In this document: positions 1-64,000 of the stretch, piece after piece
Numbering within the stretch: the first letter of the stretch is position 1
Layout: the number at the start of each line of letters is the position of its first letter
Source of the DNA: Schizochytrium sp. TIO01
Lineage: Eukaryota > Sar > Bigyra > Thraustochytrida > Thraustochytriidae
Assembly (NCBI GenBank): GCA_004764695.1
Contig: SMSO01000025.1
Span: forward strand, 3,369,102 to 3,433,101
Length of the DNA stretch: 64,000 nucleotides
Direction of reading: 5' to 3'
Made by a program: the position numbers and the translations under genes
The notes under the pieces: generated by a model
The model's input: only the letters and a program-made list of their open reading frames with translations
What the model was told of the DNA's origin: nothing
The model's database searches: none

Positions 1-822
1 ATCAAAGGACTCGAATTAGTAAACCGTAGCAAGAAGAAGAAGGCTTCGGAGAAAGAACAACTGAATAGAGTGAGTGACGAGGAAGATAGAGAAGTGGAAT
101 GAATTGGTTGATGTGTACGTACTATGTAAACTATAAATAAACAAGTAAATAAACAAGTAAATAAACAAATAAATAAATAAACAAATAAATAAACAAATAA
201 ATAAACTACAAATAATCAAATAAATGCCCAGGGAGCGAGAGGGAGAGAGGGCTGAGCCAGAGGAAGAGGGGGAAGGAAGGGAAGGAGGAAGAAGGCTGGA
301 TGAGAGGAAAGCATCGGGAAACAAAACAGGCCAAAGACTAAAGAACAATAAATGGCAGGAGTAGTACTTTTCCTCCATGGGTTGATGGAAACATGAGAAA
401 GAAATAAACGGAGCAATAAAATAGTAGTATTCTTAGATCATAAAATAAAATTATGTAAATAGTTAAATTGAAAAATAAATAAATAAAAAAGGATTTGGGT
501 CATCATCAATCAGATTAGCCGTCGGTGGAAGGTGACTGATGATAGGTTCGACGAACGAGAGCAAAAGCATTCGTTCTTTCACTCACTCATTCTCTGTGGC
601 ATCAACTGAGAAACCGGAGCTGAAGCCAAAAGCACTCCACTTCTGCCGCTCAGCGAGGAGAATCCATGTGATCGATCGGCACATCGACGCGTGAATTACA
701 AATGTACAAATCAACGGAGACCATGCAAAGCTCATGCGATTCTCTAAAACTAAATTAGGCATACCACTGCATGAAGAAAATTGATCTATTCATTCGTTCA
801 TCCATTGTGCGATTCAATGCGA

Positions 823-1030
823 TTCAATTCAATTCAATTCAATTCAATGCGATGCGATGCGATGCGATGCAATAATACAATGCAATACAATGCAATGCAA
901 TGCAATGCAATGCAATGCAATGCAATGCAATGCAAATGCAATGCAAATGCAATACAATGCAATGCAATGCGATTCAATGCAAATGCAATACAATGCAATA
1001 CAATGATGCAATACAGCGCAATGTAATGCA
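823..1030. repeat. AATGC/AATTC pentanucleotide microsatellite
   Basis: About 200 bases of near-perfect 5-bp units drift from CAATT through GATGC to AATGC and then to interrupted AAATGC/AATAC variants. Because 5 is not a multiple of 3, all frames stay open and generate spurious Cys/Met/Asn-rich ORFs on both strands. Confidence 0.95.
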
Positions 1031-2639
1031 AGGCTCGAATGCTGGCCTTTGATTTCTAACAAGTTTGTGTCGAGGCCGAGGGAGCGAGCAATAGGAGGTC
1101 CAGGAGGGCCTGGGCTATGCTCTCCCTCGGCTTGCGCGTCGAGGTAGTTTGTTTGGCTTCGCAAAGCGAGACCAAGAGCGGCCAAGAAGAAGAAGAACGA
1201 GCAAGCTCGGCGCAGGAAAGAAATCGAAAAGAACCGAGCAAGGGGAATGAATGAGTGCGTCTTACCCGGTCCCTAAGGACCCTTAGAGGCAACTGGGTTT
1301 CCGGTTGCCCCTGCTAAAGCTCGTATCTGCCTTGGCGGAACTGAAGAGCAGCTTCGCCGGGAGCTCCACATCATGAATACAGTACCCAGGCACTAGGAAC
1401 TCAGTAGGAAGGTATGTCCAGGTCGAGTGATGCAGTCAGAACCTGAAGCTGCAGGACTCGCATCAAGGTCGCCGAAGAAAGGGAGCGGGTGGGTCGGCAG
1501 GGCCTCAAGCTGCCTGGGGGGTCCCGGCGAGACGCCAAGCGGCCTGGAGAGCGGGCTGAGCTGAGAGCTTCGAAGATTGCGCCAGACCGAAAGAAATGTG
1601 CGCGACAGAAGTAAGAAGAAAGCAGCACGTAGGGGCCACCTAGCCACCCTTAGCTAGCGCCGGCACAAGCTGCGGTGGAGAAGGGAATACAAATTTGGGC
1701 AGTGTTCCAACACAGGCTGGCAGCACGTAAAGAAAGAACGCCGTCATTCTTCATGTGTGGTCAGCCAAATCCCATGTGCTGCTCTTCTTCAGAGCTGAGA
1801 AAGCCTTGAAGCAAGCAGGCAGGCAGGCAGGCAGGCAGACAGGCAGCAGAGCAGCAGCCAGAGCGAAGGAATGCGCGTTGAAGCGCAGACGCAGAGGCCG
1901 AAGCGGTATTTTGGGGCACAGGTTTCCAGAACATCGTCAACAACATCCTCGCGCTCGCCAGCTGTTCAACTTTCTTCTTCAAGAACATTACCTTTTTTTT
2001 TTTTTTTAAATTAAAAACATTTTAACTAATTGAATTCAAGAAACTAATTTTTTTTTAATATAACTTTCTCCTTTTTTAGAGTATTTTATGAAAGTAAATA
2101 GGCGCCCCTCCGAAACAGATCTCAATGAGAAGCAATCACATTAACCGCGCATCACTAAATCAGCGCCTGTATTGAAGACCCCAGCTACACCTCCATTTCA
2201 CGTGGCAGAGACGCGAAACAAAGCGCCGTTGGGGAGGTATTTATTTATTTATCTGTCCACAGAGAAAGACCTGCAGGAGAACCAATATTACTCGGTAGGT
2301 TGGTAGGTAGGTAAAAGGTAGGTAGGTATGGTACCTCTCGCAGATAAATTCAAGGTTAAAACACGAGGGCGCTTGAAAGTAAAAAGAAACCTTGGAAAGA
2401 CACCATTCATTCACTCTCTCTCTGTCTCTCTGTCTCACACACACTATCTCTCTCGCCCTCTCTCTCTCTGTCGCTCATTCAGTCCAACTCAGCAGCTCTT
2501 CAGGTGAAGCATTCCTTGTAAAGAAGGATGCACACGAATCTGGTGGACTACCGACTATGATTGAAGTTGCACCGATCCTCTTCTTCAACACTACCGATTT
2601 TCAACTTCAACTCCGAAGATGAGCAAAAGCTGAAGCAAT

Positions 2640-2710
2640 TTTTTGTTTTGTTTTGCTTTGCTTTGCTTTGCTTTGCATTCTTTGCTTTGCTTTGCTTTCT
2701 TTGTTTTGTC
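2640..2710. repeat. TTTGC pentanucleotide repeat
   Basis: Repeated TTTGC/TTTGT units, interrupted once by ATTC. It is the same kind of 5-bp slippage tract as the AATGC array upstream. Confidence 0.9.
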
Positions 2711-5700
2711 AGCTCCTAAATGAAGTAAGAGTGAATGAATCAATGACAGACAGTCAATTCATGACAATCAGTCCACGAATGACTCTCGCAAATAAACTCC
2801 AAGAAGGTGACTCTCAAAGAGCCGCAGCACGTAACGAAGGGCAAGTACAGCAGGCGCGCTGCGAGGTTCCACGCTGTCAAGTCAATCCATCATCGATTGC
2901 CTCGAAGCCGTTTCTTCGGAGTCTGAGAATGATTGATGTCTTTGAAAGGAGTCAGACTTGCGACCACGTCGCGAACGAGAGATTGCGTGGAGGACATGCC
3001 GCAAATTGCACCTTAAGGGCACACATGACAATGCAGACTCCTGCGTGTTCTGCCTGATCAGATCTGCTAAGTATCTCGAAGATCCGGGCTATTTTAAGGT
3101 CCTAAGCCTAGATTCGACTGGCGATTAGGACCTCATATTTGCGGAACACTAAGAGTATTCTGGCGTCAAACCGTGACGTTGTTGGGGGAAAAGGCTAGGA
3201 AATCCTAGGCTTTAAGTCGAGGATATCCTGAAAGATGCGTATTGCGCGAACACCATGCGAGGATGGCGTCACCCACGAATTGAAAGCGCGAGGATGCAAT
3301 ACAATGATGACTCAGCAGTCAAGATGGCATACAGGCAGACGGCCAGAGAGTCTGTGCGCTGGAGCTGGCAATAGTATTTGGCGATGCAGCTCTGACTGGT
3401 AATCTCTAGATAAAATTGTGCCGCGGAGGAGGGCCAGGCGGGCCCGATCTGGTGGAGCGCGGCGTACTTTGGCGTGCTTTTCTATCACTGACTTCTTTTT
3501 TGCAGAGTTTGTTGGAAATGCCTTTATTAAAGAAACTCACCTTGATTAAAGGAAATCCAAAATAAGGAAGTCCACTGAAGGTTTCCATCTTCCATGCTTC
3601 GTCTTCCTTATTTTGATTATGTCACAGCAACACTGGTGGGATACATATAAACGAAGATTGCCTATATTGGTAAATTGTGATTGAATGCTGAAGAGTCACG
3701 AATGTTGGTTTTGTGATGAGTAGTTAAACTGGTGCAAGCGTGGCAGTTCTCGTTACAACTTAGAGCGTTTTTCACAATGATGTGCCACAACGCAACTTCA
3801 CATTTCCAGATTGCTGCCCCGACAATGCAATTTACAGTTAAATCGTGATCTGTTGGGTTTGGTCATCTCTGAGAATATTAAAGAATCTGCGCAACATTGA
3901 CACGTGGACAGTAGTGGGCTTATGTGTTGATGATATTCATTCGTAAATGCCCGCTGGCACGCCGCTGTAATTCCAGAGTGACATTTAGCAACATAAGATA
4001 CTTGGATTATTTATTTTAGATATAGCAAATAACCAATCTAGAGCATTCAAACATTCTTTGGTAGATGTATCTGTCATGGAATGCAACGACAGGATAAATG
4101 CAGCGACACTGGTGCGCCTATTTGGCATATAACGAGTCACGAACAGAGTCGTCTTTATGTTGTTCCACAGTTTAGTTTAGAATTTATCTTTTTACTTTTT
4201 CTTCTTTTCTTTTTCTACTAGCTAGCTAGGTAGAGCTAGGTACCGTACCTCCGAAGGTACCAAGTACTACTCAGATTCTATTTCTAATTTTATTTTATTT
4301 TTTTATTTTTTTTAAGATTTTCATTTTTTCTACTACTAATCCTGTAGGCGAACTTGAGGATGCACATAAACTAGCATCCTGCTGGAACCCCCCTCACTAC
4401 GCGTAATTTTATGAGACTGGAGACTGCAAGATTGCAGGACATTAACTACTACCTCTACTACCTCCCATCGTGGCCGCCTTGTTTCCAAGTTTTCTCTTCA
4501 CGGTTTGTCGGTGCCCATAGGTTGTCCCAGAGTAAAAGGGTTACTAAACTTGCATCATTTCTCATTTTAAGTCCGGTATATTGCAGGACCCAGTGCAGGT
4601 TGAAGCTCTTCGTAGGGTGGTTTGCCAGCTGCTTGTTCGAGACTGTTCTGTTCTCACGTGTATGTGGAGCAGCAGAATGTTGAATCTTTACGAATCTTGG
4701 GCTATTGCAGACTTTAGGCGCTCTCGCATCTTGCCCGCTCCAGAGAATTTGCACGAAGAGAAGGACGACTAAGACAAAATAGAAACAAAGGTCGTGCGTC
4801 TGCCTACGAACTGCAAACCATCGAGTCGACAATACAACAGGCCTGACATGTAGACCGAAGCAACCTCAGAGAGCCTCCAGCATTTGCGAACCCGCCTTCT
4901 GGAGAAGCGGTGCACGGCTATCAACTTTAATGGTTGAGGCCGGCTGGTTTTACTTAAAGCGTTGCTTTCCGCAAGCATTGTGGCTGCCAAGAGAAGGAGA
5001 GACACCGCGCATTTCAATGGTCTTCAGAGGCCATTGCAAAGGTATGTAGTTCGTTCAGGGTGATTTGTACAAACTAAAATAATCCAAATGAGGAAACGGT
5101 TTTGCATTACAGGCCACTGGCTGGCGTTAGTGTATAGGAAACATGTGGTTTTCTTCGAGAATGTCGAGATGCCCTAAATCTATCTTGCTTATTTTAAAAT
5201 GCCTGGATACTAGTCACGGCAGATGATAATCCGTAAAGATCTCTTTTCCCACTGTCTCCCATATACTCCTCAGGCTGTTCTGCCAAAAGTGCCACCATCG
5301 TCATTTAAAGCATGACCGCCGTTTCCAAAAAGCGGAGAGAAAACTCTTTTATTAGATATGATGTTTATTTGGCCTGTATACACCATATTATTATTATTTT
5401 GTTATTTTTATAAATATTTTTTGATTAGGATTTATTTTATTTTTTAATTCATTCGTTCATAAATAACAATGTTAATGATGATTCTTAAACAAGCATGGTG
5501 CCTTTCAAGAGAATTGTAAAATGAAATAACAATAGGCACTGTAAATTCAATAGCAAGTAACATCCGAATGGACTTATTTCACATTGGGAATCACCATCGC
5601 GACCAACTTTCAAGGCTTGCTTGCATGTTGTTTTATCTAGCTAGCTAGCTAGTGAGAAGGCGAGCAGGTATCATGACAGTTTTCATTTTACTCAAGCACA

Positions 5701-6220
5701 GTTTACGCTCAAACAACACATTTCCAATTCCGGTGAGACGAAACGACAATCGTGGTGACAGATGGCTCGCTTCCCAACGCTCTGAGAAGTCAAACCTCGA
5801 CTTTAGGTATTCAAGTTCAATGGAATGAATGTTTCCGGCCGACCTCCTACCTACCCCTTTCACGGCTGCTTTCACGCCACGCACGATTCACAAAAGAGAT
5901 CCCGCTTAGCCAGCCAATGAGATGCCGCCTGTTCTCAGAACATCGCCTTAGTTCTGCCCACCATTCACCAGCCCGCACAAACACCCACACGAGATAGCAA
6001 CTCAGTGGTCTTTAAAAGGCCTATTGAAGAGGTTCAACCCCGCGAGTTGCTCTCATGACATGATCTCATATGCTACCTAGCAGTTGATATCATCTATTGT
6101 AAAATAGAGACTCTCCAATAACTCTGTTTTCATGATTTTTACTTCGTCGTTGTGAAGTTTAGCAAACGGGAGTACGGCAGCGCTCCCTACTGCGTGAAAG
6201 GAGGACCTCAGGAGGAAACC

Positions 6221-6967
6221 ATGGCACCCAAGAAGGCTGCCGCGGATACGTCCGCACAAGCTCCTGACTTCCGTTCAGAACGTACGTTTTTGTGGCCTCA
6301 GATAGCGGCTCGTGACCAGCATTTTAGCTCTAGGTTGCCGCTCTTGCTCGCTCTAGAAGCGTCGTCGCTGCTCTTGTGGGATACACACCAGAACACAAGT
6401 GCAAAGGAATAAGACAAACTGCATTTATGTTGCTGCCCCAGAAAGGGGAGGTCATGTTTAGAAATACAGGATTGGCTAACTTAGGATTTGGATATCTTGC
6501 TTGTTGTGGACATGGCAGTGGCCAGCGTCATGTACGGTTTTGGCGATCAGAGACAGCAACTCCCTGAGACATTAGACTTAATGAATGCAATCGTGGTTGA
6601 GTACATGGAAGGCATGACTCGTGAGGCATTGGCGAATACATTTGGATCAAACTTGAATACAAAAGGTCTCGAGTTTGCTATCCGCAGGGATCCTCGTAAA
6701 GTGGAGCGTGTTCGACAACTTCTTAAAATGTACCAGGAGGTCATTAATGAACGCGATATGAAGCTAAAAAGAGACGATAAGGCTAATGCTGCCAAAGCCA
6801 ACAAAAAACGAAAGGCTGGTGCTGCTGGAGGAGCTAAGAAGAAACCAAAGGCAGCTCCCAAGGTCAAGAAGAGTACGCAACCGCTCAGTACCAATGTCGC
6901 TGCCACTATGGACCAGCAGCTTGCCAGCATGGACGCTTCTACATTCCCTGGCCTCAAGAAGAAATAA
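6221..6967 (+). CDS. TAF13: TFIID subunit TAF13 (one intron)
   Basis: Histone-fold subunit of the general transcription factor TFIID, which pairs with TAF11 in the nucleus. I model it as join(6221..6281, 6519..6967), 169 residues. Exon 1 encodes about 20 residues from an ATG in a good context (gaaaccATGG). The donor is GTACGT at 6282 and the acceptor CAG ends at 6518. The splice restores the family start FRSELASVMYGFGD, where TAF13 proteins have F-x-x-ELR-x-MMYGFGD. The histone fold continues through a VVEYMEGM-type helix and a RRDPRKVERVRQLLKM segment typical of TAF13. After about residue 115 comes a Lys/Ala-rich tail, longer than in short TAF13 homologues and probably a nuclear localisation or DNA-contact region. 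The family call is strong. The intron boundaries are inferred from homology and consensus and lack transcript support. It ends tail-to-tail with the minus-strand gene at 7281-8318. Confidence 0.9.
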
Positions 6968-7280
6968 TCAATGTTCCTGTAAAACAGCAAGGTCAGCAGC
7001 ATTTCTGCTTGCTTTAAGCCAAATGCGCTTTGTTGACCTCAAGCCAAATATTTCTCTCTTTGGCACTGTTTTTTCGAAATGGAGGATCATCACACAATCA
7101 AGAAACCAAAACGAACAAGTGCAAGGCAAAACTCTTGCATGCGAACAAGCAATGAAACTTTCTAAATCACGTGCACACTCAATCGGAACACGGCTCGCGC
7201 ACAGTAGCTGGCTGTTTACGATTTTTGAATCAAATACAAACACAATCATAATACTTGGTAGTTCCTGTACACATACTATC

Positions 7281-8318
7281 TTATGCCTCTTCACTCTTTC
7301 TGCGCTTGCTTACTTCATCGCTTTTGGCCCCTTTGCCACGTTTCGACTTGGCATTCGGTTTGCGAGTCTCCTTGGACTCCTCGTCAGGCTCAACGCCATC
7401 ATCTTCATCCTCGTCCTCGTCCTCGTCCTCATCTTCGTCCTCACCTTCGTCCTGTTCTTGGTCTTCACCTTCCTCGGCATTATCATCCTCATTTTCATCA
7501 ACCTCACTGCCCTCGCCATCGACTTCCTTTTCTGCATCTTCCATTGCCTCATCGTCGGATCCATACTCTGCATCATGCTCAGAAGTCGGTGAGAACAAAA
7601 AGTTGGCAAGTTTGCTCGCAACCATGTCCAGGTCTACGAGAGTGAAAACGAAAAGGAACGAGGCAATGTCGTCTTCCTCCTCATTCATGTATGCTCCAGC
7701 ATTGCGTAGCCATTTAATAAGAAGTTCGGGAGGGTGGATCTCCAAAACGCATGGGTGTTTTTTGTCGGGACACTGTCCACAGTGCATCTCCTCCATTGAC
7801 TCGAAGTCGCTTTCCTCAAACCCGTGAGTGTCACAGGCCCATGTGGTCTTCAACTTGATGATGTCTACAACAGGGTCCACATTTGAAAAAATCGCCACAC
7901 GGAAACTTGCCTCTTTGGTAGAGGAGTTTTGCAGAAATGTGGCTCTCACGGTCTCGCCGTTGGCACCGAGCCCACTGATCTCAATATCGTGGTAATCCAC
8001 AGGACCAGAACGCTCTGAAGTCCTGTTTTTCACGCGAAGGTTCTGCAAAGCCCACGGCCTCAAACCACATTCAAAGATAGAGCCACCGAAGAAGTCTTCC
8101 TCGATGCGCTGACGTAGAGCTCGGTCTGCGATCTCCAACTGGGATTCCTGCACAAGAGCGGCCAACCACTCGTCTTCGTCCCGCTCTAGCCCAGCCTGAA
8201 GGCCTTGCTCAAGAACCTTGGCAAGGATCTCTCGAATGCCGCTGCGAGCAAGACTTTGCACGCTCGGAGTAACCGGCGTTGAAGCCTCTGCAGAAGGCGG
8301 AGCCTCGTCGTTGCACAT
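7281..8318 (-). CDS. Unknown protein with acidic C-terminal tract
   Basis: A 345-residue single-exon gene starting at the ATG at 8318. I do not recognise a family. Residues about 20-230 look globular and contain a Cys/His cluster (HCGQCPDKKHPC) followed by a helical segment (ELLIKWLRNAGAY). Residues about 235-325 are an extreme Glu/Asp tract, including long alternating ED runs encoded by a tcctcg-type repeat on the plus strand. The end is Lys/Arg-rich (KSKRGKGAKSD), a plausible nuclear localisation signal. An acidic tail plus basic terminus is common in histone chaperones and other nuclear proteins, so a nuclear chromatin or ribosome-biogenesis role is possible, but that is inference. The acidic tract may vary in length between strains because of its repetitive DNA. 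It is divergent from the gene starting at 9203 and convergent with TAF13. Confidence 0.8.
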   Translation of the reverse strand: MCNDEAPPSAEASTPVTPSVQSLARSGIREILAKVLEQGLQAGLERDEDEWLAALVQESQLEIADRALRQRIEEDFFGGSIFECGLRPWALQNLRVKNRTSERSGPVDYHDIEISGLGANGETVRATFLQNSSTKEASFRVAIFSNVDPVVDIIKLKTTWACDTHGFEESDFESMEEMHCGQCPDKKHPCVLEIHPPELLIKWLRNAGAYMNEEEDDIASFLFVFTLVDLDMVASKLANFLFSPTSEHDAEYGSDDEAMEDAEKEVDGEGSEVDENEDDNAEEGEDQEQDEGEDEDEDEDEDEDEDDGVEPDEESKETRKPNAKSKRGKGAKSDEVSKRRKSEEA

Positions 8319-9202
8319 GATCTCAAAAATCGCAAAGTTCTTGGTTTACAAGAATGGATGAATAATGGTTTTTCATCACTTCCTTCTTTACTGGAGTCTC
8401 TTTCACCACTCTTTTCTTTTCTTATCCTTTCTATTTATGCATATACTGGAAACACTAAGCCATAGCCCATCTACCATTATCTCATATGAGATCGTCTGTA
8501 AGGAGTCACTAAAGTCTCATTCGAAGGATTATCCAGAAGGAGTTTACAAATTAGCACATAAGACCTTAACCTGATTAAAGCTACTGAAAAATGAGGCTTG
8601 AAGGGAAACTAAAGTCCTGGTTGAATAAAATTATGTCATCATGCTTTAGTGCTATTTTAGTAAGGGCGCTATTTAAATCCTAAGATCATTATGCATATTA
8701 GGAACTCCTATGCATGATACTAGCACCGTTCTCAGGAGAACGGTGCATGATGACCGTTGAAGAAGGACCGTGACTAATGGCAAAGAGAAACAACACAAAT
8801 AAGAACGTGAAAACGACGAGGTGTCATGAAGACCAAAATTACAATGCCTTGCTGCCCAATGAGCAAAGCAGATATCCTCTGTGCAAGGAAGGAGAGTATT
8901 GCTCTGTGTGCTATATCCTGGCCAGTGGTAAAAGCTTACTCTGCTTAAATTGACTTAGCAAGAGAAACAACAAGAAACAAGCAACAAGCAACAAGCAACG
9001 AGCAACGAACAATATAAATCGTGAAAAGTCTTATTGCTGCCGGTATTGGGAGGAATTTCTACACTTGACTCGTGCACCAGTTATTACCAAACTCCTGGGT
9101 ATCAGGAGTTTTGTGGGGACATCAACCCGTGGTTGTTCGGAAGGATCTGCGCCCTAGAAAGAGAATCTCCCATTGAACTCTCATTCTCTTACTTCCTAGA
9201 TC
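8319..9202. other. Divergent intergenic/promoter region
   Basis: These 884 bases separate two head-to-head genes and so should hold both promoters. They contain a perfect 11-bp inverted repeat around a 2-base centre at 8723-8746 and an AAGCAAC-type short repeat at about 8970-9010. No gene is seen. Confidence 0.6.
8723..8746. promoter_or_regulatory. 24-bp palindrome in a divergent promoter
   Basis: GCACCGTTCTC and its exact reverse complement flank the centre AG. The spacer is too small for a good hairpin loop, so a dimeric transcription-factor site is more likely than a terminator. The function is inferred only from position between divergent genes. Confidence 0.4.
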
Positions 9203-11017
9203 ATGTCTAAGACAGGAAACTCAAGTAACATTCTTGATTTGCCACAAATTCATAAAATATCAAGCTTAAGCGATGACGAAGCCCTACTGACCGACAACTC
9301 CAGCCAAGCAGACGAGGATGACGTAGTCAGCCATACGCATGATACAGATAACTCAAGTGAGGCTGGGGATGATGACATTATTAGTGAAGATCTTCATCAA
9401 AGCATGCAAGACCTTGGGAATTCAGGCTCGCAACTGAAAGGATTTCGCAATCAGAATGCAGAAACCTATAGTGATAATTCCAGCGAGGCTAGCGAGGATG
9501 ACGAATTTTCTGGACCAGATCCATATGGAACTGATGACTCAAGTGAGGCAGAAAACGATGATCTTGATGAAATTGAAGAACGTATTGGTTTAACTGCCCC
9601 GAATATTAATATAGACAATGATTCTCAATACACATCTCAAGCAGCTCCGGGTTCCGACACGAACAATGCACTTCAAAGCACATTGCAGTCGCCGTTGAGT
9701 ACAGAAGCTAAACAACAAGCTTTGACACACGTTGACCAAGAAAATCGTATCGAGCAGCTGCATACGCTAGCTTCACACACACAATTAGAACCTCATAAAG
9801 GATCTGAAGCTATTCAGCAGCCACCAAAACCTCTTTTTGAGAAACCACCAATGATTGACACTACTTCAGAAGCAGCGTCGCACCCCAAACCACCACGGTT
9901 CGTCGTACATCACATTTCCAATAATAATCAGCCTGATACGGACAATAGCTCAGAAGAAGGGGAGGACGACCTTACAGAGCCTGAAGATTATGGATCTGCA
10001 TCGTTTGAAGAACCATTAGAGCTTCCACATATATCACCAGTAGAAGATCCAAAACTAGCTCACTTATATACCAAAACAGATGCACAGAGCACAGATCAAT
10101 ACTTGCAACAAGCTACTCTGTACAATCAACTTGAGAAACAACATACATACGAAAAAAGCGCCAAAGCTAACAGGCTTCGCCACCGCCTGTACGTTACCGA
10201 GCGGTATGAGAGCTACGATGGAAATGATACAAATCATGATAGAAAGAGCCCCAAGGCACGCCCAGCTAGCAAAACACCAAAATCAAATCCTTCTCGCACC
10301 CCCATTGCTAAAAAGAAGAAAACTCCCTCTAAAAACGAAAGTGGAGAAATAGCAGGGCATTTTCTTGCTCGCAAAAAACCATCCCGAACGAAAGATGAGG
10401 AAGCCATTCAATTTCTTCAGCGAATGGACCAGCGCGCCGAGCACAAGCGGGTAGCAGCCAAAGAGCTTCAAGCTAAACTTGACTACGAAGCTAGCCTTGA
10501 TAAGAAGTCTTGTCCTCAGTGTGGGAGAGTACAAACGTTTGATCAAGTTAAGAAACGCCACAAGAAGTGTACAGAGTGCAAAATATTGTATCGTCGCACA
10601 ATGAGATGGACCCAAGTTAAGGATGACTTTATGAAAAGAAACACAGTAAAGCAATCCACGCACAGCTCTGGGGCGGATGGTACTCATTCCAAATTTTCCA
10701 AACCGAGTCGCCCTAATGCCGAATTTCTTGCCCGAATGGATAACGCAGCAGAGCGTCGCCGTAGGCGTAATCTACGTCCACCTGGGTTGATTGAAAATGA
10801 TTCAAGACAAAATAAGCAAGAGAGAAAGACCAAAAGAAATATTGTAGGTTTTGAAGAGAACCAACTCTCTTCCGTCATCCGCTCAAAGGTGAACTCAGCT
10901 ACAACTGCACAAATTTTTGATCCGGAGATATGGAGGGCTGAGCAACTCGTTATTGCACATTTGTATGGACCTTGCGAGGGGTGTGGTGATGCCTCGCATG
11001 ACAGTCGTCTGGAATAA
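9203..11017 (+). CDS. Unknown acidic-repeat protein with zinc-ribbon-like motif
   Basis: A 604-residue single-exon gene starting at the ATG at 9203. I recognise no named family. The N-terminal third carries at least five copies of a short acidic phospho-site-like motif (DNSSEA-x-EDD and variants: DNSSQADEDD, DNSSEAGDDD, DNSSEASEDD, DDSSEAENDD, DNSSEEGEDD). These are good casein-kinase-2 consensus sites by sequence. The middle is disordered, rich in Gln, Pro and His. The C-terminal third has a basic KKKKTPSK region and a four-cysteine ribbon-like motif (SCPQCGRV, then KCTEC about 25 residues later). Two copies of an FL-x-RMD-x-x-AE-x-(K/R)R motif flank that ribbon. A final Cys cluster CEGCGDASHD sits near the end. 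A nucleic-acid-binding nuclear protein is plausible, but the role is unknown. Confidence 0.8.
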   Translation: MSKTGNSSNILDLPQIHKISSLSDDEALLTDNSSQADEDDVVSHTHDTDNSSEAGDDDIISEDLHQSMQDLGNSGSQLKGFRNQNAETYSDNSSEASEDDEFSGPDPYGTDDSSEAENDDLDEIEERIGLTAPNINIDNDSQYTSQAAPGSDTNNALQSTLQSPLSTEAKQQALTHVDQENRIEQLHTLASHTQLEPHKGSEAIQQPPKPLFEKPPMIDTTSEAASHPKPPRFVVHHISNNNQPDTDNSSEEGEDDLTEPEDYGSASFEEPLELPHISPVEDPKLAHLYTKTDAQSTDQYLQQATLYNQLEKQHTYEKSAKANRLRHRLYVTERYESYDGNDTNHDRKSPKARPASKTPKSNPSRTPIAKKKKTPSKNESGEIAGHFLARKKPSRTKDEEAIQFLQRMDQRAEHKRVAAKELQAKLDYEASLDKKSCPQCGRVQTFDQVKKRHKKCTECKILYRRTMRWTQVKDDFMKRNTVKQSTHSSGADGTHSKFSKPSRPNAEFLARMDNAAERRRRRNLRPPGLIENDSRQNKQERKTKRNIVGFEENQLSSVIRSKVNSATTAQIFDPEIWRAEQLVIAHLYGPCEGCGDASHDSRLE

Positions 11018-11099
11018 ATCGCAGTATCTCTTCGTTCGTTGTTATTGTTGATGTTAAAAAAAAAAAAAGCAACAAAAAAGGAAAATGATAACAAACAAG

Positions 11100-11132
<33 letters not shown>

Positions 11133-11583
11133 TAAAAAGCAGCCTGAGAACCGTTCATTCTAGCATTTGCTGAATTTCCTCCCTTAGCTGATCGAAGTCG
11201 CAATTTGTAGAAGTTGCCTGGTGCAAAACCATGTTTAAAGCCATTCTCTATAGAAGCTATGTACACCCGAGACATTTCTCTAATGTAAAGATTCCAAACG
11301 TAGCACAACATGTAAGTACTTTGTTGACCTATGGGTTGCTTATTCATAACCTTACCTGATGAGAGAGAAGATTCAAACAAATGATTAAGGAAGAATGTGA
11401 AGTGCCATGTTGACTTGTACAATGATGGTCACAACGACTTCTTGTTTGCAATGCAGCAACAATCCTTCAAGTCTGCAGTTACCAGTGCCAATTGGAGTCC
11501 TACAGAAGGTTTCCCAGGAGGTTGTCACAACAACGCTGGGAGCAGCTCCTGTACCTGGTGCGTACTGTCAAAACCGTAATCAG
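11018..11583. other. Intergenic region with (TAA)n tract
   Basis: It contains an A-run and a TAA/ATA trinucleotide microsatellite at about 11094-11135. The remainder should hold the epoxide hydrolase 5' leader. A frame in phase with that gene extends back to an ATG at 11407, but the predicted peptide (Thr/Val/Ser-rich, Cys-containing) does not resemble the family. Confidence 0.6.
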
Positions 11584-13011
11584 ATGGAGTTCTTCCGTGC
11601 TTGGAAAGCGGCTCTGCTGGTGCTCCTTGTGAGCGTTTTGGTGAATGTGTATTACCATCGTGTTGTTCTTGATGTCAAAGTTCAAGTGGACTGGGATGCC
11701 TGCTGGGCAGCACCACATGATGAGCTTAAGCTGTGTCGTCAAAGTCCATCTGTAAAAGATACGATTGAAGCAGTACCAATCCATGTGGAACAAGGACAAC
11801 TAGAGCTTTTGCAACGAAAGCTCCGAGATCGGATTAAACCAATGTGGTCTATGGTCGGTATTCAAGCAAGATCAAAGGAAAGCTGGAGCGATGGTATTGA
11901 TGTAGACTATCTCGAAGGGGTTCTTCAATTTTGGGAACAAGACTACAAATGGCGAGAAGCAGAAAATGAGCTTAATGGTATGCATCCACACCAAGCTCTG
12001 ATTGATGGTCTTAAAGTGCGATACTTGCATGTAAAGACGCAAACTAGTCATAGCACCATTTCACTCCAAAAGGGAGCGTCTACACGTATTACAAAGGCCA
12101 ACACATCAGTTCCGCTCCTCTTGTTACATGGCTGGCCTGGTAGCGTTTATGAATTCCATAAGCTTATCGCAGATTTGCAAACCCGTGATACTAACTACGA
12201 ATTTGTTGTCCCGTTTTTACCTGGGTATGGGTTTTCTCAAGGGGCGCAACGCCCTGGCCTAAATGTGTGTGCAATTGCAGTAATTATGTCTAAGCTTATG
12301 CGGGCTCTTGGAAAGCCATCATACATCGTTCAAGGTGGTGATTGGGGTAGTTTTATTGCGCATTGCCTTCAAGATATTACTCCTCCTGGTGAGGTTATCG
12401 GTATGCATATCAATATGCCAATTGTCTCCCTACCTTTATGGACACCGTTCTATGCGTATCTTTTTGAAACAGATCCCGCCGAGATTGCTAAAGCAGATAT
12501 ACTTGCTATACCTAAAAAGCTTTTCGAAACAACACCATACCTACTGCAACAATCAACTCGACCCAAAACATTAGGTGTTGGCCTTGAAGATTCCCCTGTG
12601 GCGTTGGCAGCATGGGTGTTGGATAAGTTTAAATTATGGACAGATGCAAAGTCCAACATTACAAACCAACAACTCGTAACAAACCTTATGCTTTATTGGC
12701 TTCCTCAAGCCCAAACGTCATCGGCTATGCTTTACAGGGAAAGCTTTGGTCGTGCTCCAGCTAATTTGTTCACAGTTCTCTTTCAAAAGCCCGTGCACTG
12801 TAAGACAGGAATATCACAATTTCCGTACGAGATTATGCCACCTCCTGCATTTACCCTTAGCACGCGTTATAAAAACATTGTGACGTACCATAAAGCAACT
12901 CGAGGAGGGCATTTTGCAGCCTTGGAACAGCCGCATGCACTTGCAGAACATATTCACGAGTTTGTTCAAGCTCTTTTATATCCTCAAGGTACAAACAATG
13001 ACATTCTGTAG
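11584..13011 (+). CDS. Microsomal-type epoxide hydrolase
   Basis: An alpha/beta-hydrolase that opens epoxides to vicinal diols, similar to mammalian EPHX1, normally anchored in the ER membrane. From the ATG at 11584 it is 475 residues, close to the usual 455. This start places a hydrophobic signal-anchor (about residues 8-24, ALLVLLVSVLVNVYY) at the N terminus as expected. An EHN-type N-terminal domain follows with the FWEQDYKWR signature. The oxyanion-hole motif HGWPG starts at H182, the nucleophile is D253 in GGDWGS, the acid is probably E416 in QFPYEI, and the base is H443 in RGGHFAALEQP. All catalytic positions are present, so the enzyme looks active. Substrates may be xenobiotic or lipid epoxides (inference). 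An in-frame ATG at 11407 would add 59 residues that lack family similarity. Confidence 0.93.
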   Translation: MEFFRAWKAALLVLLVSVLVNVYYHRVVLDVKVQVDWDACWAAPHDELKLCRQSPSVKDTIEAVPIHVEQGQLELLQRKLRDRIKPMWSMVGIQARSKESWSDGIDVDYLEGVLQFWEQDYKWREAENELNGMHPHQALIDGLKVRYLHVKTQTSHSTISLQKGASTRITKANTSVPLLLLHGWPGSVYEFHKLIADLQTRDTNYEFVVPFLPGYGFSQGAQRPGLNVCAIAVIMSKLMRALGKPSYIVQGGDWGSFIAHCLQDITPPGEVIGMHINMPIVSLPLWTPFYAYLFETDPAEIAKADILAIPKKLFETTPYLLQQSTRPKTLGVGLEDSPVALAAWVLDKFKLWTDAKSNITNQQLVTNLMLYWLPQAQTSSAMLYRESFGRAPANLFTVLFQKPVHCKTGISQFPYEIMPPPAFTLSTRYKNIVTYHKATRGGHFAALEQPHALAEHIHEFVQALLYPQGTNNDIL

Positions 13012-13686
13012 GTTGTATGTCTCTTACATCTGGGCATTATAGCAAGTGGGATCTCGAAGTTGAGTATATGCAGCCCCACTTAGCTTCTCTGTTTCGTGAG
13101 GTCTGGTTTGCTCGAAGTAGCAGAGTACTAAAGTTTTGGGTACGGGTTCTGCAATCAAACGTAATAGCAAAGCAAGGAATCTCTATAGAATTCTATCATT
13201 GTTCACAAGTGAAAACAAAGGAACAGTTTCGAGCGATTTATTTCGGGAATGTTACACGGCTTCTATGGTACACCGTGGCCATTGCACATCAAAGTTCACT
13301 AGCGCTTGAGCGACACTTCAGCAATTGTTTAGCATACTATCATAACTAGTACATATCTACCTAGGACTTGCCTATGATCCAGATATTACTTTTTCTTTTC
13401 TCTCGTTCCGAGTGTGTTTCCCCCCCCCCCAAAAAAAAAAATATATATATTAAAATTTCGTTGTTGTCATAGTTCTGCAATCGTTCTGCAGATCACGTGC
13501 AGAACCTCAGCGAGCATGGACTTGGATGCAATCTCCTGGCCACCATCAGAGTCAAAACCCCTTGCGGGGATTGCAAATCTGCTTTAATATTGAAGAAAGA
13601 GTTGCAAATCGCATCGAATAGGCTGCTTACGTAACGTTCTGAGCAGAGACTTATTGATAAACAAAGTTCCCCTAGATCAGTTTGCA
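13012..13686. other. Intergenic region
   Basis: It holds the epoxide hydrolase 3' region, a poly-C/poly-A run at about 13420-13440 and a short AT repeat. A 110-residue open frame at 13017-13349 begins 6 bases after the epoxide hydrolase stop. It has no recognisable features and is not called as a gene. Confidence 0.6.
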
Positions 13687-16600
13687 ATGTGCGAAGTCGT
13701 GGTATACCACGGTACCATTTCTGCAATAGGTGAGCAATTTGAAAACTCAGTTCAGAGATGGACAGACGACCAAGTACCTGAGGCAGCACTACGAAATCGT
13801 GAGTGGCGTGACGGCAAGTCAACGCATCATGTTACCCTAGTTTCACCTCCAGAAATGCGACGACTTTCAAGAAAGGGCGCAGACCTGGTGAAAGCTTTTC
13901 AAGAAGCTGCAAATGAAGGACCAGCTCCTTTAGGCCTTGGCCTCGGTCGCGTCAAGAATGTATGGTTTATTGTTTTGAGTTGGCCATGCATACAAGTGGT
14001 TCGTCGCAAGCTCGGTCTTCCAGCAAAGGATCTTCACATTACGGTTGGATTCCTCGAAAGCGACATTCATGATGTATCAAAAAACTATACAACGCTTTGT
14101 CGGAGCAGTTTACTTCGGTTTACGACATGTGACGTCCAGCAACTCTTAGCGGACCCCCAGGGCCTGAACGAGGACTTATGCAACTTTTTAATGGAGGTTA
14201 CAGAGCTTCATGCCGATACTATGCCAAGCGAGCATGTGGAAGCACTCCTTCTGCGTGCGCGTGTGCTTGGCCAAAACAAAAAGCCAAAACAAGCTGAAGC
14301 TGATGCCCGACTTGCCTTTTCTCTTGCTTCAAAACTACAACAAGACCGTGTTGCACTGACTTTAGGGGATGCACTTACTGCTCTTGGACAGAGAGACGAG
14401 GCATGGAATATATACAAAGAAGCCTTGACACATTGTGGACCTGCTCGGCGTAAACTCTTTAACAATCTTGTGAAGCGCATGTCATATCTTGCGCTCCGCA
14501 ATCGCAGTCTTCTTACTTCTCCTCCAAAGTTTCCCCGGACTCAGCACCTGGTGAATTTAGGTGCTGCCACACGTGATGACTTGCTGTTCCCTCAGGATAA
14601 ACGCAAAATCTTCATTAACCCTGATGTCTTACATCGAGTTGTAATTGAGGAGAAAGTTGATGGTGCTAACTTGGGAATTTACATCGACGAGAATTGGAAT
14701 ATTGTTTTTCAAAACCGCTCTCGCACTGTATGTTGCGAGTCGGCTCCTCAGTGGGCAAGCTTAGATCGCTGGCTCGACTCACGAAAGATTAATCTTTGTA
14801 AAACATTGGGTCAACGGTATGCTGTTTTTGGCGAATGGATGTATGCAAAGCATTCCATCCATTATACCAGCTTGCCTGATACTTTCCTAGGGTTTGATGT
14901 TTATGATCGAATTGCTGAGAAGTTCTTATCTGTGCCGATTAGAAACGCTATTCTTGAAAAGGCAGATCTGACTCCGGTACGCAGTGTCGAATTCGACAGT
15001 ACGGTGATGTTCCAGAGTGAAGAGTCCTTCGAAGAAGATCTCTGTTTATTGCTTTCAGAGACGCAGTCAGCATACTACAATGGACCAGTGGAAGGCCTCG
15101 TGTTACGTTATGACGAAGTTAATACTACTGATCCGGAATCTCTTCTGCAATTTCTTCTTCAGCGAGGCAAAATCGTACGGGCTGATTTTTCTCAAGGCAT
15201 TGAGGATCACTGGACGCATACGTCCCTAGTTCGAAACAAAATTATACCAGTGGCTATGCCGCTCCATGACAGTAGTTTTGCGGTTAGCGTCAAGAAATAT
15301 CCGAGTACACCTCATCTGCCTTGGAGCCCGAACGTAAATGCTGATGACACACTGTTACGCTCAAGTGAAGATTTTTTTGGTAAACGCGTTATCATCACAG
15401 AAAAGCTTGATGGTGGAAATTGTTGTCTTGCGCCGGGAGGAAAAGTATTCGCTCGAACGCACAATAAGGAGGCCTCCTATTGGTCGTTTGGCCCTGTTAA
15501 AGAACTTTACCGATGTCTTCGAGCTGAGTACCCTGAAATATTTGAAGAAGGGCGGTACAAGAACGCTGAATTTTATGGAGAAAATATGACAGCTACACAT
15601 AGCATAGCTTATGATCGTCTGCAATCCTGTTTCTATCTCTTTGCTGTGAGAAATGACTCCGAATGGTTGCCCTGGGATGAGGTTGTCTCACTTGCGCGAA
15701 AGCTTCAACTTCGGACTGTACCCTTGGTGTTTGACGGGGTGCTTAAGAACGACGATCAGCTGCGAGCTTTGCTTGAAACAGAGGCAACATTGCCAAGTCG
15801 TGTTGCTGAAGACATTATTGGTGAAGGATTTGTTATTCGCATTGCCGCAAGCTTTTCCGATAATCCGAACATCTTTGAACAAAACATTGCAAAGTATGTA
15901 CGAGCTAACCATATCCAAACATCAGCAAGTTGGCGACGTACCTGTGCCAAGGCTCACATAAAATATCTCCTACCAGGTGACGCCGGCGAATTTCCAATGA
16001 GACCTCCAATCTCTGCTCAATCAATCCAATTGTTTGTGGATCTCGATGGAGTCCTTGCAGACTTTGATGCTGGCGTGCGTCGTATTTGTGGTCAGTCCCC
16101 AAACGATATCGCTGTAGCAGCAATGTGGCGCGCGATCCATAGTGCTCGAGACTTTTTTGGGAGTCTCGAGTGGATGCCAGGTGCGCAAGCACTTTGGGAA
16201 AACTCCCTTGCCCATTTAAAGCCGACCATCCTTTCTGGAGTACCAATGTCAGATTCGCGGTGGGCTGAACGCCAAAAGTCAGCTTGGTGTGCTAGAAAGC
16301 TTGGACCCGAGGTCCCGCACATCTTTTGTGCGAGTCGCGAAAAGAGCACATATAGTGGTCCATACCGAGTCTTGATTGATGATCGTGATCGAGCTCGTAG
16401 GCCTTGGGAAGCCGCTGGTGGTATCTTTATTCTATACACAACTCCGGAGCAAGTAGCTTCGGAATTAGAAGAGGTGAAGCGTCAGCTTCAAACCGAATTT
16501 AAAGATACGGAAAACTCAGGGGAGAAATTCGCTATTCAAGAACAACCAGTTTTAGAGAGTAATAGCGATGATAATCAAACTCCCGGGCCTGAATTTGAGC

Positions 16601-17094
16601 GCCAGCGATGCAAATATAAATTGATAATATTGGTTGGACTTCCAGGTAGCGGAAAATCCACCTTTGGGAAGCTGCTTACTGAACGTCTACAATGTGAGCG
16701 AATATGTCAAGATGAGGTGGGCTCAAGACGCACATGTGAAAATATAATTGGGCGCGATGTAAAACGAACAACGGTGGTGCTCGATCGTTGCAATGTGGAG
16801 AGAGCTGATCGTAAATACTGGATGCAGCTTGCGATGGTTTCTTCAAAGCAGGTTGCTGTGGTCCTCTTCGAACCACCTCCAGACTCGGGCTTGACTCTTG
16901 CAAATAGACTAATTCAGCGTCGAGCACATCCGACAATCAAAACATCGAATTTGGAGAGTGCTAGGAAAATTGTTACTAGCTTTTCTCGCAAGCTGGAAGT
17001 ACCAACGGTAAAGGACGATAAGGTTGATCGTGTTTTCCATATGACTTCTTTCGATGACACAGATCATATCATAGCCCAGCTTGCCAAACATTAA
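13687..17094 (+). CDS. Multidomain RNA end-healing and ligation protein
   Basis: A 1135-residue single-exon protein from the first in-frame ATG; the frame is open slightly further but only from TTG. Domains in order: (1) a 2H phosphoesterase, residues 1-140, with two H-x-T motifs at H48/T50 and H117/T119, of the type that opens 2',3'-cyclic phosphates; (2) TPR-like helices, about 170-275; (3) RNA-ligase nucleotidyltransferase 1, with motif I lysine K323 (EKVDG), motif IV at E469 (EGLVLR) and motif V at K495; (4) nucleotidyltransferase 2, with K573 (EKLDG), motif IV at E713 and motif V at K736; (5) a HAD phosphatase resembling 5'(3')-deoxyribonucleotidases, with D785/D787 in VDLDGVLADFD and a later LIDDR; (6) a P-loop polynucleotide-kinase-like domain with the Walker A lysine K990 (GLPGSGKST) and VVLDRCNVERADR. 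Every module keeps its key residues. It could therefore open cyclic ends, remove a phosphate, phosphorylate 5'-OH and ligate, as in tRNA splicing or repair of cleaved RNA. The combined activity is inferred. Confidence 0.88.
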   Translation: MCEVVVYHGTISAIGEQFENSVQRWTDDQVPEAALRNREWRDGKSTHHVTLVSPPEMRRLSRKGADLVKAFQEAANEGPAPLGLGLGRVKNVWFIVLSWPCIQVVRRKLGLPAKDLHITVGFLESDIHDVSKNYTTLCRSSLLRFTTCDVQQLLADPQGLNEDLCNFLMEVTELHADTMPSEHVEALLLRARVLGQNKKPKQAEADARLAFSLASKLQQDRVALTLGDALTALGQRDEAWNIYKEALTHCGPARRKLFNNLVKRMSYLALRNRSLLTSPPKFPRTQHLVNLGAATRDDLLFPQDKRKIFINPDVLHRVVIEEKVDGANLGIYIDENWNIVFQNRSRTVCCESAPQWASLDRWLDSRKINLCKTLGQRYAVFGEWMYAKHSIHYTSLPDTFLGFDVYDRIAEKFLSVPIRNAILEKADLTPVRSVEFDSTVMFQSEESFEEDLCLLLSETQSAYYNGPVEGLVLRYDEVNTTDPESLLQFLLQRGKIVRADFSQGIEDHWTHTSLVRNKIIPVAMPLHDSSFAVSVKKYPSTPHLPWSPNVNADDTLLRSSEDFFGKRVIITEKLDGGNCCLAPGGKVFARTHNKEASYWSFGPVKELYRCLRAEYPEIFEEGRYKNAEFYGENMTATHSIAYDRLQSCFYLFAVRNDSEWLPWDEVVSLARKLQLRTVPLVFDGVLKNDDQLRALLETEATLPSRVAEDIIGEGFVIRIAASFSDNPNIFEQNIAKYVRANHIQTSASWRRTCAKAHIKYLLPGDAGEFPMRPPISAQSIQLFVDLDGVLADFDAGVRRICGQSPNDIAVAAMWRAIHSARDFFGSLEWMPGAQALWENSLAHLKPTILSGVPMSDSRWAERQKSAWCARKLGPEVPHIFCASREKSTYSGPYRVLIDDRDRARRPWEAAGGIFILYTTPEQVASELEEVKRQLQTEFKDTENSGEKFAIQEQPVLESNSDDNQTPGPEFERQRCKYKLIILVGLPGSGKSTFGKLLTERLQCERICQDEVGSRRTCENIIGRDVKRTTVVLDRCNVERADRKYWMQLAMVSSKQVAVVLFEPPPDSGLTLANRLIQRRAHPTIKTSNLESARKIVTSFSRKLEVPTVKDDKVDRVFHMTSFDDTDHIIAQLAKH

Positions 17095-17725
17095 TTTTGC
17101 AATAGCTAATTATACTAACTTACATGTCATCTTCTTCAATTTTATTCATTTAATTTTTCTTGACTTACAGCTTCAACCGTCAGCCTGTTCTATTATGGAG
17201 ATGGAATCAAATATCGAACCCAACACTACGGTAGATGATGACAAAATAAAGCTAGACTAAGGAAAATCATAAATTCATCCAGGTAATACGCTTATTCTCT
17301 CATGGCCTGTGTCACATTCACATTGGTGTACTTGCTATTACAGGCAGATTGAGGCGAGCAGATAAAGCAAGTTGGGACATCATTATTTGTATGGAGCTTT
17401 TTTAACATTTTAATTTAAAAAGTTAAAGTAAAATAATTGAAGCGCAGACAAACGAAGCAAATGTCTGTTATTATTGGTCCATTTTAATTATGCGCATTTA
17501 AAAATGAGAGGTCAGGTGTTCGAAGTAATATCATATTTACAAGAATAGATGATATACGATGCAATTTAGTATGTATGCAGATTAATAGGGTACCATCTTA
17601 CCATCTTACAATAATAAATAAAATAAAGCGGCAAAATAAACCAAGGTAAAGCAAACCAAAACCTGAAAAGCGTCATTTCGGAGGCTCTGGCCTCAAAGGG
17701 CTTGCAAAAGTATCTGTGCGCAAAT
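17095..17725. other. AT-rich intergenic region
   Basis: 631 bases between two plus-strand genes. AT-rich and without a supportable ORF. It must carry the 3' end of the RNA-repair gene and the promoter of the COQ10-EF-hand gene. Confidence 0.6.
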
Positions 17726-18925
17726 ATGCTTACGTTGCAGAGGCTACAGAGGCAGCCAGTGCCACGGCGAGCTGCTCCGTTTCGCGAGAGCGTGGCAGGT
17801 CTCTCTTGGCTCTTTGGTGGATCGTCATCCTCCACGAGTATTAAGCGTCACCGCGAGCATCGCGTTGTGCCTTTTCCAAAGAACGTTATGTATAACGTTG
17901 TAGCAGACGTGCCTCGTTATAAGGAGTTTGTGCCATACACAGTAGATTCTCGTATTTTAGAGCAGATCTCAAGGTATGAGAATGTCGCAGAGCTCAAGGT
18001 TGGGTTTGGAGCACTAAGTGAACGCTACAAAAGCCGTGTGAAGCTGGACCCAGCAGAAGGCAAGGTTGAGGCACGTGCTGAAGATTCTGCGGTGTTCAAG
18101 GTCCTTACAAACAAGTGGTGTATCAAAGACCGCCCAATGGACCCCGAAACCTCGACTCTGGAGTTCGAACTGGAATTTCAGTTCAAGCACAGCCTCTACA
18201 ATAGTGTAGCGGACATGTTCTTTAAAAAGGTCACAGAAGCCATGGTGGATGCATTTTTGACACGTTGTGAGGCCGTACAGGAGGGTCATGCCCAGGCGCA
18301 CAATTACTTTGCACGCATTGCTCCACCCAGAAGGGGCCTTTTCCGCAGCAAGGGGTTGGCCGCTCAAGGGCAGCTGCTCGGCGAGCTTGAGACGCTTTCA
18401 CATTTTGATCTTCATGAGCTCGAGCGTATCAAGAATAACTTTGACTCGGCGACAAGTTACTCCAAAACTGGTACACTCGACCTGCCTACGTTCAAGAAGC
18501 TGTTTCGCGAGTTGTTTCATGATGAGCCCACAGATAAGGTGAACCGCTCTGCAGATCTTTTGTTCAGCGCTCTTGACATCAACCGCGACGGATCTTTGAA
18601 CTTTCGTGAGTTTGTAGCAGGTCTGTCGACAGTTGTTAAGGGTAACCCTGAAGAACGTGCGCGTTTCTGGCTTCGCTGTTTTGATGATAATGGAGATGGT
18701 CATGTGGACCGTCGTCAGCTATATAACATGGTTTATGTGTCCATGGAAGTTCGCAATGGGCTTCTTCAAGTCGGGGCTTCTAGCAAACCGCAAGAAGCAG
18801 GTTATTTTGAAATCGACCACAACCTCGATCGTCTTGCACGCGAGGCTGTAGATCAGTGTTTTGCTGATGTTCCTGACGATCAGGGTGTGAATATTGAGGC
18901 GGTTCTGTCAAAGAACCTTTTTTAA
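17726..18925 (+). CDS. COQ10-like START domain fused to EF-hands
   Basis: A 399-residue single-exon protein starting at the first ATG in frame. Residues 1-40 are rich in Arg, Leu and Ser and nearly lack acids, a typical mitochondrial presequence. Residues about 45-190 match the coenzyme-Q-binding COQ10 / polyketide-cyclase START-like fold: PFPKNVMYNVVADVPRYKEF at the start, then ELKVGFGALSERYKS and a C-terminal amphipathic helix. COQ10 helps ubiquinone function in the inner-membrane respiratory chain. The extra C-terminal half carries EF-hands of the calcineurin-B/recoverin kind: a degenerate one near residues 245-275, a canonical loop at 284-295 (DINRDGSLNFRE), and a second at 320-331 (DDNGDGHVDRRQ) with Gln in place of the usual final Glu. 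Standard COQ10 proteins have no EF-hands. The frame is continuous through the junction. Calcium regulation of CoQ handling is an inference. Confidence 0.88.
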   Translation: MLTLQRLQRQPVPRRAAPFRESVAGLSWLFGGSSSSTSIKRHREHRVVPFPKNVMYNVVADVPRYKEFVPYTVDSRILEQISRYENVAELKVGFGALSERYKSRVKLDPAEGKVEARAEDSAVFKVLTNKWCIKDRPMDPETSTLEFELEFQFKHSLYNSVADMFFKKVTEAMVDAFLTRCEAVQEGHAQAHNYFARIAPPRRGLFRSKGLAAQGQLLGELETLSHFDLHELERIKNNFDSATSYSKTGTLDLPTFKKLFRELFHDEPTDKVNRSADLLFSALDINRDGSLNFREFVAGLSTVVKGNPEERARFWLRCFDDNGDGHVDRRQLYNMVYVSMEVRNGLLQVGASSKPQEAGYFEIDHNLDRLAREAVDQCFADVPDDQGVNIEAVLSKNLF

Positions 18926-20486
18926 ATTAGAACAGCGTGCAGTTCCCATTGAGAACATGTTGTCCACCTATTGGATAATTTGCGTGAAGTGTCCCAAACA
19001 AATAAACAAGCAAACAAACACAGGAAAGTTCCGCTATCTTTCTCTAAAAATAAAAGCATAATAATTATCAACCCTCCCATTTGGATGCTTTTCAGTTTGC
19101 TTGTGCTTTGAGCGCAAAACAGGCGGTATCCCTACCAGCTTCACAAAGTTTAATTGACAGTAAGTAAATTTGCGAATCGTTGAGTAAACTCTTGTTCTTT
19201 TCTCTTTAAAAAAGAAAAGAAAAGATGAATGAATACTGTGTTGATATTCATATGCATAGAGAGCAATATCATTTCGTTGAATGCAAACTAACAGTTCAAT
19301 TTTGTGTCTGACAGTGTATCTAGATAGATTTTGAAATCAGTAATGTACGAATATCTTGTGTTTTAAACCCTTGGTCGTTCATTTCTAGAAGCTTCGTTGA
19401 TATGACTATTTCGACATGTACAAGATTTAACTTTACGCTCAAGGACCTGGTGGATTATATTCCATCTATTAAAAAAAATAAAAAAAATACAATCTACCTC
19501 TCATATATAAAGATGAAAAAAAAATCTTTTGACCTTAAATTATCTTCGTTGAAGAAAACGTAGGTTTATATAAAGAATGTACATACATGTTTTCTTCGTT
19601 TAATGCTGGAAGGCAGCATTCTCCTACAGATTCATGTATACCTTAGCAGTCCCCTGAGCTCTGAGTTATTGCCATGCAGTACATCTAAATGCACTGGTAT
19701 AATTCTTCAAACCAAAGTTTATATCTTCATTCTCAGTGTTAGCGGAAACTGGACAGAAATAATTAATGGTCAACTTTTCGAACAACACAAAAGTGGATTT
19801 CTCAGGAAGCAAAATTGTACCCAAACTACATGAAAACACACTAAGATTATTAATAAGTTCAGCTCCCCATCAGGGAGAACGTTCCTCATGTTTTGATGTT
19901 GGATCGCATGCCATCTGTACATTTATTTAATCAAAAGACTGGTTTAAGATGGCAATATTTTAGAATCAGACAAGGAAATGGCAACCCGGCAGAAATTACT
20001 TTTTACCAGGTCACATGGTTGACATTTGTAAAATAATAATAAATAGATAGAAAGCATAAAAAGGTCATCACAGTTCTTCTATTGGTGCTGTTTGAGTGAA
20101 ATAGAACACATGAATGAAGGTGCTTCATTTAATTACATCATCGCTACAATGCTCCAGAGCAAGTTCTTGTTGTTGGAGTCGTGATGTCTGAATAGGACAG
20201 ACGAAATAGGGCTATACATAGTCATGTTCTAAACGAGACACAATATATACACGAATGCGCGGGGCATTGTGATGGTGGCTGCTTATGCGCGTTGAGGAGC
20301 ATATTGTGCCTGCATCGATCTTAAATTGCGTAATAGTACGTTTGGTTGATTGGGCTGTTCGCTAGTTGGTTTGCTTGCTTTGGCTTCGACGTTGGATAGA
20401 TTTGAGTGAATACAGGCATGATGACTTGCTCGCTCTGAGGGCGATACTTCGATTGATTACTTGCTCGCTTACTTGAGTGTATTGTT
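18926..20486. other. AT-rich intergenic region
   Basis: About 1.56 kb with no convincing ORF. Short A-runs, AAAAT stretches and an AAAAG run (about 19207-19225) are the only structure seen. Confidence 0.65.
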
Positions 20487-20753
20487 TTACCAAATCTCTT
20501 GAAGAAAAGTGGGGACGTTCTTGGCCGTATCCAGGAGAATAAATTGCTGGCCGCTCTTGGTGTTGACGAAGTTTTTCACCTGCGGTGGCGTTCCCGGAGG
20601 GCTGGAGGATCTGGACGAGGCGCCATCATCAACTGGCGCAAGCTTGTAACCCTCAGGGTTGCGCTTGCGTGCCTGCAAGGCAATCGCTGCGATGCGAGAC
20701 TCGAGGTCCAGCGCAACTACCTCTACATCATTGTCAAGAGCGCGTGGTGCCAT
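20487..20753 (-). CDS. Small RNPEGYKL-family protein, copy A
   Basis: An 88-residue protein from the ATG at 20753. I know no named family, but it is clearly homologous to the protein at 29901-30182. Both have a short N-terminal helix (LESRIAAIALQAR here), the block RNPEGYKL-x-PV, a Ser/Pro-rich low-complexity linker, and a C-terminal block with N-x-x-SGQ-x-x-x-LLD-x-A-x-N and a final FLQ/YLQ. That conservation argues that this short frame is a real gene. No signal peptide or membrane segment is seen. The role is unknown; the conserved helix plus short C-terminal strand-like block could be a protein-binding adaptor. It points away from copy B, with about 9 kb of gene-poor DNA between the two start codons. 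Confidence 0.78.
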   Translation of the reverse strand: MAPRALDNDVEVVALDLESRIAAIALQARKRNPEGYKLAPVDDGASSRSSSPPGTPPQVKNFVNTKSGQQFILLDTAKNVPTFLQEIW

Positions 20754-21497
20754 GTCGTAGTGTCTGCAATGAAATCTTCCGTTGCTTCTGCTGGTTTCCT
20801 CGCCGTTGTCGTGTTATTGAAAGTATTGTAAAGCTTTTTCTGCTGCTGCTTCTTTCCAAGTCCTGCTAGCACGTAGGCTTGCAGGTGTTCCTAGCCGCTA
20901 AGGTTCTATGTCTTCGCCACAATGTATGTATGAATATATGTATGCCACGTTTGGTGATGAGTTTATTTCCGCTGCTGCTTGCGCGCACAGATTGTGTTCT
21001 TTGTGTGTGGATTCCTGTTTCGGGTTTGCTTCTTCTTCTCCTTCTTTCTGAATGCTCATCTCTTCTCCGTTTCCTCTTTCTTCCCTTTTTCCCCCTTTCT
21101 TCCCCTTTCCCTCGTGATGTGCAGGTAGCTGCTCTAAGACCCCCACTAAGTCGCACTCTTATTCCGCGACTACCATTTCCGCTACTACATCTCTTTCTTT
21201 TCTTTTCTTTTCTTTTCTTTTTCGTCTTTCTCAACATTCGATGTAGGTCGAGGATTCGCTTTTCGTCCTCTTCCTCTGAGCTAACTAGCCCCTCAGGAGG
21301 GCATGAGTCCCCAGTGTGCTGTGAGGGCTCCAAGTCCCGCTCACAACGCCGCGCTGAGGGGAAGGAAGGCCGAAACTCCCAGTGGGAATCCCGATACCTG
21401 TCCCCTTCCGGTGGCGCCGTCTTCCTAACGAACTGGCTAGGTGCGACTAAGAGTTTCTTCGCGCCTCCTACGACGTCGTCGCGCGCAGGTTCCTACA

Positions 21498-21536
21498 GGG
21501 AGCCCACCGCTCTTGTGTCCCCTCCAGGGGGCTCCC
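21498..21536. repeat. Inverted repeat (8-bp stem, 23-base loop)
   Basis: GGGAGCCC and GGGCTCCC are exact reverse complements separated by 23 bases. It is a possible RNA hairpin in a long transcribed leader, but no transcript is known. Confidence 0.6.
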
Positions 21537-22285
21537 TTTGTCTGTTGTGCCTTTTCGCTTTTCCCCTCCTGCTTCCAGGCAGTTCCGTCAAGAACACCCG
21601 CGGCGCGCCCCTCACATCTTGCCCGCCACTGCCTCTGCCTCCACTGCCTCACACCCACTGCCACTGGCGGCCCCCTCACAGCTTCGGGAAACTTCTCCTT
21701 TCCTTCCCTTTCCAGCCGGCTTCTCTCATTCTCGCGTGAGAAGCACGAGGCCGCCCGCCGCCTAGCGCGCGCGGAGAAAGGAACGGAACGCATACGCGGC
21801 CCATTACCTTTCACGCTAGCGCAGGCCAGACCGTCGGAGAACACCAGTTCCAGAGCGTCCAGAAGTTCCCGATGTTCTCGTACGATTGCACTACCTGCTG
21901 CTGCTGCGTCGGGGTGGTAGCGGCGGCTAGCTGACTGGTAGCAGCAAAAGCAAACTGGCTGAAGCAGAGAAAAGGGGCGCTGAAGCGAGAGAGGAAGGAA
22001 GGCCCAGAACTTGGAACGGCAGCCAGAAGGAGATGGGCAAAGCCGGGCTTCGAGACGCGACGCGACGCGACGCTGCGCTGTGCTGCGCTGCAGCGAACGA
22101 ACGAACAGGCTGGGCGAGCACCATGTGCAGGCGCCTGCTGCCTCGCCTCTGGCGGAAGCCGGAAGTACGGCACGTACGCGCTTCGTTATTCACGCTCGCT
22201 GAGAGGGCACGGAGAGACGGCTCGGAGATCGCTTACGGACTAACTAGGAATAAATGTATGCATACGTGTCATAAGCACAGCAGTT

Positions 22286-22392
22286 AGTTTTTGTTTGTTT
22301 ATAAATGATTATATTTGTTTGTTTGTATTTGTTTGTTTGTATTTGTTTGTTTGTTTATAAATGTTTGTTTGATTGTTTGATTGATTGATTGC
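22286..22392. repeat. (TTTG)n-rich microsatellite
   Basis: Repeated TTTG units with ATAAATG and ATTG interruptions, ending in GATT repeats. Confidence 0.9.
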
Positions 22393-22720
22393 TCATTGGA
22401 AAGGAAAGAAAGCAAAGACTTTTAGCAGGAGAAAGAAAGAAAGACCCGTCAGTTGCATCGCTCACTTCTTTCTTTCAAGCGTCGAAGAGTCGGCGCGTGC
22501 GCGTCCTTTGTGCCAGAAAGGGCTGAAGCTCGAAGGCCCCGAGTGCGTGCGAGCAATGCACGGCGCAAAAGGAGAGGGACGGGGGCGGGGAGGAGGACCG
22601 CTGCGCTGCGAGGCTGCACGATTAATTTTTGAAGGGTTTGTTTGTTTGTTTGATTGTTCAACCAACTCTTGAATGAGCATCCCAGCAGAGGTCTTTCGAG
22701 TCCGAATTCAAGTTCGTGCA

Positions 22721-22730
22721 TCAGTCAGTC

Positions 22731-22768
<38 letters not shown>

Positions 22769-22772
22769 ATAG
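22721..22772. repeat. (TTAG)n microsatellite
   Basis: Begins as CAGT repeats, then becomes about eleven TTAG units. The unit is four bases, so it is not the TTAGGG telomere repeat. Confidence 0.9.
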
Positions 22773-23067
22773 TTTAGTTGTTTAATTTTAAAAAATCAAG
22801 TTACTTTTCAAGAAGAGAACGAAGAAAAGGGAAGAAGAAAGAACTACGCGCTAGCAGTGGCTAAGAAGGCGCCTAATAGCTAGTTCCATCCTTCGTTAGT
22901 TCTTTAGTAAGTTCTTTCGATCCCTTCGTGGTTTCACGTTGCCGAGTGAGACTTCAAAAGGCTTTGAGGTGCCGTTGGGAGAGGGAGAGAGTAAGCACGT
23001 AAGGAGGCATCACGATCACGGTGGCCGTCGCGCTGTCGTCCGTGTTTTCGCGCATCGCTGTGAAGTA

Positions 23068-23119
23068 ATCGATCAATCAGTCATCAATCAATCGATCGAT
23101 CAATCAATCAATCAATCAA
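23068..23119. repeat. (ATCA)n microsatellite
   Basis: ATCA units with ATCG variants; CGATCGAT-type palindromic overlaps occur inside. Confidence 0.9.
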
Positions 23120-26100
23120 CCCTGTGAAGGGCTGGCGTTCTTTCTGCGGGTGCTTCTCGTTCTGTTCTTTTTGCGAGTAGACTCAGGCGAAGACTCACCG
23201 GAAAAACAAACAGACCACCTTCGAGTCGCGCCGAACGAAGGAGGCGGGACGTGCATCGTCGCCTGCGCCGCCGTGGCTTACTTATCCTGCCGGCTTTGCA
23301 CGGCGTGTGCAGGCGAGTACGCAGTAGAGGCCTCGCTGGGCACGGACCCTCCGCAAGCCTCGCAGGCTTCGCAAGCTTCGTCGGTTTCTGCGCGATCTGT
23401 TTGTCTCCCTCCGTCTCATAGTTATGGTTGTTTTTTTTTTGTTTGGTTTTTTTAAAATTAAATTTTATCTCGAAGAGAAAGATCACAACGATATATCCAA
23501 TGCCTTAAAATTATTATTATTAATATTAATATTTACGTGAAGAGCGATGGTGAGAGTTGGATTGTTGTTGCAGGCGTGACCATCAATACTGCTCAGGATC
23601 GAGAAGTCACAACGTGGCGACCTGAGCCGAGCCTGGTTTAACTCGGGGTTCTCGAGTCCTTTGCTAAAATGAAATGCGCTCTTCGCCATTCAAGGCAAAG
23701 ATTGCAGCACGGATTTTGATCACCGAGATTTGGCGCTCCACTTTGGAAGTCAACGCCGGAGAAGTTCTTAGTCTGCGATTGCCTTTATTGGCTGCCAGGC
23801 ATGAGCTTGGCGGGAGCCGTTGCTCTTGTACGTTGCTCTGGTTAGCGAAGGCGCTCCACCCGTTGGCGAGATTCTTTGCAATGCCACAAATGGTGCCTCA
23901 GAGGAACCAGGAACCGGGCCCTTGGACAAGTTGGCGATCTTTATGCAACGTCCAAAAGAAAGACCTGGGAAGAATCTATGGAATTCCGCTGGAGAACTTG
24001 AACTTTCGTCTATGATGAACCATCCACGATCAGTCTTACCCCGGAAGCTTTCAGGAGTGCATTTCGTTTCGCCCAGATCTGTGAGGCATGGCATCTGAAA
24101 GACATCTCTGAGGTTGGTTGTCGATACGAAGCCGGCATCCGGTATGATGATGGGCGCCTTGCTTATAGAGCACGGACGCCGCAAGGGTGTACGAGGAAAC
24201 GAATCGTCGTCGGGAAAGAGTCCTGACCAAAGCGTGCTCGGGCTACCGGGGGTTCGAGATGTACTCGTGGAGTTTTCTTTCCTCCGTCCCTTTTGGCATT
24301 CTTTGGAAATCACGGTATCCGAATGATGTCCCAGAGGCCAGAGAAACGAGACACATCGCAGTCCTGGGGAACTAACTGCCTGATCAGTTGTTGATTGTCC
24401 ATGTCCGATCGGGAATGTTTTGCAGTAGGTTTTGGCAACGCCCTGCTTTGGGCGTTCTCTGTAGAACGGATCGCTCTATATTTATTTCCAGGCAGGTATG
24501 GGATAAATCCTGGATTTAAAAAGAAAAGAAGAAAAAAGCAGCAGAAGGTCAACTTCATTTTATTTTATTCTATAAATGAAAGAATCCTCTTTTCTAATTT
24601 TTTTCCTTTTTTTTTTTTTTTTTTTTTGCAAAAATCAGAAACCGACGATGATCTCCGAGCAGCCACGCCGCGGCAGCAGCGCGGCCACTCGGAGCTTGCG
24701 ACAAACGCGTTCTTCCTCCTTTGCTGCCTGATTCGGCGAGTTTGAAACCTATCTGTACTGTCATGATGGTGTTCGTCAACCATCCTGAGGCTGCCTGCTG
24801 CTGCTATTGCTGTTTGAGAACAGCCTGCTCTCCTAAGTTACCTACCTCCCTAAGTACTCATTAGGTGGGACTTCTTGTGTTTGGCAAGAGGGGCGTACCA
24901 GCGGGGAACCCGCACTGACCTCCGAGTTGATGATTGTTTTCGAACTGCATCTCTTTCGAATGAGTGAGTATCGATCGACGGAGTGATTCAAAATCAGAAA
25001 CTCAAATCGTGAGGTCAACGCTGCTGGCGCTTGGGGTTGGGCTGCTGGCGGGCTGCCGGCGGAGATCTACTCAGGCGTCTGGGTTTGCCGCTAGTCCGGG
25101 GTGGCAGGGGATCGGGCCAGGACGCGGTCTGTAGCCAGCATGGGCCTTGAACACTTGCGAGCGTGCGGGTGTGCGTGGTAGAGTGCGTGCGAGCAGTCCC
25201 TGAGGATCAACGGGTTCAAACTCGAGATTTCGAAATGGCGCCGACTCGAAGTAAGTGGTGCCATCCCTGATGCTGCTCAGCGCCTTCCTCCGCCATCAGC
25301 CGCTTGCTACCTAGCCGCTCCGGGAGCATCCTTCGCGCCCCAACCAACGCAGCTGTCCCAGCTTGCCTTCTGGCGCAGCTTGGCTTGTCTCTTGAATTGC
25401 AATCTTGGGAAGACCGCCGAGGTGGGCTAGCTCGTGGAGCCATGGCGACCATCATAGACATCTTGATCGAGCACCACGATGCGGTCGAAAGTTAGCAGCT
25501 TCGGCCCTTGGAGCTCGTTTGTGAAAGCGAAAATCGCCAGCTCCGTCTCGAGCGCATGCACGCCCAAGCTCACGCTGCTGCTCATGGCGGTGCACCGCCG
25601 CTTCATTAAGTAAAGTCTCCTCAGCGGAGCGTGCGAAGGCGCAAGAAGTCGCACCACGCCCAAAGCAGGCGAGCTCGCAGCTCTCGCTCCCAGGCGTTGC
25701 GAGGCATCTCGGCGAAGAAGCCCTGCGAGGCAAGAAAGCCCAATTCGCTCTTGCTCGCGGAGGCAGGCGTCGCTTCCCTTCGATGGCCAAGAGCAGCGGA
25801 TGAGGCAGGCGCTGGGAGCCGCGAGCTTTCTCTCAGCTACGAGCTTCCCGCCTATTTGTCTGTGAGGCAGTGCCTAAATACCCGTTGCAAGCCGGTGCCC
25901 TGGTGCCGGAGCCCTGCTTAGCAGTGCTGGTATCTTTGCTGTTGCACGTTGTTGTCTCAAAGAAGTCCGTCCATTTGGTGAGCACGCTCGAGTTCAACTT
26001 CCTTGAAAATCTTGAACGAAAGATCGAGCGGCAACGGCGCAGACAGCCAGCGGCGCTCTGATTGAACGCGGCCGAAGGGCTCGCGCAGGAATAAAGAGGC

Positions 26101-29100
26101 GCCGAGGCAGAGCCCCGAAACGACGTAGACTTCGCGTTCCTGGGACCAGGCCCTGGCCGAGGGACTTGCAGAACTTCAAGCTCGAGGTCGCCCTAAGCTG
26201 ACGAGGAGAACTGGAGCTCGCTCAGTTCTGGGTCACCCTTGAGGCCTGCATTGCATTTTGCAAAGATTGGCCTCATACAAGTCCAAAGTGGGTGTGTGCC
26301 CCGACGGATTCAAGTCCCTCGCTCGCCGCGCCGAAGAAAAGTTTTTGGCAGGTGCAGAGACGCACGCTCGCATCGGCGCATCCCGCCACAGCGTCTCTCC
26401 ATGAGGACCGCGTCAAAGCGACGGTGATAAACTTGAACTTGAACTTGAACTTGAAGTTAAAGTTGAAGGTGGCCTCCTTGAAGTCAAAGTCTTTGCGCGT
26501 ACGGGCCTCTCCGCCGTCGCCGCTGTCCTCTGCCGAGTACATACATTAGTATTGTCCTACGTATGTTCTTTGACCAGTTTGAAACTTTAACTAGCATTTC
26601 AAAAAATAATATTTCAAAAAATAATAACATTAATAATATTAACAATATACAGATAAAAATAAGGCCCGTATATCTGCATATATAAAAATTGAAAAAAAAA
26701 AAAGAGAAAAATAACCTCCGCATGAAAAGAGGAATGTTATGCAATCATTTGAAAGAAAAACAAAAACAAAAATGAGAAACGTAGTAGGTGCCTAGGTAGG
26801 GGTAGCGGGTAGGAAGTAAGGTAGAAGGAAGGAGGTCGCTTCCACGATCTGAGTTTAATTAACTTCAAAGAGAAGGAGGAAAAAGCATATTGGAATAGAG
26901 CAGCCTCCTTCTTCTTCCTTCCGAGGCCTTTCCAGCCTCCTGCCCTACTTCCGTCATGCCCAACCGTCGCGGTTGTCGGCGGACTGTGCCACAGACAGAC
27001 AGAGCCGTCGCACCGCTAACGAGGCACTTCTTTCTTCTTCCTCCTCTTCTTCTTGCCCAGGTGTTCCCTGCAGCACGGCACAGCACAGGCAGCAACAAAG
27101 AACAGAACACGCGAACGGAAAAGGGATCGCAGGTGGAGAAATCTTGCGTCATCATGAACTGAGGAGGCATTAACAGCAGACGCGGCCTTCGAAAGGCTTG
27201 CAATGGCTGCCATCATGACGATAAATAACTGTGTGCCAAAGAGAGCGCGCCACCACGTCATCAAAACTCAATAAAGATCGTGGGAAAGATCTGGATACCG
27301 TATCATCTTGAAAGTTACGAAGAACTGACTCCTTATTGTTGAAGAAAGCAAACAGACGCAGATCAGGCAGCCCACGCCTGTTGGTGCCGGCGGCTTTGTG
27401 GGGCCAAGTGGCCGAGCGACGACGGAGACGGCGCGGCTTCTGAAGAGGAAAGACTCCCCGAGGCCTCGAAGAAGCAGCCTTCTGACCCGGAGAAGCACGC
27501 TCTAGAAAATGAACTCATTCGAGGCAAACCCGCTTCTGGTAAAGGAGGGGTCCCAGCATTACAACGGTTGCTATGGGTTCCTAGACTAGCGAACATCCAC
27601 CACTGAAGCAAACCCTCCCACATTCTTGACTATCCCGAGCTCACTGTGGGGAAGAAGCTTCCATTGAATGATATGTGATATGGGGTCTCACACTGGAATG
27701 AAAAGGAGGGTTCTCCTCACAACGGCTACCACAGGAGGGGCCAAGCGGTCGTCCTAGCAGCGAATCTACACCCACTTGGTAGTGAGTGGCCTTGGCTGAC
27801 TGATTTGCTGAAGCGAGAGCTAAGCGGGATGAGCTTCAAAAGAAGGGCGCGGGCGAATACGGAATGCGCTCTCTGGGTCCGAGAGAGCACGCCTTTGCAA
27901 ACTTCAGACCTGTGCCCCGCCCAGCTCGCCCAGCTCGCCTCGCCTCCTCGAAGTCCCAGCTGTAGTAGATTCTCGCTGTTATAATAGTGAGTGAGTGGGT
28001 AAGCAGGCATAGTGTAGATCTGTGATAGCTGACTCCGAGTTCGAGAAAATCTGAAGCCTGGGCGAAGGAATGTGTGAGACAGAGAAAGAATAATTTTCTT
28101 TTCGAGGTTTTATGGCCTTTCTTGCAAGGTGTGCACGGGGCTCCACACCTCTCTCTCTCTTACAATTGGCCCCCTCCTTCTCTGCAGACCACCACTACCT
28201 CCCAAGAACTCCAGTGCAGGAAAGAGGTAGGATTTAGGAGTATTCAAGTATCTTCAATAGGATTAGTATCTACCTCCTCACACGCACACTGCAGGCTAAA
28301 AGCACAGAGGAGACGTGACTGCGAGAGAGCTCTGATTGTGAGAACTCGGCTCCTCACAAAGAAGAGTTGTCCTCTCGCTAAATTCTTTTCTTTATCACTT
28401 CTTTCACTTCTGTAAGGAATGAGGTTATGAATGAACCCCGTCTAGATGCGAGCCCTGGAAACACATGGCGAGAAAACACACGACTTGAGATCCTGCCGAA
28501 ATACAGGAACCTCGCAGACGAATGCTCTCCTCGAGTGCCTGAAGAAACTCCTTTGAAGGGCCCAGTTATCGCATCGCACTCAGAATTAGGCTCCTGCCAA
28601 TGCTTCGAGAGCATCTAAGCTTTATGTGCGATCATCATTCGACAACTAGAGATGATTGCAATTTCTATTAAAATCCTTTTTCCTTTTACTTTTTCTACTA
28701 AAAGTAAATAAATGAGTAAACAATAAAATGATGATCTCTATATTCTTTCTAATCAAAAATACAATTATGGTGCCAAAAAGCGAAGGCCCCTCACAAATCT
28801 CTCTCACACACTCCTCACAAGATCCGCCAGTGGCAACGGGGGTGAATTACTTTTCTTTTCCTTTTCCTTGCTTTGGATCCTACTGGTCCTCCCCACCCAC
28901 AGTAGCAAAGAGTCGGAGGGAATTCCCTCCAGCTCCCTCTGTTCTCCACTGGGACTCTGTCCCTCTCTTTTCTCCCCCTCGGAGGTCCTCTTTTGGCTCT
29001 TTGTTTCTGCCTTTTCTTTCCCTCTCTGTATTAATTATTTATTTGTTTTTCGCTCTCTCTCTGTCTGTTTGTCTGTCTGTCTGTCTGTTTGTCTGTCTTG

Positions 29101-29437
29101 TTCCGGATGCCTTCATTCATCCAGACCAAGACGCGACCGACGCCCGGAGCAGCCGACGCCGCCCTCGTAGCCTACGCCGCGCAAGCCAGGACCAAGTTCG
29201 CCCTACCGCCCTCGCCTTGGCAGCAGCCCGGAAGCCGCCCGTGCGAGCCCAGGCTGCCGCGCATCGTCCGCCGCGGCGCATCGTTCCCCGGCTGTGCGTG
29301 ACCGCTCTTCCTCTCTGCTAAATCATCATCGCCTGTGCCTTCACTTGCCTTCTTTTTCTCTTTCCCTCTTTATTGTCCGTAGCCTGCGAACTCCGGCAGA
29401 AGCCAGGCAGCAGCGAGTGACACCCAGGTATCGTGGG

Positions 29438-29438
<1 letters not shown>

Positions 29439-29471
<33 letters not shown>
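29439..29471. repeat. (CAG)n trinucleotide repeat
   Basis: Eleven consecutive CAG units in GC-rich DNA about 0.43 kb upstream of the copy B start codon. Confidence 0.95.
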
Positions 29472-29472
<1 letters not shown>

Positions 29473-29900
29473 CGGAGGAGACGGAGAAGAACGAGGACGA
29501 CGGCCTCGCTTCTTCCCTTCTCTGCTCCTTTCCTCCTTCTTTTTGCTTTCTTTCTTCCTTTCTTGCTTCATTAGTCTCTCTTTGTATTGAGGAGCAAGAC
29601 TAGCTGGCTTTCTAAGGAAATTGGTAAGAACTGCGTAGGATAAGACATACATATCAGGGTACTTGTGGATCCTGTCCTGGCGAGATTGTCAAGAGCGGAT
29701 CAGAGTTGGAGTGAGCTGGCCTTGAGATCGAGGTCTTGGTCAGCTGTTGTTGTGTGGGTTTCGAGACTCGCGCCACAACTTTGCTGGGTTGATTATCGCA
29801 GTAGACGAGACCGTCTGCATGTGTGAGAGGAGTGCCCGCAAGTCTAAGAAACGTCAGAAGAAGGACTTGTAGAGCGAGTCCTCAGATTTGCGAGCGTGTC

Positions 29901-30182
29901 ATGAACTCATCTACGGAAATTGATGCGTCGGCAGACCTGCAAGCCCGTATTGCGCTTATTGCAGCGTCTGCCAAAACACGCAACCCCGAAGGTTACAAGT
30001 TGACGCCAGTGTCATCGCTCACCTCGTCATCCTCCCACTCATCGGGATCGCCTTCACAAAGCCCCAACTCCCAGGGGTCTTACGATGATGCCAACTTCAT
30101 CAATGTGAGGTCTGGCCAAGTCATCATGCTTCTTGACAGTGCACGCAATATGTCGCCTTACTTGCAGGTGATGCCGATGTAA
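29901..30182 (+). CDS. Small RNPEGYKL-family protein, copy B
   Basis: A 93-residue paralogue of the protein at 20487-20753. The start is the ATG at 29901. The frame is open a further 26 codons upstream, but only from a GTG and without similarity to copy A. Shared blocks are: a helix LQARIALIAASAK, then RNPEGYKL-x-PV, a Ser-rich linker (here Ser/His/Pro/Gln), and N-x-RSGQ-x-x-MLLD-x-ARN-x-x-x-YLQ. The linker is longer and differs in sequence, as expected for disordered spacer DNA, while the two end blocks are conserved. This pattern supports purifying selection on both. The function is unknown. The upstream flanks of the two copies show no obvious similarity, so the duplication is not recent. 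Confidence 0.78.
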   Translation: MNSSTEIDASADLQARIALIAASAKTRNPEGYKLTPVSSLTSSSSHSSGSPSQSPNSQGSYDDANFINVRSGQVIMLLDSARNMSPYLQVMPM

Positions 30183-33061
30183 ATAAAGCCACTCAGCAAC
30201 TTACCCTACCACCTGTCAACATCAACATCATCATCACGAACGGCTCGGCTCGCCCAGTCATATAACTCCACGCCTTATAAGTCATCCACTCGTGATCACA
30301 TTACGTACATAAATTCATTCAAAAATTTGTCCATCTATGTCCCTCCGTAGTCCAGCAGCACTGAGCGCCATGTAATGTATGCCACCAAGGTATCGAAAAC
30401 GCACATTGTCTTTTACGAGGTTCCCGTGACAACTAATTCTCAAATAAGTTCTCTGTATAAATTTATGCTTGTGAAGGAAATTTTGGGTTGCTGAGAAGCC
30501 GTCTTAATCTTGCTACTTTTATTATAAAGGGAGCTAGCCTGTGGCAAGATAGATTTAGCTGCAAAAACTTCCCGGTGTAGCTTGAATAATCCTGGCGAGT
30601 ACTTTGATAAGCAAATCTGGTGAAAGCGAGGAGTTTTTCCGTTACCCAAATTACTCTGTCTTTCTTATCTGACTTATTATAAGCTGACAGTAATTGTGTT
30701 TATTTCAAAGCTTTGACAGGGTAACTTTTAGAATTTATCCAGTAGTAATTGCGTGCATCAACCCCATGCAAAAGTAGAAGACAAAGTTATTTTAAGGAGA
30801 GATCTGATTAATTTGCTGGTCATGTTTTCATGCCCATCGAGACTAACTTTTTGTACGCTCCGACAGAACTTACAGAATGCCAATTTTGAGAGTTTATTTT
30901 TTAAAACAAAAGATGCACTTTTGATCCTCTAATCAAACGTAATGTCTTCTTCATTCTGTAAAGTTACCGAGTTAAATTTTTGCCTATTGCCTAAGATTCT
31001 TCACTCCCGCCTCTACATAGAGTATGCCTCTTTTCTCATACATTCTAAAACACCACGTCATTGAACCTCTCTATTTGTTGCAAACACCACGTCATTAAAC
31101 CTCTCTATTAGTTCAATTTACAGAACCAGAGGAAAAAAAGTTAGAATTGGGACTCTGTAACGCTACAACTTTACAGGACTGGATCAATTGCAAATATTGA
31201 AGCGAATCTTTTGACTCTAATGTTCGTATTCTCGAGCGGTTGCCGCCTCAAGTCGAAAGAACAAATATCCTCGGTCCCCTGCTATCCTTATTTGCCACCA
31301 GCAATTCCAATTACCCACTCTCTGAGCTGTCCTCTGAATGATCTGTACTACTAAAGTAGTCGGCCTGATCAGCCGTGTCATCCCCAGCCGACGTCATCCG
31401 ACTCGCCGTCCCTCCATAAACCAGCAACGACCAACTCGCGCTCTTCTTCCTCCAATGCTGGTGAAGATTTGCAGGCGGTCAGTCCCAGGGAGCCAACTAA
31501 CTGTCTTTCGGCACATAAGATCAACAAAAGCATCATTTCCTGCGCACTATTTCCAACTTTTTCACCGGGCAAGACGAACGATACCGGTTCAGCTCAGGCC
31601 ATAATCATCTGCCACAATCGTCGCGCCAAAAGCCCATCGGGGAGTGAAACTCTGAGGTCCTCAAGTTATACCATCGTATAGCGAGAATCGCGTGCTACTA
31701 TCTAACACTCGTAGTAATACTCCTACTACCCATCTTTAAACCCGGAATGAGAATTATATGAAGTTGTCGAGAATCTCACGAAGTATCAATCAGCGCGAGG
31801 CGTGGTTCGCATTTTTGGGGCTCTTTTAGGGAAAGCCCTAGCAGAAGCTCTACCTCGCACGCGCCTATATCTGGGGCTTAGACAGCTAGCGGCGCTGCCG
31901 AGAGCCACAGAATATGTTGATTGATGCGCTGTGATGAAGCTCTTCCGTGAACACATAAAACTCAAGAGTTGTGAAAGAAAAGAATGAAGTTTTCTTTTCC
32001 TCTTTCTGATCTGGTCAAATTAAAAAAAGAAAAAAGGTAACTTGAAGAAGCATGATGGAAAAGGAAAGACAACGTGTTGTAGAAGACGAAAGCTCAGACA
32101 GACTCGACTCGGAAGGAGAATAGAGCGTCGAGAGCTTAAGAGCCGCCGAACGGTCAGAGAGCGATTCGCTCGAGAGAAGAGTTCAGATAACTCGCGAGGA
32201 TGATTTGATGTTCCTAATGAGATGGGCTCATGTTTTTACAACTGCATCTTTGGACTTTCTGGTATCTCTGTGATGACGCAAAGAACTCAACGCAGCTGAG
32301 TAGAGGCAAGAGCAAGAAGGACCCTCCGCCTCTCAGGTCTCTACCTCCATCGCCGCAACTACGTCGACGATGATCCGCCTCGCATGAAGGTTTCCAGCCA
32401 AAGCCAAGTGGCCGTGGCAATCTTGGCCGCAAAGATGTCCCGAGTCGGCCTTGGAAAACACGAGTTTGAACGAGCCAGACAGCCAGCCAAGCAGCCGGTA
32501 AGCAAGCAAAGCACGGCAAGACTCACGAGCTTGCAAGGTCCAGCACAGGTCTTCGCAGGTGAAGCCCGTGAAGAGCTTTCGGAAGGACTCCTTCGACGCT
32601 TCGACGCTTCGACGCTTCGACGCAGAGTCTGAAGAGTCTGAAGCAGTCGACCCGGATGGGGTTTTGAAGTGCTAGCGCAGCTTCATCATGTTACAAATAA
32701 ACAATCAAACAATCTATCGATCAAATCAGTCAATCAATCAAAGAAAGAAACATTTTGAAAGGCGGAGGATACCTGGCAGTGCTATCCGTGGATAGCGAAA
32801 ACTGGTAGCAGTGGGAGCAAAGCAGACAGACTGAGAAAGACGAAAGAGCAGAGAAGCGAGCAAAGTGAAAGCTCTCTCCTGGAGAGAGAGAGATTTAGTG
32901 CTGTCTCTGGGAGACAAGATATTCGTCGGGCTAGCTAGGTATTGGGCTAGCCAGTAAGGCGCTTAGAGAGAGAGGGAGGGAGGAGGGATTCTTGAATTTG
33001 AATTTGAATTTGGATTTTTGAAAGCAGTCGAGGGCCAGCAGATCTCGATTGGGCCTCATCC
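30183..33061. other. Intergenic region with small tandem repeats
   Basis: About 2.9 kb without a supportable gene. A 34-bp segment is tandemly duplicated at about 31048-31114 (core ACACCACGTCATT), a CTTCGACG repeat lies at 32591-32623, ATCA-type repeats at about 32705-32740, and GAATTT repeats at about 32993-33016, just before the SLC12 start codon. The last part should contain the SLC12 promoter and leader. Confidence 0.6.
31048..31114. repeat. 34-bp tandem duplication
   Basis: Two adjacent copies of an AAACACCACGTCATT-led segment ending CCTCTCTATT, differing at a few positions. Each contains an ACGTCA motif, which resembles CRE/bZIP sites. Confidence 0.8.
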
Positions 33062-35617
33062 ATGTACGGCAGCACGACAGGTGGGAGTGCTGGCGCCTCT
33101 AGTGGTCCCTCGAACGGCAGCGCAGGAGCAGCAGCAATGGCAGGTCGCGGAGGCGCGACGGGGTCAACGCGGGAACCCCTGCTTGGTCGCGGAGTAGATG
33201 GCGAGGATGGCGAGGAAACTCACCATAACCAGCTGGGAGCCTTCAACGGCGTCTTTATCCCATGCCTGCTCACGATCCTTGGCGTGATCCTCTTCTTGAG
33301 ATTTGGATTTGCTATCGCACAGCTCGGCTGGATGCTCGTACTTCTGGTGTTTGTAATCGGAGAAACACTGTCGATCTTGACGGTGCTCTCGCTCAGCGCG
33401 ATTCTTGCAAACGGAAATGTGAAATCAGGCGGATCCTACTTTTTGATTAGTAGGTCCCTCGGACCCGAACTTGGAGGTGCTATTGGCATGCTCTTCTACG
33501 CTGGCTATGCTGTTAACACAACGTTTTGCGTGGTGGGATTTGCCACAGAGATCGTGGAAGCATTCTTTGAGACCGAGGAGGGTCTTGAGAACAAACGCAT
33601 GTACACTATTGTGATCGCAAGCTTGGCCCTTGCTGTCGTCATGGGTATCTCTGTCCTCGGTGCAGGGTTCTTTACCCGGATTAATGGCATTGTCTTTGGA
33701 CTCCAGTACAGCTCCATCATTTGCGGTATCTTATCCATCTACTTTGGTTCACCCAAGGCAGAGCTTGAAAACGGCGGAAGCTACCTTGGATTCAGCTTGC
33801 AGAATGTGTGGGATAACGCATGGCCCAGCTACGAAATTGATGAAAAGTGTGGTGATAAGCTCTGTAACTTTGGCATTGTTTTTGCTATACTTTTTCCTGC
33901 TGTCACTGGCATTATGGAGGGCGCAAACCTTAGCGGCGATCTAAAGAACCCCAACCGTGATATCAGCCGCGGTACCTTGGCTGCCATTTTTGCAGCTATC
34001 AGTACCTACGTTATCCTCATTTTTGCCATCGCCGGTGGCTTTCCTCGTGAAACCCTGCGTACGAACATGAGCGTTATCGAAAACGTTGCTTGGCCTTCAA
34101 AGTACATCATCATCATTGGTATTTCGATTGCCGCGTTCTCCAGTGCTCTTGGTTCCGTTTTTGGTGGAGCCCGTGTGCTTCAGCGACTCGGGCGCGATGA
34201 CCTTCCGCCGTACTGGGGCCTCTCATTCTTTGCCAAGGGCACAACCAAGGGTGACGAACCCCGTCGTGCTGTGATTTTTACTTGGCTGGTTGCACAAATT
34301 TGCTGTTTCATCGGTGACCTTGATGTTATTTCGCCGATTATTGCATCTTTCTTTTTGCTCTCCTACGGTGCGGTCAACCTCACCTGCTTTCTTCTCGATG
34401 TCAGTGGTACCCCCAACTTCCGTCCATCATTTCGCTACTATAGCCGCGTGCAAAGTCTTACAGGCTTCCTCCTCTGTCTCGGGACACTGTTTTACCTTGA
34501 TGTCTGGTATGCGGTGATTGCATGCGGTGCTATGCTTGCCCTTTATACATATATTTCTTACACAACGCCGGTCAAGAGCTGGGGTGACGTCTCGCAATCT
34601 CTTCTCTACCACCAGGTCCGTAAATATTTGCTCAAGCTTGATCTTGAGGACCACCCTAAGAACTGGCGTCCGTCTCTTCTATTGCTGGCTAGCGAAGAAT
34701 CTGTCGATCAAGGTTTTATGCACGTTGCAAATGCTCTCAAGAAGGGTGGCCTTTACTTGATTGGTGACGTGGTTGTTGGTGATCTCTCGCGTGGTGCTTC
34801 GGGCGTCACAGAACGCCGTGAACAGTGGCTCGAGCACATTGAGGAGCGGAAGCTTAAGTGCATTCCCGAGGTCACTTTTGCCCCCTCTGTACGAGAAGGA
34901 TACCAACAGCTTGTCCTTTTGTCAGGTCTTGGAGGTATGCGCCCAAATTGTGTGGCTCTTGAGCTTCCATCTTCTCTTGCAAAGATTGATTCGCAGACTT
35001 CTGCTCCATTCAAGAGTAAGTCAGATTTTGTTAACGTGCTCCGGGATATCCTTGGTTCCTTTAAACAGAACCTTTTACTGGCCGCTAACTTTAACGATGA
35101 GCTTTACAAACAAATGGATAGTCGCGCGTGGATTGATATCTGGGTTGTTGGATCGGAGCTTGCGCTCGACGGTACTCTCTCCCTGCAGATGCAGCTCGCC
35201 CACATTCTTCATACGGAGCGTGCAGGCGTGCAGAAGATCCGCGTACTTAATATTGTTGATGAACACTGCAACATCGATAATCAGGAGGAGAAGTTGCAAG
35301 AGATTATGGCCTCGGCGCGTCTTCACCACGCTACCGCGCATGTTATTGCCTGCCAGCAGGTGCAATCTTGGGAGCAAATTACCGCCAACAAGGACACGCC
35401 CTTGGTGGAGCAAATTTCCAGAGTCATGCAGAGCAATTCTCAAAACGATACTCGTGTGTGTTTTATGCGTCTACCCCCTCTTCCTGCTCAGAGTGGTGAT
35501 TCTAACGCTGCTGATGAGTTCTACCTCAACGCGGTTAACACGCTTTTGCAAGGTCTGCCGCCTACGATCTTTGTACGTAGTGGGCACCATGACAACATGA
35601 TTCCTCAAGATCTCTAA
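33062..35617 (+). CDS. SLC12-family cation-chloride cotransporter
   Basis: An 851-residue electroneutral cation-chloride cotransporter (Na-K-Cl / K-Cl family). An N-terminal Gly/Ser-rich cytosolic region (1-57) is followed by about 12 membrane segments (about 58-500) and a cytosolic SLC12 C-terminal domain (about 510-851). Diagnostic stretches are LGAFNGVFIPCLLTILGVIL at the start of TM1, KSGGSYFLISRSLGPELGG in the TM2-TM3 region, and GDLKNPNRDISRGTLAAIF, the classic family signature. The C-terminal domain starts with the PKNWRPSLLLL motif. The length and short loops look most like the KCC / SLC12A9 / fungal Vhc1 side of the family, but I cannot fix the transported cation by eye. An extracellular loop with a CGDKLC pair is present. 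The protein is complete, with no frameshift, and probably sits in plasma or vacuolar membrane for ion and volume control. A GAATTT repeat lies 45-70 bases before the start. Confidence 0.95.
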   Translation: MYGSTTGGSAGASSGPSNGSAGAAAMAGRGGATGSTREPLLGRGVDGEDGEETHHNQLGAFNGVFIPCLLTILGVILFLRFGFAIAQLGWMLVLLVFVIGETLSILTVLSLSAILANGNVKSGGSYFLISRSLGPELGGAIGMLFYAGYAVNTTFCVVGFATEIVEAFFETEEGLENKRMYTIVIASLALAVVMGISVLGAGFFTRINGIVFGLQYSSIICGILSIYFGSPKAELENGGSYLGFSLQNVWDNAWPSYEIDEKCGDKLCNFGIVFAILFPAVTGIMEGANLSGDLKNPNRDISRGTLAAIFAAISTYVILIFAIAGGFPRETLRTNMSVIENVAWPSKYIIIIGISIAAFSSALGSVFGGARVLQRLGRDDLPPYWGLSFFAKGTTKGDEPRRAVIFTWLVAQICCFIGDLDVISPIIASFFLLSYGAVNLTCFLLDVSGTPNFRPSFRYYSRVQSLTGFLLCLGTLFYLDVWYAVIACGAMLALYTYISYTTPVKSWGDVSQSLLYHQVRKYLLKLDLEDHPKNWRPSLLLLASEESVDQGFMHVANALKKGGLYLIGDVVVGDLSRGASGVTERREQWLEHIEERKLKCIPEVTFAPSVREGYQQLVLLSGLGGMRPNCVALELPSSLAKIDSQTSAPFKSKSDFVNVLRDILGSFKQNLLLAANFNDELYKQMDSRAWIDIWVVGSELALDGTLSLQMQLAHILHTERAGVQKIRVLNIVDEHCNIDNQEEKLQEIMASARLHHATAHVIACQQVQSWEQITANKDTPLVEQISRVMQSNSQNDTRVCFMRLPPLPAQSGDSNAADEFYLNAVNTLLQGLPPTIFVRSGHHDNMIPQDL

Positions 35618-36864
35618 ATGTTGGTGGACAATTCCTCTGAGTTATAGATGAGACTAGTCTCATGGTTCCCTTTCGATTTTCTCCCCTGGTTGTTGTCACG
35701 AATCTGGAATCGTTTCTCTTCAACTGTTCGTACTAGTAGTAATGTAGCATGCGAGCTTATGCCCTTCAAATCATCATTCTTTCATTCCCGTTTATCAATT
35801 CTTGGTTTTCACCCCCCTTTATGTGCAGTCGGCAGCAACAATAAAAACATAATGAAGTGGATACTTTCCAAGCTACAGAGTGGTGCCAGTAGATATGTGA
35901 TTTTAATAACTTGTTTGATCTCCAAATATTCAAAACATATACTCTCAGTGCTGTCTATCGTGATTTTCCTAAAAGATAAACATTTCCCCGAACTATTGCT
36001 ATCTGTGCTGGTTAACTTGAAAACATTCTCTACTCACTTCTAGTAGGTGGCACTCTCATTGTGAAGCAATTTATTAAGATCTATAATAAATACGCGCCTA
36101 GGTAACCCATGGCAAATGCATACTATATCTAGCCTTACCTCCAGTGTCCTCGTTGTAACGGGAGAGGTTACAACCTGAAACAGAATATGAGGCTGCATTC
36201 GAGCGTGGCAAATGATCGATCAGCTGATGACTATGTACAAGTTATCCATTCGGTTTTCTCCATAAGAGAGCATAATCTAAGGGTGCTCCAGTACCCAGGT
36301 ACCTAGGTTGTCGATCAATTGACCGCGCTGTGTTTCTTCTCTCAAGTAAGCACCTAGGTAGGTAGGTAGGTAGGTATAGGTAGCATTTAATCATCATAGC
36401 GCCCCGTAATTACAACCTTTACCCTGTCGTACTGTACATAGCACTACATTAGTGGTAAATCTAAGGGTGAAAGAGGAGGAAGAGTCGATGTGTGCACAAA
36501 AGCCTACTACGAAAACACTAGGGTAGGTAGCAAACTGTTAGAGAAGGACACATAAGTGAAAAGAGCGAAGGAGTGAACTCCCAATACGCCTAAATATTGA
36601 AAATAGTTTTTGAGGACCAAGTATTAGACTTTTCAATAATTGGGATTATTGTGCGCAATAGGAGGGAGTGAAAGTGCACGCGATTTATGAAGTCTGGAAT
36701 GAAAATTGCGATCAACTTCTTTTGCTCTTGGCCATGAACGTGTGGAATGCGAGGAGGCAGTCAGGGATTACATTCGATTGCAGGTCGTAAGACGCCTGGA
36801 GTTCAAGCTTGGTTGGTCTTGAGCAGTAGGAGGGAGGCCGCGGCTGCCTGCCTCGGTTCTCAAG
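35618..36864. other. Intergenic region with GGTA repeat
   Basis: No gene seen. It contains a GGTA tetranucleotide run at about 36353-36376 and TAGGTA-type motifs around it. The right end is the leader of the pseudokinase gene. Confidence 0.6.
36353..36376. repeat. (GGTA)n microsatellite
   Basis: Short run of TAGG/GGTA units. The same tetramer recurs in several other intergenic regions of the window. Confidence 0.9.
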
Positions 36865-39800
36865 ATGCAGCGTAAGTCCAGGTTTTCTATGCGGGGCAAG
36901 AGGGTGTCGAGGGCTGTGAGTAAAGTCAAGTCGGCGACAAACCAGACGTCGGGCTCGAACGCCCCAGAAATTACCGGGACAGAAGGCCACTCGGGAAAAG
37001 GAATCCAAATAATTGAAATCATTGTCAATGATGTCCGCAAAAGGCTCTCGTGCGCGACCATTTGTCAAAAAAAGGCTCATCGTGTGAAGAGCATGTTTGA
37101 ACAAGCCCTGATGCGCATTAAGCAAACTGGAGCAGGTCATGTGAACGATGTCATGGTGGAGTCCATCCTCCAATATATACACTATATTTTGCAACCGTAC
37201 TTCCGCGTCGAAAATGTTGAAGTGCCACTTGAAGCACGCATTTTGGAGATTGTCAACGCATACGCTGGTCATCGAGCACTGGTAGATGCCGAAATCCAGA
37301 TTCAAAACTTGCTACACTTATATGACTCCACACGTCCGGTCGTTTCAGATGCTATTATCGATGAAGAGGACGCCACAGACCGGAAATTTATGTGTGCTGA
37401 GCTCATGACGCTGCTTGAGCAGCTTCAGGGCCGGTACAATGGACATGAGCTGCAAATCGTCAAAGAAATGCTCGCCGGCGATCCTCGTATGTCCTTTAAT
37501 GGTTCAAATCCAGAAGCAATCATTCAATCACGCACAAAACAAAAAGCTATTAAACGCCTAGAGAAATATCTCATGCAAGAACAGAATAAGAAAATGACCA
37601 CCCTGCCTAACGACTGTTGCTTGGCTGCTGAGCCTGTTCAGTCCATGGAGGGTGGTCACTTCGGTCAGATTTTCACAAGTACAATTATTGTTAACGACCA
37701 AGAAAAAGAAGTGGCTCTCCAAAAGTTTGGACCGTTCGAAGGGGAGTTTCCATCAAACAAGCAAATCGTGGCATTGCATGGTGTGGAAGACTGGCTCAAG
37801 CTTCGGCATCCAAACATTGTTCAGCTTCTGGGCACATGCACACTTGGTAAACAGCTTTATTTAGTTATGGATGAGCGAAATTTGTCGCTCGAGGACCTAC
37901 TTTATGAGTCTGAATTACATGGGGGCCAAACCCATAAACTCTCCTATGATGAGAAATTGAGCATTCTTCGCGGCACAATCCGAGGACTTGCCTATCTTCA
38001 TTCAGAAGGTTTTCTCCACGGCAACCTTGAACCTTCTAATGTGACGTTTGACCGATCAACTGGGCGCGTAAAACTTGTCAACTTTAGCGTTGCAACTAAT
38101 GCGACAATTGATCCTCATTGTATTTCAGATGCTGGCATGGGATTGGCATCTCCCGTGTACCATGCTCCAGAATTGCTTGAGGGCACTCCACAATGGACCA
38201 CACGGGCCGATATATATGCATACGGTCTTCTTACCTGGGAGATACTTCATCACCAAGCACCATTTGAGGGCTTAGATTCCGAAGGAAATCTTGCTGACAA
38301 GATTCTTGACGGAAAACGTCCACCAATTTCCGATGATGCGAACATTACGTTATGGCTTGTGCGACTTATAGAGGCATGCTGGCAACAAATGCCTGAACAG
38401 CGGCCTACCGCTGCAGAAGTTCTTGAAAAGTTCGAGACCAGAAAAAGTCACTCGCGTAAGTCGACAAAGATTATTCAAAGTGTTATCAACACGTTTGCTA
38501 AAGGCCGGCGACAAGGCGACGCCATCCACTCACCAACAGCACCCAAACGCTCGCAGACTTCAGCTGCGAAAGGACCGACTAAAGACGTAATTCATCATCT
38601 CATGGATGAACTGGATAAGGAGGATCCTCGTGATGTTTTGCGTCTACTTGGTTTATTACGAACTCTTTTAAGCGAAGAACAAGAAGGTGTGGATCTTGAA
38701 GGTGTACGCGCTGAGGCGCTAAAACGAGGTCTTTTGCAACACCTTCAACGAATTCTCGAAATGCAGAGTAGTAGTAAAGATGAATGTGCCTGTGCTCTAT
38801 GGGTACTTCGGTTTGCTCTGCTGGGTAATGACTCTGCGCTAAAATTTCGAGAAGAGGCTCTCTCTAAGTATAAACTTGGACATCTCCTAGTGGATCGTAT
38901 GAAAGAGTTTCAGGACTCTGCCTCTCTACAGGCAGCTGCATGTGGCGCATGCTTGACTCTTGCACACTCCCCGCCTGTTAACAAAATAAAGCTGTGTCAA
39001 GAGCTTGGCATCGGTCATGAGATTATCTTTGCGATGGACCGCCATCGCACAGATGCTGAAATTCAAAAGCTTGGGTGCTCAGCTATTCAGAATCTTAGTG
39101 TGAACAACCGTAACTGCAGAATTCTAGGCCAAGAACTTCATGCGGGTCAGTATATCATCACAGCTATGCGTGAGCATCGCGAGAATGCTGAGGTGCAGAG
39201 GTTTGCATGTTCAAGCTTGCAAAATCTGGCCGTGAAAACACGCGAAGCTCTTGTGCAAGAACTTAACGTTGGCAAGGAGATACTAGAGGCTATGCGCATG
39301 CACCGTAGCAACGCCATCGTACAAAAGGTAGCCATGGGTGCAATAAACAATCTCTCAATTGGCAATGATCGTAACAAAGAGATTTTTGGCCAGGAATTGA
39401 ATATTGGACAAGAAATTATGATGTCGCTGAGAACTCACCGTCATGATCCAAGTGTACAAGAGACTGCATTTGGCCTTCTCTGGACACTTGCTGTTAACGA
39501 TCGCAATGAAGAGATTTTAGTGCAGGAGTTGCGCATTGGAAACGAGCTAATAGATGCAATGCGAGAGCATCGTCACCACTCTGGTGTACAGAAAATGGCT
39601 TGTGTAGCACTCAATAACCTTTCAGTGAATGAGCGTAACAAGGAAATTCTTTGCCAAAAACTTGATGTGGGTCGAGAAATCATTGAGGCCATGCATGCTC
39701 ATCGGGAGAATGCAGACGTCCAAAAAGCTGCTTGTGTTGCGTTGAACATGTTAGCGATCAACTCCCAAAATTCCAAAACGCTCTGTCAAGACTTGCATGT

Positions 39801-41736
39801 CGCCAGGGATATCATAGACGCAATGCGAGCGCTTCGAAGTCATGCTGAGGTGCAACAGGTTGGTTGTGTGGCGCTAGCAACACTTGCGAGAAACGAGCGT
39901 AATCGTAAAATCCTTGGTCAGGAGTTAAAGGTTGGTAAAGAGATCATCTCAGCAATGCGTACACATGAAGGAAATGCTCTTGTGCAACAATACGGTTGTG
40001 GTGCGATTAGGAACCTTTCTGTGGATGCGCGCAATCAAGTTATTTTTGGCCAAGAGCTTGGTGTTGGCAAATATGTGGTTGCCGCTATGAACGCCCACCG
40101 TGACCGTGATAATGTCCAGGAAACAGCATGCACAGCATTCTGGAAGCTAGCAAACAATGAACAAAATCGAATTATCCTTGCGCAGGATTTACATATTGGA
40201 ACAACACTCGTAAAGGCAATGCTTGCACATCAGGACCGTGGTGGTGTGCAAAAGTATGCAAGTGGTGTTATTCGAAAGTTAGCTGCTGTTGACGATAACA
40301 ACAAGGAAACTCTGGGAAAGGTTCACGAAATTAATATAGCACTTCTAACTGCGTTGCAAACGCATAAGAAGAATGCAGAAGTTGAAGAACAAGTGTTGGG
40401 TGCTCTACTCAACCTCGGTCTCAATGATTGCAATAAGACTCTTTTCAAAAATAATCTTGAGATTGGAGAGTCTGTCCTCACAGTGATGCGCTTATTTAAA
40501 GACAATTCCACCATCCAAACCTATGGTTGCGGTCTTCTTCGGGATCTCGCTGCAACCGAAGCCAACAAAAGGTTCCTGGGTAAAGATTTAAACGCAGGTG
40601 CTGAACTCATTATAGCGATGCGCGCCCACCCTGATAATGCGGAGTTACAAAGGAACGCCTGCGGAGCTATTCAAAATCTTGCAGTAGATGATATCAATGA
40701 GGAAATCTTGTGTGTCACGCTCGATATTGGCAAAGATATTATAGCAGCGATGCGTAAGCATCCAACGCATAGCTCTGTACAAGAGAGTGCATGTGGCGCT
40801 CTCCGCAATCTTGCTGTTGATGATCGCCATCAAGAGATTCTTTGTCAGAAGCATGACGCAGGTAGCGAAATTCTCTGTGCAATGCGCGAACACCACGATG
40901 ATTCTGAACTTTTAAAGACAGCCTGTGGCGCACTTCGAAACTTGGCAGGTGACGAGCGCAACAGAGAGATCTTAGGTCAAGAACTCAACGCAGGCACACA
41001 GATACTTGCTGCGATGTGTGACTTTCCTGATAATCCCGGGATGCAAGAAAAGGCCCTTGCAGCTTTGGAGATGCTTGCACTCAATGAACGTAACGAGGTA
41101 ACGTTTTGTCAGGATCTCCGGGTTGCCAGTGAGGTGCTTGCAGCCATGCGTACACACCACGAAGATGCTGGTGTCCAGGAAAAGGCATGCGGCGTTTTAT
41201 GGAGTCTTTCGGTAAACGACCGCAACAAAGAGATTTTAGGTCAAGAACTTGGGGTCGGACGCATGGTATTGGCCGCCATGCGTGCCCATAGCAATCAAGC
41301 TGGTCTACAAAGACGTGCATGTGGCACCCTTCGTAATTTATCTATGAACAAGCGCAACAAAGAAATGTTGGGGCGAGATTTAAATGCTGGAAGTGAAATC
41401 CTCACAGCGATGCGGACTCATCGTCAAGACGAAAATGTGCAGCTGGAGGCATGCGGTGCTTTGAGGAACCTCTCAGGAAACAAGAAGAACAAAGTAATTC
41501 TTGGCCTGGAACTCAATGCAGGATTGGAAGTCCTAAAAACGATGCGTATGCATCAGCGAAACGAGCGTATTCAAAATGAAGCTTGCAATGTCCTTAGACA
41601 CCTTGCGAAAGATGTGAATGTACAGTCAACTTTATGTAGCTTGGGAGCTCAAGAGCAGATTGCTGAAGCACAAACTCGGTTCCCTAGACTTAAGTCGCCA
41701 AAGCAGGCACTATCTCGACTCACAACATCCTATTAG
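36865..41736 (+). CDS. Pseudokinase with about 21 armadillo-like repeats
   Basis: A 1623-residue single-exon protein. Residues 1-250 are basic then helical, somewhat like the N-terminal bundles of plant TKL/MLKL-type kinases (weak). Residues about 262-525 form a protein-kinase fold of the TKL type: LKLRHPNIVQLLGTC, GLAYLHSEGFLHGNLEPSNV, APELL and a CW-x-x-x-P-x-x-RPTAAEVL end. Three catalytic residues are missing: the VAIK lysine position is Q286 (K287 follows), HRD is HGN at 385-387, and DFG is NFS at 406-408. It should therefore be a pseudokinase scaffold. From about residue 670 to 1600 come about 21 units of 42-43 residues with consensus ILGQELNVGKEII-x-AMR-x-H, then VQ-x-x-ACGALRNLAVN-x-RN, typical of armadillo repeats. 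A Lys/Ser-rich hinge separates the two parts. Likely a signalling scaffold in the cytoplasm; the partner is unknown. Confidence 0.9.
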   Translation: MQRKSRFSMRGKRVSRAVSKVKSATNQTSGSNAPEITGTEGHSGKGIQIIEIIVNDVRKRLSCATICQKKAHRVKSMFEQALMRIKQTGAGHVNDVMVESILQYIHYILQPYFRVENVEVPLEARILEIVNAYAGHRALVDAEIQIQNLLHLYDSTRPVVSDAIIDEEDATDRKFMCAELMTLLEQLQGRYNGHELQIVKEMLAGDPRMSFNGSNPEAIIQSRTKQKAIKRLEKYLMQEQNKKMTTLPNDCCLAAEPVQSMEGGHFGQIFTSTIIVNDQEKEVALQKFGPFEGEFPSNKQIVALHGVEDWLKLRHPNIVQLLGTCTLGKQLYLVMDERNLSLEDLLYESELHGGQTHKLSYDEKLSILRGTIRGLAYLHSEGFLHGNLEPSNVTFDRSTGRVKLVNFSVATNATIDPHCISDAGMGLASPVYHAPELLEGTPQWTTRADIYAYGLLTWEILHHQAPFEGLDSEGNLADKILDGKRPPISDDANITLWLVRLIEACWQQMPEQRPTAAEVLEKFETRKSHSRKSTKIIQSVINTFAKGRRQGDAIHSPTAPKRSQTSAAKGPTKDVIHHLMDELDKEDPRDVLRLLGLLRTLLSEEQEGVDLEGVRAEALKRGLLQHLQRILEMQSSSKDECACALWVLRFALLGNDSALKFREEALSKYKLGHLLVDRMKEFQDSASLQAAACGACLTLAHSPPVNKIKLCQELGIGHEIIFAMDRHRTDAEIQKLGCSAIQNLSVNNRNCRILGQELHAGQYIITAMREHRENAEVQRFACSSLQNLAVKTREALVQELNVGKEILEAMRMHRSNAIVQKVAMGAINNLSIGNDRNKEIFGQELNIGQEIMMSLRTHRHDPSVQETAFGLLWTLAVNDRNEEILVQELRIGNELIDAMREHRHHSGVQKMACVALNNLSVNERNKEILCQKLDVGREIIEAMHAHRENADVQKAACVALNMLAINSQNSKTLCQDLHVARDIIDAMRALRSHAEVQQVGCVALATLARNERNRKILGQELKVGKEIISAMRTHEGNALVQQYGCGAIRNLSVDARNQVIFGQELGVGKYVVAAMNAHRDRDNVQETACTAFWKLANNEQNRIILAQDLHIGTTLVKAMLAHQDRGGVQKYASGVIRKLAAVDDNNKETLGKVHEINIALLTALQTHKKNAEVEEQVLGALLNLGLNDCNKTLFKNNLEIGESVLTVMRLFKDNSTIQTYGCGLLRDLAATEANKRFLGKDLNAGAELIIAMRAHPDNAELQRNACGAIQNLAVDDINEEILCVTLDIGKDIIAAMRKHPTHSSVQESACGALRNLAVDDRHQEILCQKHDAGSEILCAMREHHDDSELLKTACGALRNLAGDERNREILGQELNAGTQILAAMCDFPDNPGMQEKALAALEMLALNERNEVTFCQDLRVASEVLAAMRTHHEDAGVQEKACGVLWSLSVNDRNKEILGQELGVGRMVLAAMRAHSNQAGLQRRACGTLRNLSMNKRNKEMLGRDLNAGSEILTAMRTHRQDENVQLEACGALRNLSGNKKNKVILGLELNAGLEVLKTMRMHQRNERIQNEACNVLRHLAKDVNVQSTLCSLGAQEQIAEAQTRFPRLKSPKQALSRLTTSY

Positions 41737-43438
41737 GAATACGCACTGTTAGCTAATATTGCTTCCGTAGCGCCTGTCTTTATTTTGTTGGCCTTTGGTG
41801 CTTTCGAAAACACAATTTTCATGGAAGAAAACTGGGCACTATCCACTTGAATCTTATTTTCTTACATTTGACTATGCGACCCACCTTCTATTAGGAAATG
41901 CCCTACCTTAATTTTCTTCCGCCACCCATGAATTTCTACTTTAATCCATAAAATCAAATCATTGAGAAGCCATAATTTCATAGCTCGTCTGCTAAAGAAT
42001 AACAATCAGGTGAAATCTCGTGCTAGGGTTGATCTCACGCAATATATTTGGGAAAACGCATTGTAATAAATCTACAAATATAAATGAAAGGGACAACCGC
42101 ACGCTTCTTCGGGGTCGTTTTAGAATAGTGTGCATCATATCTCGAAATTCTCTCAGTGAAGACCGGATGGATACATTAAAGAGTGCATTTGAGACTTGGA
42201 TAAAAACCTGTCCCTGGAAAGTCTACCAAAGTTTGATCTCTTTTTTCTTAGGTGAGCCATTTTTCTTTCTAAATACTTATGCCAATATTGGTCATTATTG
42301 AAAGTCGATTTTCGTGTACCTGGTAACATTTCTCAGAAACTTTGCTAAGTAACATTTGAAGCATAAACTTTAGGTGCTTAGAACACAGCTTTTAAAGAAA
42401 GCCATCATTAATTTGACCACTTTAGCATTCTATGTCTTTCGCTTTAACCAACACAACCTTGTGATGAAAATAGAGGTGTTTACGTCAAGTTGAATATAAA
42501 AGCTGGTCTCAAATTTTCTCTGCACGCAGGAGGAGGAAAGCAACAGCTGAAAACATGAAAGCGGTCGCAACTATTCTCCAAATAATAAGGAGCAGACTGC
42601 TGCCTTTTAATGGTCTGAGCCTGTAGCACAATCTGAAGACAAAGAAGGGGTTATGATCTATACAGAATAGAATTGAATGAGAGTTTCACCCTAAGATCCA
42701 ACTTCCTTAAGTCACACCTCATTTTTGCCACTGGAGCGCCAATATCACTTTTTGAATCACTTTTCTTTCGGCTTTCACTGTCAACTTCAAGTTCGTCAGG
42801 CAATAATTCTCACTCCACGTCAGCGATAGTTAGCAGCCCCGATTCCGCCATGTCGGTAGGTACCTTCCTCTAGAAACCCTTTAGTAGAGCAGTATTAAGA
42901 AAAAAAATGTGATCTCTACAATAATTTCGATATCTCGTACGAAAGCTGTATAGTCATAATAGTCTAGCACATTTTGATACTTCAGCTGCCGGTTGGAGGT
43001 AGTACAGCAAAATGCCGTCAAGCGACTGAGACCTCTGCGTCGACCAAGCACAGTCTAGCATTCGAGTGCACCGCCTTCAGCTAGCGCGTGAATGAATGGG
43101 CGAATAATGCGGATTTTGCTCTCTTGGTCTTCACTGAGCGAATCATCATGAGAGTGCGTACAACAATAACCAAGTTGGGGCCTCCCGTTGCTTGTCGCTG
43201 TTGTGTCACTTAGATTCCATGATTGAACAAGCGGTCATACAAATATGCATTAATGGGATGCTCATACTGTTTAAGTTTGCGTGATCGTTAGCAAGAATGG
43301 TTCTGAGAAAGCAATCACGGTGCTGGGAGCTTCAGACTCGATGGCCCTGACGATGCTATCTATGGCTCGGCTCTCGCACCAACTGCGATCATACACTCGG
43401 ACAGATGATGCCTTAGCATGCAGGATTCAGTAGGAAGG

Positions 43439-43500
43439 GAGCGAGTGAGCGAGCGAGCGAGCGAGCGAGTGAGTGAGTGAGTGAGTGAGTGAGTGAGTGC
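43439..43500. repeat. (GAGC)n/(GAGT)n microsatellite
   Basis: A run of GAGC units switching to about nine GAGT units. Confidence 0.95.
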
Positions 43501-46500
43501 GGGAGAGGGTAACTATTTCGAAGACCTTAGGCTATCGAGTGAGCTACTTGCCTCTCGCTTGAGCAAACGCTGCCCTGCCAACGCGGAGTTCAGAGCAAGC
43601 TCTCCTGTTGAGCCGTTGCTTCATGAGCGCTTCTGTTCTTTTGGCGTGCAGGTCAATACATATTAAAGCAGCACGTGTTTTTAAAAGGACATGAGATAAA
43701 TTAGCCAATTGCGGCAATCTCTGCTTTCGAGTGGCACCCACGTGGAGACATTTGCAAGTGTCACGGAGCCTACATGGCGGCACCCACCGTAACCCTGTAG
43801 GCTGTTATACCGCGGGCGAAGCTGCAACTTGGTTCCTCAAACTTGACAGGTAGTTCACTATGCAATAAGTCATCCAGCAGGCAGCCAGGATGCAGTAAAG
43901 CAAGGAAGCTATTGATTTTGTACAAAGCCATTGTTTTGAAGTCTCTAGAGATACCTGCCAACCTACCTCCCGCAGGCTCCCATCGAGTAAGGCGGGAGGG
44001 AAGTTTTAGACCAAGCCTGGCGAGCTTCAGTTGTTCGACTGCTGAAGCCATTGTCTATTGAATCGCAGTTTGTACTCGAAATGAGCTGTGGCTTCAGGCT
44101 GTTACCCGCTAAAAGTTGCAGCATCCAGAGATTTTAGTTGGTATCGCATGATTGTTGAAATTAATTCAACAGTTCTCCCGCTAAAAACAATCATAAAAAC
44201 AAAAACTCGTTTGACTTCTTCTTTTTTTTCTTTTTATCCCCTTTTCTTTCTAAAATAGCTCCGGCCCTGTGTGGCTCCTGGCGGTTTCCTGCGATGAGAC
44301 CGAGACTCTGTCCGTTCACCTTCTTTTCCCGGTCCAGGGTCTCTTGTCCGAAGGTCTTGCGAGCCTGAGACCGTTTTGAATTAGTGGTTATCCCTCTACA
44401 ACAGAGGACCGGATATAATTGTTATTTATTTTTCCTAGCTTAAGGACTATTCATAATTGAAAGAAAAGAAAAGAAACGAAGAAAAGTGGAATCAGGGTTG
44501 CGGTTGGCACGTGCACCAGTTGCACATATCAGTAGTTGCACGCGCTGGCACCAGACGATTCAACGTGAGGACTAGTAAGCAAGTTTTGCTTGTGGTGTCA
44601 GGGCAGGGGCTAGAACCCGCATAGCCCGCCAGATGGCTTCCCAAGCAGCTTGATCGGAGCTGCGCAGCGTGCGGGGGGTCTGTTTGCAGAAAGTTGCGAC
44701 GGAAGTTATGCTTTTGTTCCTTTTCTATTCCGTTTTCAGCCATTTTGGAAAAGTTAAAGAAAAGAAAGGAAGATTAGGTTGGCTTCTGAGCATCGTGCTT
44801 TGAAAAATCAGCCGTAGATAGGTAGGAGCCTACCTACATCCCTCTTGCTAGATCCTGGCACGACGAATGCCTGATCCAACAGACATTGAAGACCCTCCCA
44901 AAACCTACCAACAGACATGAATAATCAATTTGGCTCAAATCTTGATAGATCTCCTGTTGCATGACCATCTTCACTGCAATCAATGATGTTTTGCTCAATC
45001 AAGTTCTGATGCTTGATTGAGCAAAAAAATTCATAGCGAGGGAGTGTACCTATCAATGAATCTGCGATTTTAAATACTCGAAAGCGTAAACGGCAAACTA
45101 ACGTCAAAGTAGGCAGAAGAAGGAGCTTGTTCCGTATAAGTTTATGGTTGAGAAGGCAGATGAGTGAGCGGTTGCTGCTCGGTCAGTGTATCAGTAAAAT
45201 AATCGGGAGCAGGACCAAACTGAGGGAAGAAGCGTAGCAACGCTACTATGGTGCGTATAGAACTCAACATGTGGTGGTGGAAGAACGAACAGGATACTTT
45301 ACTGACCACTCGATCTTTCTACAGGTATAGTAGTAAGTTCAATAATTTGGCACGTTGGTTGGTTATCACGCATGGGCCCTTTGGTTGCAATGAGACACAG
45401 AATGTTTTAACTTTGATATTTTGATAAAATACAAAAGGAGACCAGGTTTGTTAGATCGTCATATTGAGCCGCAGGTAGATCAATTGTGGAAGGAATGTTG
45501 ACAGGAGACAGCCTAATATTCCAGTTCTCTATATATCAGTTTGAGACTTGGAATTGATTACGGAGCCCAGATGATTTATGCAGTGGGAGAGTAGAGCTTA
45601 GATCTCGCTCGTGGACGAACATGAATATTTCATTCTAGGCCTGGTGTCCCACGCAACCTCGCTCGATGATTTTTTTCAAAGTGAGAGCGTGGTAGTAGGT
45701 AGGTACGTACATACGACTTGAATCTATTTACTTATATCTAGAACTTTTTGTTTATGCCGCGTAGGTAACCAGTTGCCAGCGATAGTAGGTGGTACTAGCA
45801 TCATCTATCATGTTGATTTTATACCAGGATTTAAAAACGTTCATCAATCACTGTGAATCATATCTCATGATACATTTTTATAGTCGGAACCTTTCCAAAG
45901 TCCTACGTTTTTCAAACCAAAGTAGCCAGGCCGTCTTTATGGCGAGAACCCAAGGTGAGTAGATGGATTATGACCCAACGAGAGTCTACAAGGAGAACTA
46001 ACATCTGTGTTGATACTGGCACAGCCAGGCGGTGAGATACGCACTGGTAAACTGCAAACAAGCAGGCAACTTCGCTACAAACAAGCTGATCGACTTGTCA
46101 AACTACTCCAGAAATAGTACTTTCCTTAGACCATTTACTCTTGAACCTCAAGTGAGTTGAAGGGCCTTTCAAGCGAGTCGATCCACACACACGGCTACGT
46201 GCGCGTGCACGCTAGCCTGTTCGCTGTGTACCCCCTCCATACGCATCCCCTCCCGCATTGCGGTTTTTCGCTCATATAAAGCTTCCCAACAGAACAGAAC
46301 GGGTACATTAGGGGGCTATATGGGGTGTTTTAGCGGCGCGGAGGCGGCACCGAAAAGAGAAAAGGAAAGCTTTCAAAAAAACAAAAAACAATCTTTTGTT
46401 TTTTCGTAAACAGGAAAGAAAGAATTTTAAAGTGGAAGGGTAGAAAGGAGGAGCAGGAAGAAGTTGGCGTGTGGGAAGAAGCATTGAGAGGAAAACAAAA

Positions 46501-47297
46501 GAAGCGAGAGCTAAAGGGCCGTCGTTGCTAACCGAATGCAACTTGCGTCTGTTGAGCAGTGTACTAGCACTCGCTCCAACCGCTTTAATGGCAGGCGACT
46601 ACTAAACTTGTTTCGTTCTTCGGGTAGCTAGGTGCTTCAGGTTTCTCCGCCTTAATAATCAATGATCATGATTATCATCATCACCTGTTCAGATTAATCT
46701 GCTTCAATTGTCAAGATGTCTAGTACAGTATTTAGCGATCCAATTTGCTTTTTAAAACTACTGATCATCATCTCGAATTCACCATCACATTGCGTTGACT
46801 ATCGTGGATATTGCGTCACCCGTCAGTTCGGCATAAAGAGATCTAATTTGGAGTAACCGGGCTTCTGATGACGATCAACTCGAGCCTGAGTGGCGATCAT
46901 AAACCATGCTCGGGATGATGATCGCTACTTGCCATCCCGTAAATAGGAATTGCGAGGACTGCCAGTGCTAAAGAATGTGAGGGATTCATTTCCAATCGAC
47001 ACGCAGACTGACAGGAAAGATGGAAAAAGACACACAGTTCAAGTGCAAATAAAAGACAGACAAAAGACACACCTGCTTACACTTACTACTACCACCAACA
47101 CTATTGGTTGAGAGAAAGAAGCTGATCCTCGAAACTGAGCAGCAGCCGCGATGGCTACGAATAGTTTGTTATAAGAGCGTCCTTGGTTTGACTTGAGCAG
47201 GCAGCGAGGACCGATGCCGACTAAAACGAGGGGTCGATGATTGTCTCGGAACGAGAATAGTTTTCAAAATTGGATGATTAAACTCACAATGAAGATG

Positions 47298-47350
47298 CCC
47301 CCCTTTTTTTTTCTTTTTTTTTCTTTTTTTTTTCTTTCTCTCTCTCTCTT
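47298..47350. repeat. Poly-pyrimidine tract
   Basis: CCCC followed by long T runs broken by single C, then CT repeats. It has no gene assignment. Confidence 0.9.
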
Positions 47351-48687
47351 CATTATTAATTTGTAATAAACTTTTATAAAATAAATATGGCGGTAGGTAG
47401 GTAGTACCCTCAGCAACTATCGTAGCTATTTTAACAGCGCGACAGCTTTAAGTTCTTTCAGCAGTTGGGTTTGTCTATACTGTGCAAACTGTATATCCTA
47501 TTCACTCCCGACTTCTCAGATTGGCTTGGCCTTAGAAAGCCTAAAAACCTCATCTTTTTGTTCGCCCACTGTTCTCGCCTTTTATTCCTTTCCTTTTACT
47601 CGTTTTTTCTTTTTCTTTTTTCAAAACGTAATAGAGAAGAAGAAGTTAGTTTTGACATTTGCAAACTAAGCTCGCTACACCCGCTATCACTCCCTCGACG
47701 GTGGCGCGTTTGCAGTCCAAACGTCCCTGCAGCATCAATTCCGTGTCTACTCGGGCAAGCCAGAGTCTTCTGGTGCCTCGCCATCCTGAAGACCTTCATT
47801 TGCTTGCGAAAGAGCTGAGGTAGTAGTAAAACAAGTAATTCTAAGAAAGAACCAGTAGGTAGGTAGTACAAAAAAGAAAAAGTTAAAAAGAAAAAGAAAT
47901 TAAACGAGAAAGAGCTTCACAGACTTTATTTATGCACGCGCGGCGGGAGCAACCTGGACACCGCGCTACTTTCCAGAGTGAACAAGCAAGACCCTTTTGC
48001 CGCCGCCGGCTGTAGCCGCACAAATCACGGTTGCCGCAAGGCACGGCACTATAGATTGCCCCGTGGAGGGGCCTCGCGCCTTCCCGGCTTCGCTATACTC
48101 CACGCTCTGTGGATTGAAGCCAACTCCGCACGGCGGCATTGAGAACGCAGTAACAACAACAACAACAACAACAATAGCAGTAGCAGCAGTTGTGGCAAGC
48201 AAGCATTATAGCCAACAAAGCAACGAGCCGCAAAACAAACGAGGGAGCGACTTCTTGGTGCGCTGTGCCCTCCGTTTTGCTGGGAGTTTAAGTCCTCGGC
48301 TCATAAGAGCGAGGCAATTCTCAATTCGTTTCTTTCTGGCGCACCAGAAAAGGGAATAGTGTTTTTGCTCGGAGTTCAAGCCATAGCACGTACATACGAA
48401 TAAAGCACATAAAAAGGCTTGTGGAGTTCGTAGGGCCGAAAGGCGATATGAGGACGCCAACAACTTTGACATCGCAAAAAGGATGTGATCAGATATGTAT
48501 AGAGCAGCAGTGTGGCTTCTGGAAATGTCATGGGGAGCAGCATAACTCTGGATATAGCAACTGTTCTGTCGAGCGATTAGAATTATCTGTGGGCGACCTG
48601 CAGCGCCAATCGATAAGCAGGAAAAGGAGACCCCGCCAGCGTAGTGAGGTATCGAGGAGAGCGCTGGAAAGGTTCAGTGTAGCAAGC

Positions 48688-51600
48688 ATGATGTTAACAG
48701 GGTGGATGATTGTTGCGCTTTTAGCTTCTCTCCCCATGGGAAGTGCTCAAGATCTTAGCAATGGCGAGCTTATTTTTAGTCTAACAATTCGAGACTTCCT
48801 GCCCAGCTTTTGCATGGCCGAGGGAACATACCCTGGCTTTACAACTGATACAGTGTCAGATGGGGCGTATATTAGTGATGAAAAATCGAAATGCCCTACA
48901 ACAGATGATAGCGTCGACCTTGGGCACCCTGATTTTGAGGTGCGATTTGGCGCCTATGGTGTTACTGGATACACCTGGACGCTGAGTAATCCCATTTCTA
49001 GTGATAGCGGAGCTGTATCAACAATCATCAATCGCACACTCATGCAGAGGGCAAGCTCGGGGTTGAGCAAGCCTGTCTATTGCTCAGAGGATCGTTGTGG
49101 TTATAACGATAAAGACTACTACATCACCACAAACCAGTCGATGTTTGACGAATGGTATAATGACGCAAGTCGCAATAGGCGAAGTGGTATGCAGCTCATC
49201 TTGAGTGAAACAACATCAGATTCTGGAGTTTATGAGTACAACAGTGAAGAAACACAGATTGGCAACACGATTGGCTTTTTTGGTCCTCTTGACTACGTGC
49301 TCAATCTAACTGATGATTCTCTGCTTAATGTCTGGCCATCCACTGAGCAAGAACGCTCATTAGGGCATAAATATTCCTTTACATCAGAGCTCCACACATG
49401 GTTTCAATTCTCGGGCAACGAGTCATTTTATTTCAGTGGAGATGATGATGTTTGGGTTTTCATCAATGGGCATCTCGTTGTTGACCTCGGTGGTGTTCAT
49501 TCACGAGCAGAAACTCAGGTAGTACTAAACAGCACAATATCATCACGTCTAGGTCTTGAGGTTGGCGAATTCTATGAGCTTGATTTCTTTCATGCTGAGC
49601 GGCACACTTCAGATTCCAACTTTTGGATTACAACAACAATGCTCCCCAGTTGTACTGGACTGTTTTCGGGAGAGTATACGCTTTTATCTGAAGACACTAA
49701 CGCATTTGTATCCCTTGATAGATTAACATCATCGCGTATTAAGTCTAACTACCTTGAGCTCACAGCGGGCGAAGATGAATATGTAGGTCGACGAATCTTT
49801 TCAGCGAGCGAGCAGAATGTAGGCTCTGGGTTTGTCGCCACATTTAATGTAACAATCACTGGAGATTCTTCAAATACAAACTATGGATGCGCATTTGTGA
49901 TTCAAAACCGTCCTGATGGACTCGATAATTATCCTGTGACAATGGGCCCTGGCTTGGGCTTTCGATTCGTGTCCGCAAGCTTTGCCGTTGTCTTTGATGC
50001 TCAGAACATGCAGGTACGACTCCATCATGTAAATTCCCCTGATGAACTTAATACGCCATTAGGGAATACTACACGGACCATGTATGATAGCTTTCAAATG
50101 AAAACAAATGGTACTCATGCAGTCCGCATTCAGTATCTGTGGAATCCTGCATGGTTCGAGGTTTACATTGACGACAGCCTTTATCTTCGCGAGAAGGATG
50201 TCAATTTGACTGAAATCCTTGGTAGCGGTAGCGCTTATGTTGGTTTTACCTCTGGTACTGCCTCTAATCCGTCAACCCAGGTAATTTCTGACTTTAAAAT
50301 GCGCACCATGCAGGTTAGCTACACGGAGACGGAATTTTTAAGCGAAGCAAATCAGCCCAATAATGTGGGTTATATCGTTAGTAACACCCCTTCAAGGGTG
50401 CGAGTTCAGACGTATGATGCTTGTGGTCGTATTATTGGTTTCGGTGGAGATAGTTCCCGCCTCTCAGGTATTTATGTACGCGTTGATGAGGATGTAAGCG
50501 GACGACGTCTTCAAGATAACTCCACCGAGATCTCCGTTGTAAATGCAACGGTTGTGGACAACGAAGATGGAACTTATGATCTTGAATTGTATTCGGACGA
50601 GGAAGGTGTGTTCGTTCTGTATGCTACGTTTGGAGAAAACTGCACCATTGAAGTTTCTTCCGATGATGGCACAGTTGCACTGTCTGACTCATCGAGCTCT
50701 GACTGTTGGTTCGAGGAATACTCTGATGGTGTGACGATGGAGTATGGCACCTATGCACCAACAGTGCCCACACCTGCGCCTTTTACCTATGCACCTACTG
50801 CATCTGAAGTATCAGAGCATATACCTTACATGTACGCAGGCGCAGGTATGATCTGTGCATTGATGGTTTGTATCTGTTATGGCCAGCGTAAGAAAAGACA
50901 ATGGGAGGATGCAAAGCGCTACGTAGAGGATGGAAAGAACTATCTGGAAGACAATCGACGCATGAAGGAGATTGATTATCATGATCAAGAATTAACTGGC
51001 AGAGCAAAACAGCTATACTTGTATCGAATGTCAATCTTAAGACATAAGGCAAGTAAAGACGCCATTGAACGCGAAGATGATTTCAAAAATCTCCAAGCGG
51101 AACAGCGAGCTCTTCGAGCCGAGCTTCGGTCTGTGAAGAGATCCCAGCAAGAACACAATGAGGATGGAAGTACGAGACTTAGTGCTCTTAATCAGTTTCG
51201 TCGCACCCGGAGGCAATTTTTGCCAGATCGTATGTCGCTTGGCAAGCGTCGCGCGTCTTCTGCGTCAACGGATGCTACGTCATCTACAGCTCTTGCAACA
51301 CTTGGGCCTGACAGAATGGGTGATATGGATCATGGCCTCGACACGCTTTACGAAGTTGATCTAGAGGCTGATGAAATGGGCTCTTCTGACTTCGTTAGTA
51401 CACGTCCAACGAGAGTACAGCCTCCACCCCCACCTCCAATGCCTCCTCCTTCCGAATCTACAGATTCAGATGACCTGGTTCCTCCAATGCCACCTGAGCC
51501 TTTGACACGTTCTTCAGTAACACGCGGCTTATCAAATTTGTTTTCCGCAATGAGCTTTGGAGCATGGCGTGAGTCCCTCGCACGAGAGTGTCCGCCACCT

Positions 51601-51795
51601 CCACCATTACCAGAAAGCGATGACGAAGATGAGTATGACGATAATCATGACATGGATGAAGAAAAGGAGGACTACCCAGAAAGTTACCCCGTTCCAAACT
51701 TAGAGGAGCATAACCCAAACTGCAGACATTCATCTACAAGACGACAACGTCGTGTCTCTAGTTTATTCAAGAACCGGCAAGAACCCCCAATTTGA
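48688..51795 (+). CDS. Fibro-slime/lectin-like single-pass membrane protein
   Basis: From the ATG at 48688 it is 1035 residues and starts with a clear signal peptide (MMLTGWMIVALLASLPMGSA, cleavage near residue 20). An upstream in-frame ATG at 48448 would bury that signal behind 80 basic residues, so I prefer the later start. Residues about 25-335 are a fibro-slime (PA14-related) domain, with the hallmark SGDDDVWVFINGHLVVDLGG near residues 250-270 and FFHAERHTSDSNFWI after it, as in Dictyostelium extracellular matrix proteins. Residues about 340-550 resemble an L-type-lectin/concanavalin beta-sandwich. N-glycosylation sequons are frequent. A Thr/Pro stalk and a single membrane helix (about 712-735) follow. 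The roughly 300-residue cytosolic tail has a charged coiled-coil segment, two proline runs (about 912-922 and 969-976) that could bind SH3, EVH1 or profilin, and acidic stretches. A cell-surface adhesion receptor linked to actin is plausible. Confidence 0.88.
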   Translation: MMLTGWMIVALLASLPMGSAQDLSNGELIFSLTIRDFLPSFCMAEGTYPGFTTDTVSDGAYISDEKSKCPTTDDSVDLGHPDFEVRFGAYGVTGYTWTLSNPISSDSGAVSTIINRTLMQRASSGLSKPVYCSEDRCGYNDKDYYITTNQSMFDEWYNDASRNRRSGMQLILSETTSDSGVYEYNSEETQIGNTIGFFGPLDYVLNLTDDSLLNVWPSTEQERSLGHKYSFTSELHTWFQFSGNESFYFSGDDDVWVFINGHLVVDLGGVHSRAETQVVLNSTISSRLGLEVGEFYELDFFHAERHTSDSNFWITTTMLPSCTGLFSGEYTLLSEDTNAFVSLDRLTSSRIKSNYLELTAGEDEYVGRRIFSASEQNVGSGFVATFNVTITGDSSNTNYGCAFVIQNRPDGLDNYPVTMGPGLGFRFVSASFAVVFDAQNMQVRLHHVNSPDELNTPLGNTTRTMYDSFQMKTNGTHAVRIQYLWNPAWFEVYIDDSLYLREKDVNLTEILGSGSAYVGFTSGTASNPSTQVISDFKMRTMQVSYTETEFLSEANQPNNVGYIVSNTPSRVRVQTYDACGRIIGFGGDSSRLSGIYVRVDEDVSGRRLQDNSTEISVVNATVVDNEDGTYDLELYSDEEGVFVLYATFGENCTIEVSSDDGTVALSDSSSSDCWFEEYSDGVTMEYGTYAPTVPTPAPFTYAPTASEVSEHIPYMYAGAGMICALMVCICYGQRKKRQWEDAKRYVEDGKNYLEDNRRMKEIDYHDQELTGRAKQLYLYRMSILRHKASKDAIEREDDFKNLQAEQRALRAELRSVKRSQQEHNEDGSTRLSALNQFRRTRRQFLPDRMSLGKRRASSASTDATSSTALATLGPDRMGDMDHGLDTLYEVDLEADEMGSSDFVSTRPTRVQPPPPPPMPPPSESTDSDDLVPPMPPEPLTRSSVTRGLSNLFSAMSFGAWRESLARECPPPPPLPESDDEDEYDDNHDMDEEKEDYPESYPVPNLEEHNPNCRHSSTRRQRRVSSLFKNRQEPPI

Positions 51796-52135
51796 TTACA
51801 ATTTGAATATGTATAACAGTGAAAATCTTAGCAAATTTGTGTTCTTACTTAAATCGTTTTTCCGGAGGAAGTGAGATTGTGTCAATCTTGCTGTTTATAG
51901 TTATTTGCTGCTGTCTTGATTTGAAAATTTTGTATTTGACGGAAGCGCCTTGAACATAATCTCCCTAATCAGAGGTAAAAAGTCCAAGTCCCAAACAATC
52001 ACTCAATATGCGTTGAACACTTACTTTCCTGTCATTCACCTAAGTACGTCTCCTGCTGCTGCTATGATTTCTACTTTAAACTTATCGTTTATATGTGTTT
52101 GTAGCTGCATCGTGAGTATCCAATAAGAAGTACTA
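51796..52135. other. Intergenic region before the tRNA cluster
   Basis: 340 bases with no ORF. The last 20 or so bases (ATCCAATAAGAAGTACTAG) resemble the corresponding flank of tRNA copy 2. Confidence 0.6.
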
Positions 52136-52217
52136 GCACTGATGCCCGAGTGGTCTAAGGGGTCGCATTCAAGCTGCGATATCTTCGGATGCGCGGGTTC
52201 GAACCCCGCTCAGTGTA
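52136..52217 (+). tRNA. tRNA-Leu(CAA), copy 1
   Basis: A type II tRNA, 82 nt. The acceptor GCACTGA pairs with TCAGTGT (one G-U), with discriminator A. The anticodon stem is TCGCA/TGCGA with loop TTCAAGC, giving anticodon CAA for UUG leucine. The long variable arm has an ATC-TTCG-GAT hairpin, and the T arm is GCGGG-TTCGAAC-CCCGC. A Pol III terminator TTTTT is at 52222-52226. No intron. Confidence 0.96.
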
Positions 52218-52328
52218 ATTATTTTTAGCCTATCCAAGAAATTGATACTTTTTTTAAAAGAACCTGTACTTTGCAGTAGGAACTACTAGGGACGTTGCGC
52301 ATTCGATGTCATCCAATAGGAAACACTA

Positions 52329-52410
52329 GCACTGATGCCCGAGTGGTCTAAGGGGTCGCATTCAAGCTGCGATATCTTCGGATGCGCGGGTTCGAACCCC
52401 GCTCAGTGTA
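52329..52410 (+). tRNA. tRNA-Leu(CAA), copy 2
   Basis: Identical over all 82 positions to copy 1. The 5' flank (ATCCAATAGGAAACACTAG) is also similar to that of copy 1, so this pair is a local tandem duplication with a 193-bp period. A TTTTTT terminator lies at 52414-52419. Confidence 0.96.
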
Positions 52411-52663
52411 GTCTTTTTTCCCCTTGTGAAGCATTTGTGGTAGCTAGGCCCATGACCTTCTTCTTCGCTGTTGTGACTATGGCGATTTTTTATTAAAAAA
52501 AAAGAAAAAGTTTTAACTTATTATTAAAAAGAGTGGTTTTGGTATTTGTCTGTCGTTGTTATTCCTTCTCTTTTTTTGTTTATCACAAACATTATTCCTT
52601 AGATAAAAGTAGAAGCATAGGCTGATGATAGTTTGTGAATGACGATGAGCTCGTTGTAAACGT

Positions 52664-52745
52664 GCACTGATGCCCGAGTGGTCTAAGGGGTCGCATTCAA
52701 GCTGCGATATCTTCGGATGCGCGGGTTCGAACCCCGCTCAGTGTA
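52664..52745 (+). tRNA. tRNA-Leu(CAA), copy 3
   Basis: Identical to copies 1 and 2. A TTTTTT terminator lies at 52748-52753, immediately followed by a 13-bp inverted repeat (52754-52766 and 52777-52789). It forms the left flank of the decayed IS607-like element. Confidence 0.96.
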
Positions 52746-52753
52746 TATTTTTT

Positions 52754-52789
52754 CATTTTCATTTTTTTTTTTAAATAAAAATGAAAATG
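52754..52789. repeat. 13-bp inverted repeat next to the IS607-like element
   Basis: CATTTTCATTTTT and AAAAATGAAAATG are exact reverse complements with a 10-base spacer, followed by a second TGAAAATG copy. AT-rich sequence makes chance formation possible. IS607 elements normally have no terminal inverted repeats, so this may belong to the tRNA terminator region instead. Confidence 0.6.
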
Positions 52790-52894
52790 TTAAAAAAGAA
52801 AAAAATGAAAATGTTAGAACTTTGTATATTTGTATATGGTTTTTTAGGTTTTTGTTTTAATTAAAGTTAAGAGAATAAGAGATCAGGTAAGAAA

Positions 52895-53316
52895 ATGGCA
52901 CGGCCAAAGAACCACCAAGCTCCTGACACTGCGAGTGAAGCAAACTTTTATTGTAAACCAGTGAAGTTCCCATCTCAGCAAGCATCCTCTAGGCACTCTC
53001 TCGGAGGCAATTGTATATACACAAGCAACGATGTTGAGAACGTCTATGACTGCGGTTCCAGCGGCCTTGAGCAACGCAGCATTCACCTTCCCATCAACTA
53101 CACCAGAGAGGCAAAACGATGATTTCGAACGTCAGGTTAGTGATCTCTAGCATGCCTATCCAGACGCTACAGTCGTCTACAAAAACATCGGAATAGGGTT
53201 TTACTTCAAAAAGTTGGGCTTGTGTGCCCTGTGACAGCGATAGAGACGACCAGGCTGTGATCATGCAACGCGACCGACTTGCGCGAATCGTCGTTGACCT
53301 CCTTTCTCTGCAATCT
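52895..53316 (+). pseudogene. IS607-type serine recombinase TnpA remnant
   Basis: Three frame segments follow the family layout. Segment 1 (52895-53122) contains a MerR-like helix-turn-helix tail, LGGNCIYTSNDVE, matching the TPGGHRRY-x-x-x-DVE signature, and ends in NYTREAKR, where intact recombinases have YARVSS-x-KQ. The catalytic Ser position is therefore Ala here. Segment 2 (53118-53234, different frame) reads DDFERQVSDL, an in-frame TAG, then HAYPDATVVYKNIGIGFYF, matching ERQ-x-x-L...DIGSGLNFKR. Segment 3 (about 53224-53316) reads QRDRLARIVVDLL, matching the conserved HRDRLARFG-x-DLL. At least two frameshifts, one stop and loss of the active-site Ser make it non-functional. The family call rests on my reading of the motifs in order and has not been confirmed by a search. 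Confidence 0.75.
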
Positions 53317-53375
53317 TTCTCTGCAATCTTTCTCTGCAGACTTTTCTCTGCAATCTTTCTCTGCAGACTTTCGCA
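53305..53375 (+). repeat. TTTCTCTGCAATC/GAC short tandem repeat
   Basis: Five near-identical 13-15 base units within the junction between the recombinase and TnpB remnants. They probably expanded after the genes died. Confidence 0.85.
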
Positions 53376-53504
53376 AGAGCTTTCGTGCATCCACGGAAAA
53401 ATTCCCAGACCAAGTAACCAATGGCATGCGCGTGCAAATGAATTGTTGGGATCATCTATTTACTTTCCCTTTTCGCATGACAGAAAGGGCCGGAGGATAA
53501 GGCA

Positions 53505-54112
53505 TCCGACCCGCACTACAGCATGATTGTCTTAGACCCAGGGATACTCTCATTTCAGAACATGTGCGAGCTTGATAGCCGAGTCATTGAGTGGGGCACA
53601 AGGAGAGACCAAAAACCATAGTTTTTCTCTGTCGCCACGGCGACAAAATCCAAGGGAAACTGTCTCAAAAAGAAAAACGTAAAACTACCTTAAGACATGC
53701 ATACTACGCGCACTCCTCAAAATCAAGAACAGGACTACTGAGATTCACCGAAAGCATGCACTTTGGCTCTGCAAAAACTACCGTGCTATCTGTCCTCTTG
53801 CCCAAAATTGAAACCTCTAAGGTGGCCAACAAAGTGACAAGACGGATGCAAAGCAAGATAATTGGCGAATGATGTGTCGTTGGCTTCGAACAAGGACTCA
53901 TTCACAAAGCCGAGTTTTCCTCCTGGTGTAAATTTATTATTTACTGAAAGGATTACACGTTAAAACCACGTAATGAATGTGGTATCATCCACAACAAGCT
54001 CAAGGTTTTCGAATGCCCCAAATGCAAACATGTAGCTGATCGTGATATCCACGCCGCCAGAGCCATTCTTTTGCGATACCTGCCCAAGAATATGATTGAA
54101 GTTTGTCCTTGA
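53505..54112 (+). pseudogene. TnpB/Fanzor RuvC-like nuclease remnant
   Basis: The C-terminal half of a TnpB/Fanzor protein, the RNA-guided DNA nuclease family ancestral to Cas12, in four frame pieces. Piece 1 (to the TAG at 53619) has RuvC-I as MIVLDPGILSF, with the catalytic Asp codon at 53535. Piece 2 (about 53630-53872) has DKIQGKLSQKEKRK, a helical region and RuvC-II as LLPKIETSK, matching the LLP-x-FETS signature with the Glu kept. Piece 3 (from 53866) reads RMMCRWL, matching the (A/R)ML-x-WSH segment. Piece 4 (53969-54112) reads ECGIIHN, FECPKCKHVADRDIHAARAI, matching the zinc finger plus RuvC-III D-R-D-x-N-A-A, with His for Asn; one Cys of the first pair is missing. At least three frameshifts and the loss of the N-terminal RNA-binding half make it inactive. 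Confidence 0.82.
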
Positions 54113-54115
54113 GCC

Positions 54116-54136
54116 GTGGGTTAAAAACTAACCCGC
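54116..54136 (+). ncRNA. Hairpin at TnpB/Fanzor 3' end (omegaRNA-like remnant?)
   Basis: GTGGGTTA, a 5-base loop AAAAC, and TAACCCGC form an 8-bp stem (one G-T pair) that starts 4 bases after the nuclease stop codon. Guide RNAs of TnpB and Fanzor systems are made from this 3' end, so this may be a fossil of the guide scaffold. The position is suggestive; the identity is not proven. Confidence 0.35.
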
Positions 54137-54309
54137 GATTATGTCTAAAAGCCCCAAAGTCGCCCCTGGAAATGCAAGTTTTGCAAAGTTTTTAAGTTTA
54201 TGCTAAGATTACTTCTACACAGTTCGATTTAACATGATAATTTTTTGACCATGTTCCCGTGCCTTGTTAGAACATTAAAATGAATGGGTAGGTACTGTTC
54301 TCTCACCAA

Positions 54310-54391
54310 GCACTGATGCCCGAGTGGTCTAAGGGGTCGCATTCAAGCTGCGATATCTTCGGATGCGCGGGTTCGAACCCCGCTCAGTGTA
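54310..54391 (+). tRNA. tRNA-Leu(CAA), copy 4
   Basis: Identical over 82 nt to the other three copies and followed by TTTTT at 54397-54401. It lies on the far side of the IS607-like remnant, about 1.56 kb from copy 3. Confidence 0.96.
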
Positions 54392-54762
54392 ATTTATTTT
54401 TCCCCATTGTTCAATGGGGTTCTTGTTATTTTTTAATTAAGTAAATGTTATTAATTTTTGTTATTTGTAAATAAGCACTTATATATTTGTGAATACCTAT
54501 TCACTAGCACCTATTAATATTGCCGTGTTCTGTGTAATGAGGCTCCAGAGCATTAATTCAAAGCTGCTCATTGATGAAATAATTTAGGGAACAATGTGAT
54601 TCGTTAAGATCCTTACGATGGCAGGCTAAAGAGTAAGGTTAGCGAAGCACCAGTATGGTTAACTAAACGTAGGATATGTTAACTCCTGCATAATCATAGA
54701 TACATGTACATTTCACATTTTGTAAAGTCTAAATAGGCATCAAAATATATTTAAATTTCACT
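54392..54762. other. AT-rich intergenic region
   Basis: 371 AT-rich bases between tRNA copy 4 and the stop codon of the minus-strand helicase-like gene. Nothing else is seen. Confidence 0.6.
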
Positions 54763-57700
54763 CTATTCCAGAACGTTAAGTGCGTGGTACTTGCAAAGAA
54801 GGTCTACAGCTCCAATGAGTTGTTCATAGGTGCAGTCTATGGAATTGTCATCTATAAATTGTTCTGCACTTCGCTTTATTTTCCTTTTATCCTGGAGATA
54901 ATGAATCACGCCGTCAGGCGACGAAAGATCCATATTTCTGGCTGGAGTTTTGACAATATAGTCAAGAAATTCCGCTAAATCCTCACGCCTATCAAAGAGT
55001 GTCTCCAAAGAATCCTCTTTAGGAAATGTGCTGTGGTTAGATTGAGAAGATGCTCCCCTTGCATTATGTACCTTGTCAGCTGTGACGAAAGCGTCACAGG
55101 CTACCGTAGAAACGGAGTCAGGAAGGTTTTCAAAACAACCAAGGTAGTGATGCACATTGTGCATATAAACCCAACAGTCTTTGGCCACACGGCGCACTGG
55201 TTTGTGATTTAGTGTGTTGCTCCCATCTGAGTTTTCATAGAAGATATCTTTAGTATAGTTGTGCACATCTCGCGACTGGCAGAGCTTTTGCTTTTTGGAT
55301 GGACTGATGTGTTTAGCACGCTTGGTTACATGAAGTTTAATGTCTTCAACCTTGTCATAACCGCTGGCATTTTCTGCCTTTAATTGATTAGCAATGACTT
55401 CAAAAGTATGAAGGCCCGGAGCAAATCTTTCCAGGCATGTTGTATTCGGGTACGTGGTTTCCCCAAATGATGCGAGTGCAAATGCGCCAGGAAGACCATG
55501 ATTAATACGGCCTAATTGCTGGTGAAGCCCGTCGATCGTGGTATTTTGGTGGCCATGGTAGAGGTCTGTTAATTGAATGAAGCGGGACTTAGACTCAACA
55601 TTTACAGAATATTTAAACAAAGCCTCACCCGATATTGAAATTTGTAGCGGGTTTTTAATGAGAAAGTCAGCCATAGCTGTACGTTTCACAGCAATATGTT
55701 TTTGCGGAGGGATCGAATCCGGGCAAAGCCCAATCTCGGTATCGTACCTCAATTTTGAACGTTGTGAAACCATATAGAGGAGCTCCACGAAAGACAGGCG
55801 CGACTTTGCATCTGCAAAAAGCCCTGTGGGGGTACGATCAGCGTTCTTCCGTTTCCTCGTCCGTCCGTTTTCCTCTTTGGGTCGTCGAACGAGATACCCA
55901 ATAAAGAAAGTTTTTATTGTTTCAAAGTCTTCTTGGGAATTAATTTCACGATATGGATTGTCACCGGTCTCATGTTCTGAAATACCCCAAATGCAAGCGT
56001 ATCCTTCCTTGTATCCACCACCTGCAAAAGCTTTCTCCTTCAAGGTACTGAGAGCATCTTTGTGGATAACGTTCTTATGGTTTGCGTCCTCGCTGTTGTC
56101 GGAGTAGAAATGTTTAACGGAGTCTCGAAAGTGTTCGCGACAGCGAGGTTTCATCACCACTGCACCATTTTGGAAATGAAAAAGCTTTCGTGCAGCTTGC
56201 ATTCCAAGGAATATACCAGGACGATATTCAAAGTCACGTGATCCAGTAGTCCTGAACGATCCGTAATTGGCAACACCGGCCACAAATGCCTTAGGGATTT
56301 CCGCCACCTTATCACATTTTCCTTTCAGATATGTTCTCATCATATTATTAAAGACTTCCTGGAAGTAAACCCGCGTGGCAAGTAGGCGACAGTGCGTCAA
56401 GTTCACACTGCGGCCTCCACTCTTTGATTGTCCTATAGCGCGATTAATAAAGAGTGCACAGCTCGTCCTGATTGCTGGTGCGCATGTTGCGCAAATTATT
56501 TCTGGGGGCAAGGCCTGATAATCCGGTTCGAAACTTTTTTTTGTCGTCCGAATTAACCCTCGGACACCCAAAAACTGTGGATAGTGAAGTTTCTCTCCAT
56601 GAAGTTCTTGGGACCTATTTATCATGAAGTCTTCAGCAGCCTTAGCCCAAACTTTTTTCCACTCTGAATCGAGTTTCTCGATGTGACTTTCTGCCATATC
56701 TAAAAAGTTGAGGTTAACTGGGTAAATATGTAACTTTGCAAATTCTCTCAGTTCATCTTCAGGTCGACCGTAAAGCTCAATATAGTAACCCGGACGTGGC
56801 TTTAGAAATGCTTGATGCCCTCTTTGGTTGGTATTAGCATCTTTAAGGACTGCCAAAATGCGCTGAGGTTCAGGTGTAGCGGTGATAAGAGTGTAGCTTT
56901 TCATGCGATCGTTCCTACCGATGAGGTCTTGGAAACTCTGAGCACGCTTGTTGGTGGCCACCATGCATTGAGATTCATCAAGCAAGATGTGGTACCTTTG
57001 GCTAGCCTTCATTCCCCTCTCCATTGACTCAATATTGGGGGAGCTAAAAATGCGAACATTGAAGGGAGTAACATGAATGTTCTTTTCGGAAACATCAGTG
57101 CAGTTCCTGTCATTCTTCTTTCTCCAGTGATCATCTTGGTTCAGCCTTATAAACCGAATGAAAAAAAAAATAGTAGCCTCTCTATTCGAAGAGATTTTAG
57201 CCTTTTGGTCTAGGTAGAGGGCAGGGTATTTATCCTCAAAAAGCTTTTCAAACGACTTGAACCTTACGTTGCAATCTTGAAGGAAAGACTGCATGTGATT
57301 GTAGCCTGTAGACGATTCAATAGTAAAGTATACGGGGTAGCTACCACGGCAAACATGCTCAATAAGACCCTTCACACTTGAAGCAGCTGTTTTCCCGGAC
57401 TGACAAAACCCAATAATATCCAATTTATGTCCGCCAGAAAAGTAATCCTTGCAATCTTGCTCTGTCATGAAAGCAATTGCGTACATTCGCATAATATGAA
57501 CGATTAAAACAAATTTAATTGCAAGTGCAATTCGAATTGACGCAGGGCTGTTCCTGACATAGTCAGTCAAAAGATATTTGGCGATCGTCCCCGGGTCAAA
57601 GAAGTCACAATTGGACGTGTAGACAGGCTTGTAACTTGTAAGCTCTTCGCCCTTCTCATCTTGCGTGAGAATTTGCTGGAGGAACCTGAGGAGAGGTGAG

Positions 57701-57999
57701 TTGGTAGAGAGCTGCGTACGAACTTCGCCCTCCGTTAAGCTCAACTTCTTGAGAAGTGCCGCAGCTTTCGAGACGCTGTCCATTGGAATTGGTGCGCCTC
57801 TCTCATCATCATCGGAATCACTATCGTAGACAAAGAATCTAGACTCGCGATCGTCCGAACTGTTGAAAACGCGTCGAGGTACATCTGGTTCACTTGTCGA
57901 TGGTTCCTCAACCTGGCTGTCGCCACTTGAAGCATCATCATCGTCTAGTGTAAGATCGATAACGTCTTCGGGCCAGAGGCGATTAGCAGACTTAGTCAT
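54763..57999 (-). CDS. SF2-helicase-like protein with SUMO-interacting motif
   Basis: A 1078-residue single-exon protein from the ATG at 57999. The N terminus holds VIDLT (residues 13-17) followed by DDDD and a Ser/Asp stretch, the textbook SUMO-interacting motif with its acidic flank. The core reads as a superfamily 2 ATPase: Walker A GFCQSGKT with K203, Walker B LLDESQ with D341/E342, motif III TATPEP (373-378), and a motif VI-like QQLGR (827-831) that lacks the usual second arginine. The QSGKT form of motif I recalls Z1-type and viral/mobile-element helicases more than DEAD-box proteins, but I cannot name a family. A charged NLS-like stretch (RRPKEENGRTRKRKN) lies near residue 715. A poorly conserved Cys-containing tail follows. 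No stops or frameshifts, so it is probably expressed. It sits beside a transposon fossil and a tandem repeat, so a viral or mobile origin is possible (inference). Confidence 0.7.
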   Translation of the reverse strand: MTKSANRLWPEDVIDLTLDDDDASSGDSQVEEPSTSEPDVPRRVFNSSDDRESRFFVYDSDSDDDERGAPIPMDSVSKAAALLKKLSLTEGEVRTQLSTNSPLLRFLQQILTQDEKGEELTSYKPVYTSNCDFFDPGTIAKYLLTDYVRNSPASIRIALAIKFVLIVHIMRMYAIAFMTEQDCKDYFSGGHKLDIIGFCQSGKTAASSVKGLIEHVCRGSYPVYFTIESSTGYNHMQSFLQDCNVRFKSFEKLFEDKYPALYLDQKAKISSNREATIFFFIRFIRLNQDDHWRKKNDRNCTDVSEKNIHVTPFNVRIFSSPNIESMERGMKASQRYHILLDESQCMVATNKRAQSFQDLIGRNDRMKSYTLITATPEPQRILAVLKDANTNQRGHQAFLKPRPGYYIELYGRPEDELREFAKLHIYPVNLNFLDMAESHIEKLDSEWKKVWAKAAEDFMINRSQELHGEKLHYPQFLGVRGLIRTTKKSFEPDYQALPPEIICATCAPAIRTSCALFINRAIGQSKSGGRSVNLTHCRLLATRVYFQEVFNNMMRTYLKGKCDKVAEIPKAFVAGVANYGSFRTTGSRDFEYRPGIFLGMQAARKLFHFQNGAVVMKPRCREHFRDSVKHFYSDNSEDANHKNVIHKDALSTLKEKAFAGGGYKEGYACIWGISEHETGDNPYREINSQEDFETIKTFFIGYLVRRPKEENGRTRKRKNADRTPTGLFADAKSRLSFVELLYMVSQRSKLRYDTEIGLCPDSIPPQKHIAVKRTAMADFLIKNPLQISISGEALFKYSVNVESKSRFIQLTDLYHGHQNTTIDGLHQQLGRINHGLPGAFALASFGETTYPNTTCLERFAPGLHTFEVIANQLKAENASGYDKVEDIKLHVTKRAKHISPSKKQKLCQSRDVHNYTKDIFYENSDGSNTLNHKPVRRVAKDCWVYMHNVHHYLGCFENLPDSVSTVACDAFVTADKVHNARGASSQSNHSTFPKEDSLETLFDRREDLAEFLDYIVKTPARNMDLSSPDGVIHYLQDKRKIKRSAEQFIDDNSIDCTYEQLIGAVDLLCKYHALNVLE

Positions 58000-59431
58000 A
58001 GTCTTCGCTGGCTTCGACGTAGGATGGCTAAAGGTTAAGACGAAGCGAGTCTTTGCCTTGTTTGATTGGCGATTCTATACTAACAAGAAATTAGGGAACC
58101 TCAACTGCCTTAGCTTGATGCAAGACTGGGTGAGTTTCACGTTTCCTTGTTGAATAGGTGAATTTTGAAGGCGAACTTCGAAAACCCGGAATCAGGCAAT
58201 GGCAAGTTGCGAAGCTTGACACAAAACTCAACAAGTTGTTGGCTTTATTGAACGGCTAGTCGGCTTCAGGGCCACCAACTCAGGCTATTGTAATTTATGC
58301 AGCTTGACAGAAAGGCTGATCAGAGCCTCTTTCCCACCTCACAGATGAATAATGCCTAAGGAGATTATTGCGTATTTCCTGTTTTCGCTTAAACAGAACC
58401 TCTGCACAAGAGTACTGGTCTGGTCAACACGAACGAAACACCAGCCTTGGCTATTGCGAAAACAACAGTATTGCGGGGTACGACACCTCCAAGCTTGCTA
58501 GGGTCTCGACAACTTAGAGTTGAGGAACTGCTGCCTCGATTTCTATTCTAAAGTTTTCGACCTTGATCATACTATGATTTATTATTATTATTATACATTG
58601 CTACTAGCCAGTAATAGATTTGTAATTTCTTATTGAATATTTTTATCATGACTCTAGCTAGATATACTATAAACTTTAGTAGTAAAATAGTAAAGGTCAA
58701 GTCATGATATACTGTAAACTTTAGTAGTAAAATTGTAAAGGGTTTCGCTCTCAAGTCATGATATACTGTAAACTTTAGTAGTAAAATAGTAAAGGGTTTC
58801 GCTCTCAAGTCATGATATACTGTAAACTTTAGTAGTAAAATTGTAAAGGGTTTCGCTCTCAAGTCATGATATACTATAAACTTTAGTAGTCGCTCTCAAA
58901 TAGTCAATTTGAGAGCACATACAACACTAAGAATATTAGCTAGCTAAATGAAATGCTAAGAGGTCATACAGAGCTGAGAGCAAGGCACACTTCGGTCTTC
59001 GGAGTGGTTACGAAGATTAGCCATTTATTAGTTTCATACATCACCTCCAACCCTGGAGCAAGCAAGAGGGGAGAGCACACTTCTCAAATTGTTGGGTTAA
59101 ACTAGTCTTTAAGTGGAGAGCACCGAGCAAAATATTCCAGGAACAAATAGCACTGACAAAAGAAAAGATGTCTCGTTCGTTCTTTAATAATTCTTCATTT
59201 CTGCTATGAAAACTAAGCAGTGATGCTGGTGAGTTACATAACTTGAAGTTGACTAATGAGATTTTGCTTCATTATAGGCTAAGGGGCTGGCTCGCTTGAA
59301 CATCTGCACACAACAACACCAGAAGTAAGGGGAACAAGGTCATCAATACATGTAAATCAAAGAACATGCTCCTCATCATTTTGACCATCTGGGAGTTAGG
59401 CAGGTTAAATGAAGACTATATCAGAATATCA
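58000..59431. other. Intergenic region with 54-bp tandem array
   Basis: No gene. The first 600 bases should contain the promoter of the helicase-like gene. A 54-bp tandem repeat occupies 58662-58900. The right end is the 3' region of the Prp28 gene. Confidence 0.65.
58662..58900. repeat. 54-bp tandem repeat, three full and two partial copies
   Basis: Full units lie at 58707-58760, 58761-58814 and 58815-58868, each starting ATATACTGTAAACTTTAG and ending TCGCTCTCAAGTCATG. A 45-bp shortened copy precedes them at 58662-58706, and a rearranged partial copy follows from 58869. Units are nearly identical. 54 is a multiple of 3, so an artificial 96-residue repetitive ORF appears on minus. The units abut directly without unique spacers, so this is not a CRISPR array. 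Confidence 0.95.
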
Positions 59432-61489
59432 CTAGCGATCGATTGTGTTCTGTACAGAAGCATGCTGAGCAAGGTTTTGCGGTACAGCAGCCTGAGAACT
59501 GCGAAGAAATTTAACCAAAGGGGAAAACATGGCAGCATCCTCCTCAGTTAGAAGAGTGGACGCAAGACCCTTCTTGCCGGCACGACCTGTACGGCCAATG
59601 CGGTGCTCGTAACGCTCAATTTCAGTGGGCATTTCATAATTGATAACATGGGCTACATTAGCAATATCAAGACCGCGTCCCGCAACATCTGTGGCGATAA
59701 GTACATCGAAGCGACCAGATTTAAAAGCTTCAAGACTAGCTTCACGTTGAGCTTGTGCCTTTCCACCGTGAAGCACTGTAGCGCGAACACTGGTGCTCTG
59801 AAGGTATTCAGATACAGCATCGCACCCTTTCTTGGAGTTTGCAAACACAATAATAGGAGGGGCTGTAGAACGAATAAGTTGGGTGAGTTTTTCCCGTTTT
59901 TTGCCCTCCGTCGGCATAAGGTAGACCTGTTGAGTGATGTTCTTGTTTTTGCTAGTATCTTTGTCGCCAATGCGTACAATAGAAGGATCGCGCATATATT
60001 TCTGAGCAAGAGCCTCAACTGCTGGAGGCATAGTAGCGGAAAACATGATTGTAATCCTTGACAGTGGATCGCCATTCATCTTTCCAATGACCGAATGGAC
60101 CTGGGGTTCAAAACCCATATCAATCATGCGATCTGCTTCATCGAGAACAAGGTAGATACATTGGTTAAAAACCACATATCGATGCTCAAGGCAGTCTAAG
60201 AGTCGGCCAGGTGTAGCTACTACAACGTGAGCACCTTGGCGTAGCTCTGTAATTTGATCTTGAATTGCATTACCTCCAACAACTACTGCAATACGAACTC
60301 CAACAGTGAGCTTTCTAGCTTCCTCCCCAATTTGTTGAGCAAGTTCGCGAGTGGGCGCCATGATCACTGCCAGTGGGCCATCCTCGCCACACGCATGCAG
60401 TTTTGATTCTGGTTGATGCAAAAGGTTCACAGCGAGTGGAATAACAAATGCTGCTGTTTTACCCGATCCAGTCTCTGCCACGCCTATGATGTCGCGCTTC
60501 TGCATACCAATTGGGATTGCTTGCATCTGAATAGGTGATGGTTTAGTATATCCTACCTTGCGAATAGTCTCACGAAGCTCTTGTGGCAGTTCCATTTCAT
60601 CCCACCCTCGTGCCGGTGGGGGAACCTGGGTACCCTTGACATAGATATCGTGGTCCTCACGTACAATACGCCAATCTCTGTCTGTCATCTCACTCAACTT
60701 CTTTTCGCTCCAGTGAAGAGCACGGCGTTTAATGTTCTCAAGGGTATTAGGTTCAACTCCATTCTCACGTTGCCTTTTTTCTTGAAGAAGAATACGACGC
60801 TTTTCTAGCGGGTCAAGAGCATCTGCAGCTTGCCATGACCTTGTGCTAGATCCTACATAGCTTCGAGTTGAGGCAGCTCGGTCTTTATATAGTGGATTGG
60901 TTTCCTGATCTGCTGTGGCCTCATCTTGATCGTAAGAGAGGTCTAATTTGAAGCGGTCCAATCCATGTTTCTTCGTCCTGAGTTGCTTGTTTACGTGTTT
61001 ATTCTGTATGGAAGCATCTAATGATTGTGTAGAGGTTTTGAGTTCCTGTTCCTTCTCTCCCTTCTTGTGTTTCTTCTCTTTCTTCTCTTTCTTCTCCTTT
61101 TTCTCCTTTTTGTGTTTGTGATGCTTCTTGGACTTTTGACCCTTTTCTCGCTCATCGTTCCCCTCTGCAGAAGAGCCATGACGTCGCTGTGCTTCACGCT
61201 CTGCTTTCGTCATGAACCGAATACCGTTGCCTATTGAAGAATTGAGTCTGTCTACAGTCTCTACGTCTGCTTTCGCAGCTACCGTTGGTGCTGTTTCTGA
61301 ACGAGACGTAGCGTTAGTTGCGCCTCGAAGATCATCATTCTGCTCATGGTCAGCTTTGGTTGTTGGTGCCACCGAGGTAGCAGCTGCCGCCGCACGTTCT
61401 GCGGCGATAGCTTCAGCACGAGCTGCGATGCGGGCAAAACGCTCAGCCTCCGCACGTTCCTCAGCGCTGAGGCCTTCAAGACCGTCCAT
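59432..61489 (-). CDS. PRP28: DEAD-box RNA helicase Prp28/DDX23
   Basis: A 685-residue spliceosomal ATPase that displaces U1 snRNP from the 5' splice site and so lets U6 in, acting with the U5/tri-snRNP. The start is the ATG at 61489. The frame is open 14 codons further, but only from TTG. Residues 1-50 are an Ala/Arg/Glu helix (EERAEAERFARIAARAEA). A Lys/His/Glu-rich stretch (about 120-150) replaces the RS domain of animal DDX23. The DDX23-specific linker MTDRDWRIVREDHDIYVKG precedes the helicase core, then the Q motif (SPIQMQAIPIG), AETGSGKT with K344, PTRELAQQ, DEAD at 450-453, SAT, and HRIGRTGRAGKKG. All catalytic motifs are present. Its presence implies a working spliceosome although this window has few introns. 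The next gene on minus, at 61953-62534, lies upstream 463 bases away. Confidence 0.95.
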   Translation of the reverse strand: MDGLEGLSAEERAEAERFARIAARAEAIAAERAAAAATSVAPTTKADHEQNDDLRGATNATSRSETAPTVAAKADVETVDRLNSSIGNGIRFMTKAEREAQRRHGSSAEGNDEREKGQKSKKHHKHKKEKKEKKEKKEKKHKKGEKEQELKTSTQSLDASIQNKHVNKQLRTKKHGLDRFKLDLSYDQDEATADQETNPLYKDRAASTRSYVGSSTRSWQAADALDPLEKRRILLQEKRQRENGVEPNTLENIKRRALHWSEKKLSEMTDRDWRIVREDHDIYVKGTQVPPPARGWDEMELPQELRETIRKVGYTKPSPIQMQAIPIGMQKRDIIGVAETGSGKTAAFVIPLAVNLLHQPESKLHACGEDGPLAVIMAPTRELAQQIGEEARKLTVGVRIAVVVGGNAIQDQITELRQGAHVVVATPGRLLDCLEHRYVVFNQCIYLVLDEADRMIDMGFEPQVHSVIGKMNGDPLSRITIMFSATMPPAVEALAQKYMRDPSIVRIGDKDTSKNKNITQQVYLMPTEGKKREKLTQLIRSTAPPIIVFANSKKGCDAVSEYLQSTSVRATVLHGGKAQAQREASLEAFKSGRFDVLIATDVAGRGLDIANVAHVINYEMPTEIERYEHRIGRTGRAGKKGLASTLLTEEDAAMFSPLVKFLRSSQAAVPQNLAQHASVQNTIDR

Positions 61490-61952
61490 GTTTCGATTGA
61501 AAAGAAAATTGTCAAGGTATTGCTCCTTCAAAATATCATTGGCGAGATCTATTTCAAAGTTTAATGGACACTAGCAATTTCGGTATATAAACTTCAAATC
61601 GTGATTGTCCTCATATCCAAGATACGGAGCCGCGTGGCTGAAGGAGGCGCACCATACGGGATTCAATTGCGATCTGTTGCTGTTTGCTTTGTTTGTTGAT
61701 AATCAACCCTCGTGCTGTTCATTTAAAAATATGTGCAGAAAAAATATGGCTTTTCAGGCGAACATGGTTCAAGGTATAATGCAAGAGGTCCCCAAAACAT
61801 GGATTAGCACATGCAACGCTTAGAAACATGAAGGGATACCAGTCGTACAGGATTAGACAGGGCAGAACCCAATGATAGGAGAAAAATGAAGTGACAATAT
61901 ATGATTTATAATGAGAAGAAAACGTGTTTGCCTTGGTGACGATGAGTCAAAG
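61490..61952. other. Intergenic region upstream of Prp28
   Basis: 463 bases between two minus-strand genes. It should contain the Prp28 promoter and the 3' end of the next gene; no motif is clear. Confidence 0.6.
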
Positions 61953-62534
61953 TCATTTCGAAACAATCTGTTGATGGTGCTTTGGTTGTTGACGCTGGGC
62001 TTGGAACTGTAGTTCTTGAGCAAGAAGCGTCTCGAAAATGCTTGGTTGCACCTCTTGCCAGATCTGCTCCTTTTCTTCTGCCAATCTTTGCTGTTCAAGA
62101 CGTAGGTTGCGGTCACGCTCATCCACATCTTTCAGAGCAGGTTCAGGTAAAGAACCAAAGCGCTCTGTGATGTCGTCGAGGCGACGTTTGACCTGCGCGT
62201 CAAGAACGGGAGACTTGCCTTGCAAGACGTAGGCAACCTCAGAGGCACGAAAAAGTTTTAGCATATCTTTGAGGAGAAAAGAGGCTACCTGCTGCTGATG
62301 CTCATCGAGTTGCCCGAGTGACCCGAATCGAGGTCTACGATTCTTGTCGCCCGGCACGAAGAGCGTGAAGGAGCTAGGTAATGACTTTTGACAAGCGCGA
62401 ACGGGTTTGATCGATTGGATCAGGCCCTCGGGGGCCATCATAACTCGATAAATCCCGCGCTTTCCGGCCCGGACCGGTTCCATAAGCGACGCCAGAGACT
62501 GGTCGTACAGCTGTTGGGCGGTTTCCAGGTCCAT
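61953..62534 (-). CDS. Unknown 193-residue protein with charged helical C terminus
   Basis: Starts at the ATG at 62534. I do not recognise the family. Residues 1-60 read as a compact segment (LETAQQLYDQSLASLMEPV, then YRVMMAPEGLIQSIKP). Residues 60-125 contain FTLFVPGDKNRRPRFGSLG and a hydrophobic helix (VASFLLKDMLKLFRASEVAYVL). Residues 125-193 form a long charged helix or coiled coil (LRLEQQRLAEEKEQIWQEV), ending in a Gln/His-rich tail. No signal peptide or membrane helix. The coding look is good: a long frame, ATG start and balanced composition. The function is unknown. An assembly factor or complex subunit would fit the coiled-coil end, but this is only a guess. Confidence 0.72.
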   Translation of the reverse strand: MDLETAQQLYDQSLASLMEPVRAGKRGIYRVMMAPEGLIQSIKPVRACQKSLPSSFTLFVPGDKNRRPRFGSLGQLDEHQQQVASFLLKDMLKLFRASEVAYVLQGKSPVLDAQVKRRLDDITERFGSLPEPALKDVDERDRNLRLEQQRLAEEKEQIWQEVQPSIFETLLAQELQFQAQRQQPKHHQQIVSK

Positions 62535-63968
62535 CGTGTGGATTTTTTAGTTGTAGAAAGAGAAATATAAAAGCGATGAGCTGCGCACAACAATGAGTAT
62601 CGCAGATCTAGCCTCTCTTAGGTTATACGAGAGGCGGCCCTTCCCTTGTTGAGATGATTAGATTCTTTTTTTCTGTTTTTTTCTGTTTTTTTTTTTTTTT
62701 TTTCAGAAGGATGTTGTATGCAAAAACAACTTTGGGTTGGGAATCGCTCGAAATGTATGTACTGGCGGACTTGGTTTGACTTCACGACCTCAGTGACTGC
62801 GGACTTCCGCTGGACGAATAGAAGACGATTTATTCAAAAAAAGACGCAAAAAGGATACGCGGGGTAGCCCAGAGACTGCTTGATGGCAATCTCCGGGAGC
62901 TTAGTTCCTCATTTTGCCAGCCCACAATCTGCAGATCTATCGCTCAAACAAAAAGGTGTAAATGGTTGCTTGTGGTCACTCGGACCGCACCGTGAAGCCC
63001 AGTATCTGGGCTGTCTCACGTGCCTTTACCACGTCTCTTTACTACTGGTCGACCTGATCAGAGAAAGTAGCAAAAGCCCTTCCAGTATATATACCCAAAG
63101 AAAGCGAAATAGACACCACCAAACAAGATGGTCACACCAGCTGCTTTGGGAGCTAAGCAATTCGCAAAGATACTATGTGAACTCGAGCTCGTGCGTCCTC
63201 TGTGCGGAGATGAGTAAAAGTCGTAATCAGAGCCGTCGCCCTAGAAACCAAGGGAAGGACGCAGGCAGCGAGTGAGTTGAAAGGCGCGTCCGAGGGGCCC
63301 AATGCTCGCGAATCGCGGCGGCCTACTCGCTTCCGCAAGGGGGGCCTCCAGTGAAAGTGGTCGAGTAAGGATCTACGCTTCGGTCGAAGCGACCTCGTTG
63401 CGAACCACGCCCCGTCCCGCTCGCGACGACCGCAGTTCGGGCGCCTAGTTCTGCGACTGGTTTCTTCATTTCTCTCCATCGCTGCGTCGCTGTTCTCCGC
63501 ATCAGAACGGTTGGAACAGAGCAAACTCCTACTATATACCCACTATGTCCCTCCCCTAATCCCGCACTCTTCCCAGGGACTGTCCTCTTCAGGGGGGTAT
63601 GCGAGGATTCATATTCTCATTTGCGGGGCACTTTCTCAATGGTTCTATGCGAATATTCACCAAATACAAGTCTTCATCAATCCCCATTCAAACTTGTATG
63701 AGTCCTTCGGGAGGGTGGGCAGCGCTCGAGGAGAGGCACGCGGTCATGAAAACTAAATTCCTTTCCGCTACTGTCTATTAATTCCTAATCGACCAACGGA
63801 GACCTTCGAAGCGGACTTTGGCGCAGTTTCGTCACCAGCGCTTCAGCGAAGACGTTCGTGCGTGCGTTCAAGACTCGACCTGCAACGGACGCCCTGGTCG
63901 ATGACAGCCAAAGCGCCTCGCATCGACTCAGTGCATCGCAGAGACCGCGAGAATGAACGGAAAGGATA

Positions 63969-64000
<32 letters not shown>
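62535..64000. other. Intergenic region to window end
   Basis: No gene supported. A T-rich tract ending in TTTTCAG (about 62666-62705) looks like a strong 3' splice site, but no exon can be attached to it. GC-rich patches with short frames on both strands lie at 63.2-63.9 kb. The window ends in an AAAG repeat (63965-64000). Confidence 0.6.
63965..64000. repeat. (AAAG)n microsatellite at window edge
   Basis: Nine AAAG-type units running off the window end. Confidence 0.9.

Follow-up and report, generated by a model that had tools for sequence, protein, structure and literature searches.

A single-chain protein of Schizochytrium with two RNA ligase domains and predicted RNA end-healing activities

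Domain organization of the open frame

The window, a 64,000-nucleotide stretch of the Schizochytrium sp. TIO01 genome (64.06 Mb in 37 contigs), contains one frame whose 1135 codons are open from start to stop (Table 1). In profile searches this frame encodes, in order, a 2H-SAK domain, a helical stretch, two ligase domains (LIG1 and LIG2), a HAD domain, a linker, and a P-loop kinase, which confirms the preliminary description of a 2H domain, two ligases, a HAD domain, and a kinase in one frame. The gene has a GC content of 0.46 and a GC3 of 0.39, both within the ranges seen in seven further frames of the window (0.44–0.51 and 0.37–0.53, respectively), and thus bears no sign of recent foreign origin. 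The flanking genes, which encode an epoxide hydrolase and a lipid-transfer/EF-hand protein, have no evident connection to it. Structures were modeled in two overlapping halves; a full-length alignment, in which LIG1 and LIG2 fragments were apparently superposed, was set aside.

Table 1. Location of the open frame and its parts in the window
Feature	Position	Strand	Details
Whole open frame, 1135 aa	13687..17094	+	ATG at 13687 to TAA at 17094, unbroken in genomic DNA
2H-SAK phosphoesterase region	13687..14136	+	Pfam match aa 26–128; HxT H48/T50, H117/T119
All-helical linker/scaffold, TPR-like	14137..14517	+	helices in model
LIG1, ATP-dependent RNA ligase core	14524..15243	+	nucleotidyl lysine K323
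LIG2, second ATP-dependent RNA ligase core	15292..15957	+	nucleotidyl lysine K573
HAD phosphatase, 5'(3')-deoxyribonucleotidase type	16021..16491	+	DxD D785/D787, K886, DD 898–899
HAD-kinase linker	16492..16614	+	unstructured in model, pLDDT <50
P-loop polynucleotide 5'-kinase (predicted)	16618..17043	+	GLPGSGKST at 984

The N-terminal region matches the 2H-SAK family (PF22547) at 70.3 bits against a cut-off of 27 (E = 2.3e-19) in a Pfam search of the protein, and this profile matches a single place in a search of the source genome. The two H-x-T motifs that had been noted by eye are present at residues 48–50 and 117–119 and are conserved in 36–38 of 38 homologues, with H48 kept in 37 and H117 in all 38; opening of a 2',3'-cyclic phosphate is the predicted role. 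Profile comparison gave no solved close relative of the domain (best E = 0.15), and most of it is modeled at pLDDT <50. Homologues of 2H-SAK are found in two huge phages and, within one bacterial phylum, in 6 of 398 genomes, where each lies in a frame of 183–247 aa with no match to the other module profiles within about 6 kb. Among ten genomes bearing LIG1-type ligases the 2H-SAK profile had no match, a search in which the controls were also silent. The helical stretch that follows had been labeled TPR, a label that falls short of the Pfam threshold (TPR_14, 19.4 bits versus a cut-off of 23.5).

The HAD domain has the DxD, lysine, and DD residues and the fold of the 5'(3')-nucleotidase type, and its catalytic residues are conserved. 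It matches NT5C and phage nucleotidase profiles, the Pfam NT5C match (17.9 bits) being below the gathering threshold of 24.8. The protein has 18 Pfam matches at E ≤1, and neither HAD_SAK profile (PF10307, PF18143) is among them; the two also gave no match in the source genome, where the controls were silent too. Removal of a 2'- or 3'-phosphate is the predicted role; the solved relatives of the domain are nucleotidases for free nucleotides, which counts against its reading as a repair enzyme. The kinase domain matches AAA_33 (42 bits versus a gathering threshold of 27, E = 1.4e-10) and, among solved kinases, 9drz (6.7e-16) and 9d8a (3.9e-14), and is modeled at pLDDT <50.

Two ligase domains of separate ancestry

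Both putative ligase segments are matched by PF09414, as the preliminary description would have them. LIG1 combines this match with the motif I lysine and a ligase fold, its model being most similar to RNA ligases, with DNA ligases behind. LIG2 matches at 83.5 bits and has its lysine, K573, in common with 90 of 90 relatives. Each domain retains the lysine, D, and G of motif I, the FGEW/YGEN glutamate, the EG of motif IV, and the motif V lysine, residues that are common to nearly all relatives of each ligase; in LIG1 the motif V lysine is K495, shared by 93 of 94. Of the 15 motif places checked in each domain, LIG1 agrees with the most frequent residue among its 94 relatives in 13 (exceptions I496 and A499) and LIG2 with that among its 90 relatives in 14 (exception T591), and none of the three exceptions is among the catalytic lysines, aspartate, or glutamates. 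The earlier claim of two ligase sites, K323 and K573, each with motif IV and V matches, is upheld by this conservation, and both modules look complete. In terms of solved structures, no close relative of LIG1 was found by profile (best E = 0.0026), and LIG2 is best matched by 7uek (E = 6.3e-6) over a short stretch only.

LIG1 is 35–37% identical to stand-alone bacterial ligases on Tistrella, Azotobacter, and Aeromonas plasmids, and LIG2 is 33–38% identical to six phage, Deinococcus, and Variovorax ligases; the two domains share 28% identity over 137 residues. In a tree of 47 rows hand-picked from the scan results (L187, a viral row with an internal stop, was left out), a single branch with 100/100 support divides LIG1 and 21 bacterial or viral relatives, mostly bacterial, from LIG2 and 24 relatives from phages, viruses, or Deinococcus, mostly phage; within each clade many branches are not resolved. 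A recent internal tandem duplication, considered as the source of the two ligases, is ruled out by the low identity and these separate clades.

The bacterial LIG1-type ligases have a recurrent gene setting. Among the best 80 of at least 459 relatives, an AAA (DUF3696) gene lies near the ligase at 63 loci, a small PIN-like gene at 67, and both together at 58. All 67 PIN-like genes and all 63 AAA genes are on the strand of the ligase, and 60 of the 63 AAA genes end at most 1.2 kb upstream of the ligase frame. The same pair occurs at 1 of 11 viral LIG1-type loci. Both AAA proteins that were scanned match PADLOC HEC-03B, and the one small protein that was scanned matches HEC-03A, so that the bacterial setting is like the candidate defence cassette HEC-03. 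The eukaryotic protein, in contrast, has neither an AAA (DUF3696) nor a PIN-like domain, and the link to defence is the candidate status of the cassette. The small family keeps D6, E52, D114, and D135 in 64–65 of 65 sequences, a set that we take to be a PIN-like pattern; Pfam PIN_3 matches 2 of 20 members weakly (best E = 0.0056), and the PIN identity of the gene is a weak assignment by profile. Its sole match below 0.001 among solved structures is a designed TIM barrel (2.8e-7), taken as spurious, and a second comparison gave none. PIN nucleases yield 5'-phosphate and 3'-OH ends, which a ligase could join without healing.

The LIG2-type ligases have a different setting. Among the best 80 of 323 viral relatives, no locus has a nearby AAA or PIN-like gene; within 4 kb of the ligase there is an Rnl1 gene at 10 loci, a kinase gene at 4, and a HAD gene at 2. 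Such healing genes are thus rare here, a point against the enzyme proposed below. On one phage contig (L181 and L235, the same contig), Rnl1, a HAD protein, a LIG2-type ligase, and a kinase are encoded by separate genes in a span of about 4.5 kb, and on one Deinococcus plasmid the LIG2-type ligase adjoins a protein with HD and AAA_33 domains, presumably of the bacterial HD-Pnk kind. In two huge phages a LIG2-type ligase and 2H-SAK are both present at distant places, and 4 of 36 viral 2H-SAK contigs are also among the LIG2 contigs of the best 80 of 323.

Fused relatives were sought with module profiles in prokaryotes, phages, plasmids, and viral contigs, the HAD relatives being the best 80 of 121. 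Among the matches listed, none of 299 prokaryotic, plasmid, or viral loci has a fusion of modules, a count in which the kinase profile is weak and several loci come from identical or nearly identical contigs. With all stretches per profile taken, the count recovered the window protein itself, as expected; otherwise it returned two frames, in L193 and L109, in which one ligase domain was matched in two pieces. Viral scans gave no relative with the kinase and one locus with the whole protein.

RNA joining in the genome and the proposed reaction

Six-frame, intron-blind searches of the genome matched PF09414 in two places, both inside this gene, and PF09511 in one further ligase, which belongs to a 967-aa protein (protein B). 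Protein B consists of an N-terminal stretch, a HAD domain 38% identical to that of the window protein, an Rnl1-type ligase, and a P-loop kinase, and is thus a second fusion. The RtcB profile (PF01139), which matched 9 of 14 control genomes, had no match in this one and none in the window protein at E ≤1. The genome does contain matches to the tRNA splicing endonuclease and two Tpt1 domains in a single frame of 417 codons; with RtcB not found, these make it very likely that tRNA is sealed by an ATP-dependent ligase in this organism. A search for a Trl1-type kinase found nothing in the genome, and its controls were silent as well. A protein of the PNKP-aprataxin type is encoded separately.

From the computed domains, conserved residues, ligase ancestry, and neighbourhoods we infer all of the activities, the order in which they act, the substrate, and, with the least confidence, how the two ligases divide their labour. 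The gene product is probably a self-contained enzyme that heals and seals RNA ends. The 2H domain would open a 2',3'-cyclic phosphate, the HAD domain would then strip the remaining 2'- or 3'-phosphate, the kinase would phosphorylate the 5'-OH, and one of the ligase domains, with K323 or K573 adenylated, would join the 3'-OH to the 5'-phosphate. The substrate would likely be RNA cleaved by an endonuclease, and most probably tRNA with a cut in its anticodon loop. LIG2, which has phage ancestry and some relatives beside end-healing genes, would seal the healed ends, and LIG1, whose bacterial relatives adjoin a PIN-like protein, may seal cuts that already have 3'-OH and 5'-phosphate termini; this last idea is drawn only from the bacterial neighbours. 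According to PMC9503650, a 2'-phosphate remains after the action of 2H enzymes, and the tandem Tpt1 of this genome offers an alternative route for it, a point against the proposed scheme.

The preliminary description of a single-chain healing-and-sealing enzyme with two ligases, a phosphatase, and a kinase, as a prediction, is thus supported by the domains and their conserved residues. Its further suggestion of distinct substrates for the two ligases gains some support from the long-separated clades and the conserved gene trio around LIG1 relatives; the part that concerns LIG2 has thin evidence from its neighbours.

An alternative that we regard as unlikely, although it is the best of those considered, is that the protein serves as the tRNA-splicing (perhaps also mRNA-splicing) ligase of the cell in place of RtcB and Trl1, rather than in repair of damage. 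The unmatched RtcB, the presence of the endonuclease and Tpt1, and the confinement of PF09414 and PF09511 matches to this gene and protein B are consistent with that role. However, protein B is at least an equal candidate, two ligases exceed what splicing needs, and the searches behind the argument covered the PF09414 and PF09511 ligase families and a Trl1-type kinase whose controls were silent. Less probable still is the notion that one ligase domain is a regulatory or RNA-binding relic and the other alone seals. The chemistry does need only one ligase, and there are the two departures from the commonest residues in LIG1 and the one in LIG2, but the catalytic motif residues are intact in both domains, as they are in nearly all relatives. 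That the substrate is DNA ends or free nucleotides instead of RNA is very unlikely: the HAD domain is nearest to deoxyribonucleotidases and the kinase resembles PNKP (at 30.8 bits, far under the curated cut-off of 502.8), yet the fold matches of LIG1 rank RNA ligases over DNA ligases, the 2H domain suggests RNA 2',3'-cyclic ends, and the genome has its separate PNKP-aprataxin type protein. An artefact of assembly or annotation that fused adjacent genes is barely credible with every domain in one frame of 1135 open codons and a parallel fusion, protein B, in the same genome.

Relation to known RNA repair proteins

Burroughs and Aravind are reported to have described, in 2016, a "Swiss Army Knife" class of RNA repair proteins, and the Pfam names 2H-SAK, HAD_SAK_1, and HAD_SAK_2 reflect that these RNA repair domains are already recognized as a class. 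The novelty attributed to the architecture was therefore overstated; the idea of RNA repair on a single chain existed already, and the window protein looks like an unusual variant of it. It resembles the class in its 2H-SAK domain and in bringing RNA repair domains together, and differs in that its HAD domain is of the NT5C/phage nucleotidase type, not HAD_SAK, and its ligases come from two clades. We thus describe it as Swiss Army Knife-like rather than as a full member of the class. A table in PMC7765460 lists the HAD_SAK_2 kind as "HAD domain in Swiss Army Knife RNA repair proteins". The openly licensed literature, a scope outside which most subscription and non-commercial-licence papers fall, yielded no description of this architecture, and the one paper there that matched the class name together with RNA repair and RNA ligase has the phrase in a reference on Cdc48.

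The tRNA ligase Trl1 of fungi and plants has a ligase, a kinase, and a 2H-type cyclic phosphodiesterase in one chain. The window protein likewise carries a ligase, a kinase, and a 2H-type domain on one chain, whereas it has a different domain order, two ligases, and an extra HAD domain, and none of PF09511, PF08303, and PF08302 matches it at E ≤1; the unlikeness to Trl1 in order and content that had been pointed out is therefore real. Trl1 is called trifunctional in the abstract of PMC6592678. The bacterial HD-Pnk and ligase pair, represented by the single Deinococcus plasmid, shares the association of a LIG2-type ligase with an AAA_33 protein, but there an HD domain replaces 2H and HAD, and the proteins are unfused. 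For phages, in which more than one protein shares out the same activities, these are presented as RNA repair (PMC7824862; for T4, PMC11494293), and jumbo phages are listed with 2H, HAD ("Swiss-army-knife" or PNK-type), kinase, and Rnl1/Rnl2 ligases, several ligases being possible in one phage, probably with different tasks (passages in PMC7824862, PMC9503650, and PMC7765460). The predicted HAD phosphatase, kinase, and ATP-dependent ligase chemistry is common to T4 Pnk with RNA ligase, to the jumbo-phage sets, and to the window protein; however, the phages divide it between at least two proteins (T4 Pnk being phosphatase and kinase), whereas the window protein also fuses 2H and two ligases to it.

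The window protein is, then, ordinary in its inferred chemistry and unusual in its assembly. A more far-reaching scenario, which we consider doubtful, is that in a eukaryote without RtcB, RNA joining, in tRNA splicing and repair, has passed to two single-chain machines built of bacterial and phage conflict genes, with LIG1, of defence-cassette ancestry, joining clean breaks and LIG2, of phage ancestry, joining ends healed on the same chain. What stands out most as new is that the two ligases have separate origins, that the LIG1 clade has a candidate-defence setting, and that two fused repair proteins occur in a genome with no detectable RtcB. A predicted pathway for 3'-OH/5'-phosphate sealing lies whole on a single chain with two distinct ligases where RtcB was not found, and would offer a direct test of tRNA splicing and repair in such a lineage as well as a single enzyme that may lead from substrate to product in the laboratory. 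It also ties a probable eukaryotic repair enzyme to a ligase clade found in a bacterial candidate defence cassette.

Bacterial, phage and viral relatives of the two ligase domains

In terms of genomic neighbourhood, 58 of the 80 bacterial loci examined for LIG1, the first of the two ATP-dependent RNA ligase domains of the 1135-aa protein (L024–L103; best 80 of 459 relatives), carry a conserved trio composed of an AAA ATPase (DUF3696), a small PIN-like protein and the LIG1-type RNA ligase. PADLOC has models of HEC-03, a candidate defence cassette, for the ATPase and the PIN-like protein; a PADLOC scan of one trio ligase matched no model. In a Klebsiella-labelled MAG, the ATPase is joined to the ligase in a single frame of 1215 codons, counted stop to stop.

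For LIG2, the second ligase domain, the phage contig L181 encodes an Rnl1 ligase, a HAD protein, a LIG2-type ligase and a kinase at short distances, with a putative NADAR gene upstream. LIG2-type ligases of L015, L020 and some viral loci (e.g., L133, L145 and L180) bear an N-terminal extension of ~130–160 aa, which in L015 and L020 reads like an HNH nuclease; HNH–Rnl2 fusions are described in PMC7824862.

Features discussed in this section
Feature	Position	Strand	Source
1078-aa open frame	54763–57999	-	window
Polyketide_cyc lipid-transfer domain fused to EF-hands	17702–18925	+	window
Clustered RNA-repair genes, phage contig	L181:1–6200		
PNKP-type phosphatase and kinase, aprataxin-like HIT domain, zinc finger	L003:451–3363	+	own genome, C13
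HAD, T4 Rnl1-type ligase, P-loop kinase fusion	L011:2465–5368	-	own genome, C4
Tandem Tpt1/KptA 2'-phosphotransferase domains	L012:1524–2777	+	own genome, C4
AAA/DUF3696 ATPase joined to LIG1-type ligase	L077:3022–6666	+	Klebsiella-labelled MAG

Other frames of the window

With an E-value limit of 0.001, no Pfam profile hits the 1078-aa frame; it contains GKT and DESQ strings, which by sequence are reminiscent of a helicase. The lipid-transfer domain fused to EF-hands is putatively COQ10-like.

Further repair proteins of the same genome

The PNKP–aprataxin type fusion carries its four parts on one 970-aa chain and probably acts on DNA ends. Both Tpt1/KptA domains lie within one frame of 417 codons. 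The 967-aa protein, in which an N-terminal stretch is followed by HAD, T4 Rnl1-type ligase and P-loop kinase domains, is the second RNA-repair fusion of this genome, beside the protein encoded at 13687–17094.
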